Shown: positions 1-64,000 of the stretch, in pieces
Numbering within the stretch: position 1 is the stretch's first letter
Layout: each line of letters starts with the position of its first letter
Assembly (NCBI RefSeq): GCF_000016285.1
Contig: NC_011984.1
Span: forward strand, 62,001-126,000
Source: Allorhizobium ampelinum S4
GTDB lineage: Bacteria; Pseudomonadota; Alphaproteobacteria; Rhizobiales; Rhizobiaceae
DNA length: 64,000 nucleotides
Direction: 5' to 3'
The notes under the pieces: generated by a model
Database searches by the model: none
Told to the model about the DNA's origin: nothing
The model's input: only the letters and a program-made list of their open reading frames with translations
Made by a program: the position numbers and the translations under genes

Positions 1-2
1 AG

Positions 3-647
3 ACCAATCTTCTGGCGCTGAACGCCGGCGTCGAGGCAGCCCGGGCCGGCGAAGCAGGCAAGGGTTTTGCTGTCGTCGCCCAAGAGGTGCGCGAACTTGC
101 CCAGCGTTCCGCCAAAGCCGCCAAGGAGATCAAGGACCTGATCGGCAAGTCATCGGTGGAAGTCGGGACCGGAGTCAAGCTGGTTAGCGAAACCGGCGAC
201 GCGCTGCGCAAGATCGAGACCTATATCGTCACCATCAACCAGCACATGGATGCGATCGCCACATCCTCGCGCGAGCAGTCGGTCGGCCTGGCGGAGGTCA
301 ACACGGCCGTCAACCAGATGGACCAGGTGACGCAGCAGAATGCCGCGATGGTGGAAGAAGCCAATGCGGCCGGCGCTACGCTTGCCAACGAAGCCGGCCG
401 CCTGCGCGAACTGATCAGCCAGTTCCAGCTCGGCCATGAACACGCGGTTTCGCGGCAGGACCCCGCGCCGCGCCGGGCAGCCCCGGTTACGGCAGTTTCC
501 GGTCGCCCGTGGGCGTCGGCTTCAGCACCCTCGGTGCCGGCAGACTCGCCGGCACGCGGCATGGTCAGCAAGATCGCAAAGGCATTTGGCGGCGGGCAAA
601 GCCGTGTTGCAGCAGCGCCATCGACGGACAGCTGGGAAGAGTTCTGA
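3..647 (+). CDS. Methyl-accepting chemotaxis protein, C-terminal part (5' end outside window)
   Basis: The frame is open from the first bases of the window, so the start lies upstream. The first ~30 residues are the highly conserved tip of the MCP signalling hairpin ([17 protein letters not shown], then [16 protein letters not shown]), the part that contacts CheA and CheW. The descending coiled coil follows to about residue 140, then a flexible Ala/Pro-rich linker of about 60 residues. The protein ends in SWEEF, which fits the C-terminal aromatic-x-x-aromatic pentapeptide that tethers CheR/CheB in some receptors (known for NWETF in enteric receptors). The sensor and membrane segments are not in view, so the ligand cannot be inferred. 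A strong terminator follows directly. Confidence 0.95.
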
Positions 648-679
648 TCGCTCCGACGATCCGGCTTTGACTTCCAGAA

Positions 680-709
680 GCGGGGATGCTCAGGCATCTC
701 CGCATTTTT
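680..709 (+). terminator. Rho-independent terminator of the chemoreceptor gene
   Basis: A 10-bp stem (GCGGGGATGC pairing with GCATCTCCGC, one G-T wobble) with a TCAG loop is followed by ATTTTT. It lies 33 bases after the receptor stop codon. The rest of the stretch to 930 shows no convincing gene. Confidence 0.85.
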
Positions 710-930
710 GATACGCCGTCATGCCTCGAAGAAATGCAGTCTTTTGATCGGAACTCTTCCAAGACTGAGCCACAGTGCCGCTGATCTACCACTGAAGGCA
801 GTGGTTTTCGTGCGGCCAAGCGCCCGTGCTGGCGATGCGGTGGGCGGCTCGTGTTTAAAACGGCGTCAACGGAGGGACTACGTCTGGAACGCTGTCCCTG
901 GCCGACTTTATACTGCGAAAGCAGTTCGTT

Positions 931-2099
931 TAAAGACGCCACTCCTTTGCTAGTCACCCGAATCTGAAGTTCGGCTCATTGTTTTTTGGCAGAATCGCTT
1001 GACGGAGGCGAGGATTTGGCCGGCGGATTTCACCCATCTGTATGGCTTGGGATTCTCGTTGTGCGTTGCGATAAACGCGTCGATGTCGGCTTCCAGTTCG
1101 GCGGTGGAACGATGACACCGCGTTGCAATTGCTTGCGCATCAGCTCTGCAAACCACCGCTCGACTTGATTGATCCAGGAGGCTGACGTTGGCGTGAAGTG
1201 AACATGCCAATGCGGGCGGCGTGCGAGCCAGGCCTTGATCCTCGGCGTCTTGTGGGTCGCATAGTTGTCCATCACCAAATGCACGTCCGGCCCCTTGGGC
1301 ATCTCGGCGTCAATCCGCTTCAAGAAGTCGAGAAATTCGGTCGCCCTGTGACGTTTGTAGCACTGGCCGATTACCGCGCCAGTCGCAACGTCGAGCGCGG
1401 CGAACAGGGATGTCGTGCCGTTGCGGACATAGGTATGGGTGCGCCGCTCGGCGATGCCCGGCGCCATGGGCAGAACCGGCTGCTCGCGATCCAGTGCCTG
1501 GATTTGCGATTTCTCATCCACGCATAGCACGACTGCCCGATCAGGTGGCGACATGTAAAGGCCGACTATGTCTTGCACCTTATCAACGAACAGGGGATCG
1601 GAAGACAGCTTGAATGTCTCCGAACGATGCGGCTGCAAACCAAACGCGGTCCATATCCGACGGATGGTGGTGTGCGACAGCCCGCGGTCGGCTGCCATCA
1701 AACGGATAGACCAGTGCGTGGCATCCTTCGGGGTGGTGTTCAATGTCCGTTCGACGACCTCAGCTACCTGGGCGTCAGAGACGGTTCGTGGCCGACCTGC
1801 GCGATATTCGTCGGTCAGCCCGTCAATGCCACCCTGCACGAACCTGCGGCGCCACTTGCCAACCGTGTGCTCGTGGACGCCAAGGCGTTCGGCAACATCT
1901 TTGCTCTGCAAGCCCTGCGCGCACAGCAAAACTATCCGGCATCGATCCGACAGCGAGCGCGGCGCCTTGTGCCGACGCACCTGAGACTCAAGAAAATTTC
2001 TATCCTCGTCGCTCAGAGCGACAAAGCCCGCTTGCCTGCCGACCATCAATCAAACTCCCGCTGTTACAACAGAAGCAAAATAAAATGATGCCTACTTTA
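931..2099 (-). mobile_element. IS630-family insertion sequence
   Basis: The element carries one transposase gene. Both ends are flanked by TA (931-932 and 2098-2099), the target dinucleotide duplicated by IS630/Tc1-type elements. Just inside each TA the sequences are related in inverted orientation (AAGACGCCACTCCTTT on the left, AAGTAGGCATCATTTT on the right, imperfect match). The length of about 1.17 kb suits the family. Its right edge touches a truncated ISL3 transposase. The exact ends are inferred from these weak repeats. Confidence 0.65.
950..2046 (-). pseudogene. IS630-family transposase, frameshifted near its C terminus
   Basis: The N-terminal half has the helix-turn-helix typical of IS630 ([18 protein letters not shown]). 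The DDE catalytic core follows: the first Asp in [15 protein letters not shown], the second in [12 protein letters not shown], and the acidic residue in [10 protein letters not shown]. After QLQRGV the normal family sequence ([22 protein letters not shown]) continues in another frame from about 1115 down to 950. Comparing frames suggests loss of one base around 1111-1117. All catalytic residues lie before the break, so the short 339-residue product retains the active site but has an abnormal tail. The start is taken at ATG 2046. TTG 2049 is also possible. Confidence 0.85.
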
Positions 2100-2816
2100 G
2101 TTCCACGTTACTCTGTTATTCGTGGACTCGTCGCCGAAGGCGTGTCCATCAAGGAGATCGCGCGCAGAACCGGGCACAGCCGAAAGCTGGTCCGCAGTGT
2201 CGTCCGTGGTCAGCGGACCGACATCTTTCGGGTGCGGCAAACCTCTCTCGAACCGCAGTTGCCTTGGCTGGAAGCGCAATGGGACGCCGGATTGCGAAAC
2301 GGCGCTGAACTGTGGCGGCAGCTTCGGCTGGTTGGTTTCGGTGGAGGTCTCCGCGTTGTTACAGAATGGGCAACACGACGAAGGCGAGCCGAAAAAGCCG
2401 AAAACGGGCTCGGCCACGCGCCCGCAGCACGCACCGTCGTCCGCCTGATGACCCTTGAACGCAACAATTTGACCAAGGCTCAGACGATGACGGTCGCTGC
2501 GATCGAGGAGCGACTACCAGACCTTGTCGAGGCCAGAGATGTCGTGGAGAGCTTCCACGAAATGCTGCGGCGCAAGTCTAAAGATGATCTGGACACGTGG
2601 ATCGACCGCGCCGCAACAAGCTTGGTCGCGTCATTTGCCAACGGCGTTATCCGCGACAGAGCAGCGGTTCAGAATGCAATCACTTCAATTTGGTTGAACG
2701 GCCAGACAGAGGGCCAAATCAACAAGCTAAAACTCATCAAGCGCCAGATGTACGGGCGCGGGAAACTCGATTTGCTTGAGGCACGTATCGTCGGAGCGTA
2801 TCCATCCGAGCAGAAC
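2100..2816 (+). pseudogene. ISL3-family transposase, C-terminal half only
   Basis: The frame begins exactly where the IS630 element ends. It contains the second helix-turn-helix region of ISL3 transposases (GVSIKEIARRTGHSRKLVRS) and the diagnostic C-terminal block NGQTEGQINKLKLIKRQMYG followed by LDLLEAR. The zinc-finger N terminus and the upstream part of the DDE core are missing, and were not found on the far side of the IS630 element, so this is a deletion and not a simple insertion. An in-frame ATG at 2085 inside the IS630 end could start a chimeric product, but it would not be an active transposase. The frame runs on to 2909, beyond the expected end, and overlaps the next gene. Confidence 0.85.
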
Positions 2817-2854
2817 CGCGGGATTTTGCTCGCCGCGCGTGATAATGTGGGTCC

Positions 2855-3088
2855 ATGGAGATTGATGAGGACAAGATCGATGACGCGGTTTTGGCACTGC
2901 TATGGCTGACGCTGCATAACGAGGGTTGTGCGTGGAAAGGCTTCGACTGGGCAACGACGGATCGACTTCATAAGAAGGGCATGATCGGCGACCCGGTTAA
3001 CACGTCAAAGTCGTTGATCCTGACCGATGAAGGCTTGGAGCGTTCGGAGGCGTTGTTCCGAGAGTTGTTCACCCGACCGGCGCTATAG
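2855..3088 (+). CDS. DUF6429 family protein
   Basis: This is a complete 77-residue protein beginning MEIDEDKIDDAVLALLWLTL and containing WKGFDW, DRLHKKGMI and LTDEGLERSEALF, which match the small DUF6429 family. The family has no established function and is often found beside IS66 genes in Proteobacteria (recalled, not checked). The gene runs toward tnpC and overlaps its 3' end by about 20 bp, so the two are tail to tail. It is small, acidic, and shows no signal peptide or membrane segment. Its position between the tnpC end and the presumed left terminal repeat makes it a likely passenger of the IS66 element. Confidence 0.75.
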   Translation: MEIDEDKIDDAVLALLWLTLHNEGCAWKGFDWATTDRLHKKGMIGDPVNTSKSLILTDEGLERSEALFRELFTRPAL

Positions 3089-4728
3089 CTATCCCTTTGC
3101 GCAACTTCCATTGCCAAGGCAGCAGTTCGTGCAGGCGGGTGACGGGGAGATCGGCGATGCGGGTGAACACATCGGCAAGCCATGCCTTTGGGTCGACATC
3201 ATTAAGACGGCAGGTTGTGATGAGTGTGAGCATGACGGCAGTGCGCTCGGCCCCACGCTGGGACCCGGCGAAGGTCCAGTTGCGGCGTCCCAATGCAATA
3301 CCTCTTAAAGCGCGCTCGGCGGCATTATTTGTGAGGCAAATTCGGCCGTCTTCCAGGAATAGCGCAAAGCCGTCCCAGCGCTTGAGCATATAGTCCATGG
3401 CTTTGACGAGGTCGGATGATCTGCTGAGCGTGGCGCGCTCGCGTTGCAGCCACGCATGCATGTCGTCGAACAGCGGCCTGCTTTTGTGCTGTCGCACCGC
3501 CAATCGCTCTTCAGCGCTCAGCCCATTGATCTGCCGCTCGATGTCAAACAGCGCGTCGAAGCGTTTGACGGCCTCAAGCGCGATCGGGGAGATCGGCCTG
3601 CCATTGCGCTTGCTGTCGCGCGCACTTTTTTCGAGATCGGCCAACTCAAAGAATTTTTCGTCGTGCATGCGCATGGCAAAAAGCAAACGTGATCGGCACG
3701 TCTTTCTGTGCGGCAATCGATATCGGCTCGAACCCGTTGTAACAATCCGTCTGCAGAATGCCGCCATATCTGGCCAGATGTCTTTGCGGATGCTCGCCTC
3801 GGCGGTTGCTCGAGGCGTAATAAACCGCAGCCGGGGGTGCATCCCCCTTGAAGGGCAGATCATCACGCACATAGGTCCAAATGCGCCCAGTTGTGCATTT
3901 GCTTTTGCCCCAGATGGGAATGGTGGTGTCGTCACCGTGGAGGCGCTCAGCCGCAAAGACCTGGGCCTCGATGAGATCGAACAGTGGCATGAGAGCCGAT
4001 GTTCCAAGCCCGACCTGATCGCCAAGCGTTGAGGTCGACAGATCGATCCCCTCGCATTTGAACCGGGTACTCTGCCGATTGAGCGGGCTATGCATGCCGA
4101 ACTTGTCGAACAGGATCGTCGCCAGCAGTTGGGGTCCTATGAAGCCACGCGGGGTGGCATGGAAAGGGGCTGGCGACTGGCTGATGGCCTCACAGTCACG
4201 GCAGGTGAACTTCTCGCGCACCGTCTCGATGACCTTGAAGCGGCGCGGAATTTCTTCCAGCGTCTCGGTAACGTCCTCACCCAGTTTCGACAGGCGCGAC
4301 CCGCCGCAACACGCGCAGGTGCTCGGAGGGGCAATGACCACGCGCTCGCGCTCGACATCGTCCGGCCAAGGCTTGCGAACTGGACGCTTGCGCACAAACG
4401 GACGCACGTTTGCCGTTTTGGCCGCCGCTGCCTGCGCTGCAACTTCATCTTCGCTCGCTGCCGTCACCAGCTCTTCGAGCTGCAATTCCAACTGATCAAT
4501 CAGCCGCGCTGAGCGTTCACTGCTCTGGCCGTGTAGTTCGCGCTTGAGCTTGTCGATCCGCAATTCAAGACTGGCGATCCGCGCATCGCGATCAGATAGC
4601 ATGGCTTGCGCATTGGCAGCCTCCGCGACTGCAATGTTCCGCTCGTTGACGACGACATCGTGATTGGCCAGTAGCGCCAAATAGGCGCTGGCAAGGTCTT
4701 CGGGAAGAGCGTCAGGTTTCAAAGCCAT
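3069..4728 (-). pseudogene. tnpC: IS66 transposase TnpC, split by a +1 frameshift
   Basis: The N-terminal 360 residues contain the leading coiled coil, the zinc-binding segment (CACCGGSRLSKLGEDVTE, then CRDCE) and the first part of the DDE domain (ERLHGDDTTIPI, LQTDCYNGFEPI). The frame breaks after FCHAHARRK. The continuation (FFELADLEKSARDSKRNG to the C-terminal block LTNNAAERALRGIALGRRNW) lies in another frame ending at 3069. The change fits one extra base in an A5 run on the coding strand (T5 at 3654-3658 on the plus strand). The second catalytic Asp and the final Glu are thus on different frames, so the product should be inactive unless ribosomes slip. Confidence 0.9.
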
Positions 4729-4773
4729 GACACTATTCGATCAGATTTTCCCTGCATTTTCAATTGAATATTG

Positions 4774-5127
4774 CTATCCAACCTTTGTTGGACGCCATGT
4801 TTGTTGCGGATTTCGCCAGTCAATCCCAGACAGCAGATAAGACAGTTGCGCAGGCGAGATCGCCACCGCGCCACCGTCCGCAGAAGGCCAGATGAACTTG
4901 CCCCGCTCAAGCCTTTTTGTGAACAGGCAACTGCCCTGGCCATCATGCCAGATCAACTTGATCAGGTCGCCGCGCCGACCCCTGAAGCAAAACAAATGTC
5001 CACTGAGCGGTTCATGCTTCAGCACCTCCTGCACCCGAAGCGCTAACGATGGAAATCCACACCGCATGTCCGTATAACCTGTCGCTATCCAGACACGCAC
5101 ATCCTGGCCAGACGGAAGCGCGATCAT
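4774..5127 (-). CDS. tnpB: IS66 accessory protein TnpB
   Basis: This 117-residue protein is a clear IS66 Orf2/TnpB: RVWIATGYTDMRCGFPSL near the start, then HLFCFRGRRGDLIKLIWHDG, which are the family's conserved blocks. It is full length. Its ATG overlaps the last codon of tnpA, and tnpC starts about 45 bp downstream, as in other IS66 operons. TnpB is required for efficient transposition in this family, but its biochemical role is not settled. Confidence 0.95.
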   Translation of the reverse strand: MIALPSGQDVRVWIATGYTDMRCGFPSLALRVQEVLKHEPLSGHLFCFRGRRGDLIKLIWHDGQGSCLFTKRLERGKFIWPSADGGAVAISPAQLSYLLSGIDWRNPQQTWRPTKVG

Positions 5128-5612
5128 TGTTGCCGCCGCAAAACATCAAGCACGCGCTCCAGCGTGTCGGAGGCAAAATCATTGCAAACCCGAACCCGGT
5201 GCAGCGGTCCAACCTGAATTTCGATCGCTCCCGAAATCGAAGATGTCACTGACCCACGCTCAGGGCAAGACAGAGCTTCCGCCTGTTCTTGGCCTGCATG
5301 TTCCTGGACCGACGCTTGCTCACCATCAGCTGCTGCCCAAATCTGCACGGGCAGAAATTCCGGTGACGTTGCAACCTCCTGAGATGAGAGCCGCGAAACC
5401 TTCAGAGCCTTGCGCCACTGATAAATCTGAGATGGGTCCAGATCGTATCCCCGCGCCACCGATGCCACCGTCGCGCCAGCCTCAAGCGTTGCCAGAACAA
5501 TCTCTTCTTTTAACGCCGCAGGCCAGTGTCGGGTGCCTGCCGCCTTACGCGGTAAATCGATCCTGTGAGAACTCACGTGACGCTCCTTGTCTCTCGCTGT
5601 TAATCGCGACAA
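5124..5612 (-). CDS. tnpA: IS66 accessory protein TnpA (HTH)
   Basis: The protein has a helix-turn-helix of the IS3/IS911 OrfA type: HWPAALKEEIVLATLEAGAT, then VASVARGYDLDPSQIYQWRK. A variable Gln/Ala-rich region follows, and the tail (VCNDFASDTLERVLDVLR) is typical of IS66 TnpA. The longest frame begins at a TTG. A GTG further in (VSSHRIDLPRKAAG, near 5576) may be the real start. It probably binds the element's ends. Confidence 0.85.
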   Translation of the reverse strand: MSRLTARDKERHVSSHRIDLPRKAAGTRHWPAALKEEIVLATLEAGATVASVARGYDLDPSQIYQWRKALKVSRLSSQEVATSPEFLPVQIWAAADGEQASVQEHAGQEQAEALSCPERGSVTSSISGAIEIQVGPLHRVRVCNDFASDTLERVLDVLRRQQ

Positions 5613-5959
5613 ACAGAATCTTCACCTTCACTCATAACCACAAGACGGCCTTCCTCGGATACGTACGTCGGAGCAACGTGATGTCATCGAGATAGCGTCA
5701 GACCCCCGTTACTAAGCCGATTGACATACTGCGCGAAGACCAGCGACTGGACCGAAACGCGATACGACATGGTCGACGCCTTGAAGGGCGGTCTTACGTC
5801 GAGAGATTGCGATAAAATAGGCTGACAATCTTACGGCGGAGCTAAAGAAACACCTGGTGACTGGTAGCGGCCGCGTCCGTTGGAGCGACAACTCGATCTC
5901 GATCGATAGCGGGTATCAATAGGGTTTGTTACGCTCCACCCGAAGGCAAATTCGGATGA

Positions 5960-7096
5960 TCACAATTCGATAGCCTTCGGTAGGTTGAGAACGAATGCAC
6001 TCCCACGGCCAGGTCCGTCGCTCTGCACGGTGATGCTGCCCTCGTGAAGCTCTACAAGCTGCTTTACGAGTGCAAGCCCGATTCCGAGCCCTCCATGAGA
6101 ATGTTCCCGGTGACCATCGACCTGAGCGAACATGGCGAAGATGGTCGTTGAAGCCTCCTGCGTCAGTCCAAGACCATTGTCCGAAACAGTTAGGCGGAAA
6201 GACTCGACGTCTTCTACGAGCTCGACGTAGATCTGACCGCCATCCGGCGTGTACTTGGCTGCGTTGTTCAAAAGATTAGCAAGGCATTGTGTAATTCGGA
6301 CATTGTCTGCCATGGCGTCGCATGACCGCTCGGGAAGTTTAACGACTAGATTGTGGCCCTTCGCATCGATCGCTGGCCGGGTCATGTCGACAGCGGATTC
6401 GACTGCGTCCCGCAGGTCGAAGAAGGCCTTGCGAAGGACGATTTTGCCCTGCGTAATTCGCGATACATCTAGGAGATCATCCACCAGATGGCTGAGGTGA
6501 GTGATCTGCTCTTGCATCAGCTTTCCGATCTTTGCGGTCTGTTCTTCACCGTTAACTTTCTTCAGGAGCGAAAGGCCGCCTTGCAGAGCGGCGAGCGGGT
6601 TGCGGAGTTCATGAGCAAGTACGGCAAGGAACTGATCCTTGCGCTTGTCGGCAAGCTGTAGAGCCTGAGCCTGGGATTGCAGTAGATCCCGCTGCTCGGC
6701 GAGCGTCTGGCGCTGGCGGTAGACTTCCAGAAAAACATCCGCCTTGCTGCGAAGGATATGGGCTTCGATCGGCTTCTGGATGAAGTCGACGGCGCCGACC
6801 TCATAGCCTTGAAAGCGCCGCTCGGAGCTGTGCGCGCCGGCTGTAACGAAGATGATCGGTATGCGTTTGGTCCGCTCGTTGCCACGCATCAGTTCGGCAA
6901 GCTCGAAACCATTCAGGCCCGGCATCTGAACGTCGATCAGCGCCAGTGCAAAATCATGGTGCAGGCATAGCTCGAGCGCCTCGTCGCCCGACCTTGCCTT
7001 GACGAGTTCGAGATCAGGACGCCGGAGGAGCGCCTCAAGAGAGAGAAGGTTCTCGGGGAGATCGTCGACGAGCAGGAATTTGACCGGCGTGTTCAT
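5960..7096 (-). CDS. Response-regulator/histidine-kinase protein (REC-HisKA-HATPase)
   Basis: An N-terminal receiver domain comes first (FLLVDDLPEN, acceptor Asp in ALIDVQMPGLNGF, then TAGAH and the Lys of FIQKPIEA). A coiled coil (about residues 135-165) leads to a dimerisation/phosphoacceptor helix with His in VLAHELRNPLAAL, and then an ATPase domain with N, G1 and G2 boxes (NLLNNAAKYTPDGG, DNGLGL, GGLGIGLALV). There is no membrane segment, so it is cytoplasmic. About 378 residues. The start is ATG 7096, which overlaps the cheB stop as TGATG. It is the last gene of the operon, so it may receive phosphate from the upstream hybrid kinase and feed an unknown output. Confidence 0.9.
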   Translation of the reverse strand: MNTPVKFLLVDDLPENLLSLEALLRRPDLELVKARSGDEALELCLHHDFALALIDVQMPGLNGFELAELMRGNERTKRIPIIFVTAGAHSSERRFQGYEVGAVDFIQKPIEAHILRSKADVFLEVYRQRQTLAEQRDLLQSQAQALQLADKRKDQFLAVLAHELRNPLAALQGGLSLLKKVNGEEQTAKIGKLMQEQITHLSHLVDDLLDVSRITQGKIVLRKAFFDLRDAVESAVDMTRPAIDAKGHNLVVKLPERSCDAMADNVRITQCLANLLNNAAKYTPDGGQIYVELVEDVESFRLTVSDNGLGLTQEASTTIFAMFAQVDGHREHSHGGLGIGLALVKQLVELHEGSITVQSDGPGRGSAFVLNLPKAIEL

Positions 7097-7665
7097 CAAG
7101 CGATACCTAGAAGATATGACGAAATATTTTGAAGAGAGAGGACGCGGGCTTGAGGGCACGCGGCAATAGCGGCCTCCGGCATCGCGCGTGCGTAAGCGCC
7201 AAGCGGTTGCTGGACGATCACGCCGCCGCCGGCCTTGGCTACTGCGGACAGCCCTTTCGCCCCATCGCTATTAGCACCCGTCAGAACAACGGCCAGAAGA
7301 CCGTCACCCCACGCCTCGGCGGCGCTTTCAAACGCTACGTCGATTGACGGACGGGAAAACATCACTTCCTCGTCAGACGACAGCGCGATGGTCGCCCTGT
7401 CTTCGATCAACATGTGGTAATTAGGAGGGGCGAAGTATATTACTCCCGGTTCGATCGGTTCTTTGTCCTCGACCTCCACCGCTCGCAACTGGCACTTCGC
7501 ATTGAAGATTTCGGCAAGTACGCTGCGTTTGTGAGGTGGCACGTGGACGACCACGAAAACCGGATATGGATACCCGGACGGAAGCGAGGGAAGGATTACG
7601 GACAGCGCTTCAAGCGCGCCAGCCGAAGCTCCGATAATGACAGCGCCGTGAGAGGTGTCGGTCAT
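7096..7665 (-). CDS. cheB: Stand-alone CheB-type methylesterase domain protein
   Basis: The protein is the catalytic domain of protein-glutamate methylesterase CheB without its receiver domain (189 residues against ~350 for classic CheB). The Ser/His/Asp triad is visible: Ser in IGASAGALEAL, His in VVVHVPPHKRS, Asp in VLTGANSDGAKG. Start and stop codons overlap both neighbours (ATGA with cheR, TGATG with the downstream kinase), implying coupled translation. Without a receiver, its activity is not set by direct phosphorylation. It may act on a non-chemotaxis target, as in other hybrid-kinase/CheR/CheB clusters. Confidence 0.9.
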   Translation of the reverse strand: MTDTSHGAVIIGASAGALEALSVILPSLPSGYPYPVFVVVHVPPHKRSVLAEIFNAKCQLRAVEVEDKEPIEPGVIYFAPPNYHMLIEDRATIALSSDEEVMFSRPSIDVAFESAAEAWGDGLLAVVLTGANSDGAKGLSAVAKAGGGVIVQQPLGAYARAMPEAAIAACPQARVLSLQNISSYLLGIA

Positions 7666-8495
7666 GCGCCGGTCCTCCTGTAGATCTTTTCCTCGCGCAC
7701 GAAGTCCTGGAAAGCGTCCTCATGACGAGAAAACCGCAACGTCTCCTTGGAGCCCAGCCCGAGGAAACCGTTGCGCGGCAGCGCGTCCCTAAACAGCGAA
7801 ACCGCGCGATCCTGGAGATCACGATCGAAATAAATCATGACGTTGCGGCAGGAGACAAATTGCATCTCGCCGAACACCTGGTCGGTGACGAGACTATGAT
7901 CGGAGAAAACCACATTGCGTTTCAGGCTCTTGTCAAAGACACAGCGATTGTAACCAGATTGATAGTAGTCCGACAGGGATGTCTTACCTCCTGCCTGCTG
8001 ATGGTTCTCAGTAAACAGGCGTAGCCGGTCCAGCTCGTAGACGCCGGCCTCCGCCTGGGCCAGTGCTTCCGGGTTGATATCTGTCGCGTAGAATAGGGTT
8101 CGCTCTTCCAGTCCCTCTTCGCGGAACAGGATGACGAAGGAGTACAGTTCCTCGCCGGTGCTGCATCCGGCGATCCAGATCTTCAAAGATGGATAAGTGC
8201 GCAGATGAGGTACAACCTTTTCGCGAAACGCCCGGAAATAGCTCGGATCCCGAAACATCTCGCTGACCTGGACCGTGAGGTAGCGCAGCATTCGCGGCAA
8301 CATGTCGGGATCGTGCAGAACGCGCTCCTGCATCGCGGAAATTGTCGCAAAGCCTAATTGCTCGCGCGCCTGACGCAGCCTTCGGCGGATCGATGACATC
8401 GCGTAGTTGCGGAAATCATAGTGGTAGCGATGATAGAGCGCCTCGAGCAAAAGCCTGATCTCGATGTCTTCTATCTTCTCGTAAGTCTCCGTCAT
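7662..8495 (-). CDS. cheR: CheR-type SAM-dependent methyltransferase
   Basis: About 277 residues from ATG 8495, which overlaps the upstream kinase stop as ATGA. The N-terminal helical CheR domain (MSSIRRRLRQAREQLGF) is followed by the SAM-binding fold: IWIAGCSTGEELYSF, FYATDINPEALAQAE, and the CheR signature VSCRNVMIYFDRDLQ. The family methylates glutamates of chemoreceptors. Here it is encoded with a lone CheB and two kinases but no CheA, CheW or CheY. Its substrate may be the upstream sensor kinase or a distant receptor. The longer upstream frame is out of the kinase gene and is not used. Confidence 0.92.
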   Translation of the reverse strand: MTETYEKIEDIEIRLLLEALYHRYHYDFRNYAMSSIRRRLRQAREQLGFATISAMQERVLHDPDMLPRMLRYLTVQVSEMFRDPSYFRAFREKVVPHLRTYPSLKIWIAGCSTGEELYSFVILFREEGLEERTLFYATDINPEALAQAEAGVYELDRLRLFTENHQQAGGKTSLSDYYQSGYNRCVFDKSLKRNVVFSDHSLVTDQVFGEMQFVSCRNVMIYFDRDLQDRAVSLFRDALPRNGFLGLGSKETLRFSRHEDAFQDFVREEKIYRRTGA

Positions 8496-11400
8496 TGAGG
8501 CATCCAGACACGGACAAGCGACAGGAGTTTCTCGACGTCTAGCGGCTTGGCCATATAGTCGTTGGCGCCGGCCTCGATACACCGCTTTTGGTCGTCGGGC
8601 ATAGCTTTCGCCGTCAGCGTGATCACCGGTAGCTTCTTCCAGTTCGGATTGTTGCGGATGTGGCGGGTGGCGGTCAGCCCGTCCATCACCGGCATCATCA
8701 CATCCATCAAAACCAGATCGATCCGGCCATCGGTGCTGGAAAGCGACCGGTCCAGCTTCTGCAAAGCTTCCTCACCGTTACGGGCGATTTCGATAACGGC
8801 ACCACGCGGCTCAAGAATGTTCGTCAGCGCGTAGATATTGCGCACGTCGTCCTCAACGATCAGGATCCGGCGTCCCTCAAGCAAGGCGTCGCGATTCCTG
8901 GCCTTTCGGATCATCTTCTGCTGTTCGTCGGGAAGTTCGGACACGACTTGGTGGAGGAAAAGCGTCACCTCGTCCAAAAGGCGCTCCGGTGATTTGGCTC
9001 CCTTGATAATGATCGATTTGGAAAAGCGCCGTAGGCTCTGCTCTTCCTCTGCCGAAAGGACCCGCCCCGTGTAGACGATCACAGGAGGGAAAGAATGGGC
9101 AGTGTCCTGACTGATCGTTTCGAGAAGCGCAAATCCCGAGGCGTCCGGCAGCGAGAGATCGAGCACCATGCAATCGAAAGTCTGTTCCTTCAAAAGCGCC
9201 AGGCATTCCGCCGCAGTGCCAGCTCCGACGGTCTCCACATCTTGCGATCCAATGAGCTTAGAGACTGCCTCGCGCTGGATCTGGTTGTCCTCAACAATCA
9301 AAACGCGGCGCACGTTCTGCGATATTTTTGCCTCCAGCGATTTCAGGACGTCAAGAAGCTCATCGCGTTGGACCGGCTTCATCGCATAACCGATGGCGCC
9401 TAGTGACAGAGCGCGTTCGGAATAATCTTCCGCAGATATGATGTGAATTGGAATATGGCGCGTCCGAACGTCACGCTTAAGGCGATCAAGGACCGAGAGC
9501 CCAGACTGGTCCGGTAGACCAACGTCCAAAACGATCGCGCTTGGCGCGTGTTGGCGGGCAAGTTCAAGTGCTTCTTGTGCCGTCCCGGCGACCAGCACCT
9601 GAAAGCTCAGCTCTCGCGCCAGATCACGCAGAATCATCGCGAAGGACTGGTCGTCCTCCACAACGAGAAGTTTACGGGTGGGGCTACCGCTCAGATGACG
9701 ATCGTCGTCGACGATGCCATGCGAACGCGGCGAACGTTCTGTTGCAATGGGATTACTGGTGAGGGCAGGTGCTGTGGTGCCCGTAATGATAGCAGGTTCG
9801 GGCGCGCGAACGGCACTAGCCGAAAAGATCTTCGGGATGATCACGGTGAACGTACTTCCCGTACCTGGACGGCTTTGCAGATGCATCCTGCCGCCGAGCA
9901 GACGGACCAGTTCTCGCGAGATCGAAAGCCCGAGGCCCGTTCCGCCGAACTTTCGACTGATCGTGCTGTCTGCCTGATGGAAGGCCTCGAAGATGTTGCG
10001 CTGCTGGTCCTCGGCAATTCCAATTCCGGTATCGACCACGGAGATCGCAATCTGCGCATCACCGGCAGGGCGGACAAGGAGCGATACCTGCCCCTCTGCG
10101 GTGAACTTGACGGCATTTGCCAGAAGGTTCTTGAGGACCTGCTCGAGGCGTTGTGGATCCGTCTCGATGACCGATGGGACGTCCGGGGCGACTTCGATCG
10201 AGAGGTTCAGTCCCTTTTGGGCAGCGAGCGGATCGAACAACTGCCGAAGTCCATCGACAGTCCGGTTGATGGCAACTGGCTCCGGACTGACCTCCACATG
10301 GCCGGCCTCGATCTTCGAAAGATCAAGGATATCGTTGATGAGGTTCAGCAGATCGTTCCCCGAAGACTGTATCGTCTGTGCGAACTTGACCTGTTCCGCC
10401 GTCAAATTCTCGTCGGCGTTGTCCGCCAAGAGCTTGGCAAGGATCAGCGAAGAGTTCAGCGGGGTACGCAGTTCGTGTGACATGTTGGCCAGAAAATCTG
10501 ATTTGTAGCGGCTGGCACGCTCCACTTCTTGTGCCTGCAATCTGACGGCGTCGTTCGCTTTTTCAAGGTCGTCCTTCTGTCGCTCAAGCTCCTGCGCCTG
10601 CTCCTCGAGCTGGGAATTCGTCTGCTCCAGTTCCACCTGCTGCTGTTCCAGACGGGCCTGAGATTCCTTCAGCGCCCTACTCTGCTCTTCCAGTTCCTCG
10701 TTGGATACTCGCAGTTCTTCGCCCTGGACCTGAAGCTCTTCCGTCTGCCGCTGCGTCTCGTGGAGCAGTGTTCGTAGCTGTGTACGGAATTCGGCTGAGC
10801 GAATGGCTGCCGCGATCGTGTTGGACGACCGCTCGAGGAGGGCGAGAACGTGATCGCCGACCGGGTGAAGAAAGCCCAGTTCGAATACCGCCTTGACCTC
10901 GCCGTCCACCATCGCCGGCGCCAGCGTCAGGTAGCGGGGCTTCTGTTGGCCGAGGCTGGAGCCAAAACTGATATAGCCGTCAGGAAGCTCACCTACCGTG
11001 ACAGGACGGTGATCTCGAAGAACATGACCGAACAGACTATCGCTTTCTTCGAATCGCTCTGGAATAACTGTACCTGCAGGAACACCATGAACGGCTGTAA
11101 GAGCGTATCGCGCTCCATCCCTCACATAGAGCGAGCCTGCAACGGCACCCAGGTAGCTTGTGAGAAAGCGCAATATGTTCTGTCCAAGCTCTTGCGTAGA
11201 CTGTTCCCCGATTACAACCGGTCCAAGACCGACCTGCGCTTCCTGCTGCCACTGCTCGTTCTTGCGTGCCAAGGTGGCACGGCGCATCAGGCCACCGATG
11301 ACCAGCGTCAGGACGATGCCAAGAAAGCCCGTCAACAGGCTCGTGGCGAATGCAACGACGTAGGCCCTGTTCATCTCCGCGACACGCTGGGTACGCACGT

Positions 11401-11929
11401 CGGTTTCTGCATTGCGGATTTCTGACACGAGTGTGCGGATCGCGTCCATGTCGAACTTACCGCGGTCCGTATTAACGAGCGCGAGGGCCGCAGCAGGGCC
11501 GGCGGTTCGGTAGGTTCGAAGCGTTTCGTCGAGCTCGGCTAACTTTGAGGAAACGGAGTTACGGAGATCTTCTAACCGATAGCTTTGCGCGGTGTCCGTT
11601 GTGATCAAGCTCTCGACCCGCGCAAGCCGCGCCTGTATCTGCGCAACGGCCCGCTGATACGGCTGCAGGTACTGCTCTTTGCCGGTCAGCAAATACCCAC
11701 GCTGACCTGTCTCGGCATCCTGGACATCAGACAGGAGAAGGTCGATCGAGACAATGACCTGATGGGTCTTGACTACGCTTTCGTTGCTCGTCCTCAACGT
11801 TTGCGTAGTGTAAACCGCAACGGCGGCACTGATGACGAAGAACGCCAAGGCAGTGGATAGACCGAAGGCCAAAGACTTATCCAGCCCAAGACCACCTATC
11901 TTGGTCACAGCAGCACTTTTCCTATGCAT
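8492..11929 (-). CDS. CHASE3-GAF hybrid histidine kinase with three receiver domains
   Basis: 1145 residues. There are membrane segments near residues 20-42 and 190-215, with a CHASE3-like extracytoplasmic region between them (AETGQRGYLLTGKEQYLQPY is the family hallmark). A GAF domain follows (about 245-375), then a very long Glu/Gln-rich coiled coil (about 380-480). HisKA has its phospho-His in FLANMSHELRTPLN. The HATPase boxes are NLLANAVKFT, DTGIGI and GGTGLGLSI. Three receivers close the protein: acceptor Asp in IVLDVGLPDQ and MVLDLSLPDA, and the last in LVLMDVMMPVMDG. It is the first gene of the operon and the only membrane sensor in it. The signal is unknown. The layout matches a widespread stress/behaviour type of kinase cluster. 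Confidence 0.95.
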   Translation of the reverse strand: MHRKSAAVTKIGGLGLDKSLAFGLSTALAFFVISAAVAVYTTQTLRTSNESVVKTHQVIVSIDLLLSDVQDAETGQRGYLLTGKEQYLQPYQRAVAQIQARLARVESLITTDTAQSYRLEDLRNSVSSKLAELDETLRTYRTAGPAAALALVNTDRGKFDMDAIRTLVSEIRNAETDVRTQRVAEMNRAYVVAFATSLLTGFLGIVLTLVIGGLMRRATLARKNEQWQQEAQVGLGPVVIGEQSTQELGQNILRFLTSYLGAVAGSLYVRDGARYALTAVHGVPAGTVIPERFEESDSLFGHVLRDHRPVTVGELPDGYISFGSSLGQQKPRYLTLAPAMVDGEVKAVFELGFLHPVGDHVLALLERSSNTIAAAIRSAEFRTQLRTLLHETQRQTEELQVQGEELRVSNEELEEQSRALKESQARLEQQQVELEQTNSQLEEQAQELERQKDDLEKANDAVRLQAQEVERASRYKSDFLANMSHELRTPLNSSLILAKLLADNADENLTAEQVKFAQTIQSSGNDLLNLINDILDLSKIEAGHVEVSPEPVAINRTVDGLRQLFDPLAAQKGLNLSIEVAPDVPSVIETDPQRLEQVLKNLLANAVKFTAEGQVSLLVRPAGDAQIAISVVDTGIGIAEDQQRNIFEAFHQADSTISRKFGGTGLGLSISRELVRLLGGRMHLQSRPGTGSTFTVIIPKIFSASAVRAPEPAIITGTTAPALTSNPIATERSPRSHGIVDDDRHLSGSPTRKLLVVEDDQSFAMILRDLARELSFQVLVAGTAQEALELARQHAPSAIVLDVGLPDQSGLSVLDRLKRDVRTRHIPIHIISAEDYSERALSLGAIGYAMKPVQRDELLDVLKSLEAKISQNVRRVLIVEDNQIQREAVSKLIGSQDVETVGAGTAAECLALLKEQTFDCMVLDLSLPDASGFALLETISQDTAHSFPPVIVYTGRVLSAEEEQSLRRFSKSIIIKGAKSPERLLDEVTLFLHQVVSELPDEQQKMIRKARNRDALLEGRRILIVEDDVRNIYALTNILEPRGAVIEIARNGEEALQKLDRSLSSTDGRIDLVLMDVMMPVMDGLTATRHIRNNPNWKKLPVITLTAKAMPDDQKRCIEAGANDYMAKPLDVEKLLSLVRVWMPQ

Positions 11930-12211
11930 CTCTTCTCACACAATTTTCGAAGCGGAAGTTGTATGCGCATGAGCCATGACGACGGGAATCATGCAAGCGT
12001 CGAATCTGACTTCTCAGTTGGTTCGCCGCAGATATTACTCATTCTAACAGAGATTCATGAGGGCCGCCCGGGCCGCCACCGGCGAAATCGTACCGCAACA
12101 TAAAATGGACTTTCAACTGGATCGCCGTTTGCCGCGTGTTGCAACCAAAAATCGCCGACACGGAACATATCGCAATCCGCCGGGTTTGCTTCCCGACCTC
12201 GAGGCGTGACC

Positions 12212-12586
12212 ATGACAGACCAAGACGAAACCACAATCCAGATCGTCGAAGAGAGTGTCAGCGTCGGCAAGGAACGCGTCGCGACGGGACGTGTCCGTGT
12301 CTCCACTTCCAGCTCGGAAGTAGACGAGCTAGCGCAGGCCACTTTGTATGGCACGCGCGTCGAGGTCACGCGGGAGCGCATAGATCTTGAGATCGATGCG
12401 ATCCCCGAAACCAGGGTTGAAGGCGATACCACGATCATTCCCGTCCTCGAGGAGATCGTCGTTATTGAGAAGCGTCTAGTCCTTATAGAAGAAATCCGCA
12501 TCCGCCAAATCGTGACTTCGGAAGACGTCTCCGTCCCGGTAACCGTTCGCAAGCAGACCGCCACCGTCGAGCGTATCGACGAATAG
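12212..12586 (+). CDS. DUF2382 (YsnF/AvaK-type) domain protein
   Basis: About 124 residues from ATG 12212 (a GTG two codons upstream is possible). It is composed of alternating charged beta-strands: IVEESVSVGKERVATGRVRV, then RVEVTRERIDLEIDAIPETR, then IPVLEEIVVIEKRLVLIEEI, which is the pattern of the conserved DUF2382 stress domain. It lacks the PRC-barrel that often precedes the domain. It is soluble and acidic. A GGAAC at 12162-12166 followed 17 bases later by GTTT loosely resembles the alphaproteobacterial EcfG general-stress promoter, but the match is incomplete. The next gene, also stress-type, starts 16 bp downstream with a good AGGAGG site, so the two are probably co-transcribed. Confidence 0.85.
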   Translation: MTDQDETTIQIVEESVSVGKERVATGRVRVSTSSSEVDELAQATLYGTRVEVTRERIDLEIDAIPETRVEGDTTIIPVLEEIVVIEKRLVLIEEIRIRQIVTSEDVSVPVTVRKQTATVERIDE

Positions 12587-12602
12587 CATAGGAGGAAACA
12601 CC

Positions 12603-13058
12603 ATGGCCTACATTGACCAGAACACCGTGCCATCCCATTCCAATACGATCACCGCCTTCTTCCACGACCGTTCTGAAGCAGACCGCGCGATCGAAGGACT
12701 GAGCGAAGCGGGTATTCCCCGCTCCGCAATCAAGATGATCGCCGACGGCAGTGAGACAACCACGACGACGCACGAGAGCAAAGGCTTCTGGGCTGCGCTT
12801 GGTAGTTTTTTCTCGCTGACGATGACCGCAACACCTACGCCGCGTCAAAACGGTGGTGGCGTAGAAGGGCTTTCCGCAATGCTGTCGATACCAGAGTCTG
12901 AAATTGTAAAGCTTCTTTTCGGGCTCGTGACGGTTGCCGTGCCGTCTTCAACAAATACGACCTTAACTCCCGGACGAGGCACTCTGAGGCTCGTCAAGAT
13001 AAGTCGGCAGAAATTGTTCTTAGTCGAGCTGATGACGACTGATTGGCGCCTTGCGTAG
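12603..13058 (+). pseudogene. General-stress-protein 17M-like gene, decayed after its N-terminal domain
   Basis: The first ~65 residues match the GSP17M-like domain (TITAFFHDRSEADRAIEGL, GIPRSAIKMIADG, then SKGFWAALGSFF). The next expected motif (DDRNTYA, about 12821-12844) is in a neighbouring frame. The following segment (LSAMLSIPESEIVKLL) returns to the first frame, and the rest is not family-like. At least two frame disruptions are needed to explain this. An intact 151-codon frame remains, so a chimeric protein could be made, but its C terminus is not native. Start ATG 12603 is preceded by AGGAGGAAACACC. Confidence 0.65.
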
Positions 13059-13067
13059 TGTCTAATT

Positions 13068-13085
13068 CATCCCTATATTGGGATG
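13068..13085 (+). promoter_or_regulatory. Inverted repeat, probable autoregulatory operator of the toxin-antitoxin pair
   Basis: CATCCC, six bases (TATATT), GGGATG form a perfect 6-bp dyad ending 5 bp before the ATG at 13091. Type II antitoxins commonly bind a palindrome in their own promoter. The position and symmetry fit, and the function is inferred. Confidence 0.5.
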
Positions 13086-13090
13086 GATTG

Positions 13091-13744
13091 ATGAAGGAGT
13101 CATGCTTGTCCCAAATCCAGAATTTCACGCTGAGCGAAGCAGGGTATGTCCTGGGCAGAACCCCAGCGATGCTCAACAAGGCGGTTGACACAGGTGTCAT
13201 TCACGCCCGGCAAAAGAAGGTGGGGAACATGGTTCAAAGGCTCCTTGGCCCGGCCGAACTGCGCTTCCTGCGGCTTGCAGATGAACTCGACAAGGACCTG
13301 ACGCCAGCAGGGCGGCGCCGGCTCTATGGTGCCTTGCGCAAATTGCCCGATGATGCTCACAAACTCCAGCTCGGTAGGCTTGAACTGGATCTTGCGCAAA
13401 TCGATACCGATCTTAAAGTCCGAATGGCGAGACTTGAGGCCGTCAGAGACAGGATTGAGAGAAAGGGCGATCGGGGTGAGGCGGTTGTTCGTGGAACGAC
13501 TATTTCGGCGCACTTGATTGCCGCTTTGACGCGCGCCGAGGGTGTCGATGTGGTCCTTAAAGATTTTCCTTCCCTTACGCGGGATCAGGTCGAAGCTGCA
13601 GTCGAGTATGCGAAGGCTTACCCGAAGCGCGGGCGTCCCTATCCAACGAAGAGCCTGAAGAGCACTTTGGCCGATTTGGCTGATGCTGGTGCATTCGATG
13701 ATGACGGTGACCCTGGTGAAGTCGCACCAAGGGCCATTCCGTGA
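13091..13744 (+). CDS. DUF433-type antitoxin with N-terminal HTH
   Basis: 217 residues. An N-terminal helix-turn-helix resembling MerR/excisionase types (FTLSEAGYVLGRTPAMLNKA) is followed by a helical linker. A C-terminal DUF433 domain follows (RGTTISAHLIAALTRAEGVD, then FPSLTRDQVEAAVEYAKAYP), as in antitoxins paired with PIN toxins. Its stop overlaps the toxin start as GTGA, a strong sign of a co-translated pair. ATG 13091 is used here. TTG 13106, directly after AAGGAG, could be the real start. The antitoxin should bind and neutralise the downstream RNase and repress the promoter through the dyad just upstream. Confidence 0.85.
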   Translation: MKESCLSQIQNFTLSEAGYVLGRTPAMLNKAVDTGVIHARQKKVGNMVQRLLGPAELRFLRLADELDKDLTPAGRRRLYGALRKLPDDAHKLQLGRLELDLAQIDTDLKVRMARLEAVRDRIERKGDRGEAVVRGTTISAHLIAALTRAEGVDVVLKDFPSLTRDQVEAAVEYAKAYPKRGRPYPTKSLKSTLADLADAGAFDDDGDPGEVAPRAIP

Positions 13745-14172
13745 CGCTTTATCTGCTCGATGAAAATGTTCTCCGTGAACTCAAGCACGGCGGGCACAAG
13801 AATGTGCATCAATGGATCGCGACGGTCGATGACACGGATCTTCGGCTGAGTGTCGCGACGCTATTCGAAAAGCGTCGGGGAGCCGAAGCATTGATGAAGC
13901 GTGAACCGGAACGCGCTCAAAGGATCCTTGATGGCATCGAGATGCTCGAAAAATCGTTTTCTGATCGCATCATTCCGATTGACGGGCCGGTTGTCGCCGA
14001 GTGGACGCGCCTTCTCGGAAGCAAGAACAAGGACCGATGGGACGTTGCACTGGCCGCGACCGCACGCGTCCACCGGCTCGTGGTGGTGACGCGAAACGTC
14101 TCCGATTTTACGGGGCGTGGTGTTCGAATCCTCAATCCGTTCAAGTCACCCCCGGAAGTGTTGGATATTTAG
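13741..14172 (+). CDS. PIN-domain toxin (VapC-like ribonuclease)
   Basis: 143 residues starting with GTG that overlaps the antitoxin stop. PIN-domain acidic residues are visible: Asp7 in YLLDENVLREL, Glu in the VATLFEKRRGAEAL helix, Asp in KDRWDVALAATARVH, and the C-terminal Asp of VVTRNVSDFTGRGVRILNPF. These chelate the metal for RNA cleavage in the VapC superfamily. Full length, with no frame damage. RNA substrate unknown. It belongs to the subgroup encoded after DUF433 antitoxins. Confidence 0.88.
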   Translation: MTLYLLDENVLRELKHGGHKNVHQWIATVDDTDLRLSVATLFEKRRGAEALMKREPERAQRILDGIEMLEKSFSDRIIPIDGPVVAEWTRLLGSKNKDRWDVALAATARVHRLVVVTRNVSDFTGRGVRILNPFKSPPEVLDI

Positions 14173-14206
14173 GCGACCGCTCCGACGCGCAACGTTTCTT
14201 TCGGGG

Positions 14207-15067
14207 TTACGGGTTGGTTTGCATCTTCGCTTCGAGCGTGAGGCCCAGCGCGGAAATGACCTTGAGTATTGACACCAGTTCCGGATTGCCATCTTTTCCG
14301 AGCGCCCTGTAAAGGCTTTCTCTAGCTAACCCTGTTTCTTTCGCTATCTGCGTCATTCCTCCCTTTTTCGCACGGGCAAGATGGCCCAACGCGTCGATAA
14401 ATGAGGAGGGGTCGCCAGAGGCCAGGGCAGCATTCACATTGGCAGCTGGATCCCCGACCGGTGGAAGGCCTGTGGTGGTGGAGTCCTTCACCGGCTCAAC
14501 GTCTCGAACCGTTTCCAGCAGATCGGCTTGCGCGCTTGATTCCTCTACTTCCCATTCGTCAGAAGTCGCGCGGTCGCGTAAATTTTCGCGGAGGTCAGCG
14601 CTACATTTGGCTAGAAACGCGCTCCATTGTTCTCCGGTTTTAAATGTTACCGGTGACTTCTCAGGAACGTTCAAAAGGACAGCTTTTTTCCCAGCCTTGA
14701 TTAGGCGCAGGACGTTCAAGACCGTGCCAGGGCTCTTGCCGTCCCAGATCATGAATCCGAAATCGGCCTCTCGGGTCATCTCGCGGTCCTTCGCCGCATA
14801 AAACTGGAAGCCCTTCACGTGCTTAGGCGGCGTGATATTTTGCGTTCGCCATTCACCGAGATTATTGCGAGGTTTGTCGCCGGAGCAGAATACGGTCACC
14901 TTTTCATAGGCTGCGTCTGAAAAGTGCTTTTGGACTGCTTTGTCCGCACCATTGGCGTCGCCGACAACTACGTGATGCCCATTCTCAATGATATTGTTTA
15001 ATCGCTCTTTCGCTTGAGCAGGCAGCCGCGAAATGTGTCGCGAGCCACCGATGAAGACGGTGTTCAA
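14207..15067 (-). CDS. SLOG-like nucleotide-binding domain fused to an antitoxin-type HTH
   Basis: 286 residues. Residues 1-150 form a Rossmann-like domain of the SLOG type: VFIGGSRHISRLP at the start, VVVGDANGADKAVQKHF (the G-x-A-x-G-x-D motif of DUF2493/SLOG proteins), and DFGFMIWDGKSPGT. A low-complexity linker follows. Residues ~225-286 are a helix-turn-helix of the addiction-module-antidote/HigA2 type (GGMTQIAKETGLARESLYRA, then LVSILKVISALGLTLEA). The start is TTG 15067, overlapping the stop of the upstream phosphoribosyltransferase as TTGA, so the two were one translation unit. The fusion suggests a ligand-controlled repressor or the sensor of a conflict system. Base composition is visibly more A/T-rich than the catabolic genes. 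The function is inferred. Confidence 0.75.
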   Translation of the reverse strand: MNTVFIGGSRHISRLPAQAKERLNNIIENGHHVVVGDANGADKAVQKHFSDAAYEKVTVFCSGDKPRNNLGEWRTQNITPPKHVKGFQFYAAKDREMTREADFGFMIWDGKSPGTVLNVLRLIKAGKKAVLLNVPEKSPVTFKTGEQWSAFLAKCSADLRENLRDRATSDEWEVEESSAQADLLETVRDVEPVKDSTTTGLPPVGDPAANVNAALASGDPSSFIDALGHLARAKKGGMTQIAKETGLARESLYRALGKDGNPELVSILKVISALGLTLEAKMQTNP

Positions 15068-15653
15068 TGGTTGCTCCGTGTCTTGGTTATCGTGAGGACG
15101 CGTACACTAGATGCTTGGCCTTGTCCGAGCAGGACTTTGGTGATCTCGTTTAGCGTGGTGCCGGATCGGAAAACATCGTCGAATAGAAGAATGTTTTTCC
15201 CAGCTGTATACCGGGGGTCAACAGCGTAAAGACCGCACGCTAGGTCTTTGCGCTTCGCCGGATCATTCTCATTTTTCAGCTGAGCCGTTGGGCGAGTGGT
15301 GGCGACGCATTTTATGACGGGGATCTGGACGCTTGCGCCAATCCCGTCTGCCAGAACGTACACAGGCTGGACAGCGCGGGGGGTGACGGAGGCGCGGGGA
15401 TAAGAATGTCAAATTTTGCGCGGTGAGGCTGGATGAAGGCGGCCGCGGCTTCGATGATACCCTGCGCCGCCCCTTGGTTGTTCTTATACTTCAACTAATA
15501 GAGAAAGTCTGCAATAGAGGGCCTCACAGTATCGAATTGCATATGACCAGCTTCATTGTAACCAACTGGCGTGCTGCTGGTCGTATGGAGATCGAGCGCC
15601 ACGCCAGACTGCCAGTTGACGTTTATTTCTTGCCAATGAATCTCGACCGCCAT
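15064..15653 (-). pseudogene. ComF-like phosphoribosyltransferase, broken by a stop codon and a frameshift
   Basis: Read from ATG 15653, the chain begins MAVEIHWQEINVNWQSG and continues with LDLHTTSSTPVGYNEAGHMQ up to ADFLY. A TAG stop follows (15495-15497), then LKYKNNQGAAQGIIEAAAAF. A frame change occurs in a C6 run (G6 on the plus strand, about 15378-15383), where seven Cs would restore the frame. Next come RAVQPVYVLADGIGA and the PRPP-binding loop ILLFDDVFRSGTTLNE. The reconstructed protein is about 196 residues, close to a single PRTase domain. It overlaps the SLOG-HTH gene. As it stands the gene should be inactive unless the C run slips and the TAG is read through. Confidence 0.75.
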
Positions 15654-15793
15654 TCTGCCCTCAGTTGCGATATATGTAGCCTATGGGTTACATCTCTGCA
15701 AGGGCCTTGATCTTATATGGCTCGACCGATCAAGGTGATCCAGTCATAAGAAGCCGGAATTGTACGCGCAACACGCGTTGCGGAGCGGAGCTG

Positions 15794-16560
15794 ATGGCGA
15801 TGTCCGAAAAGAGCGTATTCCAGGAAACCTATATACGGGCGGCAGGAGCAACAGCCTTTATCGCTGTGGTCAATACGAACGGTGATGAAGGGATTGGTTC
15901 GGCATTCCATATCGGCGAAGGTATATTCGTCACGGCTCGGCATGTGATCGATGGCGTTACCATCAAAGAAATTGCGACCACAAAGTCCGCACACCTGAGC
16001 GAAGAAACTGGCGGGAAGGCTGCCCCGCCGCGATGGCTTGAGATCATCGATGGACCCTATTACGGACCGGATGAACTAGACGTCGCAGTCTTCCGCGTCG
16101 ACCTCGGTGAAACGCCGTGGCCTGCGATCACGGTCAGCCAGCACACGGACTATTCCCTCGAAGAGAATGACCTTATCCTATCAGACGTACTTGTTATTGG
16201 TTATCCTCCGATTCCATTCACAACTGTGCCAACCCAAGTTGTAACGCTGGGACAGATAAACGCTGTTGCGCGTTCATCATTCGAAGATCCTGCACTTCAT
16301 CGCATCTGCTACAGCCCGTGGCGGCTTCAGCGGTGGTGTGGTGCTCGACAAGTCAGGCATCGCGCTTGCTTTGGTTACCGAAAGTCTCGGTAAAAGCGAT
16401 ATGCCCTTAGAAACGGGATATATGAGCCTGTTGTCGATCGAGCCCGCGGTGGATCTGGCGGCCGAGAAGTTTGGCTTCAGCACGCACGGCAGCTATCCCG
16501 GTCGATACAGTGACACGCTGTTCGCTGTGAAATTCTCAAACCCCAGCGCTCGTCCGCTCA
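15794..16560 (+). pseudogene. Trypsin-like serine protease, frameshifted
   Basis: The frame from ATG 15794 (or 15800) has a chymotrypsin-fold protease layout: GSAFHIGEGIFVTARHVIDG carries the catalytic His and ELDVAVFRVDLG the catalytic Asp. After RSSFEDPALH the frame goes out of register near 16285-16295. The continuation, with the catalytic Ser in TARGGFSGGVVLDKSG, is in the next frame. One extra base in the CC of GATCCTGC would explain it. There is no signal peptide, so it is cytosolic, as expected for a conflict-system protease. The 3' end is unclear because an IS3 fragment begins soon after 16560. Its neighbours (E2/E1-like gene, SLOG/PRTase) suggest a defence context. Confidence 0.75.
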
Positions 16561-16569
16561 GCTCGTTCA

Positions 16570-16848
16570 TCTGTCCGTCGTCGAATGATTTGAGACTTCC
16601 TCGGCTTTGGAAGAATGGAGTTTCCGGCTCGGTTTGCGCGTTGATTTAAGCTGCTTTCTTTTGGTGGTTCAAGCGGCGTTGTCTGATGGTGTCTCTTTTG
16701 ATCTTTTCGCGTTCGAGCAGTATGGTCTGGCCGCGCCCGGAGTAGACGTCGGCTGGGGTAAGATTGTCGAGGCTTTCGTGATAGCGCCGATGGTTGTAGT
16801 GCTCGACAAAAGCCGCGATCTGAGCTTCGAGGTCCTCCTGGAAGAACT
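16570..16848 (-). pseudogene. IS3-family transposase OrfB, C-terminal fragment
   Basis: On the minus strand, a frame ending at TAA 16646 reads DLEAQIAAFVEHYNHRRYHE, then SLDNLTPADVYSGRGQTILL, then REKIKRDTIRQRRLNHQKKAA. This is the C terminus of IS3-group OrfB integrases. Only ~65 residues remain and the catalytic DDE residues are absent. Both edges abut parts of other genes (protease on the left, E2/E1-like gene on the right). The fragment therefore marks a deletion that removed the sequence between them. The outer limits are estimates. Confidence 0.8.
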
Positions 16849-17054
16849 AGGACCGGATTCCGTCAACGCGCTCGAAGATGCCGCCCACCAAATACCTGAA
16901 GAAATTGTCACGGTCGTTGGTGCCGAAGGCCGTGGAGGCGCCGGCCTTATTGCCGTCCGGGCATTGAATCCGAAGTTTGCACGTAGCCGACCATCACCGG
17001 TCGCTGAGCCAGTGACGAAGGGATTTCGCGCTGGCAAGGCTCCGCCAACACTAG

Positions 17055-17896
17055 GAATTGTGGACAGTTATTTAAGCCACAATATTGTCGCTGCGAGAGC
17101 GACCATGGCTCGATAGTTCCGGGCCGTTTTCTCGTATCTGGTGGCAATACGCCGAAATTGTTTGAGCTTTGAAAAGCAACACTCGACCAGATGGCGCTGC
17201 GCGTAGAGTTGCTTGTCGAGTGGATATTTCTTTGCGCGAGCGGGGGTGTTTGGAATGACGGCTTTCGCTCCCTTCTCGGCGATAGTTTTGCGCAGTCGGT
17301 CACTGTCGTAGGCGGTATCCGCCATGACGACCTCGGCGGGAAGCTCTTCAACCAGAGCGTCGGCCTGTGGTGCATCACCTTTCTGGCCTGCTGTGAGAAT
17401 GAAGCGCACGGGGCATCCAAGACCACGCACAGCCATATGAATTTTGGTGCTTAGGCCGCCGCGAGAACGGCCAAGGGCCTGATCTTCAGCCCCCTTTTTG
17501 CGCCGGAGGCGTGCTGGTGAGCGCGGATGATGGTGCTGTCGATGATCAGGTATTCGAAATCACGGTCATCTGACATCGCTTCGAAAACCCGCCACCAGAC
17601 GCCCTTTTGGCTCCAGCGGCTAAAGCGCCGAAAGACGCTGTTCCAATCGCCGAACACCTCAGGCAGGTCACGCCAGGGTGAGCCTGTGCGTGCGATCCAA
17701 AGTACCGCTTCCACGAACATGCGATTATCCCGCCCGGAAGAGCCGCGGGTGCGAGCATCACCGATGATGTGTCGGGAAATCCGATCCCATTGGTCGTCTC
17801 GAAGAATCAAACGCTCCAGGACACCCATGACGGCCTCCAAAAGACAGTCTTGAATCGCATATCTAGATGTTTGGGAATCCTAAGAGTCCACACATC
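17055..17896 (-). mobile_element. IS5-family (IS427 group) insertion sequence, intact
   Basis: The 842-bp element is flanked by a CTAG duplication (17051-17054 and 17897-17900). Its ends are inverted repeats: GAATTGTGGACAGTTA on the left against GATGTGTGGACTCTTA read inward from the right. Removing the element and one CTAG restores the reading frame of the host gene, which independently confirms the boundaries. It looks recent, with both ends and both orfs intact. Confidence 0.92.
17068..17840 (-). CDS. IS427-group transposase, made by -1 frameshifting
   Basis: OrfA (17840 to 17451) begins with MGVLERLILRDDQWDRISRH shortly after its start, and holds the first DDE Asp in YLIIDSTIIRAHQHASGAKRG. 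OrfB follows in the -1 frame: AEDQALGRSRGGLSTKIHM, with the second Asp in VVMADTAYDSDRLR and the last acidic residue in HLVECCFSKLKQFRR. The overlap contains AAAAAGGGGG on the coding strand. A -1 slip there joins AKRG to AEDQALG, as in other IS427-group elements, so this is programmed frameshifting and not damage. The transposase appears complete. Confidence 0.88.
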
Positions 17897-18927
17897 CTAG
17901 TCAGTCAGCGATTTTTCGGGAGGACACCTGTGGTGAGATCGTCAGTGCAGCGCGCCGATGCAGCCTGGATACACGGACGAGGGCAGGATCCCCGAACCGA
18001 GCGACTTTTCTCCTCCACCGTTGTGATCATCGGTTGCGGTTCGGTCGGCGCGCCGGTCGCCTGTTCGCTGGCGCAAGCTGGCGTCGGCCATCTTGTACTT
18101 GTCGATCTTGATGAGTTGAGCTGGCCGAATGTCGGCCGCCATCCTCTCGGCGCGACTGCAATCGGCAAGAACAAGGCGATTGCACTGGCTGAGCGCTTGC
18201 AGATGGATTACCCCCATCTTCTTATCGAAAGCCGGTCATGTGGCATGAGCGCGCTCCTTCAGTTGGACACCGAATTGCTCGCCGGGGCCGATCTTATCAT
18301 CTCGGCGACGGGCAGTTGGGCGGCGGAGCATGCTTTGAACGAGTGGCATCTTGAGCAAGGCAGGAAAAAGCCAGTCCTCTATTGCTGGACTGAGGCACAC
18401 GCCTGTGCGGGTCATGCGGTGGCAATAGCCGAACACGGCGGATGCCTGCAATGCCATCTTAGCACCACCGGTACCCCGGATTTCAAGGTGGTGGATTGGC
18501 CAGATGGCCTTGGGCAGAGTAGGGAAGAACCGGCGTGCGGCGCGCATTTCCAGCCTTACGGCCCTGTTGAGCTTTCCTTTGTGAACGCTATGGCCAGCGA
18601 CATGGCGCTCGAATGCTTGCTTGATGCACCTAGCACGTCAGTCCATCGGATCTTTGCTGCCCCGCACAAGCGCATTGGAATGCTGGGCGGGGTCTACAGT
18701 ACTGACTGGTGTTCCGAGTTCGGGACAAAAGATGGCGATGGTAGGGTAGTCGATCGTCACTGGAGCGTACGCGGTTGCGCTGCTTGCCGCCGAGCGCCTT
18801 CTGATAAATAATCATGATATCCAGAACGTTGAGGTTCTGGCTGACTTTTTTCTGTGGGTAAGGGAAAATCAGGCAGGACAGGCAGCGGAAGCAAGCAAAC
18901 GCCTTCTTGTTTTGTGAAAGTCTGGAA

Positions 18928-19428
18928 ATGGCAGATCGCGTTGCACATACCAGCCGGGGCAAGTGGTCTTCACCAGGAATTCCGCATAAGGGGTGGACCT
19001 GCGTAGGCATCGACGATCTTGAAGCGCCGTCGCAGGAATGTGAAATGTGCGAAAGCGTTGATGTTCGCTACGTACACTACATGGAGCATCCGAACTATCC
19101 GGAGACACTTGCTGTAGGTTGCGTATGTGCAGAACACATGGAAGGCGACTACGTCAGGCCAAAGCAGCGAGAGACGGGGATGCGGCTGATCGCCCGCCGG
19201 CGGAAATCCTGGGCCGGGAAGAAGTGGCGGGTTTCGCAACTAGGCAATCATTTCGCCAACACTGAAGGCTTTAATCTTACTGTCTTTGAACGCGGTGAAG
19301 GATTTGGGATCTCTGTCGCGCGTCGCGGGACGGATAAGCGTCAGATTGGTAGGAAGAATTATCCGAGCCAGGAAGGGGCTAAAGCTGCCGCACTAAGCGC
19401 GCTCCTATGGGCGAAAACGCACTTGTGA
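18928..19428 (+). CDS. Unrecognised Cys-rich protein next to the E1-like gene
   Basis: 166 residues from ATG 18928 (a TTG 21 bp earlier is also open). I do not recognise the family by name. The N-terminal half has a likely zinc site: GWTCVGIDDL, CEMCESVDV, YVHYMEHPNYPE, then VGCVCAEHM. The C-terminal half is basic and beta-rich (KKWRVSQLGNHFANTEGFNL, then FGISVARRG), ending in a helix. No signal peptide or membrane segment. It lies 116 bp after the E1-like gene on the same strand, which makes it a candidate component of the same island. JAMM deubiquitinase residues were looked for and not seen. Confidence 0.6.
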   Translation: MADRVAHTSRGKWSSPGIPHKGWTCVGIDDLEAPSQECEMCESVDVRYVHYMEHPNYPETLAVGCVCAEHMEGDYVRPKQRETGMRLIARRRKSWAGKKWRVSQLGNHFANTEGFNLTVFERGEGFGISVARRGTDKRQIGRKNYPSQEGAKAAALSALLWAKTHL

Positions 19429-19682
19429 TGGCGCCGCAAGAGTCTAACGATCGCCCATAGAAGATGTCCCTTCCGGCAATTCGCGGCGTAAGCACCTCAT
19501 AGGTTGCCCTGTATCACAGCGCAGCTTGATCTCAGGGCGGCTGTGACTAGAATGGGGCCTACCGGGGCGACAGAAACAAACTGAGTTATTGAATTCCAAC
19601 ATATACAATCATGCCGGGTTATGGGGCCGCGCGACCTGCTCCGGGAAACGCACGCCGTCAACCCGTTGCGACACACCAATGC

Positions 19683-21116
19683 CTAGCAACGCGGCTTGAT
19701 CTCCTTGACGCGCAGATTGTTGGTGCCGCCGCTCGTCGCGAAGGGAAAGCCCGCGACGATCACGATATTGTCGGACGGACGCGCCATGTTCGCAGCGATC
19801 GCCGTGCGTTCGGCAAAATCCACCGATCGCTCGTAATCGAAGACACCGTCAAGCCGGGTACTGGTTACGCCCCACATCAAGCCCATTCGTCGTGCTACAT
19901 CCGCCGCCTGCGTCACACCGAGGATCGGCATTGACGGACGAGCTCGTGAAATTCGAGACGCCGTCGTGCCGCTGACCGTGAAGGCAAGGATGAGCGGCGC
20001 GTTCAGTGCAGTTCCCACACTGGCTGCGGCGTAGGCCACGGCATGCGACGGCGTCTTCTCGATTTCCGGGTCGGTGGCCTCGAGGATGGGGCGATAGAGC
20101 TTGTGCCTCTCGGTCTTCTCGATGATCCGGTCCATCATGGCGACCGCCTCGACCGGGTAAGCGCCCGTCGCGGATTCGGCCGACAGCATCACGGCGTCCG
20201 CTCCATCATAGATCGCGCCGGCCACGTCGGATGCCTCGGCCCTCGTCGGCGTCGGCGAGGATACCATCGAGTCCAGCATCTGCGTCGCGACGATGACGGG
20301 TTTCGCCGCCATCCTGCAGGCGCGAATGATTTCCTTCTGCCTGCCGGGAACGTCTTCCGGTGGGATCTCGACACCGAGATCGCCACGGGCCACCATTATG
20401 GCGTCGGACAGCCGGACGATGTCTTCAATTTCGTCGAGAGCCGACGGCTTTTCGATCTTTGCAACAAGGCCGGCACGGTCGCCGACCAGAGATCGCGCCT
20501 CGATCATGTCCCGCGCTTTCTGAACGAATGACAAAGCGATCCAGTCGACGCCGAGATTGAGGCCAAATTCGAGGTCTTCGCGATCCTTCGCCGTCAGAGG
20601 CGATATGTCCAGAACGGCTCCGGGGATGTTGACCCCTTTCCGGTTGGATATGAGACCGGCAGTTATGACCTCCGCCTCGATGTGGTTGTCATCGACCCGG
20701 TTCACCCGGACACGCACGCGTCCGTCGTCGATCAGCAGGTCGTCTCCCGGCACCACCGCTTTGAAAATCTCGCGATGGGGCAGCGGAATATTCAGGAGAC
20801 CCGTTCCGGGTGTCGAGCCGCACACGAAACGGACTTCCGCTCCCTTTTCGAGAGTTAGTCGCCCGTCGGCAATGGTTCCGATCCGGATTTTCGGGCCTTG
20901 GAGGTCCTGCAGGATTCCGATCGGCGATCCAAGTTCCTGTTCGATAGCCCGGATGCTTCGGAACACCTGCTCGTGGCTGCTTCGCTCGCCATGACTGAAG
21001 TTTAGCCTGAAGGTATCGACGCCCGCCATAAAAAGTGACTTGAGAATTTCGGGTGTATGCGAGGCGGGGCCGACCGTCGCGACGATCTTGGCCCTGCGGT
21101 TGTTGCGAATGAACAT
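19683..21116 (-). CDS. ttuE: Pyruvate kinase of the tartrate operon
   Basis: 477 residues, full length. Pyruvate kinase hallmarks: RRAKIVATVGPAS near the start, FRLNFSHGE, the active-site Lys in GLVAKIEKPSALDEI, MVARGDLGVEIP for metal binding, and ATQMLDSM. It converts PEP and ADP to pyruvate and ATP. It is the last gene of a minus-strand set whose order (regulator divergent; carrier, tartrate dehydrogenase, hydroxypyruvate reductase/glycerate kinase, pyruvate kinase) equals ttuABCDE of Agrobacterium vitis. The gap to the preceding gene is 6 bp. It handles the PEP formed from the 2-phosphoglycerate produced by the pathway. Confidence 0.93.
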   Translation of the reverse strand: MFIRNNRRAKIVATVGPASHTPEILKSLFMAGVDTFRLNFSHGERSSHEQVFRSIRAIEQELGSPIGILQDLQGPKIRIGTIADGRLTLEKGAEVRFVCGSTPGTGLLNIPLPHREIFKAVVPGDDLLIDDGRVRVRVNRVDDNHIEAEVITAGLISNRKGVNIPGAVLDISPLTAKDREDLEFGLNLGVDWIALSFVQKARDMIEARSLVGDRAGLVAKIEKPSALDEIEDIVRLSDAIMVARGDLGVEIPPEDVPGRQKEIIRACRMAAKPVIVATQMLDSMVSSPTPTRAEASDVAGAIYDGADAVMLSAESATGAYPVEAVAMMDRIIEKTERHKLYRPILEATDPEIEKTPSHAVAYAAASVGTALNAPLILAFTVSGTTASRISRARPSMPILGVTQAADVARRMGLMWGVTSTRLDGVFDYERSVDFAERTAIAANMARPSDNIVIVAGFPFATSGGTNNLRVKEIKPRC

Positions 21117-21122
21117 GATGGT

Positions 21123-22391
21123 TTAGCCAATCAGGATTGCACGGATGTCGTTGACGTTGGTGAGTGTCGGACCGGTGATGATGAGGTCGTCGACGGCTTT
21201 GAACGCCGTATAGCTGTCGTGGCGGGCCAGAGCGGTGCGTGGCGTGACGCCTGCATTGCGCATGCGCGAAAGGGTGTCGGGCGTTACGATTGCTCCGGCC
21301 GCATCCTCGATACCGTCGAGGCCGTCGGTGTCGCCTGCGATTGCCCAGACCCTGTCCAGGCCATTCAATCCGATCGCGAGACTGAGGAGAAATTCTGTGT
21401 TTCGACCGCCGCGCCCCGTCGCGTCCGATGAAAGCGAGACCGAGGTTTCGCCACCGGAGAGAATGACAGCAGGACCGGAAACCGGTTCTCCTTTCTGTTT
21501 CGCCGAGGTCGCAATTGCGGCGAGGACCGTACCGACGTCCTTGGCTTCACCCTGGAGCGCATCGCCAAGAATGAGAGGATTCAGTCCCTGGTCCCGCGCG
21601 ACCTGCGCCGCAGCAGCCAGGGCTTTGCCCGGCGAGGCGATCATTCGAACCACGGTGTTCGGATTTGCAGGACCACTCGGTGCGCCGCCACTAGACAGAA
21701 CTTCTTCTGCAGCCGCCGGCAGCGACAGGCGATACCGCGCGACGATCTCGCGCGCGTCGTCGATGCTGGTTGGGTTGGCGACGGTCGGGCCAGAGGCGAT
21801 CTCCGAAGGGTCGTCGCCGGGTACGTCGGAAATCAGAAGGCTGACGACACGGGCGGGATAGGCGAGTTGCGCCAGACGACCGCCCTTAATGGTCGACAAT
21901 TGCCGGCGCACGGTGTTCATCTCGGAGATTGTTGCACCGCTTTCCAGCAGGGCCTTGTTGACCGCCTTTTTGTCGTCGAGCGTCATGCGCCCGGCCGGAG
22001 AAACAAGCAGCGCGGACCCGCCACCCGAAATCAACGCAATCACCAGATCGTCAGGACCGAGATCGCGGATACAGGCGGTGATACGTCCCGCCGCTTCAAG
22101 GCTCATTGCGTCAGGTACAGGATGGGCCGCCTCGATGATGTCGATCCGTCCCGCCGGAACAGCGTGACCGTAACGGGTGACCACGACACCACTAAGGTCG
22201 ACACCGGTCCATGCTGTATCGAGGGCAGCCGCCATGGCCGCCGATGCCTTGCCAGCACCGATGACCACGCACCGACCCTTCGGCGGTTCGGGAAGGTGAT
22301 ACGCGACCACCTTCGCCGGGTCGGCACTTGCTACGGCTGCATCGAACATTCGGCGCAGCGCGTTGCGAGCGGAAGTATCCGTCCAGATCAT
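21123..22391 (-). CDS. ttuD: Hydroxypyruvate reductase / glycerate 2-kinase (MOFRL family)
   Basis: 422 residues. An N-terminal GCK domain (VVIGAGKASAAMAAALD, ALISGGGSALLVSP) is followed by a C-terminal MOFRL domain (VILSGGETSVSL, IAGDTDGLDGIEDAAGA). The gene is called hydroxypyruvate reductase in the A. vitis tartrate locus, but sequence relatives are mostly glycerate 2-kinases. Either activity fits the path from tartrate through glycerate to 2-phosphoglycerate. Its ATG overlaps the tartrate dehydrogenase stop as ATGA. Confidence 0.9.
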   Translation of the reverse strand: MIWTDTSARNALRRMFDAAVASADPAKVVAYHLPEPPKGRCVVIGAGKASAAMAAALDTAWTGVDLSGVVVTRYGHAVPAGRIDIIEAAHPVPDAMSLEAAGRITACIRDLGPDDLVIALISGGGSALLVSPAGRMTLDDKKAVNKALLESGATISEMNTVRRQLSTIKGGRLAQLAYPARVVSLLISDVPGDDPSEIASGPTVANPTSIDDAREIVARYRLSLPAAAEEVLSSGGAPSGPANPNTVVRMIASPGKALAAAAQVARDQGLNPLILGDALQGEAKDVGTVLAAIATSAKQKGEPVSGPAVILSGGETSVSLSSDATGRGGRNTEFLLSLAIGLNGLDRVWAIAGDTDGLDGIEDAAGAIVTPDTLSRMRNAGVTPRTALARHDSYTAFKAVDDLIITGPTLTNVNDIRAILIG

Positions 22392-23476
22392 TCGGCAGCC
22401 ACGAGGATGTTCGAGCCGGCGATCGCCTCGCAGACGGCATCCGTAACTTGCTGGGTCGTTGCCTTGCCGCCAACGTCGGGTGTCAGAATGCCCGCCTCGG
22501 TAACCCGCTCCACGGCTGCCATCAGCCGTGCAGCCGCATCGCGCTCGCCCAGATGTTCCAGCATCTGTGCCGCAGTCCAGAAAGTGGCGATCGGGTTTGC
22601 GATACCCTTGCCGGTGATATCGAACGCCGAACCGTGGATCGGTTCGAACATCGAAGGGAAGCGACGCTCGGGATCAATGTTGCCTGTGGGAGCGACGCCC
22701 AGAGACCCTGCCAATGCACCGGCGAGGTCAGACAGGATGTCGGCATGCAGGTTGGTGGCGACGATCGTGTCGAGGCTCTCGGGCTTGAGCGTCATGCGCA
22801 CTGTCATGGCATCGACGAGCATCTTGTCCCAGGTGACGTCAGGAAACTCTTTCGAAACTTCGGCCGCGATCTCGTCCCACATGACCATGCCGTGGCGCTG
22901 GGCGTTGGACTTGGTCACGACCGTTAGCAGCTTGCGCGGGCGAGACTGCGCGAGCTTGAAGGCGTAGCGCATGATACGGGTGACACCGACACGGGTGAAG
23001 ATCGCAACTTCCGTTCCGACTTCTTCCGGAAGTCCCTTGTGGGCGCGGCCGCCGTGGCCGGAATATTCACCTTCGGAGTTCTCACGAACGATGATCCAGT
23101 CGAGATCGCCCGGGCCGCAGTTGCGCAACGGCGGCGTGATGCCAGGCAGGATTTTCGTCGGACGGACGTTCGCGTACTGGTCGAAACCCTGGCAGATCGG
23201 AAGACGAAGACCCCAGAGTGTGATGTGATCCGGCACGTCCGGTGCGCCGACGGCACCGAAATAGATCGCGTCAAAGGGCTTCAGCGTTTCAAGTCCGTCG
23301 GATGGCATCATCACGCCATGCTTCTTGTAGTAATCAGAACCCCAGTCGAAGGTTTCGGTGTGAATTTTAAAGTCGCCGCTACGCTTCTCCAGAGCTTCCA
23401 GCACCTGCAGGCCGGCAGCGATGACTTCGGGTCCGATGCCATCGGCGGGGATGGCTGCAATCTTGTATTCACGCAT
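22388..23476 (-). CDS. ttuC: Tartrate dehydrogenase / D-malate dehydrogenase family
   Basis: 362 residues of the isocitrate/isopropylmalate dehydrogenase fold: KIAAIPADGIGPEVIAAGLQ, the substrate-binding DWIIVRENSEGEYSGHGG, the NAD-binding IHGSAFDITGKGIANP, and metal ligands in the ATNLHADILSDLAGALAGS region. Known enzymes oxidise (+)-tartrate, decarboxylate meso-tartrate to glycerate and act on D-malate. ATG 23476 is chosen because GGAGAAAGAC precedes it. An ATG 18 bp upstream lies before that site. Confidence 0.92.
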   Translation of the reverse strand: MREYKIAAIPADGIGPEVIAAGLQVLEALEKRSGDFKIHTETFDWGSDYYKKHGVMMPSDGLETLKPFDAIYFGAVGAPDVPDHITLWGLRLPICQGFDQYANVRPTKILPGITPPLRNCGPGDLDWIIVRENSEGEYSGHGGRAHKGLPEEVGTEVAIFTRVGVTRIMRYAFKLAQSRPRKLLTVVTKSNAQRHGMVMWDEIAAEVSKEFPDVTWDKMLVDAMTVRMTLKPESLDTIVATNLHADILSDLAGALAGSLGVAPTGNIDPERRFPSMFEPIHGSAFDITGKGIANPIATFWTAAQMLEHLGERDAAARLMAAVERVTEAGILTPDVGGKATTQQVTDAVCEAIAGSNILVAAE

Positions 23477-23497
23477 GTCTTTCTCCAATTCCAAAAA

Positions 23498-24796
23498 TCA
23501 GTGTTGTATGGACGGTTTGTGTTTCGGCGAGCCCGAGGAGGTCTTGGCGAGGATCAGGGTGACGATCGCGGATATGACCAGGAGGGCGGAGACGAAGTAC
23601 AGGCCGCCTGCGAAGCTACCGGTCGTGTCCTTGATCCAGCCAATCATCGACGGACCGACGAAGCCGCCGAGATTGCCGATCGAATTGATCGTCGCGATGC
23701 CCGCGGCCGCGGCCGGGCCGGATAGGAAGAGCGTCGGCATGCTCCAAAGCGGCGGCTTTGAGGCGCTGATGCCGATATTGACCAGCGTCAGGGCAACGAG
23801 GACCGTAAAGACCGTCATCGCGCCCGTGGCGAAGGCAAGTCCTGCCGCAGCGAGCAGGCAAGCGCCGACAACATGCCAGGTGCGCTCACCTGTCTTGTCG
23901 GAATGGCGTGCCCACAGGATCATCCCGACAACGGCAAAAATTGCGGGAATGGCATTGATCAGGCCGACATGGAAGGAGGCCAGACCGAAGCCCTTGATAA
24001 TCTGCGGTGCCCAGATGCCGAGTGTATAGAGGCCCGCAGAAGTACCAAAGTAAACCAGCGATAAGGCGAGCACTCGAACATCGGCGAGACCGGCCCAGAT
24101 GCTGTGGCTTGCCTTTGGCTTTCCGGCCTGCTCCTGCTCCATCGTCTTGACGAGCCAGTTACGCTCTTCGTCGGTCAGCCAGTTTGCCTTTTCCGGGCGG
24201 TCCGTCAGATAGAACAGGACGACGACGCCGAGGATAACTGCAGGAATGGCTTCGATAATGAACATCCACTGCCATCCGGCCAGGCCCCAGAGGCCGTGCA
24301 TCTCGAGGAGCGCGCCGGAAATCGGCGATCCGATAGCTGTCGCGAGAGGCGCGGCAGCCATGAACATGGCGGTAACGGCGGCGCGACGCCGCGCCGGGAA
24401 CCAGTAGCTCAGATAGAGGATGATGCCGGGAAAGAAGCCAGCTTCGGCGACACCCAGCAGGAAGCGTAGAATGTAGAAGCTCGTCGATCCCTGAACCAGC
24501 GCCATACAGCCTGATACGATGCCCCAGGTGATCATTACCCGAGCGATCCAGATACGCGCACCGACTTTGTTCAGAATGAGATTGGACGGCACTTCAAACA
24601 GGAAGTAACCGAGAAAAAAGATGCCAGCGCCGAAACCGAAGACCGTGGACGAGAACCCAAGGTCTTGGTTCATCGTCAGCGACGCGAAACCGATGTTCAC
24701 GCGATCGATGAATGCAATGAGATACAGGACCATGATGAATGGCACAATGCGCCACGTGATTTTGCGCAATACGCGCGTCTCCAATTCGCCAGTCAT
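23498..24796 (-). CDS. ttuB: MFS tartrate carrier (anion:cation symporter family)
   Basis: 432 residues with about 12 membrane segments. It begins RKITWRIVPFIMVLYLIAFI followed by DRVNIGFASLTMNQDLGFS, the typical start of the ACS family (phthalate/tartrate/galactarate carriers). The inter-helix motif RFLLGVAEAGFFPGIILYLS is also family-like. It should import tartrate across the inner membrane. It is the first gene of the minus-strand operon, starting 123 bp from the divergent regulator, and the next gene begins 21 bp after it. Confidence 0.9.
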   Translation of the reverse strand: MTGELETRVLRKITWRIVPFIMVLYLIAFIDRVNIGFASLTMNQDLGFSSTVFGFGAGIFFLGYFLFEVPSNLILNKVGARIWIARVMITWGIVSGCMALVQGSTSFYILRFLLGVAEAGFFPGIILYLSYWFPARRRAAVTAMFMAAAPLATAIGSPISGALLEMHGLWGLAGWQWMFIIEAIPAVILGVVVLFYLTDRPEKANWLTDEERNWLVKTMEQEQAGKPKASHSIWAGLADVRVLALSLVYFGTSAGLYTLGIWAPQIIKGFGLASFHVGLINAIPAIFAVVGMILWARHSDKTGERTWHVVGACLLAAAGLAFATGAMTVFTVLVALTLVNIGISASKPPLWSMPTLFLSGPAAAAGIATINSIGNLGGFVGPSMIGWIKDTTGSFAGGLYFVSALLVISAIVTLILAKTSSGSPKHKPSIQH

Positions 24797-24878
24797 AGCG
24801 AGCTCCTCCCAGATGTAAGTCTTCCGCCCTCCAGCGGCATCGGGCGACCCTATTATCCCCTTTCCTCAGAGCCAACAC

Positions 24879-24902
24879 TCATATAATTGTATAATTAAAT
24901 GA
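24879..24902. promoter_or_regulatory. A/T-rich palindrome between ttuB and ttuA, probable LysR binding site
   Basis: A 24-bp imperfect dyad begins TCATATAATT and ends TAATTAAATGA. 20 of 24 positions agree with its own reverse complement. It includes T-N11-A spacing typical of LysR sites and lies 18 bp before the regulator ATG, in the only gap between the divergent genes. Confidence 0.55.
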
Positions 24903-24919
24903 AATAATGGACTGTTTCG

Positions 24920-25834
24920 ATGGAGCTTGAGCAGCTAAGGTGTTTCGTTGTTGTTGCCGACGAATTGCACTTCGGGAGAGCGGCCCAAAAAGCCGGGATT
25001 TTACCTGCGTCTCTCGGTCGTCATGTCCGTCTCCTTGAAGAGTCGCTCGGGACGCAGCTGTTCGTGCGGACGACGCGCAGCGTTAATCTCACGCAGGATG
25101 GTGTTTTGCTCCTTGAGGAGGTCAAGCCAATCCTGGACCGTCTTGAGAAGCTCGCGGATCGGTTTCGCGGCGCAAGTCATGAGCATTCCCAGTTCCTTCG
25201 CATTGGAACGATAGACAGCGCGGCGGCAGGCCTGGTCCCGCAGCTTCTACAGGATTTTCGAGAAGTCTCTCCGGGCACGATCGTCCAGATCGTCGAAGAT
25301 AAGACCATTAGGCTGGTGCCTAAGCTTCTGGCCGGACGGCTTGACGTCATTCTGATCCGGCCTACGCATGGGTTGAGCCGCGCCATCTCGGTGAAGCCTT
25401 TGTTTTTCGAAACAGCGGTCGTCGCCGTTTCATCTACCAATCCGCTTGCTGCGGCTGGCGAGGTAACGGTGGACGCCTTGGTAGACGAACCGCTCATCGT
25501 CCCGGATCGCCGGTCTCGTCCCCACAGTCACGATCTTACGATGAACATATTCGCAAAGGCTGGGCTCCGCCCGCGTATCGCGCAGGTCGCGGACGAGAAG
25601 CAGACGATCATCAATCTCGTCGCAGCGGGCATCGGATCCGCGATCGTACCGCGTTGGACGGCGAAGCTGACCGTCAAAGGCCTGAAGTTCCTGTCGATCC
25701 GCACGTCGGACGACAGCCGGCTGGAAACGCTTCCGCTCGCGGCAGCCTGGATGAAGGGTGTTAGAGACGCAGGCCGGGATCAGCTCATCAAGCTTATGGG
25801 CGACAACGCTGATCGTTATTTCGAACACGCATAG
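24920..25834 (+). CDS. ttuA: LysR-family regulator of tartrate use
   Basis: 304 residues. The N-terminal LysR helix-turn-helix is clear: MELEQLRCFVVVADELHFGR, AAQKAGILPASLGRHVRLLE, then QLFVRTTRSVNLTQDG. A periplasmic-binding-protein-like effector domain follows (RIGTIDSAAAGLVPQLLQDF, AGIGSAIVPRW). It is divergent from ttuB, as expected for a LysR regulator that represses itself and activates the operon with the substrate as co-inducer. Assignment to ttuA rests on gene order. A closer comparison with the A. vitis protein was not possible. Confidence 0.88.
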   Translation: MELEQLRCFVVVADELHFGRAAQKAGILPASLGRHVRLLEESLGTQLFVRTTRSVNLTQDGVLLLEEVKPILDRLEKLADRFRGASHEHSQFLRIGTIDSAAAGLVPQLLQDFREVSPGTIVQIVEDKTIRLVPKLLAGRLDVILIRPTHGLSRAISVKPLFFETAVVAVSSTNPLAAAGEVTVDALVDEPLIVPDRRSRPHSHDLTMNIFAKAGLRPRIAQVADEKQTIINLVAAGIGSAIVPRWTAKLTVKGLKFLSIRTSDDSRLETLPLAAAWMKGVRDAGRDQLIKLMGDNADRYFEHA

Positions 25835-26237
25835 ACGGCACTGTGGTTGCCGCACCTAAAGATAATGGCTGCTATATCAAGCTATTACAAGCTACGTCCG
25901 AGAAATACTCTTCAAGCCGCCAATCTCGGCGCTGCTCCGCCCTCGGTTGCCAAATTACACCGTTCAAGATTTTGGCTGTATCGTCGCTGCTGTAGGCCAG
26001 ATATTGGGACCCTAGCCTAGCAGGGAATTTTGTTTGAGCAAACTACCTGACGCCCTACTCGTCAGATCTCGATGCGAATTGTTTGACATTCTAATATTCA
26101 GGATAATATTCCCAGGATTTGAGGCGAGCGATTCTGATTCGGTGATTCACCTCTGGTGACTTTGGCAGCCGTAAAAGAATCCGACATATCGCGCGTTAGA
26201 TAGGCCTCGATTGTTTCAGACTCATCACACTTGGCAA
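25835..26237. other. Gene-free stretch between convergent ttuA and gntK
   Basis: No convincing coding frame. A weak hairpin (CCCT-a-GC and GCAGGG, 26010-26025) followed by AATTTTGTTT could terminate ttuA transcription. Several lines of A/T-rich sequence follow with nothing else recognised. Confidence 0.4.
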
Positions 26238-26804
26238 TCACCTGGCACCGTAGCCAGTTATACGCCCCTTTTTCGTGAATAGCGCCCGCACGCAATCAAG
26301 GATATCCTCGATGCCCAATTCTGCGTTTACTTCATAGGCGTCCGGTTCTCCTGCAGGCGTCTCAAGCGTCGCGAATTGACTGCGAAGCAGTGACGGTGGC
26401 ATGAAATGGTTCGTCCGGCCGCCAAGTCGGATACTAAGTGCCTCATACGAAGCGTTGAGAAATACGAAATTCAGCCTTCGGCCTAAACGGTCGCGTAGCC
26501 GTTCCCGATAAATAAATTTAAGCGCTGAGCAAGAGGCGACAATGCCTTCCCCCTTGTCCGATGCCGACAAAAGTTCGTCGGCAATCCTCTCCAGCCACGG
26601 AAGACGATCGTCATCGGATAATGGAATGCCTCGACGCATTTTCAAAATATTGGCTTCAGGATGAAGCGTATCACCTTCCAAAAAACGCCATCCAACTTCT
26701 TCCGCTAGTCGCTTCGCGACGGTGGATTTGCCGCAACCTGAGACACCTATCACAACGGTTACGCTGCCAAATGATATGCTTGGCGAGGGTTCAAAAGCAG
26801 TCAC
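26238..26804 (-). CDS. gntK: Gluconokinase
   Basis: 188 residues. A P-loop kinase of the GntK family: VVIGVSGCGKSTVAKRLAEE (Walker A), GWRFLEGDTLHPEANILKMR, GIPLSDDDRLPWLERIA, then CSALKFIYRERLR and GGRTNHFMPPSLLRSQFATL. It phosphorylates gluconate to 6-phosphogluconate, which enters the Entner-Doudoroff or pentose phosphate route. It is the last gene of the minus-strand importer operon, about 100 bp after the SDR gene, and gives the clearest clue that the transported substrate is broken down to gluconate. Confidence 0.92.
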   Translation of the reverse strand: MTAFEPSPSISFGSVTVVIGVSGCGKSTVAKRLAEEVGWRFLEGDTLHPEANILKMRRGIPLSDDDRLPWLERIADELLSASDKGEGIVASCSALKFIYRERLRDRLGRRLNFVFLNASYEALSIRLGGRTNHFMPPSLLRSQFATLETPAGEPDAYEVNAELGIEDILDCVRALFTKKGRITGYGAR

Positions 26805-26900
26805 GTCAAGGCTCTCACTGGGATTGCTGGCAATTTGTCAAACGGCCGGAAGGAGGAGCGAGGCATTGGCCATGATTTCCAGCCAAGCCTATGCAAAAAG

Positions 26901-27671
26901 CTAGAGCGATACGGTAATCCCGCCATCGACATAAAGTGTATGCCCATTGATGAATGACGATGCATCACTCGCAAGGAACACTGCAGCGCCGATAAGTTCT
27001 GACACGTTGCCCCAGCGGCCTGCCGGTGTGCGTGTCTCAAGCCACGCGGAAAACGCCGTGTCATCGACAAGAGCCTGATTGAGTGGAGTTTTAAAATAGC
27101 CGGGTGCGATGGCGTTGATCTGTAACCCATGACGGGCCCAGTCAGTGCACATGCCGCGTGTCAGGTTTTTAACTGCGCCCTTGGTTGCCGTATATGGCGC
27201 GATGCCGGGGCGTGCGAGTTCGCTTTGCACCGAGGCAATGTTGATGATCTTGCCGCCGCCCCGTTCGATCATTTGCTGCGCGACGGGCTGCGAAACGTAG
27301 AAGACGCTCGAGACATTTGTCCTCAGCAGCGCGTCCCACTTGTCGTGCGGAAACTTATCAAGTGGCGAGCGAAACTGCATGCCGGCATTGTTGACAAGGA
27401 TGTCGACTGGTCCGAAACGTTCCTCAATAAGGCGGACGCCATTCGTCGCTGCCTTTGCGTCCGTGACATCGAACGCAGCGGCGTTGACCTCGGCTCCTGC
27501 TTTTTTGAGCGTGTTCCGGGCCGCCTCAAGCTTGGCGGGATCGCGGCCGTTCAGGGTTACGCTTGCGCCATAGCTCGCAAGGCCTTCGGCAATCGCCAGG
27601 CCGATGCCCTGGCTTGATCCGGTGACGAGCGCATGCTTGCCGTCCAGATTGAAGAGTGTTCTTTCCAGCAT
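26901..27671 (-). CDS. SDR oxidoreductase, gluconate 5-dehydrogenase-like
   Basis: 256 residues. Classical SDR: cofactor motif ALVTGSSQGIGLAIAEGLAS, NNAGMQFR, catalytic Ser in INIASVQSELARPG, and YTATKGAVKNLTRGM carrying Tyr and Lys. The tail AAVFLASDASSFINGHTLYV is typical. The overall pattern is that of Gno/IdnO enzymes that interconvert 5-ketogluconate and gluconate, and gluconokinase follows. A related sugar-acid substrate is equally possible. ATG 27671 is used. It lies two bases after the ATPase stop, so translation is probably coupled. Confidence 0.85.
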   Translation of the reverse strand: MLERTLFNLDGKHALVTGSSQGIGLAIAEGLASYGASVTLNGRDPAKLEAARNTLKKAGAEVNAAAFDVTDAKAATNGVRLIEERFGPVDILVNNAGMQFRSPLDKFPHDKWDALLRTNVSSVFYVSQPVAQQMIERGGGKIINIASVQSELARPGIAPYTATKGAVKNLTRGMCTDWARHGLQINAIAPGYFKTPLNQALVDDTAFSAWLETRTPAGRWGNVSELIGAAVFLASDASSFINGHTLYVDGGITVSL

Positions 27672-27673
27672 TC

Positions 27674-29161
27674 TCAAGCCCTTTCCGAGATGGTGGAATG
27701 GCCGGATTCCAGTTCGGTGATGCGATGTGTCAACTGGGTCGCCGAGGCATGTTCGTCGATGGCCGCATTGCCCATGATGCGGCCATGCGATACAACGACC
27801 ACCTCGTCGCCAACCTCATACATTTCCGGGACTTCTGTGCAGAAAAGAACAACAGCGTTACCTTTCGCAGCATAGTCACGAAGGATCGCATAGATGTCCC
27901 GTTTACTGCTAAAGTCCACCCCGCGGGTCGGCTCCTCGATGACCAGAAGTTCCGCACCATATTCAACTGCCGCACTGACGACCACCTTCTGCTGGTTTCC
28001 ACCACTGAGCGAGGTGATCGGATGGTCGATGCTCGCGGTCTTTACAAAGTATTTCTTGACCGCAGCGTCAGCCCGGGCAGCAATCTTCGAGCGGGAAAGA
28101 AAGGGTATCGGGCTGCATAGTGACGACCAATTGAGCCGGGCAACGAGATTGTCGCCAACGCTTAAGTTCGGGAAGACGGTCGATCGCCTGCTTGCAGCAA
28201 CATAACTAACGGCGATTTCATTGCCGTCTTTCCGCCTGGCGTTCAGATTTCCGCTGATCGGACTATAGCGGCCCAGAGCGCGAACAAGTTCGCGCGCTCC
28301 GGAGCCCTCAACTCCAGCGACGATGGTAACGGTTCCGGGCACAATATTCAGATCGATCCGGTCAAAACTTCCGGCTGGATCGGAGCAGCTATTGAGCGAG
28401 ACGATGAACGACGGGTCCGGTGGCATTTGACGGCCCGTCGCGCGTGAAGTCGCCTCCGTCAGGCTAAGGCCATGGGTGAGCTCCCTGACGATTGCCATCT
28501 CGGTCATGCGATCGCCCGAGAGGTCGCCTTGAATGGTGCCGTCTCGCAGAACCAGAACCCGGCCGCAGGAATTGACGAAATCCTCGAGCCTATGCGTGAT
28601 CAGGAGGACGATCTTGCCCGCATCGGCCAATCGCCGCATGACCGAGAAGAGCGATTTCGACTCCTCGTCGGTTAGCGCGGAATTCGGCTCGTCGAACAGG
28701 AAGATGTCCGCTTCGTACATGATTGCCCGCGCAATCTCAACGCGTTGCTGAACGGCGAGTGACAGATCGGAGAGCTGGTAGTGCGCGAAACGCTCCAGTT
28801 CCAGCAGTTTCAGCGCCGGCGATGGATCTACCTTGGGTCGCGGCGAACCCACGGCGGAGGCTTCGCGGCCGACCGCAAGGTTTTCAAGCACGGTCAGGTT
28901 TGGCCAGACCTGGGGTTCCTGATGGACGACCGCAACGTGATCCGTTACGCGGTCGACGCCACGACCGTCCCTTTCCAAGATGATCGAGCCGGAGTCCGGG
29001 AGTTCTTCGCCCGCGAGCATGCGGGTGAGGGTGCTCTTTCCAGCCCCATTTGGACCAGCCAGCCCGACGATGTCGCCCGAGGACAGTTCCATGGACAAGC
29101 CGGCAAGCGCTCTTGTCGGACCATAATTCTTGCGCAGATTCGTCGCCGAAAGCCTGATCAT
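27674..29161 (-). CDS. Sugar ABC transporter ATPase (two ABC domains, RbsA type)
   Basis: 495 residues with two nucleotide-binding domains. The first has Walker A GLAGPNGAGKSTLTRML, Walker B DIFLFDEPNSALTDEE and His VLLITHRLED. The second has a degenerate Walker A (VAGVEGSGARELVRAL, where the usual GKST is replaced by GARE), as is common for RbsA-like proteins, and signature TSLSGGNQQKVVVSAAVEYG. The stop overlaps no gene but is 2 bp from the SDR start. Its ATG overlaps the permease stop. It energises the importer. Confidence 0.92.
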   Translation of the reverse strand: MIRLSATNLRKNYGPTRALAGLSMELSSGDIVGLAGPNGAGKSTLTRMLAGEELPDSGSIILERDGRGVDRVTDHVAVVHQEPQVWPNLTVLENLAVGREASAVGSPRPKVDPSPALKLLELERFAHYQLSDLSLAVQQRVEIARAIMYEADIFLFDEPNSALTDEESKSLFSVMRRLADAGKIVLLITHRLEDFVNSCGRVLVLRDGTIQGDLSGDRMTEMAIVRELTHGLSLTEATSRATGRQMPPDPSFIVSLNSCSDPAGSFDRIDLNIVPGTVTIVAGVEGSGARELVRALGRYSPISGNLNARRKDGNEIAVSYVAASRRSTVFPNLSVGDNLVARLNWSSLCSPIPFLSRSKIAARADAAVKKYFVKTASIDHPITSLSGGNQQKVVVSAAVEYGAELLVIEEPTRGVDFSSKRDIYAILRDYAAKGNAVVLFCTEVPEMYEVGDEVVVVSHGRIMGNAAIDEHASATQLTHRITELESGHSTISERA

Positions 29162-30234
29162 TCGCTTTTCGCCTCACGCTTGGCGGCAGAGCGCTGGGCC
29201 GCGCGCCGGATAAGGATCTGGGAACCCTGATCGAGCCAGACGGCACCGATCGTGACGATACCGATGAAGAGAAGCTGCGCGAAGGAACCGACACCCATCA
29301 GCGCAAGCCCGTTCGTCAGAAGCGACAGGAGGATCGCGCCGAGCAGGGTACCGACGATCGTTCCGCGACCGCCCGCCAGGCTTGCACCGCCGATGACCAC
29401 AGCTGCCACGACTGAGAATTGCAGAGACCCAGCCTGTCTCGGGCCGACCGAGCCGACATAGGAGAAGTCGACGATGCCGGCCAGACCGGCCATCAATCCA
29501 CTGATGAGGAAGACCAGCAACTTGTACTTGACGATCGGCAGACGGGCGATGCGAGCAGCTTCGGCATTGCCGCCGATTGCGGCGAGGCGAAAGCCGAACA
29601 CGGTGCGATGCCTTATAAACCAAAAAAGCAGGAAGGAGGCCACGAGCCAGAGCGTCGCGCTCGGGATGTTCCAAAGAAGCGGCGCCTGGCCGATGGCCTT
29701 GAAGATGGAGAGCTCCCACTCCGGCGGTGCCGGGTCGGAATAGGCGGGCGTGAATGTCTGCGCGTTGCTGATCAGAAGCTGCAAACCTTCCGCGACATTG
29801 AGCATCCCAAGCGTTACGATGAATGAAGGAAGCCTCGCCTTGACGACAAACCACCCGTTCAAAAGGCCTACGAAAGCGGCGATGGCCAGAGAAACGAGGA
29901 GGGCGGGAATCAGTGGCAGAGTGAAGGGAAGGGCTCCGCCGCCAAGCCAAAGGGTCGCCATGGTAATCGAGGTCAGGCCGTAGACAGAGCCGACCGAAAG
30001 GTCGATCTCGCCAAGCAGAATGATCAACTTCTGCGCGAAGGCGATCATAGCGAGAGCAACCATCGAACGCAGCAGCGTCGTCAGGTTGTTAATGCCGAGA
30101 AACGAGTCATGCTGGCTCTGCACAAAGGCCGCAATGACGACGATTGCGAGCACCAGGCCTGCCGTTCGCAGCCCGTTGATCATGTTTCCCGGTTTGAGTA
30201 TGGCGAGCATGCTGTGGCCCTTTACGATAGTCAT
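29158..30234 (-). CDS. Sugar ABC transporter permease (RbsC type)
   Basis: 358 residues. About nine hydrophobic segments and the family motifs NLTTLLRSMVALAMIAFAQK, LLGEIDLSVGSVYGL and VAAVVIGGASLAGGRGT. The first 8-10 residues are optional (ATGs at 30234 and 30210). It overlaps the ATPase start by 4 bp and pairs with the binding protein encoded about 100 bp upstream. Confidence 0.92.
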   Translation of the reverse strand: MTIVKGHSMLAILKPGNMINGLRTAGLVLAIVVIAAFVQSQHDSFLGINNLTTLLRSMVALAMIAFAQKLIILLGEIDLSVGSVYGLTSITMATLWLGGGALPFTLPLIPALLVSLAIAAFVGLLNGWFVVKARLPSFIVTLGMLNVAEGLQLLISNAQTFTPAYSDPAPPEWELSIFKAIGQAPLLWNIPSATLWLVASFLLFWFIRHRTVFGFRLAAIGGNAEAARIARLPIVKYKLLVFLISGLMAGLAGIVDFSYVGSVGPRQAGSLQFSVVAAVVIGGASLAGGRGTIVGTLLGAILLSLLTNGLALMGVGSFAQLLFIGIVTIGAVWLDQGSQILIRRAAQRSAAKREAKSE

Positions 30235-30338
30235 GGCGGTATAGGCGCTTGTTCCGGGGTTTCGGCCCGAGACTTCGCGTTCATCACCTGGATTCTATTA
30301 AAGTGGGCGGCTCGCCGAAGCCAGCCGCCAGCGCTGGA

Positions 30339-31454
30339 TTACTTTCCGAGCGCAGCCTTCAGGCGGGCCTTGGCGGCCTCGACCGTGATCATCCCATCTC
30401 CGCCAGCCTTCGTGATGACGATCGGGTTCAGGTATTGAAGGGGATCAGCGTGAACGTCGCCCTTGGTCAGGTAGGCCACGCATTGCTTTACTGCAGCTTC
30501 GGACTGATTGTCGAAGCCCTGATCGATGGTGACGAGCGTCCGGCCCGCTTCGATATCGTCCAGAATTGCGCCGCTGACGTTGAAGCCCGAAGTAAAGGAT
30601 TTGCCGGTCAGGCCCAGATTGTTGATGACGCGCGCAACGCCCTCGACACCCTGGTCGGTATGGAAAAACAGATTGACCTTCGGGTTGCCCGTCAGGAACG
30701 GCGTCACGCTGTCGATGACTTCCGCCGTGGTGTAGTTCCGGCTCGTCGGCAGGCCGGTCTTGTAGTCGTTGAAGAACTTCACATCTGGATAGGAGGCCTT
30801 GAAGCCTTCCTGAAAGCCCTGCATGCGGCCCTGGGCCCAGGGCTCATCCGGGCCGCCGCTACCGAGGGCCACCTCGGTTATGGTTAGCCGCATTTCCCTG
30901 ACCAGCTTTGCCGTCGCTTCGCCGTTGAAACGTCCGGCAGCAACTTCGTTCAGCGCCGAGAATGAGAAGCGCTTGGACTTGGCAGCATCGTTGTTCAGCG
31001 TCATCGCCGGAACGCCGGCGTCGACGTAACGGTTGATGATGGCGTTGAACTGATTGGGTAGCGGTGCCTGGACGCCAAGGCAATCGACCTGATCAGAGTT
31101 GAGTAGCGTCTCAAGTTCGTTGATCTGCTGTGCCGGATCCGGGTTGACCGGGCCGACCAGGCGGCAGTTTGCGTTGAGGCCGGCCGCCTTGGCATCTTCG
31201 CAACCCTTGACGGTACCAAACTTGAACTGGGCGCCGGAAATCGGCACGCCTGTTCCGGCAACTTGAATGACGATGTTGACCGGCTTTCCGGTCTTCAGCT
31301 TGTCGGCGATGCGGGGTGCGAGCTTAAAGTCGCCCCAAGCGAACTTGTGCGACATGACGCCATCGGGAACAGCTTTGTCCTGCGCTGCGACCGGTGTGAT
31401 CGCGCTTGCACAGAGAAGAGCAGCAAGAACGCCAATGCGTGACTTGGTTTCCAT
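30339..31454 (-). CDS. Sugar ABC transporter substrate-binding protein
   Basis: 371 residues from ATG 31454, with a signal peptide (METKSRIGVLAALLCASAIT, cleaved after VAAQ). Type I periplasmic binding fold: NIVIQVAGTGVPISGAQFKF, INRYVDAGVPAMTLNND, HTDQGVEGVARVINN. The longer upstream frame runs into the regulatory region and has no ribosome site. First gene of the minus operon. Two internal Cys (GCEDAKAAGLNANCR) could form a disulfide. The ligand cannot be predicted beyond a sugar or sugar acid. Confidence 0.9.
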   Translation of the reverse strand: METKSRIGVLAALLCASAITPVAAQDKAVPDGVMSHKFAWGDFKLAPRIADKLKTGKPVNIVIQVAGTGVPISGAQFKFGTVKGCEDAKAAGLNANCRLVGPVNPDPAQQINELETLLNSDQVDCLGVQAPLPNQFNAIINRYVDAGVPAMTLNNDAAKSKRFSFSALNEVAAGRFNGEATAKLVREMRLTITEVALGSGGPDEPWAQGRMQGFQEGFKASYPDVKFFNDYKTGLPTSRNYTTAEVIDSVTPFLTGNPKVNLFFHTDQGVEGVARVINNLGLTGKSFTSGFNVSGAILDDIEAGRTLVTIDQGFDNQSEAAVKQCVAYLTKGDVHADPLQYLNPIVITKAGGDGMITVEAAKARLKAALGK

Positions 31455-31511
31455 GGAAAAGACCTTTCTACCTCTGAAGGAATAGCCGATTATTTTATGA
31501 TTGTGCGGCAG

Positions 31512-31525
31512 GTGTATCGGTACAC
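31512..31525. promoter_or_regulatory. LacI-type operator 1 (importer side)
   Basis: GTGTATCGGTACAC is an almost perfect 14-bp palindrome 58 bp before the binding-protein ATG. It matches the second site at 31729-31742 in 12 of 14 positions when that site is read on the minus strand. LacI-family regulators bind such CG-centred palindromes, and a LacI gene ends the divergent operon. Confidence 0.7.
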
Positions 31526-31728
31526 AAATAATTGCCGTCGTCAATCGCATTTTGGCACCCCGCTGAGGAAAATTTCGAATTTTGTCTCGGGCAGTAGAAT
31601 ATCCATACGTGTCAGAACAGCGATAATTACCTAATGAAATCATCCATATGATGGCGGCGCATCTTAATTCTCTTGATGCTGACGTCTCGCCTCATTAAAA
31701 AATTGAGGTTGACAGTAGTTGGTATTTT

Positions 31729-31742
31729 GTGGATCGATACAC
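31729..31742. promoter_or_regulatory. LacI-type operator 2 (hydantoinase side)
   Basis: GTGGATCGATACAC (minus strand GTGTATCGATCCAC) lies about 15 bp after a TTGACA -35-like hexamer (31709-31714) and 63 bp before the hyuA-type ATG, where it would cover the -10 region. Together with operator 1 it places both divergent operons under one regulator. Confidence 0.7.
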
Positions 31743-31804
31743 TAAAACGCAACACAATCCACGCAAATAAGGGGAACGTACGAGAGTACGTCAAAGAAGG
31801 CTTC

Positions 31805-33847
31805 ATGGATAATCAGTCTCGTTTCATGCTTGGTATTGATGTCGGCGGCACGTTCACCGACTTCGTCGCCTATGATCGCGAAAAGCGCACCATCAATGTG
31901 TGGAAGGTCAGATCCGTACCGACGGATCCTGTCGTCGGCATCCTGAATGGCCTCTCCGAGTTCGCGCACAGGGACGAGATCGATTATGTTCGCCTCGGCA
32001 CGACGGTTGGCACGAACGCAGTGCTCGAGCGCAAAGGCGCAACAGTTGCCTATGTCACGACAAGGGGCTTCCGCGATATTCCCTTCATTCAGCGCGGAAA
32101 TCGCCGCTATCACTATGATATGAGCTGGGTGAAGCCGACGCCTCTGGTCAAGCGAAGCCATTCCTTCGAGCTGACCGAGCGTCTTGATGCCAAGGGCAAC
32201 GTGCTCATGGCGCTAGACGAAGCAGAGGTCCGGACCCTGGCGGCGACCATCCGTGCCATGCCGGATATTCAAGCGGTTGCCGTTTGCACCCTGTTTTCCT
32301 ACGTGAACCCCGTGCACGAGCTGCGCATCAAGGCAATCCTCGCCGAAGAGCTGCCAGGTCTACCGATCACGGCGTCCTATGAAATTCTTCCGAAATGGAA
32401 GGAATATGAACGTGCATCGACCGCCATCGCCGATGCCTATTTGAAGCCTGTCGTCACCCGCCAGCTTGCCAGCATGCGCAAGCGTCTGGACGAGGCAAAG
32501 ATGGATGCCAATGTCGTCGTTATCAAATCGAACGGCGGTGAGATGACGCTGGACGCGGCCGCGAACGCGCCGGTCAATCTCGTTCTCTCCGGTCCGACCG
32601 GCGGCGTCATCGCCAGCCGTGCCGTTGCCAAGCTCACCGGCATCGAAAACCTCGTCACCATCGACATCGGCGGAACGTCAAGCGACGTCGCCACTGTTTT
32701 GGACGGTCGCGAGCGTTTCACCACCGCATTCGAAATCGAATGGGGCATGCCGATCCAGATCCCAATGATCGACATCCGCACGATCGGCGCCGGTGGCGGC
32801 TCTATTGCCTGGATCGACAATGGCGGCATGCTGCGCGTCGGCCCGCAGAGCGCCGGAGCAAATCCTGGGCCTGCCTGCTACAGCGGGGGCGGAACACTTC
32901 CAACGGTCACGGACGCCAATGTCGTGCTCGGCCGCATCGATCCCAACAACTTCCTCGGCGGCCGCATGAAGCTCGACGCTGAAGCGGCGCGAGTTGCCGT
33001 ATCGAGTGTTGCCGAGAAACTGGGTCGCAGCATTGAGGACACAGCATTGGCAATCCTCAAAATCGCCAACAACAACATGGTCGGCGCGCTTCGTACTGTT
33101 CTCATCGAACAGGGTCTTGATCCCCGGGACTTTACACTGGCCGGCTTTGGCGGTGCAGGTCCCCTGCATACCAATGACCTTGCCGCTGATATGGGAATTC
33201 CGAGAGCTTTGGTTCCCAACCATCCGGGCCAGTTCTCGGCTTCCGGCTTCATACTGACCGACGCCCGCGTCGATCGGCAGCGCACGACGCATATTACCAG
33301 CAGGCACTACGACCCGGTGCTCGGCCAGTCCATCCTTTCCCAGCTGATCGCCGAGGCGACGGCGGAGCTGCATGAACAGGGCTACACCACTGACATCGAG
33401 GGGCACTACCTGCTCGAGATGCGCTATCTCGGCCAGAACTATGAACTTGAAATGCGGATCGACGAGACGGCCTTCGAGGCTGCCGATGGCAGCGCGCTCT
33501 GGGAGGCATTCCATCGCGCACACAAGGCCCGTTTCGGTTTCTCCTCGCCGGGCGACATCATGGAAATCGTAAGCTGCGCCGTCACCCTTGTGGCAACGAC
33601 GCCCAAGCCGGATATCCTTCGGCTGGAGCGCACCGCGGGAACCGCGAAGCCGAAATCGGCGCGGTCGGTCTATTTTGCCGACGGTTCGCATCAGGCGCCG
33701 GTCTACGATCGCGGCGACCTGCTGTTCGGAGACGTCATTCCCGGTCCAGCCGTTGTCGAGGAGCCTGCATCCGTCACGGTGCTCAATCCCGGCAGCACGC
33801 TGTCCGTTGACGAGTTCGGAAATCTGATCATCGACATCCTCGCCTGA
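31805..33847 (+). CDS. Hydantoinase/oxoprolinase subunit A (HyuA), first copy
   Basis: 680 residues. ASKHA-type ATP-binding motifs: FMLGIDVGGTFTDFVAYD, LGTTVGTNAVLERKGA, NLVLSGPTGGVIASRAVAK, VTIDIGGTSSDVATVL, and GAGGGSIAWIDNGGMLRVGP. The family uses ATP to open cyclic amides (5-oxoproline, N-methylhydantoin) or, in relatives, to activate ketones for carboxylation. ATG 31805 is chosen because the sequence upstream is promoter. It is followed 65 bp later by the B subunit. The substrate is not predictable from sequence alone. Confidence 0.9.
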   Translation: MDNQSRFMLGIDVGGTFTDFVAYDREKRTINVWKVRSVPTDPVVGILNGLSEFAHRDEIDYVRLGTTVGTNAVLERKGATVAYVTTRGFRDIPFIQRGNRRYHYDMSWVKPTPLVKRSHSFELTERLDAKGNVLMALDEAEVRTLAATIRAMPDIQAVAVCTLFSYVNPVHELRIKAILAEELPGLPITASYEILPKWKEYERASTAIADAYLKPVVTRQLASMRKRLDEAKMDANVVVIKSNGGEMTLDAAANAPVNLVLSGPTGGVIASRAVAKLTGIENLVTIDIGGTSSDVATVLDGRERFTTAFEIEWGMPIQIPMIDIRTIGAGGGSIAWIDNGGMLRVGPQSAGANPGPACYSGGGTLPTVTDANVVLGRIDPNNFLGGRMKLDAEAARVAVSSVAEKLGRSIEDTALAILKIANNNMVGALRTVLIEQGLDPRDFTLAGFGGAGPLHTNDLAADMGIPRALVPNHPGQFSASGFILTDARVDRQRTTHITSRHYDPVLGQSILSQLIAEATAELHEQGYTTDIEGHYLLEMRYLGQNYELEMRIDETAFEAADGSALWEAFHRAHKARFGFSSPGDIMEIVSCAVTLVATTPKPDILRLERTAGTAKPKSARSVYFADGSHQAPVYDRGDLLFGDVIPGPAVVEEPASVTVLNPGSTLSVDEFGNLIIDILA

Positions 33848-33912
33848 GCCCAGTCATTCCCGGCGCCTTGCGTGGATGAGCTATCCGCAGGCCCGATACC
33901 CGGAGAAATCAA

Positions 33913-35835
33913 ATGCGTTTTTCTGAAAACGGCTACTACATCGAAAAATATCTGAAGTGCGCCAATTGCGGTCAGCTGCTCTACGGCGTGTCCGACGAAC
34001 GCTTGCACGGCGGGCACACGCTTTACTGCAGCGAGTGGTGCGAAAGCTGGGATGGCATGCGCGCGGACCGTTCGGCTCGTGCATTGCTGCCCTTCGAGCC
34101 ATCGGCGCCAGTGGCATCTACGAGCACGCGGCTTGCACCGCTCGATCCCGTCACCATGAACATCCTTGAATCGACCATGGTTTCGGTCTGCCGCGAGATG
34201 GGCATATTGCTCATGAAGACGTCCTATTCGACGATCTTCAATGAAGGTCTCGATTTCACCTGCGCTTTCGCCGACAAGGACGGCGAGATGATTGCGGTGG
34301 CCGAATTCAACCCGGCCATGATCGGTGGCATGCCCATCCTGATGAAGAGCTGCGCGCAGGAGATCGATTTCGATACTCTGGAAGAAGGCGACGTCATCCT
34401 GCATAACGACCCCTATCGGGGCGGCCTCCATCTTCCCGAACATACCTTCTTCAAACCCGTCTTCATCGACGGCGAACTCGTGGGTTTTGCCGTCTGCATA
34501 GGCCACGTCGCCGAGATCGGCGGCATGGTGCCGGGCGCATTCGCGGGCGAGGCGACGGAAGTCTTCCAGGAAGGCCTTCGCGTGCCGCCGATCAAGATCA
34601 AGAAGGCCGGCAAAGATGTCGACGAGGTCTGGAAATTGCTTCTCGCCAACGTTCGCACGCCGCGCCAGAACTATGGTGACCTTCGGGCGATGATCGCCAG
34701 CGTCGATTTGGGTGTCGACCGTCTGACGGCCGTTATCCGCAAGTATGGCAAGGACGTGTTCAAGCAGACATGCTTGGATCTAATGGATTACTCAGAACGC
34801 CGTATGCGCGCCGAAATCGCGTCCTTCGATGACGGCATGTACAGCTTCGAGGACACCGTCGAGGACGACGGCATAACGGCGCAGTCTTATAAGGTCGCCG
34901 TCGACGTCTTTGTGCAGGGCGACGAGTTCATCGCCGATTTCCGCCGCACGGCAAAGCAGGCACGTGGTCCGATCAACGCCACTTATGGCGTGACGACAAG
35001 TGCTACCTACAATGCCGTCCTGCACATGACGGATCCCAGCATTCCGAAGAACTCCGGCTGCTTCCGCCCCATCAAGGTCGTCTCGCCGCCCGGAACTGTC
35101 GCCAACGTCGATTTCCCGGCGCCGGAAGTTGCCGGCAACACCGAAACCCATCCACGTCTGGCCGGGATCGTCATCGGCGCAATGGCGACCTGCGCGCCCG
35201 AGCGTGTCATGGCTGCTGAAGCCGCCACCGGCACCAACTTCGTCTTCGGCGGCCATCATCCTGATTATGACGAATACTTCGCCTGCTATGACATCATGGC
35301 CGGTGGCTGGGGCGGTCGTAGCGGCTTCGACGGCAACAATTGCAACATCGCCATCAACGGCAATTGCCGCTTCAATCCAACGGAAGTCTTCGAAACCCGC
35401 TTCCCCATCCGCGTCGAGAATTGCGAGCTGATCACGGATTCGGCTGGCGCTGGCGAATATCGCGGCGGTCTCGGCTATGAGCGGACTCTGCTGATGACCG
35501 ATGTGGCCATTACCGGCAGCCAGTGCACGGATCGCCATACGATCAGGCCCTGGGCATTGTTCGACGGCAAGGAAGGCGACAATGGCGCGACCCACGTGCT
35601 GAAGGCAAGCTCGACCGAGTGGCAGAACGTGAAGGAAGCCTACGGCAAGCGTTCGACCAGCAAGTACGCCAATATCCGCTTCGAGCCAGGCGATCGCATT
35701 CGGTTGCGCACGCCGGGAGGCGGTGGCTTCGGCGCGCCGACTGCGCGTGCGAAGGATGCTATCGAACGCGATGTCGCCGAAGGCTTCGTTTCCATCGAAG
35801 CGGCAGAGCAAATCTACGGCTGGACCAAGGCCTGA
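33913..35835 (+). CDS. Hydantoinase subunit B (HyuB), first copy, with an N-terminal four-Cys domain
   Basis: 640 residues, longer than the usual 520-590. The HyuB domain starts near residue 77 (LDPVTMNILESTMVSVCREM) and includes LHNDPYRGGLHLPEHTFFKP, GHVAEIGGMVPGAF, EVFQEGLRVPP and the C-terminal LRTPGGGGFGAP. The extra N terminus has a C-x2-C and C-x3-C pair (KCANCGQLLYG at 15-25 and LYCSEWCESW at 37-46), a likely zinc knuckle not seen in the second copy in this window. RBS GGAGAA precedes ATG 33913. Confidence 0.9.
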   Translation: MRFSENGYYIEKYLKCANCGQLLYGVSDERLHGGHTLYCSEWCESWDGMRADRSARALLPFEPSAPVASTSTRLAPLDPVTMNILESTMVSVCREMGILLMKTSYSTIFNEGLDFTCAFADKDGEMIAVAEFNPAMIGGMPILMKSCAQEIDFDTLEEGDVILHNDPYRGGLHLPEHTFFKPVFIDGELVGFAVCIGHVAEIGGMVPGAFAGEATEVFQEGLRVPPIKIKKAGKDVDEVWKLLLANVRTPRQNYGDLRAMIASVDLGVDRLTAVIRKYGKDVFKQTCLDLMDYSERRMRAEIASFDDGMYSFEDTVEDDGITAQSYKVAVDVFVQGDEFIADFRRTAKQARGPINATYGVTTSATYNAVLHMTDPSIPKNSGCFRPIKVVSPPGTVANVDFPAPEVAGNTETHPRLAGIVIGAMATCAPERVMAAEAATGTNFVFGGHHPDYDEYFACYDIMAGGWGGRSGFDGNNCNIAINGNCRFNPTEVFETRFPIRVENCELITDSAGAGEYRGGLGYERTLLMTDVAITGSQCTDRHTIRPWALFDGKEGDNGATHVLKASSTEWQNVKEAYGKRSTSKYANIRFEPGDRIRLRTPGGGGFGAPTARAKDAIERDVAEGFVSIEAAEQIYGWTKA

Positions 35836-35850
35836 CAGGAGAAACGTCCC

Positions 35851-37242
35851 ATGTCCATGATACCGAATTCTAGCGCCGCCCGTGACGTTCGTTTTCACCT
35901 GCATGCTCAGACGAATCCCGAGCGGCATGAAGGCGAGGGCCCCCTCGTCATCGCGAAGGCAGACGGCCCCTATATCTTCGACGATGCGGGAACCCGTTAT
36001 CTGGACGTTATGGCTGGACTCTGGTGCGCCTCACTCGGGTTCACCAATGATGGCTTGGCGAAAGCAGCCTCGGACGCTTACGCGACCATGGGCTTCTATC
36101 ACACTTTCGGCGGCCGGGCTTCTCCGGCCGTCATCGATGCCGCCGAGGCGATCGCGCAGCTGGTCCCGCTGGACGATGCGCGGGTCTTTTTCGCGACCTC
36201 CGGTTCGGAAGCGATCGAGACCATGGTCAAGATCGCCTGGCTTTATCACGCCGCCAATGGCGCGCCGCAAAGGCGAAAGATCATCGCAAGACAGCGCGCA
36301 TTCCACGGCTCCACCATCTTTGCAGCGTCGTTGACCGGCCTTCCCCATATGCACCGGGAATTCGGATTGCCTCTGGAAGGCGTTGTCCACACGCTTTGCC
36401 CAGACCCCTATCGCGAGCAGCGTAAGGACGAGACCACGGGAGCCTTTGTCGAGCGCCTCGCAAATGAACTGGAAGCGCTCATTTTGGCCGAGGGAGCTGA
36501 TAGGATCGCTGCATTTATCGCAGAGCCGATCAATGCTGGCGCCGGTGTCATCGTGCCGCCATCAGGCTATTTCGAACGTATCCAGGCGGTTCTCGATAAA
36601 TATGGCATCCTCTGCCTGGATGACGAGATCGTTTGCGGTTTCGGCCGCACAGGCAACTGGTTCGGCTGCCAGACGGTCGGCATGATGCCGGACATGATGG
36701 CGATGGCGAAGGGCTTGTCGTCATCTTTCTTCCCCATTTCTGCAGTTGCGGTTTCCGGCAAAATTTACGAGGCGATCAAGTCGATCAACAGGGATGGAAG
36801 CCTGTTCGGGCATGGCTTCACAAATTCCGGACATCCTGTGGGTGCCGCCATCGTGACGGAAGCCATTAGGCAGTATCAGTCCATGGAGCTGCCCCGATGG
36901 GTGCAACAGCGAGGGCAAATGCTGCGGGCGAAAATCGAGCCAGTCCTTGCGGCGTGCCCGTACGTCGGTCAGTTTCGCGGGGAGGGCCTTCTGCTCGCAG
37001 CGGAGCTCGTCGCGAACCAGGAAACGAAAGAGCCCTTTGCCGCTGCTTTCTGCATTCCGCAGCATCTCCAGCGTATCGCCATGCAGAAGGGGCTCATGCT
37101 CCGGCCGCAGGGCAACTCAATTACCTTCTGCCCACCATTCATTATCGATGATGCCCAGATCGACTTCATCGTGGATGCGCTGCTGGCAAGCATGAAGGAG
37201 CTCGAGCAGGAGGTCATTTCCAAATTGCCGGCAGCCGGATAG
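35851..37242 (+). CDS. Class III (omega) aminotransferase
   Basis: 463 residues of PLP fold type I, aminotransferase class III. Seen: DDAGTRYLDVMAGLWCASLG, the phosphate-binding FFATSGSEAIETMVKIAW, AFIAEPINAGAGVIVPP, DEIVCGFGRTGNWFG, and the PLP-binding Lys in MMAMAKGLSSSFFPISA. The subgroup takes terminal amines such as beta-alanine or putrescine, often with pyruvate as acceptor. RBS AGGAGAAACG precedes ATG 35851. Tightly packed with hyuB (15 bp). It would remove an amino group from the ring-opened product, which is an inference from context. Confidence 0.9.
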   Translation: MSMIPNSSAARDVRFHLHAQTNPERHEGEGPLVIAKADGPYIFDDAGTRYLDVMAGLWCASLGFTNDGLAKAASDAYATMGFYHTFGGRASPAVIDAAEAIAQLVPLDDARVFFATSGSEAIETMVKIAWLYHAANGAPQRRKIIARQRAFHGSTIFAASLTGLPHMHREFGLPLEGVVHTLCPDPYREQRKDETTGAFVERLANELEALILAEGADRIAAFIAEPINAGAGVIVPPSGYFERIQAVLDKYGILCLDDEIVCGFGRTGNWFGCQTVGMMPDMMAMAKGLSSSFFPISAVAVSGKIYEAIKSINRDGSLFGHGFTNSGHPVGAAIVTEAIRQYQSMELPRWVQQRGQMLRAKIEPVLAACPYVGQFRGEGLLLAAELVANQETKEPFAAAFCIPQHLQRIAMQKGLMLRPQGNSITFCPPFIIDDAQIDFIVDALLASMKELEQEVISKLPAAG

Positions 37243-37283
37243 AACCTTGAAATGATGAGAATCCAGTCGAGACGGCACAGGCG

Positions 37284-38354
37284 ATGACCACAGGCGAAGG
37301 CTCCACGAAAATCACCATCAAAGAGGTCGCGGAAGCCGCCGGCGTTTCTCGCTCCAGCGTTTCGAACTACCTGAACGAGCGCTTTGCAAATATGGGGCTT
37401 GAGACGCGGGAGCGCATCAACCAGGCGATCGAGAGCCTCGGCTATCGGCCCAACAACGCTGCACGCCAACTGAAGACGGGCAAGGTACCGATGGTGGGAT
37501 TGCTGGTTCCCACCGTCATCAACCCGTTCTTCGGTGAACTGGCACTGGCGGTCGAACAGGCTGCGGGCCGGCACAACTATCGTGTCCTGCTGTGCAATAC
37601 GATGCGCGACGCTGAGCGTGAGTACGAATTCGAGGAGGAGATGCTCAGCTTTGGCATTCGCGGCGTCATCACCGTCTCGCCGATCGTCGGCCGCCGAAAG
37701 TCGGCCCCCGCGGATCTGGCGGTGGTGGCAATAGACGCCCGGCGCGGGGATCTCGGCTCGGCAAATGTTGACCTCGTGAATCTAGACAATCAGGCTGCAA
37801 CGAGCATAGCGGTCGACCATCTCGTGAGTTTGGGACACAGGCATATCGCCTACGTGTCAGACTCGTCGTTCACGTTCGCTCGCGCATCACGGGCTGCAGG
37901 GTTCGAGGCCGCCGTCGCTGGACACGGCCTTTCCGATTGCCCTGTCGTCGTCCAGTCCTTTGTCGATGGCATTGCGAGCTATTCCGACGTTGAGCTCTTT
38001 GAGATTGGGCGCGGCAGCGTGGCACAATTGCTGTCATCTAATCCGCGTCCAACGGCCATCATCGCCCTTAACGACATGATAGCGGTCGGCATATTGTCTG
38101 CTCTCAGGCAGCACGGCGTCGCTGTTCCCGGCGAGATGTCGCTCGTGGGGATTGACGACATCGTGCTGTCGCAGCTGACCACACCTGGCCTTTCCACTAT
38201 TCGCCAACCTGTGACGCAAATGGCAGAGGCGGCCGTGGAATTGCTGATCGCGCGGCTGCGTTCTCCGACCCGGTCCTCGACCGAAACAGTGTTCCAGCCG
38301 GAACTCGTGAGACGCGAATCGACAGAAAAGCCATTTTCGCATGAACGAATATAA
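37284..38354 (+). CDS. LacI-family transcriptional regulator
   Basis: 356 residues. The N-terminal HTH (ITIKEVAEAAGVSRSSVSNY) and hinge (YRPNNAARQLKTGKVPMVGL) are canonical. The periplasmic-binding-like core has FGIRGVITVSPIVGRR, LVSLGHRHIAYVSD, TAIIALNDMIAVGIL and SLVGIDDIVLSQLTTPGLST. It is the last gene of the hyu operon (41 bp after the aminotransferase) and the most likely ligand for the two operators at 31512 and 31729. That implies it represses its own operon and the importer until the inducer arrives. Confidence 0.93.
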   Translation: MTTGEGSTKITIKEVAEAAGVSRSSVSNYLNERFANMGLETRERINQAIESLGYRPNNAARQLKTGKVPMVGLLVPTVINPFFGELALAVEQAAGRHNYRVLLCNTMRDAEREYEFEEEMLSFGIRGVITVSPIVGRRKSAPADLAVVAIDARRGDLGSANVDLVNLDNQAATSIAVDHLVSLGHRHIAYVSDSSFTFARASRAAGFEAAVAGHGLSDCPVVVQSFVDGIASYSDVELFEIGRGSVAQLLSSNPRPTAIIALNDMIAVGILSALRQHGVAVPGEMSLVGIDDIVLSQLTTPGLSTIRQPVTQMAEAAVELLIARLRSPTRSSTETVFQPELVRRESTEKPFSHERI

Positions 38355-38362
38355 AGGCCATC

Positions 38363-38800
38363 ATGACGGAGATCGATCATAGCCTCCGCCGGCTGTGAAC
38401 TGACTATATCGATCTGTACAACCGTGTGGCGCGCGAGGAGGAGCGCGACTTTAAATGGATGAGGGCATGGCGACGATGATCTACCGTTCTCTGGCGCGTG
38501 CAAGCTTGCGCGACGATGGGGCACGACAACGGGACGTACCGTGTCGGAACCCTCTCGCGCGGCTCAAAACCCGGTGACTGCTGAGAGCGACCGCGCGATC
38601 ATCGAGGCTGTAAATGCGGTTGCTACTCGACAAAAAGCGTTAGTGCCGCCGAAGTTTCGCTGGCATGGCTGCGTCGCAACAAAGTCGTCGCGGTGCCACT
38701 CGTAGGCGCGTTGACGGAAAACCACATCGATGACGCCGTGGCGTGGCTTGCAATAAGTCTTGTCGATGACGAAGCCGCGCCAGGTATAAGTAGAGTCGGA
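38363..38800 (+). pseudogene. Aldo/keto reductase remnant
   Basis: Short pieces in shifting frames resemble an aldo/keto reductase. EIDHSLRRL is followed by a stop and then TDYIDLYN at the start. Later come RAIIEAVNAVATRQK and then, in another frame, SAAEVSLAWLRRNKVVAVPL with TENHIDDAVAWLAISL. Internal stops and frame changes show it is dead. The right end is cut near the IS6 element at 38848. It follows the LacI gene on the same strand and may once have been part of that operon. Confidence 0.7.
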
Positions 38801-39075
38801 GCGTGTTGTGAAGATCCCGGCCGAACGCGGCGGCGAATACTCTCGATGGCATCGTCAACTTAATGGCAACGAGCGCAGACCATGGCGCCGGCCGATTTCG
38901 CCGATCATGCTCGGGCGATTTTGGCCCACAGGTTCATCGCCGCTGAACGCAATTGGCGATAATGGTTGGAAGGGATGTCGTGGCGCGGGATGTGGAATAG
39001 GTTGGCGATCGGGTCATGGATAGAGACAAATCGTTGTAGATGTCGCTGTGACTTGAAGCGCTTCATGATCCGCTC

Positions 39076-40540
39076 CAATGAAAGAATGCAAGTGGCAAAA
39101 CGCCTCCATTAGCGGCTTTTTCTTGGGTTCGGTTAGGTTTTGACTGGCGTTCGCATTGATCGGCAAAGTTTTTCTCTCCGCCGGACAGGTTGTTGTCCTT
39201 CGTCGGTTCTCAAACCATTCTCCAATGCGTGACGCTGATGCCGCTCCTGGCTTCGGTCACAGAGTGGCGTTCGGCTCCCGGTTTCCCATTCTCTCGTAGG
39301 AGCGCAGCCCGGCGTTGCCAGGCTCGCTAGCGGATCATCAGGACAGCCGGGATATCGTCGACGCGCAATCCTCGCTTCTGCCGCCGCGCCGTTCATATGG
39401 GCGTTGGTCACGCAGGATCTGGAAGGCGATCGTCAAAAGCTTGCGCGCGATGGCAACCCGCGCTTTGTTCACTCCTCTGGATTTCAAGTGTTCGTATTGG
39501 GCGCGAAGCTGCGGATCGCTAGCAAGAGCAGGTGCCACCGCCTCGACGAAGGCCCAGCGCAGCCACTTGTTGCCCTGCCTGATGATCTTGCCGTGGAAGG
39601 TCTTGCCGCCGGAGGAATAGGTGGACGGCACCAGTCCGGCATAGGCGGCGAGCTTCTTGGCGTTGCGAAACCGCTTGATGTCGTCGATCTCCGCATCGAT
39701 CAGCCGGGCGAAGAACTCGCCGATGCCGGGGATCGTCTTGAGCAGCTTCACATTGGTGTTCGCTTTCGTCATCGCCCGGATCGTTGCTTCCGATTGCTTG
39801 ATCCGCCCATCGATGTCCCCGATGAAAGCGAGGCCACGGTCGATCTGGATGCGGTCGATCTCTGAGACCTTGACCTGCGCGAGCTGAGCGCGGCCGGCCT
39901 TGCCGAACAGGTCGCCCAGCTTCTTCAACTGCGCCGTCTGCTCCGGATAGCGGTCGAACACCGTGACGATGCGGTTCTTCGTCATCGTGCGCAGCCGCAA
40001 GTAAAACATCCGCTCACGTAGCGCGACACGCAGTTCTCGGGCCCGTTCGCCGGGCGCCCAGGCCTCCGGCACCAGGTCGGCTCTAAGCAGATGCGTCAGC
40101 ACAGTCGCGTCGATCTTGTCGGTCTTGATCTTGGCGTCGGCGATCGCCTTGACCTTCAACGGATGGGCGAGAACGACATCATCACAAATGTCATCGAGCC
40201 AGTCGTACATCACCATCCAGTTGCGCGTCGCCTCGACAACCGCGTGCGAGTTCTCACGGTATCGTTCCAGAAACCCACCGAGCGACTGGCGGTCGTTCTT
40301 AACACGGCCGGAGCGTAGCGTCTTACCGCTACTGTCCTGCACCACCAGGTGGCTGTAGGATTTGTGATAGTCGACGCCGATATGGTAATCATAAGAGGCA
40401 GTCATGCTTCCAACTCCTTTATTGAGATTTTCGAAACCCCAATAAGGTAAGCCGAAAGGCTGGAGGTGCGACTGTCCCTCGATCATCACTTGCATCTGAG
40501 TGATCCGTTCTCTCTCCGGGCGTGGCCTCTTTCATGCCAC
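39076..40540 (-). mobile_element. IS110-family insertion sequence inside the IS6 transposase gene
   Basis: About 1465 bp inserted between two adjacent codons (GAG and CGG) of the IS6 transposase. There are no clear terminal inverted repeats, as usual for this family. Non-coding ends are about 135 bp upstream and 262 bp downstream of the transposase gene. In this family a structured bridge RNA that selects target and donor sites is encoded in a non-coding end. The longer downstream end is the likelier host here, as in the IS1111 group. This is an inference. Confidence 0.8.
39338..40405 (-). CDS. IS110-family transposase (DEDD recombinase)
   Basis: 355 residues from ATG 40405. The RuvC-like N-terminal domain shows the acidic residues in YHIGVDYHKSYSHLVVQD, AVVEATRNWMVMYDWL and AKIKTDKIDATVLTHLLRA. 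The C-terminal transposase_20 domain has LLKTIPGIGEFFARLIDAEI, then YAGLVPSTYSSGGKTFHGKI with the catalytic Ser, and GNKWLRWAFVEAV. Full length and without frame damage, so the element may be active. Confidence 0.93.
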   Translation of the reverse strand: MTASYDYHIGVDYHKSYSHLVVQDSSGKTLRSGRVKNDRQSLGGFLERYRENSHAVVEATRNWMVMYDWLDDICDDVVLAHPLKVKAIADAKIKTDKIDATVLTHLLRADLVPEAWAPGERARELRVALRERMFYLRLRTMTKNRIVTVFDRYPEQTAQLKKLGDLFGKAGRAQLAQVKVSEIDRIQIDRGLAFIGDIDGRIKQSEATIRAMTKANTNVKLLKTIPGIGEFFARLIDAEIDDIKRFRNAKKLAAYAGLVPSTYSSGGKTFHGKIIRQGNKWLRWAFVEAVAPALASDPQLRAQYEHLKSRGVNKARVAIARKLLTIAFQILRDQRPYERRGGRSEDCASTISRLS

Positions 40541-41125
40541 CTCTCGTCGCCGGACTGGCTGGTGAGAATTCTCCGCCCGATTATTCAACCCTTTGTGGGA
40601 GCGATGCTCGACACCCGGCATGATCTCTCGCTTGGCTGCGCCGTAGGATCGCAGCTTGTCTGTGATCATCACCCGCGGCGATCGTCCCTGGCCCTTCAAG
40701 AGCTTCCGCATCAGGCGCTTGGCGGCCTTGGCATTTCGGCGGCTTTGAACGAGAACCTCCAGGACGAAACCGTCCTGATCAACCGCGCGCCAGAGCCAAT
40801 GCTTCTTGCCGCGGATTGAAACAACGGCTTCATCGAGATGCCACTTGTCCCCAAGCCGACCGGATGATTGACGACGGATCTCGTTGGCAAAGGTGCGGCC
40901 GAATTTCTCCGCCCACAGCCGGACGGTTTGGTGCGAGACAATGATCCCGCGGGCAGCCAGCAAGTCCTCGACCATTCGTAGGCTCAGAGGGAAACGGAAA
41001 TAGAGCCACACGGCCTGGGCAATGATTTCAGCTGGAAAGCGATGTCGGCGATATCGTGGATCACGGTCTGTCATGGCCCGTCATTCGCACATCAAATTCC
41101 ACATTTCGTTAAGTTGACGATGCCT

Positions 41126-41696
41126 GACGAAGAACATCGCTGATCGATTTGTCAGCGCGCTTGCAGAGAAAGCTGCGAAATTGCCCGCTGGCGATCCTTC
41201 CGGTGCCAATGTTTTGGGAGCGTTGGTCAGCCCGGAAGCGGCAGAGAAGATGGACGAGATCATTTCCGACGCCGTCTCGAAAGGCGCAACAATTCTGGCA
41301 GGGGGCCGACGAAATGGCACGGTGGTGGAGGCAACGGTTATCGATAACGTCACTGCCGACATGCGCATCTACCGCGAGGAATCGTTTGGTCCGGTCAAAC
41401 CGGTGATCCGGGTGGAGGATGCCGAAGAGGCGGTCGAAGTTGCCAACGACACGGAATACGGTCTTTCAGCGTCGATCTACACCCAGAATGTCACGGAGGC
41501 GCTCAAGTTGGCCGCCCGCGTCAAGTCGGGGATTTGCCACATTAATGGCCCCACCGTCGCCGATGAACCCCAGATGCCATTCGGTGGGGTGAATTCGTCG
41601 GGATGGGGACGTTTTGGCGGTAAGGCAGCAATCGCCGAGTTCACGGATTTGCGGTGGTTGACGATTGAAGACGCTAAGCAACGATTTCCCTTTTAG
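41126..41696 (+). pseudogene. Aldehyde dehydrogenase, C-terminal fragment
   Basis: The frame is open from the IS6 edge (KNIADRFVSALAEKAAKLPA) through GDPSGANVLGALVSPEAAEK, IYREESFGPVKPVIRVED, TEYGLSASIYTQN and MPFGGVNSSGWGRFGGKAAI. That is the last ~190 residues of a vanillin/salicylaldehyde-type aldehyde dehydrogenase. The nucleotide-binding half and probably the catalytic Cys and Glu are gone, so it is inactive. The loss ends exactly at the IS6 right repeat. Confidence 0.85.
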
Positions 41697-41804
41697 CGCT
41701 GCATGACACGGCTACCTAGTGCACGGGTAGAGGAACTTCCGAAGACGATGCTAGGGATCGGGAACACCACCTGCCGAGCTGTCCAACAGTATCGGGATCG
41801 TAAC

Positions 41805-41940
41805 CGGCGCCAAGAAGCGCATCGTCGCTGACAAGCTTCGCTCCTATGCAGCGGCACAACACCAGGTCATTCCGACAGTCGAGCATCGATCGCATCAGGC
41901 CTGGACAATCGCACCGAGAACTCGCATGGAAGGCCATCTG
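41805..41940 (+). pseudogene. IS6-family transposase remnant
   Basis: KRIVADKLRSYAAAQHQVIP followed by TVEHRSHQA, and then in another frame GLDNRTENSHG, match the third DDE segment of IS6 transposases. It is in the opposite orientation to the complete IS6 copy nearby and differs in sequence, so it derives from another element. The stretch from here to 42194 shows no other feature I can support. Confidence 0.65.
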
Positions 41941-42194
41941 ATCCAACCGCATCTGTCCCAAAAGACTCTTGCGGATTTATCCTTACATCACCCAGCCAGG
42001 AGCTTTCTCGGATCATCCCCAACGAGATGGAGCGACCTGCTCGGATTGTGTGTGGATCCTCCTTAAGTTGGAGGTTGGGGGTGTTAGTCGGCGGGACGCC
42101 GGACGGTTGCGTGCAAAGAGTGCGTCGTCCTCACCCACAAGCAGAGCGGCCCGAGGAGGCGCTCGACTACATTGCTCAACTGGAACCTCATGGA

Positions 42195-43196
42195 TTACAT
42201 TTGAGTGCCGGCGCGTAATCCTGAAAATGAGATATCGTCCCGTATGCAGGCGATCCGGTGACCACCGCTCACTTCCCTGAGCGCCGGACGCGCCAACGAA
42301 CAAGCCTCAATCGCGAAAGGGCAACGTGTGCGAAACACGCAGCCACTTGGAGGATTCGCAGGGCTGGGTGGATCGCCACGAAGCGCGATCCTCAGGACCG
42401 GCCTGACATCCGCATCAACCCTAGGGATGGCGCTCAGCAAAACGGCTGTATACGGGTGACGGGGGTTGGAGAACACGGCCTCCACCGAACCTTCCTCCAT
42501 GATCCGACCAAGATAAAGTACAACCACCCGGTTGCACAGGTGCTTCACGACCAGTAGGTCATGGCTGATGAACAGAAGGGTCAGGTTCAACGTCTCCCGC
42601 AACTCAATAAGCAGTGCGAGAATTTGAGCCTGAACGGATACATCAAGGGCGGAAACCGGCTCGTCGGCGACAATGAAGTCTGGCTCCGTCGCAAGGGCGC
42701 GGGCAATCCCGATGCGTTGACGTTGGCCGCCGCTGAACTCGTGCGGAAACCTTTGGGCGTGTTCCGGACGAAGTCCGACCTGAACTAGGAGATCCGCAAT
42801 CCGGCTTTTGCGTTCGCTTCTGCTCTTGCGGGTATGGAGCTTCAAGGCATCGTTGATTTGCGAACCGATCCGACGCCTTGGATCAAAGCTCGAATAAGGA
42901 TCCTGGAAAATAATCTGCATCCGTTGACGAAGTCGGCGCAAATCAGTCTTGTTCATGCCGTCGAGCGTCTCACCGTCGAAGGTCACCGAGCCACCGCTCA
43001 GAGGGATGAGATTGAGGAGAAGCCGTCCGATTGTGCTTTTGCCGGAGCCACTTTCGCCGACCAGCCCGACTGCCTCGCCGCGGTTGATGGTGATGGACAC
43101 ATCGGAGACAGCTCTGACCGGTTTTTTGGCGGACAGGAACTGCGACGATCCAAAGGTTTTTTCCAGGCACGAGGCCTCGATCAGCGGAATGGTCAT
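42195..43196 (-). CDS. Peptide-type ABC transporter ATPase (DppF/OppF)
   Basis: 333 residues. Walker A GLVGESGSGKSTIGRLLLN, signature FSGGQRQRIGIARALA, Walker B DFIVADEPVSALDVS, H-loop LLFISHDLLVVKHLC. The C-terminal oligopeptide-transporter extension has a four-Cys-type cluster (PPSGCVFRTRCPFAIEAC, then IACIRDD). ATG 43196 overlaps the stop of the preceding gene by 4 bp. Last gene of the minus-strand importer operon. Confidence 0.92.
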   Translation of the reverse strand: MTIPLIEASCLEKTFGSSQFLSAKKPVRAVSDVSITINRGEAVGLVGESGSGKSTIGRLLLNLIPLSGGSVTFDGETLDGMNKTDLRRLRQRMQIIFQDPYSSFDPRRRIGSQINDALKLHTRKSRSERKSRIADLLVQVGLRPEHAQRFPHEFSGGQRQRIGIARALATEPDFIVADEPVSALDVSVQAQILALLIELRETLNLTLLFISHDLLVVKHLCNRVVVLYLGRIMEEGSVEAVFSNPRHPYTAVLLSAIPRVDADVRPVLRIALRGDPPSPANPPSGCVFRTRCPFAIEACSLARPALREVSGGHRIACIRDDISFSGLRAGTQM

Positions 43197-45007
43197 AGTT
43201 CCTCCCAACGAATACACCGGGTTTTGCGGTCGACTTCAATGCTGACCAAGGAAGGTCGCTGTCTTTCACAGTCGGGAAGGCAAAGCGGACATCTCGGGGC
43301 AAACGAACAACCGGGTGGTAGATGATGCGGCGGCGGAACGGAGCCTGGAATACCAACGGGCGCGGGGCCGAACTCCTTGGGATAGCTCTTTAGGAGAGCC
43401 ATGGTGTACGGGTGTTTGGGTTTGTGGAAGACATCTCCGACCGGTCCTTCTTCCAGAATTTCCCCGGCATACATGACCATCACCCGGTCAGCAATTTCGC
43501 GGACGACACCAAGGCTATGCGTCACAAACAGGATCGCGAGATCACCCTCATCCCGGCGTTTGCGGATGAGATCGAGGACCTGCGCTTGAATTGTCACATC
43601 GAGCGCCGTTGTCGGTTCGTCCGCAATCAAGAGCTTAGGCTGGTTGGCCAACGCCATCGCAATCATGACGCGCTGCTTCATTCCGCCGGACATTTCGTGC
43701 GGGTACACACGAGCGCGACGGGCGGGATCCGCGATCCCGACAGATGAAAGGAGGTCGACGACGGCGTGCGAAACCTGCTTGCGGGTCATCTTCGCATGGG
43801 CTTGCAATGCTTCCGCCAGCTGGAAGCCGATCTTCTTGACCGGGTTGAGGCTGCTCGATGGATCCTGGAATATCATGGCGAGCTTGCGCCCGCGACGCTT
43901 CAAGAGCTCGCCTTCGCTAAGCCCGAGGATTTCTTCGCGCTCGATCTGGATACTGCCCGACCGCGCTGCAACCCCCTCGGGAAGCAGGCCCATGACCGAC
44001 AGGCTGAGCAGCGATTTGCCGGATCCGCTCTCACCGACCAGCGCAACGATTTCGCCGCTACAGATCGATAGAGAGACATTGCGCACCGCATAAAGGGGAG
44101 CTTTATCGTTGGTAATCGTGACCGACAGGTCATTCACTAAAAGACAGGCGTCGCGATTCGCATCCGCCGCATGTGACAACCGCGGCTCGATTATCGCTCG
44201 GGCTCTGAGTCTCGGCTTTGGGTCGAAGTGGTCACGCAGACCGTCGCAAAGCGCATTCATGACGAGGACGATGAAGGTAAGCGCCGCAGCTGGCCAAATG
44301 AGGAGATGCGGAGCCTGATACATAGACATACGCGCGGACGCGACCATGAGACCGAGCGATGATTCCGGTGGCGGAACACCGAGACCTAGAAAGGAGAGGC
44401 CTGATTCCATGAGAACAGCCGTCGCCATGGCGATGCTACATTGGACCAGAAGCGGCCCGATAATGTTCGGCAATATCGTGCGGAACATGATAAAGGAGCT
44501 GCGCACCCCGAGCGCCCGCATGGCTTCGACGAATTCCTGTTCGCGGATACCAAGAACGCCGGAGTAAACGACCCGCACGAAAGTGGGTACGAAAACAACG
44601 GAAAGTACCCCAATCAGTGTCGTGAGCCCCGGACCCGCGATCGTCACGACCAGCAGGGCAACCAGCAAGGGCGGGAAACAGAGCATGACATCTGATCCCC
44701 TCAATGCGAGAACGGCTGCAATCCCTTTGTAATAGCCTGCAAGAAGTCCAAGCACCGTCCCGATGGCAGCGGCAATCAGCGTCGCGATCACTGCGATCGT
44801 CAAGGACACGCGCACGCCATGAAGAAGCCGCACCAGGACGTCGCGACCGAAATCGTCCTGTCCGAGCCAGTGCGAAGCGGACATCGGGCCGAAGCGGCCC
44901 GTAAAATCCATGGCAATCGGGTCGGCTCTCAGGAGAAGCGGGCCGCAAAAGGCTGCAGCGACAAGGAGGGTCAGCGCAACAATACTGAAGACAAGTCCGG
45001 GCTTCAT
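43193..45007 (-). CDS. Peptide-type ABC transporter permease-ATPase fusion (DppC-DppD)
   Basis: 604 residues in a single frame. Residues 1-270 are a DppC-type permease: ASHWLGQDDFGRDVLVRLLH, the EAA-like loop REQEFVEAMRALGVRSSFIM, and about six membrane segments. Residues ~290-604 are a DppD-type ATPase: Walker A ALVGESGSGKSLLSLSV, signature EMSGGMKQRVMIAMAL, LLIADEPTTALDV, ILFVTHSLGVV, and the C-terminal Cys cluster CSFAPRCPLCLPDC. No stop or start separates the two parts. Such fusions occur in other bacteria. ATG 45007 overlaps the DppB stop as ATGA. The frame upstream of 45007 is a shadow of dppB. Confidence 0.93.
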   Translation of the reverse strand: MKPGLVFSIVALTLLVAAAFCGPLLLRADPIAMDFTGRFGPMSASHWLGQDDFGRDVLVRLLHGVRVSLTIAVIATLIAAAIGTVLGLLAGYYKGIAAVLALRGSDVMLCFPPLLVALLVVTIAGPGLTTLIGVLSVVFVPTFVRVVYSGVLGIREQEFVEAMRALGVRSSFIMFRTILPNIIGPLLVQCSIAMATAVLMESGLSFLGLGVPPPESSLGLMVASARMSMYQAPHLLIWPAAALTFIVLVMNALCDGLRDHFDPKPRLRARAIIEPRLSHAADANRDACLLVNDLSVTITNDKAPLYAVRNVSLSICSGEIVALVGESGSGKSLLSLSVMGLLPEGVAARSGSIQIEREEILGLSEGELLKRRGRKLAMIFQDPSSSLNPVKKIGFQLAEALQAHAKMTRKQVSHAVVDLLSSVGIADPARRARVYPHEMSGGMKQRVMIAMALANQPKLLIADEPTTALDVTIQAQVLDLIRKRRDEGDLAILFVTHSLGVVREIADRVMVMYAGEILEEGPVGDVFHKPKHPYTMALLKSYPKEFGPAPVGIPGSVPPPHHLPPGCSFAPRCPLCLPDCERQRPSLVSIEVDRKTRCIRWEEL

Positions 45008-45954
45008 GCGACGCGGCTCCTGGGATCGAGCACTCCGTAAAGGATATCGATCAGCAAATTGAGGAGCACAAAGACGATCGAAATCGTCATGATGATGCCA
45101 ACCACCATCGGGTAGTCCCGGTAGTTGACAGAAGACACGAGCAACGACGAAAGGCCCGGCCAGTTGAAGACGTATTCCACGAGGACTGTGCCGCCCAAGA
45201 GCCCACCAAGTTGCAGCCCGAAGACTGTGGTTATCGGCAGTAGCGCATTGCGGACGACATGGTGAATCATCGTCCGGGGTCGTGACACACCCTTGGCGCG
45301 TGCGGTACGAATATAGTCCTTCAGCGCAATCTCTAGAACGGCCGTGCGCGTAATCCGGAAAATCGTCGCTGAAAGCCCGACCGCGATCGTGGTTGCTGGC
45401 ATGATCAGCAATATCAGATGCTGAACAGGATCTTCGCTGAAGTTTACGAAGCCGCCGGCAGGTACCAGCCGCCAATACTGCGCCAAAAGGTAAAGAATAC
45501 CTGTTCCAACGACATAGATTGGAATGGAAATGCCAAGACCGGCAATGGCGCTGAGGACACGATCGATCCACATGCTTCTCGAAAGTGCCGCAGCCACCCC
45601 GAAAGGGATACCAACGAGGGCGCTGATCAACGCGGCTGCACCGATCAGTTCGAATGTGCGCGGCAAGCGCTTGGCGATTTCGGCTCCCACGGAGGCTTCG
45701 TCACGCAGCGAATATCCGAAGTTTCCGTGCACAAAACCCTTCCAGGCCTGCAGGTATTGTTGGAGGAAGGGCTGATCGAGACCGAGCTGGGTGCGCAAGG
45801 CGGCAACAGTTGCCGGATCTGGTGCGGAGCCACTTTGCGAAAGAAGGAGTTCCGCGGGGTCGCCCGGAACGAGGTAGATGATGGAGAAGACGACGCTTCC
45901 GACAATCCAGACCAGCAGGATTGAAATCAGCAAGCGTTTTACAAACCAGACCAT
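45004..45954 (-). CDS. Peptide-type ABC transporter permease (DppB)
   Basis: 316 residues, about six membrane segments. VFSIIYLVPGDPAELLL near the start, LGLDQPFLQQYLQAWKGFVH, HGNFGYSLRD, and the EAA loop LEIALKDYIRTARAKGVSRP. It forms the translocation channel with the permease half of the next gene. It starts 107 bp after the binding-protein gene. Confidence 0.93.
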   Translation of the reverse strand: MVWFVKRLLISILLVWIVGSVVFSIIYLVPGDPAELLLSQSGSAPDPATVAALRTQLGLDQPFLQQYLQAWKGFVHGNFGYSLRDEASVGAEIAKRLPRTFELIGAAALISALVGIPFGVAAALSRSMWIDRVLSAIAGLGISIPIYVVGTGILYLLAQYWRLVPAGGFVNFSEDPVQHLILLIMPATTIAVGLSATIFRITRTAVLEIALKDYIRTARAKGVSRPRTMIHHVVRNALLPITTVFGLQLGGLLGGTVLVEYVFNWPGLSSLLVSSVNYRDYPMVVGIIMTISIVFVLLNLLIDILYGVLDPRSRVA

Positions 45955-46060
45955 AATGCTTTCCTAGATAACAGACGTCGGCAGATCCTGGGCATGCGAA
46001 AGATAATGCCGAAAACAAATCAGGCGACCGGCAGTAGCCGGCCGCCCGACGCCTCGTTAA

Positions 46061-47584
46061 CTAAAGCGACGTGCTCTCCAGGGTTCTTCCGGAGAAGAAT
46101 GTGAGCGCTCCGGGAAGGTTGTTGAAGCCCTGGACATTCTTGCGCAGCGCATAGGACTGGTTGCGCCAGGTCAAGCCCACATAGGGGGTGTTTTGGTAGA
46201 CGAGTTTTTCGACCTCGGCATAGATACCCTTGCGGGCCTCGAGATTGCTTTCCCCACGACCCCTGGCCAACATCTCAGCCAGGCCCGGCGTCTTAATGTT
46301 GAGGCTGCGGGTATAGGCGGGCGACAGGGAATCGTCGACGATGGATGTGATCCCGTCCGGGTCATTGTTGTCGCAAGCGGTTCCGTTCACGCCGATATCG
46401 AACTGACCCTTGTTGCCGAGCGAAACACGCGTTGCAAAGTCCGGAAGGTTGAGCTGCGCCTGGATGCCGATTGCCGCCAGACCCTGTTGCACAACCTCCG
46501 CTGTGGCCTTCTGGATCGCCACGTCGGATGCTGACAGGAGATTGCACGAAAATCCGTTCGGAAAGCCGGCTTCCGACAGGAGTGCCTTGGCCTTCGCCAG
46601 GTCTTCGGTCCAGAAATTCGAGCGCAGGGCATCAAAATAGGGAGTGCCCTTGTAGAAAGGAAGACCCCTCAGGGGTTCACCGTGCCCATAGAATGCCGCC
46701 TGGACCATGGCCTCACGCTTCATCGCGAAGGCAACAGCCTGGCGAACGCGTGGGTTGGCCATCGGCCCCTGCGTGCCGTTGAACATCAGGTACATGAAGG
46801 CGCCCGGTGTCGTATCCAGCTTGAGATTGGGATCTTTCTCAAGGTTGTCGATCGCCCACCATGGGGCGTATTCCGTCATGTCAATGTCACCTGTCTGGAG
46901 GGCCGCGACACGCAGGTTTTCGTCCGGAAATGCCTGCAGCCGGATCTTCGAAACTTTCGGCAGGCCCGGCTTGTAATACTTGTCGAAGGCTTCGACGTCG
47001 ATGTAGGAGCCACGCTCAATGTTGACGAGCTTGAAGGGACCCGTCCCGTTGGCGTTGTTTTCCTTCGTCGTCCCCTTTTTCAGGATCGGCATATAGTAGG
47101 TCGCCAGGAGTTGGGTCACCGTCACCGACGGGTTTTTCATGATGACCTTGACGGTCCGCTCATCCGGAGTCTCGATCGAGGCGACTTCCTGAAACTGAGC
47201 GCGGAAGTAAGCGGTCGAATCCTTGGCTGCGACCTGTTCCAACGTCCACTTTACGTCTTCTGCCAACAGCGGCTGACCGTCGTGATAGGTCGCCTTGCGC
47301 AGCTTGAACGTGAAGACCTTGTTGCCGTCATTTTCAAAACTCTCGGCAAGCTCTCCCTGCAGACTTCCATCCGGGGCAAATGAGAACAGGCCCCTGTGGA
47401 CAAGGCTCATGAACGTGCCGGCGGCGGCGCCGGCATTCACCCATGGCGTCAGGTTGGCCGGAAAATTGTTGAGGCCATAACGAAGATACTTGCCGGGCGT
47501 CTGCGCCAACGCGGTCTTGGCGGCCATTCCGACAAATGGAAGTGTAAGCGAACCGCCTACGAAACCACGACGAGAGATATTCAT
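46061..47584 (-). CDS. Peptide-type ABC transporter substrate-binding protein (SBP family 5)
   Basis: 507 residues. The N terminus MNISRRGFVGGSLTLPFVGM with AAKTALAQ is a twin-arginine-like signal (SRRGFVG), so export through Tat is likely. The mature part is a family-5 binding protein: TFKLRKATYHDGQPLLAEDV, ANGTGPFKLVNIERGS, MTEYAPWWAIDNLEKD, RVRQAVAFAMKREAMV. Family 5 binds dipeptides, oligopeptides, nickel and also opines and glycosylated amino acids. The context favours a sugar-amino-acid conjugate. Confidence 0.92.
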   Translation of the reverse strand: MNISRRGFVGGSLTLPFVGMAAKTALAQTPGKYLRYGLNNFPANLTPWVNAGAAAGTFMSLVHRGLFSFAPDGSLQGELAESFENDGNKVFTFKLRKATYHDGQPLLAEDVKWTLEQVAAKDSTAYFRAQFQEVASIETPDERTVKVIMKNPSVTVTQLLATYYMPILKKGTTKENNANGTGPFKLVNIERGSYIDVEAFDKYYKPGLPKVSKIRLQAFPDENLRVAALQTGDIDMTEYAPWWAIDNLEKDPNLKLDTTPGAFMYLMFNGTQGPMANPRVRQAVAFAMKREAMVQAAFYGHGEPLRGLPFYKGTPYFDALRSNFWTEDLAKAKALLSEAGFPNGFSCNLLSASDVAIQKATAEVVQQGLAAIGIQAQLNLPDFATRVSLGNKGQFDIGVNGTACDNNDPDGITSIVDDSLSPAYTRSLNIKTPGLAEMLARGRGESNLEARKGIYAEVEKLVYQNTPYVGLTWRNQSYALRKNVQGFNNLPGALTFFSGRTLESTSL

Positions 47585-47963
47585 GCTTTAGTTCCCCTTC
47601 TTTAGCTAACTTCCTATTGCGAGAAGGCACGCGGCGCCAAGCGCCGAAGTAGCTGCCCTTGTCGAGCAACCCCTTCACGCCCGCTTGACACGGTGGCCCG
47701 GAGTCAAGTTCAGATAGTTATGCAAGAATATATAGCCCAAAATGTAGTCCAGTTGAAATTGGATTGCAAGCTGGTATTGTCGGGCGGTCAAAATTTTTGG
47801 TCGCGCAGGCAATCACGCGCGATTTGGTCTAAAACCCCACCCACTGGAGGGCAATCGCGTGAGATCGGTAGAGATCGCCGAGCATTAAGCGGTGAGGGGA
47901 TGCGCGAATGCGCAAGGCCGGCCGGGCCTGTTGCGGACCAAACCAGAGCGTTGGGGTCGTATG
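47585..47963. other. Gene-free stretch between the GntR gene and the binding-protein gene
   Basis: 379 bp without a plausible coding frame. It should hold the promoter of the importer operon. TGGTCTA occurs at 47825-47831 and again upstream of the divergent genes (48871-48877), a possible half-site for the GntR/UTRA regulator. Confidence 0.45.
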
Positions 47964-48845
47964 TTAACGTGCTGACCGGTCTTTTTCGTTCGTCCGAAAG
48001 ACGACCAGTTTAGGATTGTTCAGCGAGTTCATGTACTCGATGGCCTGGCCATCACTGGTTTCGACGGTGAGGCGCAGGGACAGGACTGCAGCGCCCGGGG
48101 TCATTTCGAGCAGACGGCTTTCGAGGTCGTTCAGATACGAAATGGTGATGGTTCGGTCCGCATTGATTGTTTCATATCCATAGCGGCTTTTGAGCAACGC
48201 GTAGAGCGATTGCCCAGTGATTAGATCCTCAGCCGTCAAATCTGGTACAAGCTTGGTGACGAGATAGCTGGTCTCAATGCAAAAGGGCTTCTGGTTTATA
48301 CTCCATAGGCGCCGAAGAATGGTGACGTCGTCATCCTCCGCGATGCGAAGGCGCTCCGCCATTCTGGCGCTGGCCTTTTCCACATGGAAATGCAATAGTT
48401 TATTGCTCGAAATGCCACCTTCCTCGGTGATGTGGCGCCCTACGCCGATAGACCTGTAGATATCAAGTTTGCGCGCCACTTTCGCTGCAGCGACGCGCGT
48501 TCCGCCGGTTCCATTGCTTTCTAGCAGGCCCGCTTTGATCAGATTTGCGACAGCTCGCCTGACGGTCGCCCTGTTGATACCGAGGGTTTCAGCGAAGTCG
48601 CGTTCGGAAGGAATACGGTCGCCCGGGCCGTATTCCGAAGAGGTGAGCAGTTCCTTGATGTGTTGCTCCACCTGCCTGAATAGAGGGCCTTTCCCACTGC
48701 TGGCCGTCGTTCCGCTTGCTGCTTCCGAAAGAATCTGACGTCGCCCTGTCTGCGTCGGTTTTGCTGCGGTCACGCTCAATTTGTATCCCACCGGTTCTGA
48801 CTGAAGTGTTCCAATTATAATGGCGCCAAGAGTACCAAAAGTCAA
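47964..48845 (-). CDS. GntR-family regulator with UTRA effector domain (HutC/FrlR type)
   Basis: Up to 293 residues. The true start may be an internal GTG near 48791. A winged helix of the GntR family (GPGDRIPSERDFAETLGINR, ATVRRAVANLIKAGLLESNG) is followed by a UTRA sensor domain (RIAEDDDVTILRRLWSINQK, PFCIETSYLVTKLVPDL, and the tail QAIEYMNSLNNPKLVVF). UTRA domains usually bind phosphorylated sugars. Here the likely effector is a sugar-phosphate intermediate made by the adjacent kinase. The gene is divergent from the deglycase operon and upstream of the importer operon, so it can control both. Confidence 0.9.
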   Translation of the reverse strand: MTFGTLGAIIIGTLQSEPVGYKLSVTAAKPTQTGRRQILSEAASGTTASSGKGPLFRQVEQHIKELLTSSEYGPGDRIPSERDFAETLGINRATVRRAVANLIKAGLLESNGTGGTRVAAAKVARKLDIYRSIGVGRHITEEGGISSNKLLHFHVEKASARMAERLRIAEDDDVTILRRLWSINQKPFCIETSYLVTKLVPDLTAEDLITGQSLYALLKSRYGYETINADRTITISYLNDLESRLLEMTPGAAVLSLRLTVETSDGQAIEYMNSLNNPKLVVFRTNEKDRSAR

Positions 48846-48870
48846 CGAAACTGAGCATCCTCAAAAAATG

Positions 48871-48912
48871 TGGTCTAGTATGCCTTGATCTGGTCCGATA
48901 TCTGGTATAGCA
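48871..48912. promoter_or_regulatory. Repeated TGG-TA motif between divergent GntR and deglycase genes
   Basis: TGGTCTAGTA (48871-48880) and TGGTATAGCA (48903-48912) are two similar decamers 32 bp apart in the intergenic region. UTRA-type GntR regulators often recognise TGGTCTAGACCA-like sites, so these could be imperfect operator halves. Evidence is only sequence similarity and position. Confidence 0.4.
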
Positions 48913-48959
48913 AAATGACACCGCATATGATCCAGACACATCAGAGAGTAGGTCAAACC

Positions 48960-49943
48960 ATGCAGCCATCCCAAATTGAATCCTCCATCCAGAGCGCGCT
49001 TGCAGCGGTTGCGCAGCGGAAATCGGTTTCGACCATCTACTTCGTCGCCTGTGGCGGATCGTTTGCCCAGATGCATCTGCCGAAATATGCGGTTGATCGA
49101 AATTCCTCGACTATTTTTGCTGAGACTTTCAACTCGGCCGAGTTCATTGCTCGCAATCCGGTTCATCTCGGCGAAGGAAGCGTCGTCATCCTTTGCTCGA
49201 GCTCCGGCAACACCCCCGAAACGGTAGCAGCCGCTGCTTTCGCAAAGAAGAAGGGCGCCTTCACCATCGGACTGACCACGAAACCCGAGTCTGAGCTCGG
49301 GCAGGTCTCCGATTCAACGGTTCCCTATGTCTCGACGCCGCTGATCGGCAACCAGGACGCACCGTCCGGTATCATCCTGCGAATCGCATTCGGTATCGTG
49401 AACGCTCGCGAAAATTCGCCAAAGGCGGCTGCACTTCTGTCGGCGCTGGAAAAGGTCGGAGATATCGCAGCCTCCGCCCAGAAAGTTCATGCGGAGGATG
49501 CCCGCGAATGGGGTGAGCGCAACAAGCGCGAACCGACGATCTACACGATGGCGTCGGGTTCGAACTGGGGTGTCGCCTATTCCTTCTCCATCTGCATTCT
49601 CCAGGAGATGCAATGGATCAACTCCCAGGCAATCCATTCCGGCGAATACTTCCACGGTCCCTTCGAAATCACCGACTTCGATACGCCAATCTTACTTCTT
49701 GTCGGCCTTGGTCCGACCCGCGAGATGGACACACGGGCACAGAAGTTTGCCGAGAAATACTCCAAGAATCTGCTCGTGCTGGATGCCGCCAAGATCGACA
49801 TGCACGGCGTCGCGCCCGAGGTTGCCGAATACATCACGCCGTTGGTGTTCCAGCCGCTGATGCGCATCTATGCGGTGGAGCTGGCGGAGCGTCGCGGCCA
49901 CCCGCTTACGGTTCGCCGATACATGTGGAAGATGGAATACTGA
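48960..49943 (+). CDS. SIS-domain sugar-phosphate deglycase (FrlB/FraB-like)
   Basis: 327 residues from ATG 48960 (GAGAGTAGG upstream). In-frame ATGs at 48915 and 48927 would add 11-15 residues. It has two SIS domains: VSTIYFVACGGSFAQMHLPK and VVILCSSSGNTPETVAAAA in the first, EPTIYTMASGSNWGVAYSFS in the second. HSGEYFHGPFEITD and the C-terminal RRGHPLTVRRYMWKMEY closely follow the FrlB layout, including the end Tyr. FrlB and FraB cleave 6-phosphorylated Amadori compounds into glucose 6-phosphate and an amino acid. MocD-like proteins of mannopine catabolism belong to the same group. The kinase in the next gene would supply the phosphorylated substrate. Confidence 0.85.
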   Translation: MQPSQIESSIQSALAAVAQRKSVSTIYFVACGGSFAQMHLPKYAVDRNSSTIFAETFNSAEFIARNPVHLGEGSVVILCSSSGNTPETVAAAAFAKKKGAFTIGLTTKPESELGQVSDSTVPYVSTPLIGNQDAPSGIILRIAFGIVNARENSPKAAALLSALEKVGDIAASAQKVHAEDAREWGERNKREPTIYTMASGSNWGVAYSFSICILQEMQWINSQAIHSGEYFHGPFEITDFDTPILLLVGLGPTREMDTRAQKFAEKYSKNLLVLDAAKIDMHGVAPEVAEYITPLVFQPLMRIYAVELAERRGHPLTVRRYMWKMEY

Positions 49944-50101
49944 TTGACCATAGGGTTGTGTTCTCTCGTCGATCGACACAGCTTCTCTAAAAAGTGTCTT
50001 CCCGGACCGCACGCATCGCTCGGTCTTCGTGAGCGATGCGAAACTGACCAGCCCCACGATCTCTGGGGCTGGTCCGAAAGCCACCGAGGCGACCGTAGAA
50101 A

Positions 50102-50980
50102 ATGGGTACTTTCATGTGGGATCGCGAGCCGTCACTTCTTGGAATAGGCGACAACACCGTCGACGTCTATGTCGACAAGGGTTGGATGTTTCCAGGCGGA
50201 AACTCGGTTAACGTCGCCGCGATGGCCGCCAAACTCGGTGTTTCCGCAGGCTATGTTGGATGTCTTTCCCGCGATCAATACGGCTCGCTGATCTATGACG
50301 CCTTAAAAGAAGAAGGCGTTGACCTGTCCCATTGCCGCAGAGCCGAGGGCGCCAATGCCTGCGCTCTTATCGGCCATGACCAGGGAGACCGCCGATTTCT
50401 AGGCTCCCGTCCGGGCGTGCGGGAAGACTTTACGCTGATGGACGACGACTACCTTTACATGAGGTCCTTCGACATCGTGCACACGAGCATCTTCAGCGGT
50501 CTCGATGATCGTATCGAGACGCTCGCGGAGAACGCCACGATGCTTTCCTACGACTTTTCCAATCGTTGGACGGATACTCATCGGGATCATCTGGCGGACA
50601 AGATCGATATTGCTTTTCTGTCCTTGAGCGAGCTTGCACTCGACGAGTGCGAGGGAGTGCTTAAAAGCTGGGCGCAAGCTGGATGCCGGACCGTGGTCGG
50701 GACGCGCGGGAGCGAAGGTTCTCTTGCGCTTCACGAGGGACGGCTTTGTTCCTTTGGCGTGAAGCCCGCTAGGGTCGTGGACACGCTCGGTGCAGGTGAC
50801 GGTTTCGTCGCCGGCTTCCTGGTGGAATGGTCCAAATCGTCCGACCTCACGCGCGCGCTCGAGGCTGGTGCCGTCAATGCTGCTGCAGCTTGCGCGGTCA
50901 TGGGCGGTTTTGGCCATGGCCGACCCTTCTCGGTTCTCCCGGATGACCTGCCGCCCAGGCGTGCAGCCGCCCGCACCTGA
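50102..50980 (+). CDS. PfkB-family sugar kinase (fructoselysine 6-kinase-like, FrlD)
   Basis: 292 residues. PfkB features: LLGIGDNTVDVYVDKGWMFP, GGNSVNVAAMAAKLGV, EEGVDLSHCRRAEGANACAL, and the catalytic-base loop VVDTLGAGDGFVAGFLVEW. The N-terminal GDNTVDVY and the internal MLSYDFSNRWTD closely resemble fructoselysine 6-kinase. It likely phosphorylates an imported Amadori-type conjugate at C6. Start ATG 50102, or ATG 50114. Confidence 0.87.
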   Translation: MGTFMWDREPSLLGIGDNTVDVYVDKGWMFPGGNSVNVAAMAAKLGVSAGYVGCLSRDQYGSLIYDALKEEGVDLSHCRRAEGANACALIGHDQGDRRFLGSRPGVREDFTLMDDDYLYMRSFDIVHTSIFSGLDDRIETLAENATMLSYDFSNRWTDTHRDHLADKIDIAFLSLSELALDECEGVLKSWAQAGCRTVVGTRGSEGSLALHEGRLCSFGVKPARVVDTLGAGDGFVAGFLVEWSKSSDLTRALEAGAVNAAAACAVMGGFGHGRPFSVLPDDLPPRRAAART

Positions 50981-51084
50981 CAGGGCGTCGGTCTCTGAAA
51001 AGGCGCGGCCGGCGTATATATCAATACTCACACCCGGAGTAACGCTGAACTAGGCGGCCCGGGCTCGATAAAAGGGGATCTTGC

Positions 51085-53148
51085 TTGAACTGGATTATCG
51101 GTGTCGATGTCGGCGGCACGTTCACGGATTTCTTTGCCTTCAACGCTATGAGCGGTGAGAACCGCTACTGGAAGCGCCCTTCCACGCCCGATGATCCGGC
51201 AAAGGCGATCATCGACGGACTTGGCGAACTGAGCCGGGCCCACGGCATTGATCTTAAGGACGTCTCGCGACTTTGCCATGGCAGTACCGTTGCAACAAAC
51301 GCACTTATTCAACGGCGAGGAGCCCCGGTTGCGCTCGTCACGACGAAGGGCTTCCGCGATGTTCTGGAAATCGGGCGGCAGACAAGGCCGGCCATTTTCG
51401 ACTTCCATCTCGACCAGCCGGCGCCCCTCGTTCCCCGGCGCCATCGTTTCGAAATCAACGAGCGCATCATGGCAGACGGAAGCGTGCGCAAACCCGTTGA
51501 TGCCAGCGATCTAAGCGCGGTCATCGACGCAATTCGCGCCGAAAAGCTTCCTGCCGTCGCCGTGTGTTTGCTCTTCTCCTACATCAGGCCCGAACATGAA
51601 AAAGAGGTCGGAGAGGCAATCCGTGCAGCGCTCCCGGATGTTGCGATATCGCTGTCGAGCGAGGTTCAGCCGGAGTTTCGTGAATTCGAGCGGTTCACCA
51701 CGACTGTCGTCAATGCCTATCTTCAGCCTCGCCTTGATGTCTACATCACGACCCTGATCGAAACACTGGGCAAAGCCGTCCCCAACGCCAAGGTTGGTAT
51801 CAACCAGTCCAGCGGCGGATTGATGTCGCTGGCAACAGCGCGCGCGTTTCCGGCGCGGATGGCTTTGTCGGGGCCTGCAGCCGGCATCGTCGGTGCGATC
51901 GAGATCGCAAAGGAAGCCGGGCGCTCCGAGGTGATTACGCTCGACATCGGCGGCACAAGCGCTGACGTGGCGCTTATTCGCGACAATGTCGCTGAACTCT
52001 CCAGTGGGCGAGACGTCGATGGTTTTCCGATCCGGTTGCCGATGATCGATATTGCAACGGTCGGCGCGGGCGGCGGCTCGATCGCGTGGTTCGATACCGA
52101 CGGCCTGTTTAAGGTCGGCCCGCAAAGCGCCGGCGCTGTACCCGGTCCCGCCTGCTATCGACGTGGCGGGACCCTGCCGACGGTATCAGATGCCAATCTA
52201 GTGCTTGGCCGCCTGCCGTCGACCCTGATCGATGGTGAGATGACGCTCAGCCGCGAACTCGCTGAGAAGGCCCTGAAGTCGGTTGCCGACCCCATGGGCA
52301 AGTCGATTGAGGCCACCGCTCTGGGCATTCTCGAAATCATGACTGGCAACATGGTCCGCGCAATCCGCACGATGTCGGTTGAACGTGGCCACGATCCGCG
52401 GGATTTCGCGTTGATGCCCTTTGGCGGAGCCGGGGCACTTCACGCCCGCGATGTGGCTGTTGCGCTCGGTATCGGTGAAATTATCGTTCCGCTAGCACCA
52501 GGTATTGTCTGCGCCCAAGGGTTGACCGACGCCAAACTTCAGGAGAGCTTTGTCGTGAGCAGCCTGATCGTCTGCGAGGATGATGCCCGCGATACAATCA
52601 CCGCCACTGTGCAGGGATTGCTCCAAGCCTGCGACGACTGGTTTGAACGCGAGCAGATCGAGGCATCGCATCGAAGCATTGATATCAGCGTCGACGCCCG
52701 CTTTCGTGGTCAGAACTATGAACTGAATATCATACTCGGTCAGTCACGTACTGGCGCGCCGCCCGACATCGTCTCCATGGATGAGCTCAGGGAGCGTTTC
52801 TTCGCAGCACATCACCGAGCGTATGGGTTTGCAGATCGCCAAGGCTCCGTCGAAATCGTCAACGTCCGGGCCACCGCACACGCCCCTCTGGGCGTGGCAA
52901 GATCGCCGATGCAGGTAATTGCCTCCGAACGCCGCCCTCAGGCAAAGCAGTTCCGCGAGGTATGTTTCGGTGTCGCCAAAACAGTGAAGACGCCTGCCTT
53001 CCGACGCGATGAGCTTGAGCCCGGAGACCTGATCGAAGGGCCAGCAGTTATCGACCAGATGGATGCCACCACGGTTATTTTCCCGGGCGATATTGCCCAT
53101 GTCGACACTTTCCGCAATATCCTCATCGAGGTTTCCCAATATGTCTGA
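51085..53148 (+). CDS. Hydantoinase/oxoprolinase subunit A (HyuA), second copy
   Basis: 687 residues starting at TTG 51085 after AAAGGGGATC. ATP-binding motifs: WIIGVDVGGTFTDFFAF, HGSTVATNALIQRRGAPVAL, MALSGPAAGIVGAIEIAKEA, ITLDIGGTSADVALIRD, GAGGGSIAWFDTDGLFKVGP. Similar in plan to the first copy but clearly diverged (FPIRLPMIDIATV here against MPIQIPMIDIRTI there). It overlaps the B-subunit start by 8 bp. In an Amadori/opine setting, an ATP-driven opening of a pyroglutamyl (lactam) ring is the most attractive role. This is inference. Confidence 0.9.
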   Translation: MNWIIGVDVGGTFTDFFAFNAMSGENRYWKRPSTPDDPAKAIIDGLGELSRAHGIDLKDVSRLCHGSTVATNALIQRRGAPVALVTTKGFRDVLEIGRQTRPAIFDFHLDQPAPLVPRRHRFEINERIMADGSVRKPVDASDLSAVIDAIRAEKLPAVAVCLLFSYIRPEHEKEVGEAIRAALPDVAISLSSEVQPEFREFERFTTTVVNAYLQPRLDVYITTLIETLGKAVPNAKVGINQSSGGLMSLATARAFPARMALSGPAAGIVGAIEIAKEAGRSEVITLDIGGTSADVALIRDNVAELSSGRDVDGFPIRLPMIDIATVGAGGGSIAWFDTDGLFKVGPQSAGAVPGPACYRRGGTLPTVSDANLVLGRLPSTLIDGEMTLSRELAEKALKSVADPMGKSIEATALGILEIMTGNMVRAIRTMSVERGHDPRDFALMPFGGAGALHARDVAVALGIGEIIVPLAPGIVCAQGLTDAKLQESFVVSSLIVCEDDARDTITATVQGLLQACDDWFEREQIEASHRSIDISVDARFRGQNYELNIILGQSRTGAPPDIVSMDELRERFFAAHHRAYGFADRQGSVEIVNVRATAHAPLGVARSPMQVIASERRPQAKQFREVCFGVAKTVKTPAFRRDELEPGDLIEGPAVIDQMDATTVIFPGDIAHVDTFRNILIEVSQYV

Positions 53149-54841
53149 GACCGCGACCGTGCTTCACGACCCGATCACGCTGGAAATCCTCTCGAACGCG
53201 TTGCGCTCGGTGGCGGACGAGACCTTTGTCGCCCTGCAGAAGAGTGCGTTTTCCACGAATATCAAAGAGCGCCACGACCATTCTACCGCCTTGTTCGACA
53301 GTAGCGGCCGCCTCGTCATGCAAGCCCAGAAATCCCTGCCGCTCCATGTGGGTGCGATGTCCGGCACGGTGGCCAAGGTCGTCGAGAAATATGGCACCGA
53401 CATCCACGAGGGCGATGTTTTCGTCGCAAACGATCCCTACGCCGCATCCGGCACCCATTTGCCCGACATCTGCATATCCGCGCCCATCTTTTTCGACGGG
53501 CAACTGATCGGTTTCAGCAGTTCGACCGCACATCACGCCGATATCGGCGGCGCGAGTGTTGGTGGGTCGGCCGCCGGGTTGACCGAGATCTTTCAGGAGG
53601 GCTTGCGGATTCCAATGATCCGCCTTTTCTCGGAAGGGATGGTGAACCAGGAGCTGTTCGACCTCCTGCTGTTGAACGTGCGGCGGTCGGAAGAGCGCAA
53701 GGGCGACTATAATGCTCAGTTTGCGGCGGTAGCACTCGGCGTCAAGCGCATGCAGGAGATGTGCCGCCGTTATGGTGGGCCTTACGTTGCTGCTGCCTTC
53801 GATGAGATCATCGCCCGGACCAAAAAGCGGATGGAGAGGGCGATCGCGAGCATTCCGCAAGGCGAATATGCCTTTTCTGACATTATCGATGACGACGGGC
53901 TGGGGAATGAGAACATCCCCGTTGCAGTCCGGATCATCAAAAGCGCGGATCGCCTCACCGTCGATTTCGAGGGATCTGCCCCCCAGACCGCAGGAAATAT
54001 CAACTCCCCCTGGGCGGATACTGTCGCAACCGTCATCTATGTATTGAAGTGTGTCCTGGACCCGCACATCCCCAGCAATCATGGCCTGTTTGCAACGGTC
54101 GACGTCGTAGCGCCAAAGGGGTCAATCGTCAGGGCGGAGTTTCCGGCCTCCGTGACAAATCGCTCTACGACTGCACAGCGTGTGGTGGATATCATGATCG
54201 GAGCCCTGGCTCAGGCACTGCCCGACCGGGTGGTCGCCGCCTCAAACGGTGCCAATACCGGTATCTATTTTTACGGTACCGACCATCGCACCGGCAAGCC
54301 GTTTTACTTTTTCGAAACGATGGGAGGCGGCTTCGGCGCTCGCCCGGAAAAGGACGGAAAGGACGCTGTCCAAGTTCACACTACCAATACCGCCAATACG
54401 CCCGTCGAAGCGCTCGAAAGAGAATTTCCGCTGTTTGTCGAGGAGTATTCGGTGGTGGAGAATTCCGGTGGCGCAGGTCGTCAGCGCGGCGGCTGTGGGC
54501 TGCGTCGCATCGTCAGGCCGCTTGGTCAATCCTGCACATTCGGGGGGACTGGCGAGCGCTTTAATAACCGCCCATGGGGTTTGTTTGGTGGTCAGCCCGG
54601 GGAGATGGGCAGCTTCGCGATCTCGGGCGACGATGGAAGCATGACGCGCCTGCCGAACAAGATCCCCAAAGTGCCTGTGGCACCCGACCAGACCGTCGTC
54701 ATGCAAACGGCTGGCGCCGGCGGATATGGCGATCCCGCCGAGCGTACGCCCGCCGCGGTCCATGACGATCTTCTCGATGGGCTTTTCTCCCGTGCGTATC
54801 TCGAAAAACATTACCCCGCACAGATCAAGAGCGCCGAGTAA
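53141..54841 (+). CDS. Hydantoinase subunit B (HyuB), second copy
   Basis: 566 residues, normal length for HyuB. TVLHDPITLEILSNALRSVA at the start, SLPLHVGAMSGTVAKVVEKY, FVANDPYAASGTHLPDICIS, STAHHADIGGASVGG, EIFQEGLRIPMIRLF, MGGGFGARPEKDGKD, and AGGYGDPAERTP near the end. It has no N-terminal Cys domain, unlike the first copy. ATG 53141 lies inside the end of hyuA, so the subunits are translated together. Confidence 0.92.
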   Translation: MSETATVLHDPITLEILSNALRSVADETFVALQKSAFSTNIKERHDHSTALFDSSGRLVMQAQKSLPLHVGAMSGTVAKVVEKYGTDIHEGDVFVANDPYAASGTHLPDICISAPIFFDGQLIGFSSSTAHHADIGGASVGGSAAGLTEIFQEGLRIPMIRLFSEGMVNQELFDLLLLNVRRSEERKGDYNAQFAAVALGVKRMQEMCRRYGGPYVAAAFDEIIARTKKRMERAIASIPQGEYAFSDIIDDDGLGNENIPVAVRIIKSADRLTVDFEGSAPQTAGNINSPWADTVATVIYVLKCVLDPHIPSNHGLFATVDVVAPKGSIVRAEFPASVTNRSTTAQRVVDIMIGALAQALPDRVVAASNGANTGIYFYGTDHRTGKPFYFFETMGGGFGARPEKDGKDAVQVHTTNTANTPVEALEREFPLFVEEYSVVENSGGAGRQRGGCGLRRIVRPLGQSCTFGGTGERFNNRPWGLFGGQPGEMGSFAISGDDGSMTRLPNKIPKVPVAPDQTVVMQTAGAGGYGDPAERTPAAVHDDLLDGLFSRAYLEKHYPAQIKSAE

Positions 54842-54911
54842 ACGGAAACAAACAGGCAAGGCCCGGCAGGCAGGTCTCGCGACAGCCAGCTTGAAACAGC
54901 AGGAGGGCACC

Positions 54912-55685
54912 ATGATGGCGAAAGCGCGCAAAGTTGGAATTATTGGCGCGGGAACGATCGGCAGGGCGATCCTCCACGATCTGATGACATCGCGCCTTGC
55001 GGAGATCGACTATATACTGATTTCCAATCCAAGCAGACATGTGGACCTGCGCGATTTGGGCCCAGCCATTCTCACCGACACGGAAGAAGCGCTGGAGCGA
55101 TCTGTGGACCTTGTCATCGAGGCGGCAATGCCGGATATCCTGGCTCGTGTGGCGCCAGCTGCGCTCCGCTCCAGCGATGTCTGCGGCTTCAGTTGCACCG
55201 CGCTTGCCGACCCGACGACCGAGGCGGCGATCCAAGCTGCTTGCCAAAGGTCGGGGCATAGACAACACGTTCCCCACGGCGCGATCCTTGCGCTAGATGG
55301 ACTTGCAGATGGTCGTGACGTGATCGATCGTGTGACGGTGACTACGACCAAAAGTGGCAAAAGCCTTGGGATCGACAAGGATGCAGAGGGTGTGATCTTC
55401 GAAGGTCCAACGCGCGATGTTTGTGCCCGCTTTCCCCGCAACGTGAATGTCCATGCCGCCATCGCGCTAGCTGGGATCGGTTTCGACAATACTGTCAGCC
55501 GCGTCGTAGCCGCTCCCGGGCAGGAAGACATGCTGCACCGTCTGGTAGTCGGGGGCAGGGGCTTTTCCTGGGATATCCAAGTGTCTTCCCGTTCGCTCGG
55601 CGGGGTCACCGGTGCCTACACGCCACGGTCCGCAGTGGGGTCCATTCGCCGTATTCTGGCCGGTGGCGGATTAAGCATTGCCTGA
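54912..55685 (+). CDS. L-aspartate dehydrogenase-like oxidoreductase
   Basis: 257 residues after a strong AGGAGGG site. The Rossmann motif is KVGIIGAGTIGRAILHDLM, and the catalytic-domain block HGAILALDGLADGRDVIDRV corresponds to the GAI-x-GLD region of NadX/aspartate dehydrogenases. NVNVHAAIALAGIGFDNT is also typical. The family interconverts aspartate and iminosuccinate/oxaloacetate with NAD(P). Placed between an oxoprolinase pair and a hydroxyamino-acid dehydratase, it may act on an amino acid released from the conjugate. Confidence 0.85.
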   Translation: MMAKARKVGIIGAGTIGRAILHDLMTSRLAEIDYILISNPSRHVDLRDLGPAILTDTEEALERSVDLVIEAAMPDILARVAPAALRSSDVCGFSCTALADPTTEAAIQAACQRSGHRQHVPHGAILALDGLADGRDVIDRVTVTTTKSGKSLGIDKDAEGVIFEGPTRDVCARFPRNVNVHAAIALAGIGFDNTVSRVVAAPGQEDMLHRLVVGGRGFSWDIQVSSRSLGGVTGAYTPRSAVGSIRRILAGGGLSIA

Positions 55686-55723
55686 CCAATGCGAGGCAAC
55701 GGCAATCGAAGGGCAGTTTAGGC

Positions 55724-56692
55724 ATGAGCACAACGATCGATATCGAGGCCGCAGCGCGCCGCATAAACGAAAATGCGCTCCGAACGCCGCTTCTGAATTC
55801 CCCGCTGATGGACGACGTTGCCGGGCGGCGCATCCTTGTCAAAGCCGAATGCCTGCAGAAAACTGGATCTTTCAAGTTTCGCGGGGCCTGGTCGGCAATC
55901 TCCGCTCTTCCCAATGATATTCGCGACCGCGGGGTTATTGCATATTCGTCCGGCAATCACGCACAAGGCGTAGCACTCGCCGCCCGCATGCACGCCATAC
56001 CTGCTGTGATCGTCATGCCAGCCGATGCCCCGAAGATGAAGGTCGATAACACGCGTGCCTATGGCGCCGAAGTCGTTCTCTATGACCGGCGGACGGAAGA
56101 TCGCGACGCGATCGGCGTGGACATTGCCCGAGCCAGAGACCTGACACTCATACGCCCTTACGACGAGCCTAACGTGATCGCAGGGCAAGGCACGATCGGG
56201 CTCGAACTTGTCGAGCAGTTGAAGGCACTCGGTGTCGCCGACACGCAAATTCTCGTACCGTGCGGCGGTGGTGGGCTGACCTCGGGAACTGCGCTTGCGC
56301 TCGAAGCCTCAGGCACTGGGTGGACCGTGCGCCCCTGTGAGCCTGAATGTTACGACGACACGACCCGCTCGCTGGCGCAAGGGTCGGTCGTTGCCAATCC
56401 TGGGTATGCACCCACAATCTGTGATGCGATCATGACGCCGCAGCCCGGCAATGTCACCTTTCCAATTATGCACAGATTGTGCGGACCCGGTCTGGTTGTT
56501 TCCGACGACGAGGTTCGCAGGGCCATACGGCTAGCCTTCAACCATCTGAAGATCGTAGTCGAACCGGGTGGTGCGATCGCGCTCGCTGCAGCGCTTTCCC
56601 GCCAGAACAGAATCGACACGGATACGATTACCGTCATCGCTTCAGGCGGGAACGTTGATCCTCATGTCTTTGCGTCGATGTTATCGATGTAA
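55724..56692 (+). CDS. Threonine/serine dehydratase-like PLP enzyme
   Basis: 322 residues of PLP fold type II. The PLP Lys lies in KTGSFKFRGAWSAISAL, with SSGNHAQGVALAARMHAIPA and the phosphate-binding PCGGGGLTSGTALALE. The length and motifs suit short threonine dehydratases, serine racemases and beta-hydroxyaspartate dehydratases, which cannot be told apart here. No ACT regulatory domain, so it is a catabolic type. The neighbouring aspartate dehydrogenase makes a hydroxyaspartate-to-iminosuccinate-to-aspartate route thinkable. Confidence 0.85.
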   Translation: MSTTIDIEAAARRINENALRTPLLNSPLMDDVAGRRILVKAECLQKTGSFKFRGAWSAISALPNDIRDRGVIAYSSGNHAQGVALAARMHAIPAVIVMPADAPKMKVDNTRAYGAEVVLYDRRTEDRDAIGVDIARARDLTLIRPYDEPNVIAGQGTIGLELVEQLKALGVADTQILVPCGGGGLTSGTALALEASGTGWTVRPCEPECYDDTTRSLAQGSVVANPGYAPTICDAIMTPQPGNVTFPIMHRLCGPGLVVSDDEVRRAIRLAFNHLKIVVEPGGAIALAAALSRQNRIDTDTITVIASGGNVDPHVFASMLSM

Positions 56693-56727
56693 TGCGTTAT
56701 TCATCCTAGTTTCAGGAAGAGGTTTGC

Positions 56728-57957
56728 ATGACCACGGTACTCGAAAAATTTGAAAAGTTGAAGACCGAGCATGCGCCCGGGCAGGAGGTACGGCAAAAGA
56801 CGCCCGCCTTCGAAGAGTTGTTGATTGGCGAAAAGCTCGAAGGTCGAACGGTTGATTTCTCCCATGGCGACGTCGATGCATTCCTTCCGACCCCTGGTGC
56901 TTTCGAAGAGTTCAGCGACGGTGTGCACAGCGGCGGCAAGCAAGCCTACACCGTGTATCGTGGGCTTGCCGATCTCCGCGAAATTCTGTCGGTGAGGCTC
57001 ACGAGCTTTACCGGCGCACCGGTCAACGCTGCCGACAACCTGATCATTACCCCCGGAACGCAAGGCGCTCTTTTCCTGTCTGTCGCCGCGACTGTTGCCG
57101 CCGGCGACAAGGTTGCAATAGTCCAGCCCGACTATTTTGCAAACCGTAAGCTTGTCGAATTTTTCGAAGCGGAAATGCTGCCGGTTCAGCTCGACTATCT
57201 TGGCACTGACAAGGCTGCGGGGCTCGATCTCAACCAGTTGGAGGCAGCCTTCCGCGATGGCGCCCGCGTATTCGTGTTTTCCAATCCTAACAATCCGACC
57301 GGCGCGGTCTATTCCACGGAGGAAATCGATGCCATCGCGGCGCTTGCGGACCGGTACGGCGCAATGGTCATTGTCGATCAACTCTACTCGCGCCTTTTGT
57401 ACGAAGGCACGGAATACCAGCACCTCCGCGCCGTTGGCGGAACCGGCCGCGACAACGTCATCACGATCATGGGGCCATCTAAAACCGAGTCGTTGAGTGG
57501 TTACCGTCTCGGCGTCGCCTTCGGCCCCTCATCGGTCATCGAACGAATGGAGCGGCTCCAGGCGATCGTCTCCCTTCGCGCTGCCGGATATAACCAGGCG
57601 GTCCTCCAGACTTGGTTCTCTGAACCTGATGGCTGGATGAGCGAGCGTATCAAACTTCACCAGGCTATTCGCGATGATCTCCTTACCCGTTTCAGGGCGA
57701 GAGCAGACGTCGCAGTACGCACACCACAAGCCGGAAGCTATATGTTTGCCAAACTGCCGCGGCTTCGGGTATCGCCTATCGACTTCGTCAAGATCTTGCG
57801 CCACCAGGCAACGGTGATTGTGACGCCGGGAAGCGAGTTCAGTCCCCACACCGCCTCCAGCATCAGGCTGAATTTCTCCCAGAATCATGCGGCCGCTACG
57901 GGGGCTGTCGAACGATTGGTTACGCTGATCGAGCGGTACAGAGAAGCGCGGCCCTAA
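56728..57957 (+). CDS. Class I/II aminotransferase
   Basis: 409 residues of PLP fold type I. Seen: AYTVYRGLADLREILSVRL, IITPGTQGALFLSVAATVAA, FVFSNPNNPTGAVYSTEE, IVDQLYSRLLYEG with the ring-stacking Asp, and the PLP Lys in IMGPSKTESLSGYRLGV. A C-terminal Arg in ASSIRLNFSQ would bind the substrate carboxylate. Last gene of the seven-gene plus-strand operon. The donor is unknown. Confidence 0.9.
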   Translation: MTTVLEKFEKLKTEHAPGQEVRQKTPAFEELLIGEKLEGRTVDFSHGDVDAFLPTPGAFEEFSDGVHSGGKQAYTVYRGLADLREILSVRLTSFTGAPVNAADNLIITPGTQGALFLSVAATVAAGDKVAIVQPDYFANRKLVEFFEAEMLPVQLDYLGTDKAAGLDLNQLEAAFRDGARVFVFSNPNNPTGAVYSTEEIDAIAALADRYGAMVIVDQLYSRLLYEGTEYQHLRAVGGTGRDNVITIMGPSKTESLSGYRLGVAFGPSSVIERMERLQAIVSLRAAGYNQAVLQTWFSEPDGWMSERIKLHQAIRDDLLTRFRARADVAVRTPQAGSYMFAKLPRLRVSPIDFVKILRHQATVIVTPGSEFSPHTASSIRLNFSQNHAAATGAVERLVTLIERYREARP

Positions 57958-58103
57958 CAGTAGGCTCCTGGTCCAGGCTGCCTGAACTTGCTCCGCGGGC
58001 CGCTATTCTATCACTCAGATTAACGTCCACAAATCAAAACGCGGCCAAACGGACCGGCATCTTCCGCGAAAGGCCACTCTTTAACGGTTGGATAGATACC
58101 CTG

Positions 58104-59224
58104 ATGCGGATCGTCTTGTTCTCCGGCGGAAGCGCCTGCCGTACAATCAATATTGCGCTTTGCCGTAGGGGGTGCCATGTGACCCGCCTCGTTCCGGCGT
58201 GGGACAGTGGAGGAAGTTCGAAGCCCATTCGTGATCGGTTGGGAATAATGTCGGTGGGCGATCTGCGCCGAGCCTTAACAACCATGGCGATCGGCGAAGG
58301 ACGGAAGTCCGCCCTAGTCACTCTCCTCGAAGCCCGCGTCCCGCCAGGCCTATCGCGAAGCGGAGCGTGGCGAACGTTCCAGTCATACCTGCGTCAGTCC
58401 CTCGTTCTGTTTAAGCAAATCTCTCCGTCCGATGGGCAGGAAATCGCGAATTGCTTGCAGCATTTTGCTTCGGCGGCTGGGGCAGATTTCGACTATCGCA
58501 ATGGCAGCATCGGCAATTTCGTTCTCGCAGGCGCTTGCGTTGCTTCGGACGACAAAATCAATGACGCTGTTTCTTCCGTGCGGAAGATGTTGAATGTCGA
58601 AGGTGATGTTTGGCCGTCATCTGACGATGATGATCTCTCTCTTAACGCGACGTTGAAGAACGGAAAGCGTGTATTGTCAGAACACGCCATAACCAGCCTT
58701 TCCGACAATGATTCTGACGTTGGAATCCAAAAATACGGCTGATACGTGAGGCGAGCGGATTGCCGTCACCTAATCCCCGAGCACTTGAAGCCATTGAGAA
58801 AGCTGACCTTGTTGTGTTCGGCCCCGGCAGCTTCTACACCAGCATCCTCCCTCATCTTTGTGTGGAGGGTCTGGCCCAGGTCCTGGCCAGGATCAGCGCT
58901 CCTACTGTACTTGTAACCAACATTCTGCAGTGCCGAGAAACATTGGGATGTCACCTTGAAGACCTTCTCGCCGCTTTCGCACAGCACTGGCCGCAGTCTC
59001 GGCGGTGCCCGAAAGTCCTCGCCAATTGTTCAATTTCGAGCGACGCTGTGGACGGTGCCGTATTTCCCTACTTGGTGAGCCAAACCGCAGATGAATGTGG
59101 ATTTGGATTTGAGGTTCGAACCAGTGTACTCGAAAGCCAGTCACAGCCAGGGCAGCATTGTGGCGGTCGTGTTGCCGCCGAACTGCTTGCCATCGTTGCA
59201 AAAGATCGAGCATTGGCGCGATGA
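58104..59224 (+). pseudogene. CofD/YvcK-like gene, split by a frameshift
   Basis: The first frame (58104-58742) starts MRIVLFSGGSACRTINIALC, has the family's PAWDSGGSSKPIRDRLGIMS and VGDLRRAL, and FDYRNGSIGNFVLAGA. It runs out of frame after DVGIQK. The second frame continues with RLIREASGLPSPNPRALEAI and then ADLVVFGPGSFYTSILPHLC, which is the CofD C-terminal block. One A missing from an A-run near 58728-58732 (five where six are needed) explains the split. The family includes 2-phospho-L-lactate transferases and the gluconeogenesis factor YvcK. The composition is more A/T-rich than the preceding operon. Confidence 0.8.
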
Positions 59225-59326
59225 TCCTAAAGCAAACGTGGTGCCCGGTAGCACGTCTCGTTGCTATAGGTTTCGAGATAAGTCTGCCCTTTCGGGAATG
59301 CGATCGATAGTTAAAGCTACATCAAA

Positions 59327-59520
59327 CTATTCGATCTTCCCGCCCGCGCTTTCATTCTGCGCTACTGCATCGACAGAGATAGTTACAACATCGCTTCTTA
59401 CAAAAGAGCGATAGAAATCAAAAACCCTGCCACTCTCTGCGCGTGACGTCGATTGTATCAAGAGAACGGGTGCGGCATTGGGCAGACCGAGCTCCTTTGC
59501 GATGTTAGCTGGGGCCGCTT
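59327..59520 (-). pseudogene. GntR-family regulator, C-terminal UTRA fragment
   Basis: On the minus strand, ending at TAG 59327: AAPANIAKELGLPNAAPVLL, then RAESGRVFDFYRSFVRSDVV. This is the end of a UTRA effector domain (the SGR-x-x-DFYRSFVRSD pattern). About 60 residues remain. The upstream part, including the DNA-binding domain, is lost where the dnaE2 fragment begins. Confidence 0.7.
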
Positions 59521-60600
59521 CGGCGGCTCATCGCCTATGCCTCATCCTGGCTGAAGTGCTGGCATCCCGATGTCTTCTGTGCGGCCCTTCTCAACGCCCA
59601 GCCGATGGGGTTCTACGCACCGGCGCAGATCGTGCGCGATGCCCAGAAGCACCATGTCGTCATCCGGCCCGTTTGTATCAACGCATCGCGTTGGGACTGC
59701 ACGCTTGAACCGACCGAAGACGGCCGTTTTGCTGTGCGGCTCGGTTTCCGCATGGTGAAGGGGCTGGCGAACAAGCACGGGGCGGCAATCGTCGCCGCCC
59801 GCGAGGATCAGCCGTTCGAGTCGATCGACGATCTCTGGCGGCGGGCAAATGTCCCTTCGGCGTCGCTCGTGCAGCTGGCCGAAGCCGATGCGTTCCAGCC
59901 GGGACTGAAGCTCGCCCGGCGCGAGGCACTCTGGGCGATCGAAGCCCTGCGCGACGAACCCTTGCCGCTGTTCGCCGCAGCGGCAGCCCGCGAGCAGGCC
60001 GTCATCCCGGAGGCAATCGAGCCGGTGGTGGCGCTGAAGCCGATGACATCTGGCGGCGAGGTCGTGGAGGACTACAGCCATGTCGGGCTGACGCTGCGTG
60101 CCCATCCGCTGAGCTTTTTGCGCAACGATCTGACGAAGCGCCGTATTGTCACCTGTGAAGACGCCATGAACGCTCGAGACGGCAAATGGCTGGAGGCTGC
60201 CGGCCTTGTCCTGGTGCGCCAGCGTCCGGGGTCAGCCAAGGGCGTGATGTTCATCACCATCGAGGACGAGACGAGCCACGCCAATCTCGTCGTCCGGGTG
60301 AAGACCTTCGAGAAATACCGCCGCGTCGTGCTTGGCGCAGGCATGATCGGCGTCTATGGCAAAATCCAGCGTGAAGGCGAGGTGGTGCATCTCGTAGCGC
60401 ACCGGCTGACTGATCTTTCTGCCGAGCTTGCCAGCATCGGGTCGCGGAACAAGGCATTTCCGCTACCCCATGGCCGCGGCGACGAGTTTCATCATGGGTC
60501 GCCGACGTCGGATCCGCGCGGCCTGCCGAAGGTTCGCGATATCGTCGATCCGTACGGGCACATCGATCAGATCAGGGTGAAGACGCGTGATTTTCGATAA
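59521..60600 (+). pseudogene. dnaE2: Error-prone DNA polymerase DnaE2/ImuC, C-terminal fragment
   Basis: 359 residues of the C-terminal third of DnaE2 (a full protein is ~1080-1100). Seen: LIAYASSWLKCWHPDVFCAA, LLNAQPMGFYAPAQIVRDAQ, VRLGFRMVKGLANKHG, the OB-fold region LVLVRQRPGSAKGVMFITIE, and the typical end IRVKTRDFR. The PHP and catalytic palm domains are absent, so no polymerase activity is possible. imuA-imuB-dnaE2 cassettes are common on rhizobial plasmids. Only this tail survives. A terminator follows. Confidence 0.9.
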
Positions 60601-60631
60601 ATTCCCTGGGCTGCCTTCGCGCCAAAAAAAT

Positions 60632-60660
60632 AGGGCCATCGGAATACCGAGGCCCTTTAA
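60632..60660 (+). terminator. Rho-independent terminator after the dnaE2 fragment
   Basis: AGGGCC-a-TCGG, loop AATA, CCGA-GGCCCT, then TTTAATT: a 10-bp stem with one bulged A, 31 bp after the stop codon. Confidence 0.75.
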
Positions 60661-61175
60661 TTGTGAAGGTCAAAAACCTCCAGAGGGGAACAGCTGATAC
60701 GATGGACCTGGGAGGAAGCCATCGCGTGCATCAGCTATAGGCATACTGCCTAGATATTGTGCGATGCGCAAACAAGAATTGTGCAACGCACCTATGCAAA
60801 AGGGGATGGTCTACCTAACACCCTCGAATTTGCGGTTGCTTGGCGCGTGCCGCTCCTTCTCCACCGTACGCCAGCATTGGCGGCGAGCTACTCCCAGACC
60901 GGTGTGGACGGACGACCAGAGTGTGGTGTGCGGTGATGTGTCCCGGATCAGCAAGATCTTTGAAACTCGAGGCCGGGCTCATGGAGGCGTTCCATTCCCG
61001 CTCTTGATGGATGGCTTCCTGGTCCAGCCCCGGATCTCCGTCGATCAACCCGCTGCGGGGTCCGCTACGAAAGCGTGCGGCCACTCGGCTTTGCCTTCGC
61101 GGTGATCGCGACCGGTTCCGGACACTGACGGGAGCCATCGAGCGGGAACGGCCCGCTCCAAGATGGAGCCCTTCG
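60661..61175. other. Gene-free stretch before the plasmid gene block
   Basis: 515 bp without a supported gene. It precedes the conserved plasmid block and may carry its promoter. No repeat, RNA gene or palindrome was found that I can defend. Confidence 0.4.
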
Positions 61176-61358
61176 ATGAACACAGATCTCACCCTCGCAC
61201 AGAACCACGCCTTCCAGCTTTCCCGCACCCTTATGGTCCCGGTCACGCTTTTCCGGTCCGGCGACGAGTTCGGCGTCCTTCCGAGCGACGAACTCGATGA
61301 CGGCGAGGTCGAGACCATCGCGGAGTTCGATCCTTTCGCCTACGGGCCGGCTCATTGA
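61176..61358 (+). CDS. Small conserved plasmid protein, function unknown
   Basis: 60 residues: MNTDLTLAQNHAFQLSRTLM, VTLFRSGDEFGVLPSDELDD, ending in a short acidic tail. The composition is coding-like, and small proteins of this kind sit before the DUF3991/Toprim gene on rhizobial plasmids (recalled, not checked). No recognised domain. ATG 61176 is preceded by a purine-rich stretch (GATGGAGC). Confidence 0.6.
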   Translation: MNTDLTLAQNHAFQLSRTLMVPVTLFRSGDEFGVLPSDELDDGEVETIAEFDPFAYGPAH

Positions 61359-61565
61359 GCCGGCGTTGCCTTGCCGCTTGCGAGCTGCAGGCGGCAAGGG
61401 AAGCTTCGCCGCGGCTGGCGCGGCCCTCGGTTGCCAAGGTGCAGATCTGCAGGTTGCCAGCCCCGCCCTTGCCTCCTTTGCTCTTCGCGGACCGTCGGAA
61501 ACGGTCCCGCAAATTGCGGGAGGAATGAAACGGACAAGAAGGGCGGCGCCAGGAGCGCCGGCAGA

Positions 61566-62531
61566 ATGATGGAAAAACAGAAACTGGAAGACCTGCGGGA
61601 TCGTGTCCCGTGCGCCGTCGTGCTAGAGCAGGCAGGGTTCGCGGTCGATCTGAAGGAAAGCACGCGGCGGGCAATCAAATACCGGCGCAGCGGGGAGATT
61701 GTCATCGTCATACACGGCGGCAGGGGGTGGTTTGATCCGCTGTCCGAAGCCAAGGGCGATGTCTTCAGCCTCATTCAGCATATGGAGGGTTTCTCCTTTC
61801 TTGACGCTCTGAATCGTGTCGCGTCGCTGGTCGGGGTCGACTTGCAGGAGCCAGAATGGCGACGCTCAGTGCGCGATGCGGCTCCTGCAGCATCCATCCG
61901 GGAGCGATGGGACGGCCGGCGACAGCCATGGCGCTGGTCTCTGACATGGCGCTACCTTTCAACCGATCGCTACGTACCGAACAGGATCATCCGTGCGGCT
62001 GTTGAGACCAATGTCCTGCGGGAAGGGCCTTATGGCAGCATGTGGGCGGCCCATGTCGATGACGCTGGTGCCGTGACCGGCTGGGAAGAGCGCGGCCCGG
62101 ACTGGCGGGGATTTTCGACGGGCGGATCGAAAGTGCTGTTCCGGCTCGGTGCCAAAGACGCCCTGCGCTTATGCGTCACCGAAGCCGCGATCGACGCCAT
62201 GAGTCTGGCCGCTTTCGAAGGGCTGCGCGAGGGAAGCCTCTATCTCAGTACCGGCGGGGGCTGGTCGCCGACGACAGACGTCGCCCTCCGCAAGCTCGTC
62301 ACGCGTACGGGTGCACTGCTCGTCGCGGCGACCGATGCCAACAGCCAGGGCGAGAGTTTTGCCTGCCGCCTTCGCGCCATTGCCGATGAGGCGGGCTGCG
62401 ACTGGTTACGGCTCAAGCCGCCGGCCGAGGACTGGAATGATGCGCTACGCGCTCGCGAGCAAGGAAGAAACGAAAGAAGAATGGAAAGAGAGGGAGGCCT
62501 GCCGCATACCCGCCGGCCGCGTCAAGGGTGA
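61566..62531 (+). CDS. DUF3991 and Toprim domain protein
   Basis: 321 residues from the double ATG at 61566/61569. The N-terminal DUF3991 part (YRRSGEIVIVIHGGRGWFDP, GDVFSLIQHMEGFSFLDALN, RVASLVGVDL) resembles the zinc-region/primase neighbour domain. The middle (WAAHVDDAGAVTGWEERGPD, then RLCVTEAAIDAMSLAAFEG with the Toprim Glu, and LLVAATDANSQGESFA with the acidic pair) is a Toprim domain. The Toprim fold is used by primases and topoisomerases. These proteins are common accessory genes on rhizobial plasmids, and their exact role is not known. The last ~25 residues are Arg/Glu-rich. Confidence 0.85.
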   Translation: MMEKQKLEDLRDRVPCAVVLEQAGFAVDLKESTRRAIKYRRSGEIVIVIHGGRGWFDPLSEAKGDVFSLIQHMEGFSFLDALNRVASLVGVDLQEPEWRRSVRDAAPAASIRERWDGRRQPWRWSLTWRYLSTDRYVPNRIIRAAVETNVLREGPYGSMWAAHVDDAGAVTGWEERGPDWRGFSTGGSKVLFRLGAKDALRLCVTEAAIDAMSLAAFEGLREGSLYLSTGGGWSPTTDVALRKLVTRTGALLVAATDANSQGESFACRLRAIADEAGCDWLRLKPPAEDWNDALRAREQGRNERRMEREGGLPHTRRPRQG

Positions 62532-62673
62532 AGCTTCACCCGGCTACGCCGGCCCTTGACCCGGCCGGACGGAGAGGCGGCTTGAGGGGAGGGGTCAGGA
62601 AGGGCTGAAGAGAAGATGGCGACCATGAGGATCCGCTGCGCTATCGCCCGGACGAGGCTGAAGGAGCCCGCTC

Positions 62674-63276
62674 ATGACCTTCTCTCCCATCCGCAAAGTT
62701 TATCAGGGTGTAGCCGATCGCCGGCAGATGTTCCGCATGTTCGATCGACACGCGCAACGCCCCAACCGTTGGGAGGGCAATGATGGTGCACTCTACTGCG
62801 GCGAATGGTTCGAGATCGACCCGTCGTCTCATGACTATATGTTCGAGATTCTGCCGCCGCTCTGGACGCGCGGCGAGATGTTCGCCATGCGCGAATTCCT
62901 CACCGACAGCATCACCAGCGTTTTCTACACGCTGAAGATCGACGACCGCATGCGGCATTTCCACGGTTATTGCGATCTCGCCGACAGCGGTTCGTCTGAG
63001 CGGATGCGCGATGCGATTGTCGAGCGCGAGACCCGGCCCGTGCGGGCGATGACGCACGAGGAACGCCTGGACCACATCTGGTCGAGCACGAACGACGAGT
63101 ATCGCGGCTATGCCGGTGAGCGTTGGTCAGACCGCGACCGCGGCAAGCGCACCGTGTTGTTCTACGGCGGACGCCAGGGCACGGTCCTGAAGCTGCTCGA
63201 GGATCTCACCGAGGACGAGATCGCTGCCAAGCTTCCGGTGCATTTGCGCTATCTGCCTGACGCGATCGCGGCGTGA
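62674..63276 (+). CDS. DUF1419 domain protein
   Basis: 200 residues: QGVADRRQMFRMFDRHAQRP, GALYCGEWFEIDPSSHDYMF, PPLWTRGEMFAMREFLTDSI, TSVFYTLKIDDRMRHFHGYC. This pattern is that of DUF1419, found mainly on rhizobial plasmids. No catalytic motif is recognised. The preceding sequence has CGGACGAGG and AAGGAG before ATG 62674. Its stop is 14 bp before the next start. Confidence 0.85.
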   Translation: MTFSPIRKVYQGVADRRQMFRMFDRHAQRPNRWEGNDGALYCGEWFEIDPSSHDYMFEILPPLWTRGEMFAMREFLTDSITSVFYTLKIDDRMRHFHGYCDLADSGSSERMRDAIVERETRPVRAMTHEERLDHIWSSTNDEYRGYAGERWSDRDRGKRTVLFYGGRQGTVLKLLEDLTEDEIAAKLPVHLRYLPDAIAA

Positions 63277-63290
63277 GGAGGATGCTATCC

Positions 63291-63692
63291 ATGCTTTCCT
63301 TTCCGATTGAATCCGTGCGTGCGGTGATCGCCCGCGGCCGCGCCGACGCCCAGGCCAATGGCGGCTACCGCAATCCCCATTATGGCCTTTTTCCCGGTCG
63401 CGACGAACAGCCGGGCGTTTGGCTCGTGGGTGATAACGGTGTCTATCTTTGCTCGAACGGCAAATTGCCCAATGGCGAAAAGCCTTTCGTTGCTTACGCG
63501 CTCGAATGCGATCCTCGCACGAACGACGACTGGTTCGAGGTGAAGCGCATGACGTTCGGCGGGGACGACGGCGTGGAATTCATCGATGCCGCGCAGCTGG
63601 AGGCCATGATATCTGTCTGCCCAAACGCCAGGCATCTCGGCATCACCTTTGACGAGGACTCGATGGAGGTCTTCATCATCGAGTGGTCGTAG
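63291..63692 (+). CDS. DUF3085 domain protein
   Basis: 133 residues. ATG 63291 is chosen because AGGAGG (63276-63281) lies nine bases upstream. A GTG 18 bp earlier would overlap that site. Features: AVIARGRADAQANGGYRNPH, GVWLVGDNGVYLCSN, AYALECDPRTNDDWFEVKRM, TFGGDDGVEFIDAAQLEAMI. A small acidic protein with no known function, usually beside DUF1419 on rhizobial plasmids. Confidence 0.85.
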   Translation: MLSFPIESVRAVIARGRADAQANGGYRNPHYGLFPGRDEQPGVWLVGDNGVYLCSNGKLPNGEKPFVAYALECDPRTNDDWFEVKRMTFGGDDGVEFIDAAQLEAMISVCPNARHLGITFDEDSMEVFIIEWS

Positions 63693-63792
63693 CGTCCCGT
63701 CATAGCGGGATCCCCAACGTCAATCAGCGTCTGTTAGTCGCCCCATCCCAGTGGCGGAGCGATGACGCGCGCTTTCACAAGGAGATTTGATC

Positions 63793-64000
63793 ATGAGCAA
63801 CGATCCCTTTACGCTCGATATGTTCGGCAATACTGCACTCTCGTCTGCCCTCGGCCTCGGTGTGACCGCTTTCGGCAGTATTGCCTCCGAAGCTGCCAAT
63901 GACGACAATCCCGAACCCACACCGCCGGCACCCGCCTCGGCCATGCGGCCCGTTGGCGTTCAGGCCCCTATTGCACGCAAACAGGGCGACCGTGAAAACT
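63793..64000 (+). CDS. Start of a plasmid protein running off the window (possibly the large helicase/methylase-type protein)
   Basis: Open from ATG 63793 (AAGGAG upstream) to the edge: MSNDPFTLDMFGNTALSSAL, then GLGVTAFGSIASEAANDD and a Pro/Ala-rich linker. On rhizobial plasmids an N terminus of this kind, downstream of DUF1419/DUF3085 genes, belongs to a very large strawberry-notch-like helicase/methylase protein. That identity is from memory of the gene order. Only 69 residues are visible, and no domain can be seen. Confidence 0.6.
   Translation, partial: MSNDPFTLDMFGNTALSSALGLGVTAFGSIASEAANDDNPEPTPPAPASAMRPVGVQAPIARKQGDREN

What the first reader, a model, noticed from the sequence alone, without database searches (positions are those of the whole stretch)
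14207..15653. SLOG-HTH fusion coupled to a ComF-like phosphoribosyltransferase
Seen: a SLOG-type nucleotide-binding domain (VVVGDANGADKAV) fused to an antitoxin-type HTH, with a TTG start overlapping the stop of a PRTase gene (ILLFDDVFRSGTTLNE). Known: SLOG and PRTase domains recur in nucleotide-centred stress and conflict systems. The fusion of SLOG to an addiction-module HTH, translated with a PRTase, is not an arrangement I recognise. Inference: the PRTase could make or modify a nucleotide-like ligand sensed by the SLOG domain, which then relieves repression.
Basis: partly seen in the sequence, partly recalled or inferred. Interest (0 to 1): 0.75.

Follow-up and report, generated by a model that had tools for sequence, protein, structure and literature searches.

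The report
Self-repressing plasmid toxin-antitoxin, toxin broken
Next to a broken enzyme gene, this plant-bacterium plasmid keeps what looks like the matching antidote, a nucleotide-binding protein that also carries a DNA-binding tail; the pair belongs to a plasmid-borne family, apparently undescribed, that resembles known anti-phage toxin-antitoxin systems.

Summary

Elsewhere the pair is real: in 10 of 10 sampled genomes besides the window's own, an intact PRTase sits directly upstream of the SLOG gene. The PRTase resembles ComF and the toxin PRTases PsyrT and ShosT. On plasmids, 50 of 50 records with a full-length PRTase also hold a SLOG match, while 10 of 14 with a broken PRTase keep a whole SLOG gene, as expected of toxin and antitoxin.

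New here: an 18-bp palindrome 21-30 bp before the PRTase start marks 12 of 12 distinct HI1420-HTH systems and 0 of 26 other SLOG loci. A second SLOG branch fused a different (XRE) HTH and carries a different palindrome (4 of 4). The HTH is therefore most likely an autorepressor, recruited twice.

Best reading: a PsyrTA/ShosTA-like toxin-antitoxin or defence module, a new variant; in this window an orphan antitoxin. Toxicity, repression and ligand are untested.

The parts
14207..15067 (-). SLOG-HTH protein, 286 aa, TTG start; proposed antitoxin and autorepressor, intact
14594..15067 (-). SLOG domain (residues 1-158)
14456..14542 (-). low-confidence linker (residues 176-204)
   Evidence: pLDDT below 50
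14228..14443 (-). HI1420-type antitoxin helix-turn-helix (residues 209-280)
   Evidence: Pfam PF21716 70.4 bits, cut-off 27; TIGR02684 80 bits, cut-off 53.7; PHROGs 'transcriptional repressor' E 1e-21
15064..15653 (-). broken PRTase (toxin-like) gene: in-frame stop at 15495-15497 and a frame change between about 15420 and 15363
   Evidence: intact relatives; one search finds it as two pieces
15064..15363 (-). remaining 99-aa open frame of the PRTase, holding the PRPP loop; lacks the N-terminal half
15675..15692 (.). palindrome TGTAGCCTATGGGTTACA, predicted operator of the HTH domain, 21 bp before the PRTase ATG
13043..14172 (+). neighbour, not part of the system: DUF433 protein and PIN-domain (VapC-like) toxin, convergent with the SLOG-HTH gene; the same neighbours in A. 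rubi, A. fabrum and A. vitis F2/5
15794..16572 (+). neighbour: divergent trypsin-like serine protease, interrupted here; homology to the A. fabrum island ends at 16572

Best explanation
The two genes derive from a plasmid-borne toxin-antitoxin-like module. The upstream PRTase (ComF-type fold, PRPP-binding loop) is the toxin or effector; it probably disturbs nucleotide pools or DNA, as its relatives PsyrT/RqlH and ShosT do. The downstream SLOG protein holds it in check, probably by binding it, and releases it when a trigger (a phage or an incoming element) changes what the SLOG domain binds. In this branch the SLOG protein carries a recruited HI1420-type HTH that binds the palindrome at 15675-15692 and represses the operon, so antitoxin level and toxin expression are coupled. 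In this window the PRTase has been inactivated, leaving the antitoxin-repressor as an orphan. Shown by computation: predicted folds, pairing, palindrome, lesions. Inferred: toxicity, inhibition, trigger, repression. Not known: the ligand.
Confidence: 0.62

Rival explanations
1. Ligand-signalling pair: the PRTase makes or consumes a nucleotide that the SLOG domain senses, and the HTH is relieved from DNA, switching on other genes.
For: SLOG domains bind nucleotides, and ThsA SLOG senses a signal molecule (PMC9503650, passages); the fold matches ThsA and YpsA; PRTase and SLOG are neighbours in every sampled genome that has the SLOG gene in full.
Against: The palindrome occurs once in the genome, before the operon itself, so there is no visible regulon. 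Most relatives fetched have no HTH of this kind (46 of 70 rows lack the HI1420 HTH). Nearest studied relatives are toxin and antitoxin (PMC4670107). A sensor should be lost with its signal maker, yet SLOG outlives the PRTase.
Confidence: 0.17
2. Anti-addiction: after loss of the PRTase the SLOG-HTH is kept because it neutralises the toxin of incoming related plasmids.
For: Whole SLOG gene beside at least three separate kinds of PRTase damage: A. vitis stop and frame change, a stop in Rhizobium sp. CC1099, truncation beside an IS in Enterobacter plasmids; related intact modules sit on other Agrobacterium plasmids.
Against: Too few changes in A. vitis to show continued selection; simple neutral lag explains it as well. 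This rival adds to the best explanation rather than replacing it.
Confidence: 0.12
3. The PRTase is a metabolic or DNA-uptake enzyme like chromosomal ComF, and the SLOG partner a DprA-like DNA handler: a plasmid-borne competence accessory.
For: Best fold and profile matches of the PRTase are ComF; DprA is also a SLOG protein, and the window protein and three relatives give weak DprA matches (E 1e-4 to 0.03, all below cut-off).
Against: SLOG profile against DprA scores only 1.2; two intact PRTases are far below the ComF cut-off (44.9 and 48.1 of 233.55 bits); plasmid, integrase-side and defence-island setting.
Confidence: 0.06
4. Unrelated neighbours in a decaying island; the adjacency is chance.
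For: The region is decaying in this window.
Against: Adjacent in 10 of 10 sampled genomes besides the window's own.
Confidence: 0.03

Closest known systems
PsyrTA / RqlHI (RecQ-PRTase toxin with DprA/MoCo-like plus HTH antitoxin)
   Same: Gene order: PRTase protein, then a SLOG-like protein directly downstream (5 of 7 PsyrT loci read); PRTase domains related; in RqlHI the PRTase domain is the genotoxic part, RqlI restrains it and has a C-terminal HTH (PMC4670107, passages).
   Different: No helicase here; two PsyrA proteins scanned are clear DprA relatives (118 and 137 bits, cut-off 29.6), this SLOG is not; HTH of the HI1420 family.
ShosTA (PRTase toxin with DprA-like antitoxin)
   Different: Gene order reversed in the three loci where both genes were seen (of five top ShosA loci read); ShosA is a close DprA relative (profile 100), this SLOG is not (1.2).
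HigA/HI1420-type type II antitoxins
   Same: The HTH domain belongs to this family, above both curated cut-offs.
   Different: Fused to SLOG, and the partner is a PRTase rather than a RelE-like nuclease (the usual partner is recalled, not from a call).
Thoeris ThsA (SIR2-SLOG sensor-effector)
   Different: No SIR2 or TIR partner in the pair.
ComF / chromosomal PRTase
   Different: Different setting; two intact relatives far below the ComF family cut-off.

Membership tests
SLOG superfamily | Rossmann-like SLOG fold | tested here: met
SLOG superfamily (LOG-type hydrolases) | catalytic PGGxGTxxE motif (recalled) | tested here: not met
   By eye, the corresponding stretch reads WDGKSPGTVLN with no Glu (consensus of alignment A4), so a binding role is more likely
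DprA (PF02481) | profile match above the gathering score | tested here: not met
   13.9 bits, cut-off 29.6; three relatives also below it; hhalign probability 1.2
PsyrTA / RqlHI | PRTase fused to a RecQ-like helicase | tested here: not met
   Intact PRTases are about 190-205 aa; five scanned show no helicase domain
PsyrTA / RqlHI | toxin gene directly upstream of a SLOG-like gene with C-terminal HTH | tested here: met
   order in PsyrTA, HTH of RqlI from PMC4670107
PsyrTA / RqlHI | antitoxin homologous to PsyrA/RqlI (DprA type) | tested here: not met
   PsyrA passes the DprA cut-off, this protein does not; hhalign to PsyrA only 12.9
PsyrTA / RqlHI and ShosTA | PRTase toxic without its partner | not testable with these tools
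   Needs expression in a laboratory strain
ShosTA | PRTase homologous to ShosT | tested here: inconclusive
ShosTA | DprA-like ShosA | tested here: not met
   PADLOC ShosA E 0.036 in one of four SLOG proteins; hhalign 82.6 to ShosA but 1.2 to DprA, while ShosA-DprA is 100
ShosTA | gene order ShosA then ShosT | tested here: not met
   L125, L126, L136 against PRTase-first here
dnstrm_HI1420 antitoxin domain | profile match above curated cut-off | tested here: met
ComF family | TIGR00201 curated cut-off | tested here: not met
   44.9 and 48.1 bits for two intact relatives, cut-off 233.55; a third gave no match
Anti-phage defence system | protects against phage | not testable with these tools
   Only context: defence islands and an integrase next door in two viral contigs

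The most novel reading that the evidence does not exclude
This is a distinct, unnamed PRTase-SLOG toxin-antitoxin or defence family, carried by plasmids and prophage-like contigs of Pseudomonadota and at least one Listeria plasmid, built on a non-DprA SLOG sensor. Two separate SLOG lineages each fused a different DNA-binding domain (HI1420 HTH; XRE HTH) and evolved their own operator, so that one protein is antitoxin, ligand sensor and autorepressor. In A. vitis the toxin died while the antitoxin-repressor stayed.
Probability: 0.5. Interest if true: 0.72.

Novelty: new variant of a known kind. Interest (0 to 1): 0.6.

Why it matters
PRTase toxins with DprA-like antitoxins (PsyrTA, RqlHI, ShosTA) are known, but how the partner senses infection and controls the toxin is not settled. 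This family offers a minimal two-gene version (each about 200 aa without the HTH) with, in two branches, a built-in DNA-binding reporter: if a ligand or the PRTase changes operator binding, the trigger can be sought with a simple DNA-binding or reporter assay. The palindromes are precise, cheap predictions. The family is also on plasmids of clinical Klebsiella and Enterobacter isolates, where the records name it 'ComF family protein' or 'amidophosphoribosyltransferase' and 'hypothetical protein'.

Tried and rejected
Sequence search of the SLOG-HTH profile against solved structures found only HTH antitoxins (HigA E 0.001, HipB 0.4 and above), so the SLOG call rests on the fold. PADLOC and NCBIfam name neither the SLOG domain nor the system. 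PHROGs matches the SLOG part to phrog_289, labelled only 'GTP-binding domain' (E 8e-7; relatives 1e-5 and 8e-9). A phage collection search found nothing (0 of 50,697 records), although six IMG/VR stretches carry the SLOG gene, five of them with a PRTase beside it and one cut at its edge. The HI1420 palindrome also occurs in 28 IMG/VR stretches, none with a SLOG gene in the part fetched: in a collection that large it is not specific on its own; its weight comes from position and co-occurrence. Both palindrome patterns were derived from the same loci they mark, so the contrast with other SLOG loci is the test, not the match itself. A family search for ShosA mostly found DprA-like genes (154 of 190 genomes), and one for PsyrT mostly RecQ-type matches (184 of 200); only the top loci were read. 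Two of five top ShosA loci showed no PRTase neighbour and two of seven PsyrT loci no PsyrA. Serine protease as third partner: divergent next to the pair in A. rubi, A. fabrum, CC1099 and A. vitis, nearby in G417 and G598, but not beside A. tumefaciens, Xanthomonas or S. meliloti, so rejected as a required part. G095 (positions 104-129 only, E 4e-4) was dropped as a fragment. In one search the script stopped with an error after three of five relatives, one of them itself broken. In one search a script failed for a missing file. On the tree the HI1420 group needs 2 changes, because HTH-less proteins lie inside it, and the join of the long orphan branches may be false. Papers: PMC4670107, PMC9122126, PMC12593503, PMC10732053 and PMC9503650 were read as passages only; Sberro 2013 is not held and Pu 2025 was seen only through the review PMC12593503. 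That this family is not described in print rests on searches of an open-access library (listings); Burroughs 2015 on SLOG networks (recalled) was not read.

Full report
What is in the window. The SLOG-HTH ORF at 14207-15067 (minus strand, 286 aa, TTG start) is intact; its start overlaps the TGA stop of the PRTase frame by 4 bp. The C-terminal domain (residues 209-280) is an HI1420-type addiction-module antitoxin HTH, above the curated cut-offs of Pfam and NCBIfam. Convergent to it lie a DUF433 protein and a PIN-domain toxin. The window is part of contig C3 of a 6.3-Mb genome; the same-species genome G004 carries a 100% identical protein on a contig of 370,903 bases, the length of the named record that also matches at 100%, Agrobacterium vitis CG78 plasmid pAvCG78b, so the window is most likely an A. 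vitis plasmid (inference).

The PRTase is broken here. From its ATG at 15653 the frame meets an in-frame stop at 15495-15497, and the conserved sequence moves to another frame between about 15420 and 15363; what remains open is a 99-aa frame with the PRPP loop. A genome search sees the gene as two pieces, one with a stop. Three A. vitis plasmid records match in two pieces; three more match only residues 54-195, again in two pieces, with an insertion sequence in front in the two that were read. Intact relatives of about 190-205 aa exist. Two window pieces still show strong past constraint against three relatives, one of which is itself broken (dN/dS 0.03-0.08), so the gene was probably functional until recently.

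The pair is conserved. A whole-genome search of 385 genomes of the class found a full SLOG match in 6 (a seventh, G095, is a 26-residue fragment at E 4e-4 and was dropped) and, among PRTase matches, exactly those 6 genomes below E 1e-40 (next 2e-18); all are adjacent, PRTase first. A phylum sample of 398 genomes gave 7, two of them shared with the class sample, all adjacent. Leaving out the window's genome, 10 of 10 distinct genomes have an uninterrupted pair. Of 63 genomes of the genus, 7 match over the SLOG part: G000, G004 and G057 with a broken PRTase, G059, G055, G056 and G061 with an intact one. The protein database holds 2947 relatives of the SLOG part (of 3138 candidates) and 905 of the PRTase (of 1282). 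On plasmids 98 of 72,556 records carry the SLOG gene, 55 of them conjugative; phages 0 of 50,697; E. coli 8 of 5,426 genomes for one enterobacterial version, 7 on chromosomes. Six IMG/VR stretches encode it, five with a PRTase beside it; in two of them the neighbour is a phage-type integrase.

Toxin-antitoxin logic. Three intact PRTases match the PADLOC profiles of PsyrT (E 4e-16, 2e-14, 3e-7; its C-terminal PRTase part) and ShosT (5e-8, 5e-8, 9e-4). Profile-profile comparison gave 99.2 to ComF, 97.9 to PsyrT and 93.7 to ShosT, with controls below 0.1; PsyrT and ShosT score only 24.9 against each other. RqlH, a PsyrT relative, is genotoxic through its PRTase domain unless RqlI, a DprA/MoCo-like protein with a C-terminal HTH, is present (PMC4670107, passages); a DprA-PRTase pair from a P2 hotspot protects against T7 and lambda (PMC9122126, passages); ShosT disturbs purine metabolism and ShosA binds DNA (PMC12593503, passage). 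On plasmids, 50 of 50 records with a PRTase covered in one piece over at least 93% also list a SLOG match, while 14 have a broken PRTase: 10 with a whole SLOG, 2 with part, 2 with none. These are redundant records, and one-piece coverage can hide a stop: Rhizobium sp. CC1099 was moved to 'broken' after translation showed a stop inside the PRPP loop; the other 50 were not each translated. 28 of the 90 SLOG records listed (of 98 found) have no PRTase match; the three of them placed on the tree form one clade.

The HTH has a likely operator. Aligning the upstream regions of eight HI1420-type systems showed one conserved block in otherwise diverged DNA: the palindrome TGTARCCYATRGGYTACA, 21 bp before the start codon in the window and 22-30 bp in seven others measured. 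Of 70 SLOG rows in the sequences held, 24 are HI1420-fused and 21 of these have it within 900 bp; the other three rows are two loci (G057, A. vitis F2/5) in which an insertion sequence has pushed it further upstream. Merging identical loci by hand gives 12 of 12 distinct systems. None of the 46 rows without this HTH has it; merged, and leaving out three with at most 173 bp of flank, 0 of 26. The window copy (15675-15692) is the only match at up to 3 mismatches in 64 kb (expected 0.03) and the only one at up to 2 mismatches in the genome. In 63 genus genomes it occurs at up to 1 mismatch only in the four that carry this system. Against: no sigma-70 promoter was called there, and 28 unrelated IMG/VR stretches carry the same 18-mer.

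Two recruitments. On a tree of 36 SLOG domains the HI1420-fused proteins and the XRE ones lie on opposite sides of a branch with support 98/96. The four XRE-fused systems (S. meliloti, near-identical G673, Polymorphobacter, M. populi) have a different palindrome before the PRTase, ATACAAAATTTTGTAT with one change at most; it occurs nowhere else in the 205 sequences held. In A. vitis G061, where the XRE protein is a separate overlapping gene, no clear palindrome was seen. Shuffled controls reach 8 or 9 matching bases in 55 of 600 trials, and one HTH-less locus (Magnetococcales) has a longer, terminator-like repeat, so length alone is not significant; conservation within the branch is what counts.

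Setting. In A. rubi, A. fabrum and Rhizobium sp. CC1099 the pair sits in an island with CBASS genes, an XRE-ImmA/IrrE pair and a divergent serine protease; in S. meliloti beside a nucleotidyltransferase, an HNH and a SIR2 gene; in enterobacteria beside replication, partition or restriction genes.

Conclusion. It works like PsyrTA/RqlHI and ShosTA but is not a member of either by the tested features: no helicase, a SLOG that is not DprA-type (two PsyrA proteins pass the DprA cut-off; this one does not), and a PRTase-first order unlike ShosTA. It is a new variant of a known kind, with an autorepressing antitoxin predicted from a specific operator. In this window only the antitoxin-repressor survives. 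Toxicity, inhibition, trigger, repression and ligand remain inferred.

Noticed in passing
window 15794-17840: The trypsin-like serine protease divergent from the pair is interrupted; homology to the A. fabrum island ends at 16572, followed by a transposase in two ORFs (17068-17840, Pfam DDE_Tnp_1 and DUF4096). The CBASS, XRE and ImmA/IrrE genes that follow in A. fabrum were not found in window 11901-21200.
   Followed up: partly
L107:9844-12224 and L152:8466-10993: A HEPN/Toprim N-terminal domain protein (Pfam E 4e-74 in L107) overlaps a trypsin-like protease gene near two intact PRTase-SLOG pairs; by eye a trypsin-like gene also sits beside a PsyrTA locus, L146. Possibly a recurring defence neighbour.
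   Followed up: partly
L122, L162, L164 and 25 further plasmid records: Orphan SLOG proteins without any PRTase match, in Mesorhizobium, Shinella, Sphingobium and other plasmids; the three on the tree are clustered, two of them on long branches. Role unknown.
   Followed up: no
window 17867-18811: ThiF-family E1-like protein (Pfam E 7e-27) next to the insertion sequence; partner genes not identified.
   Followed up: no
window 13043-14172: DUF433 protein plus PIN-domain toxin pair has open frames beside the decaying island and is shared with A. rubi and A. fabrum.
   Followed up: no
L123 (Neisseria gonorrhoeae, two records labelled plasmids but about 2.17 Mb): A divergent PRTase-SLOG pair lies on what looks like the chromosome (35.8% and 41.7% identical), with no annotated feature there in the table held.
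   Followed up: no
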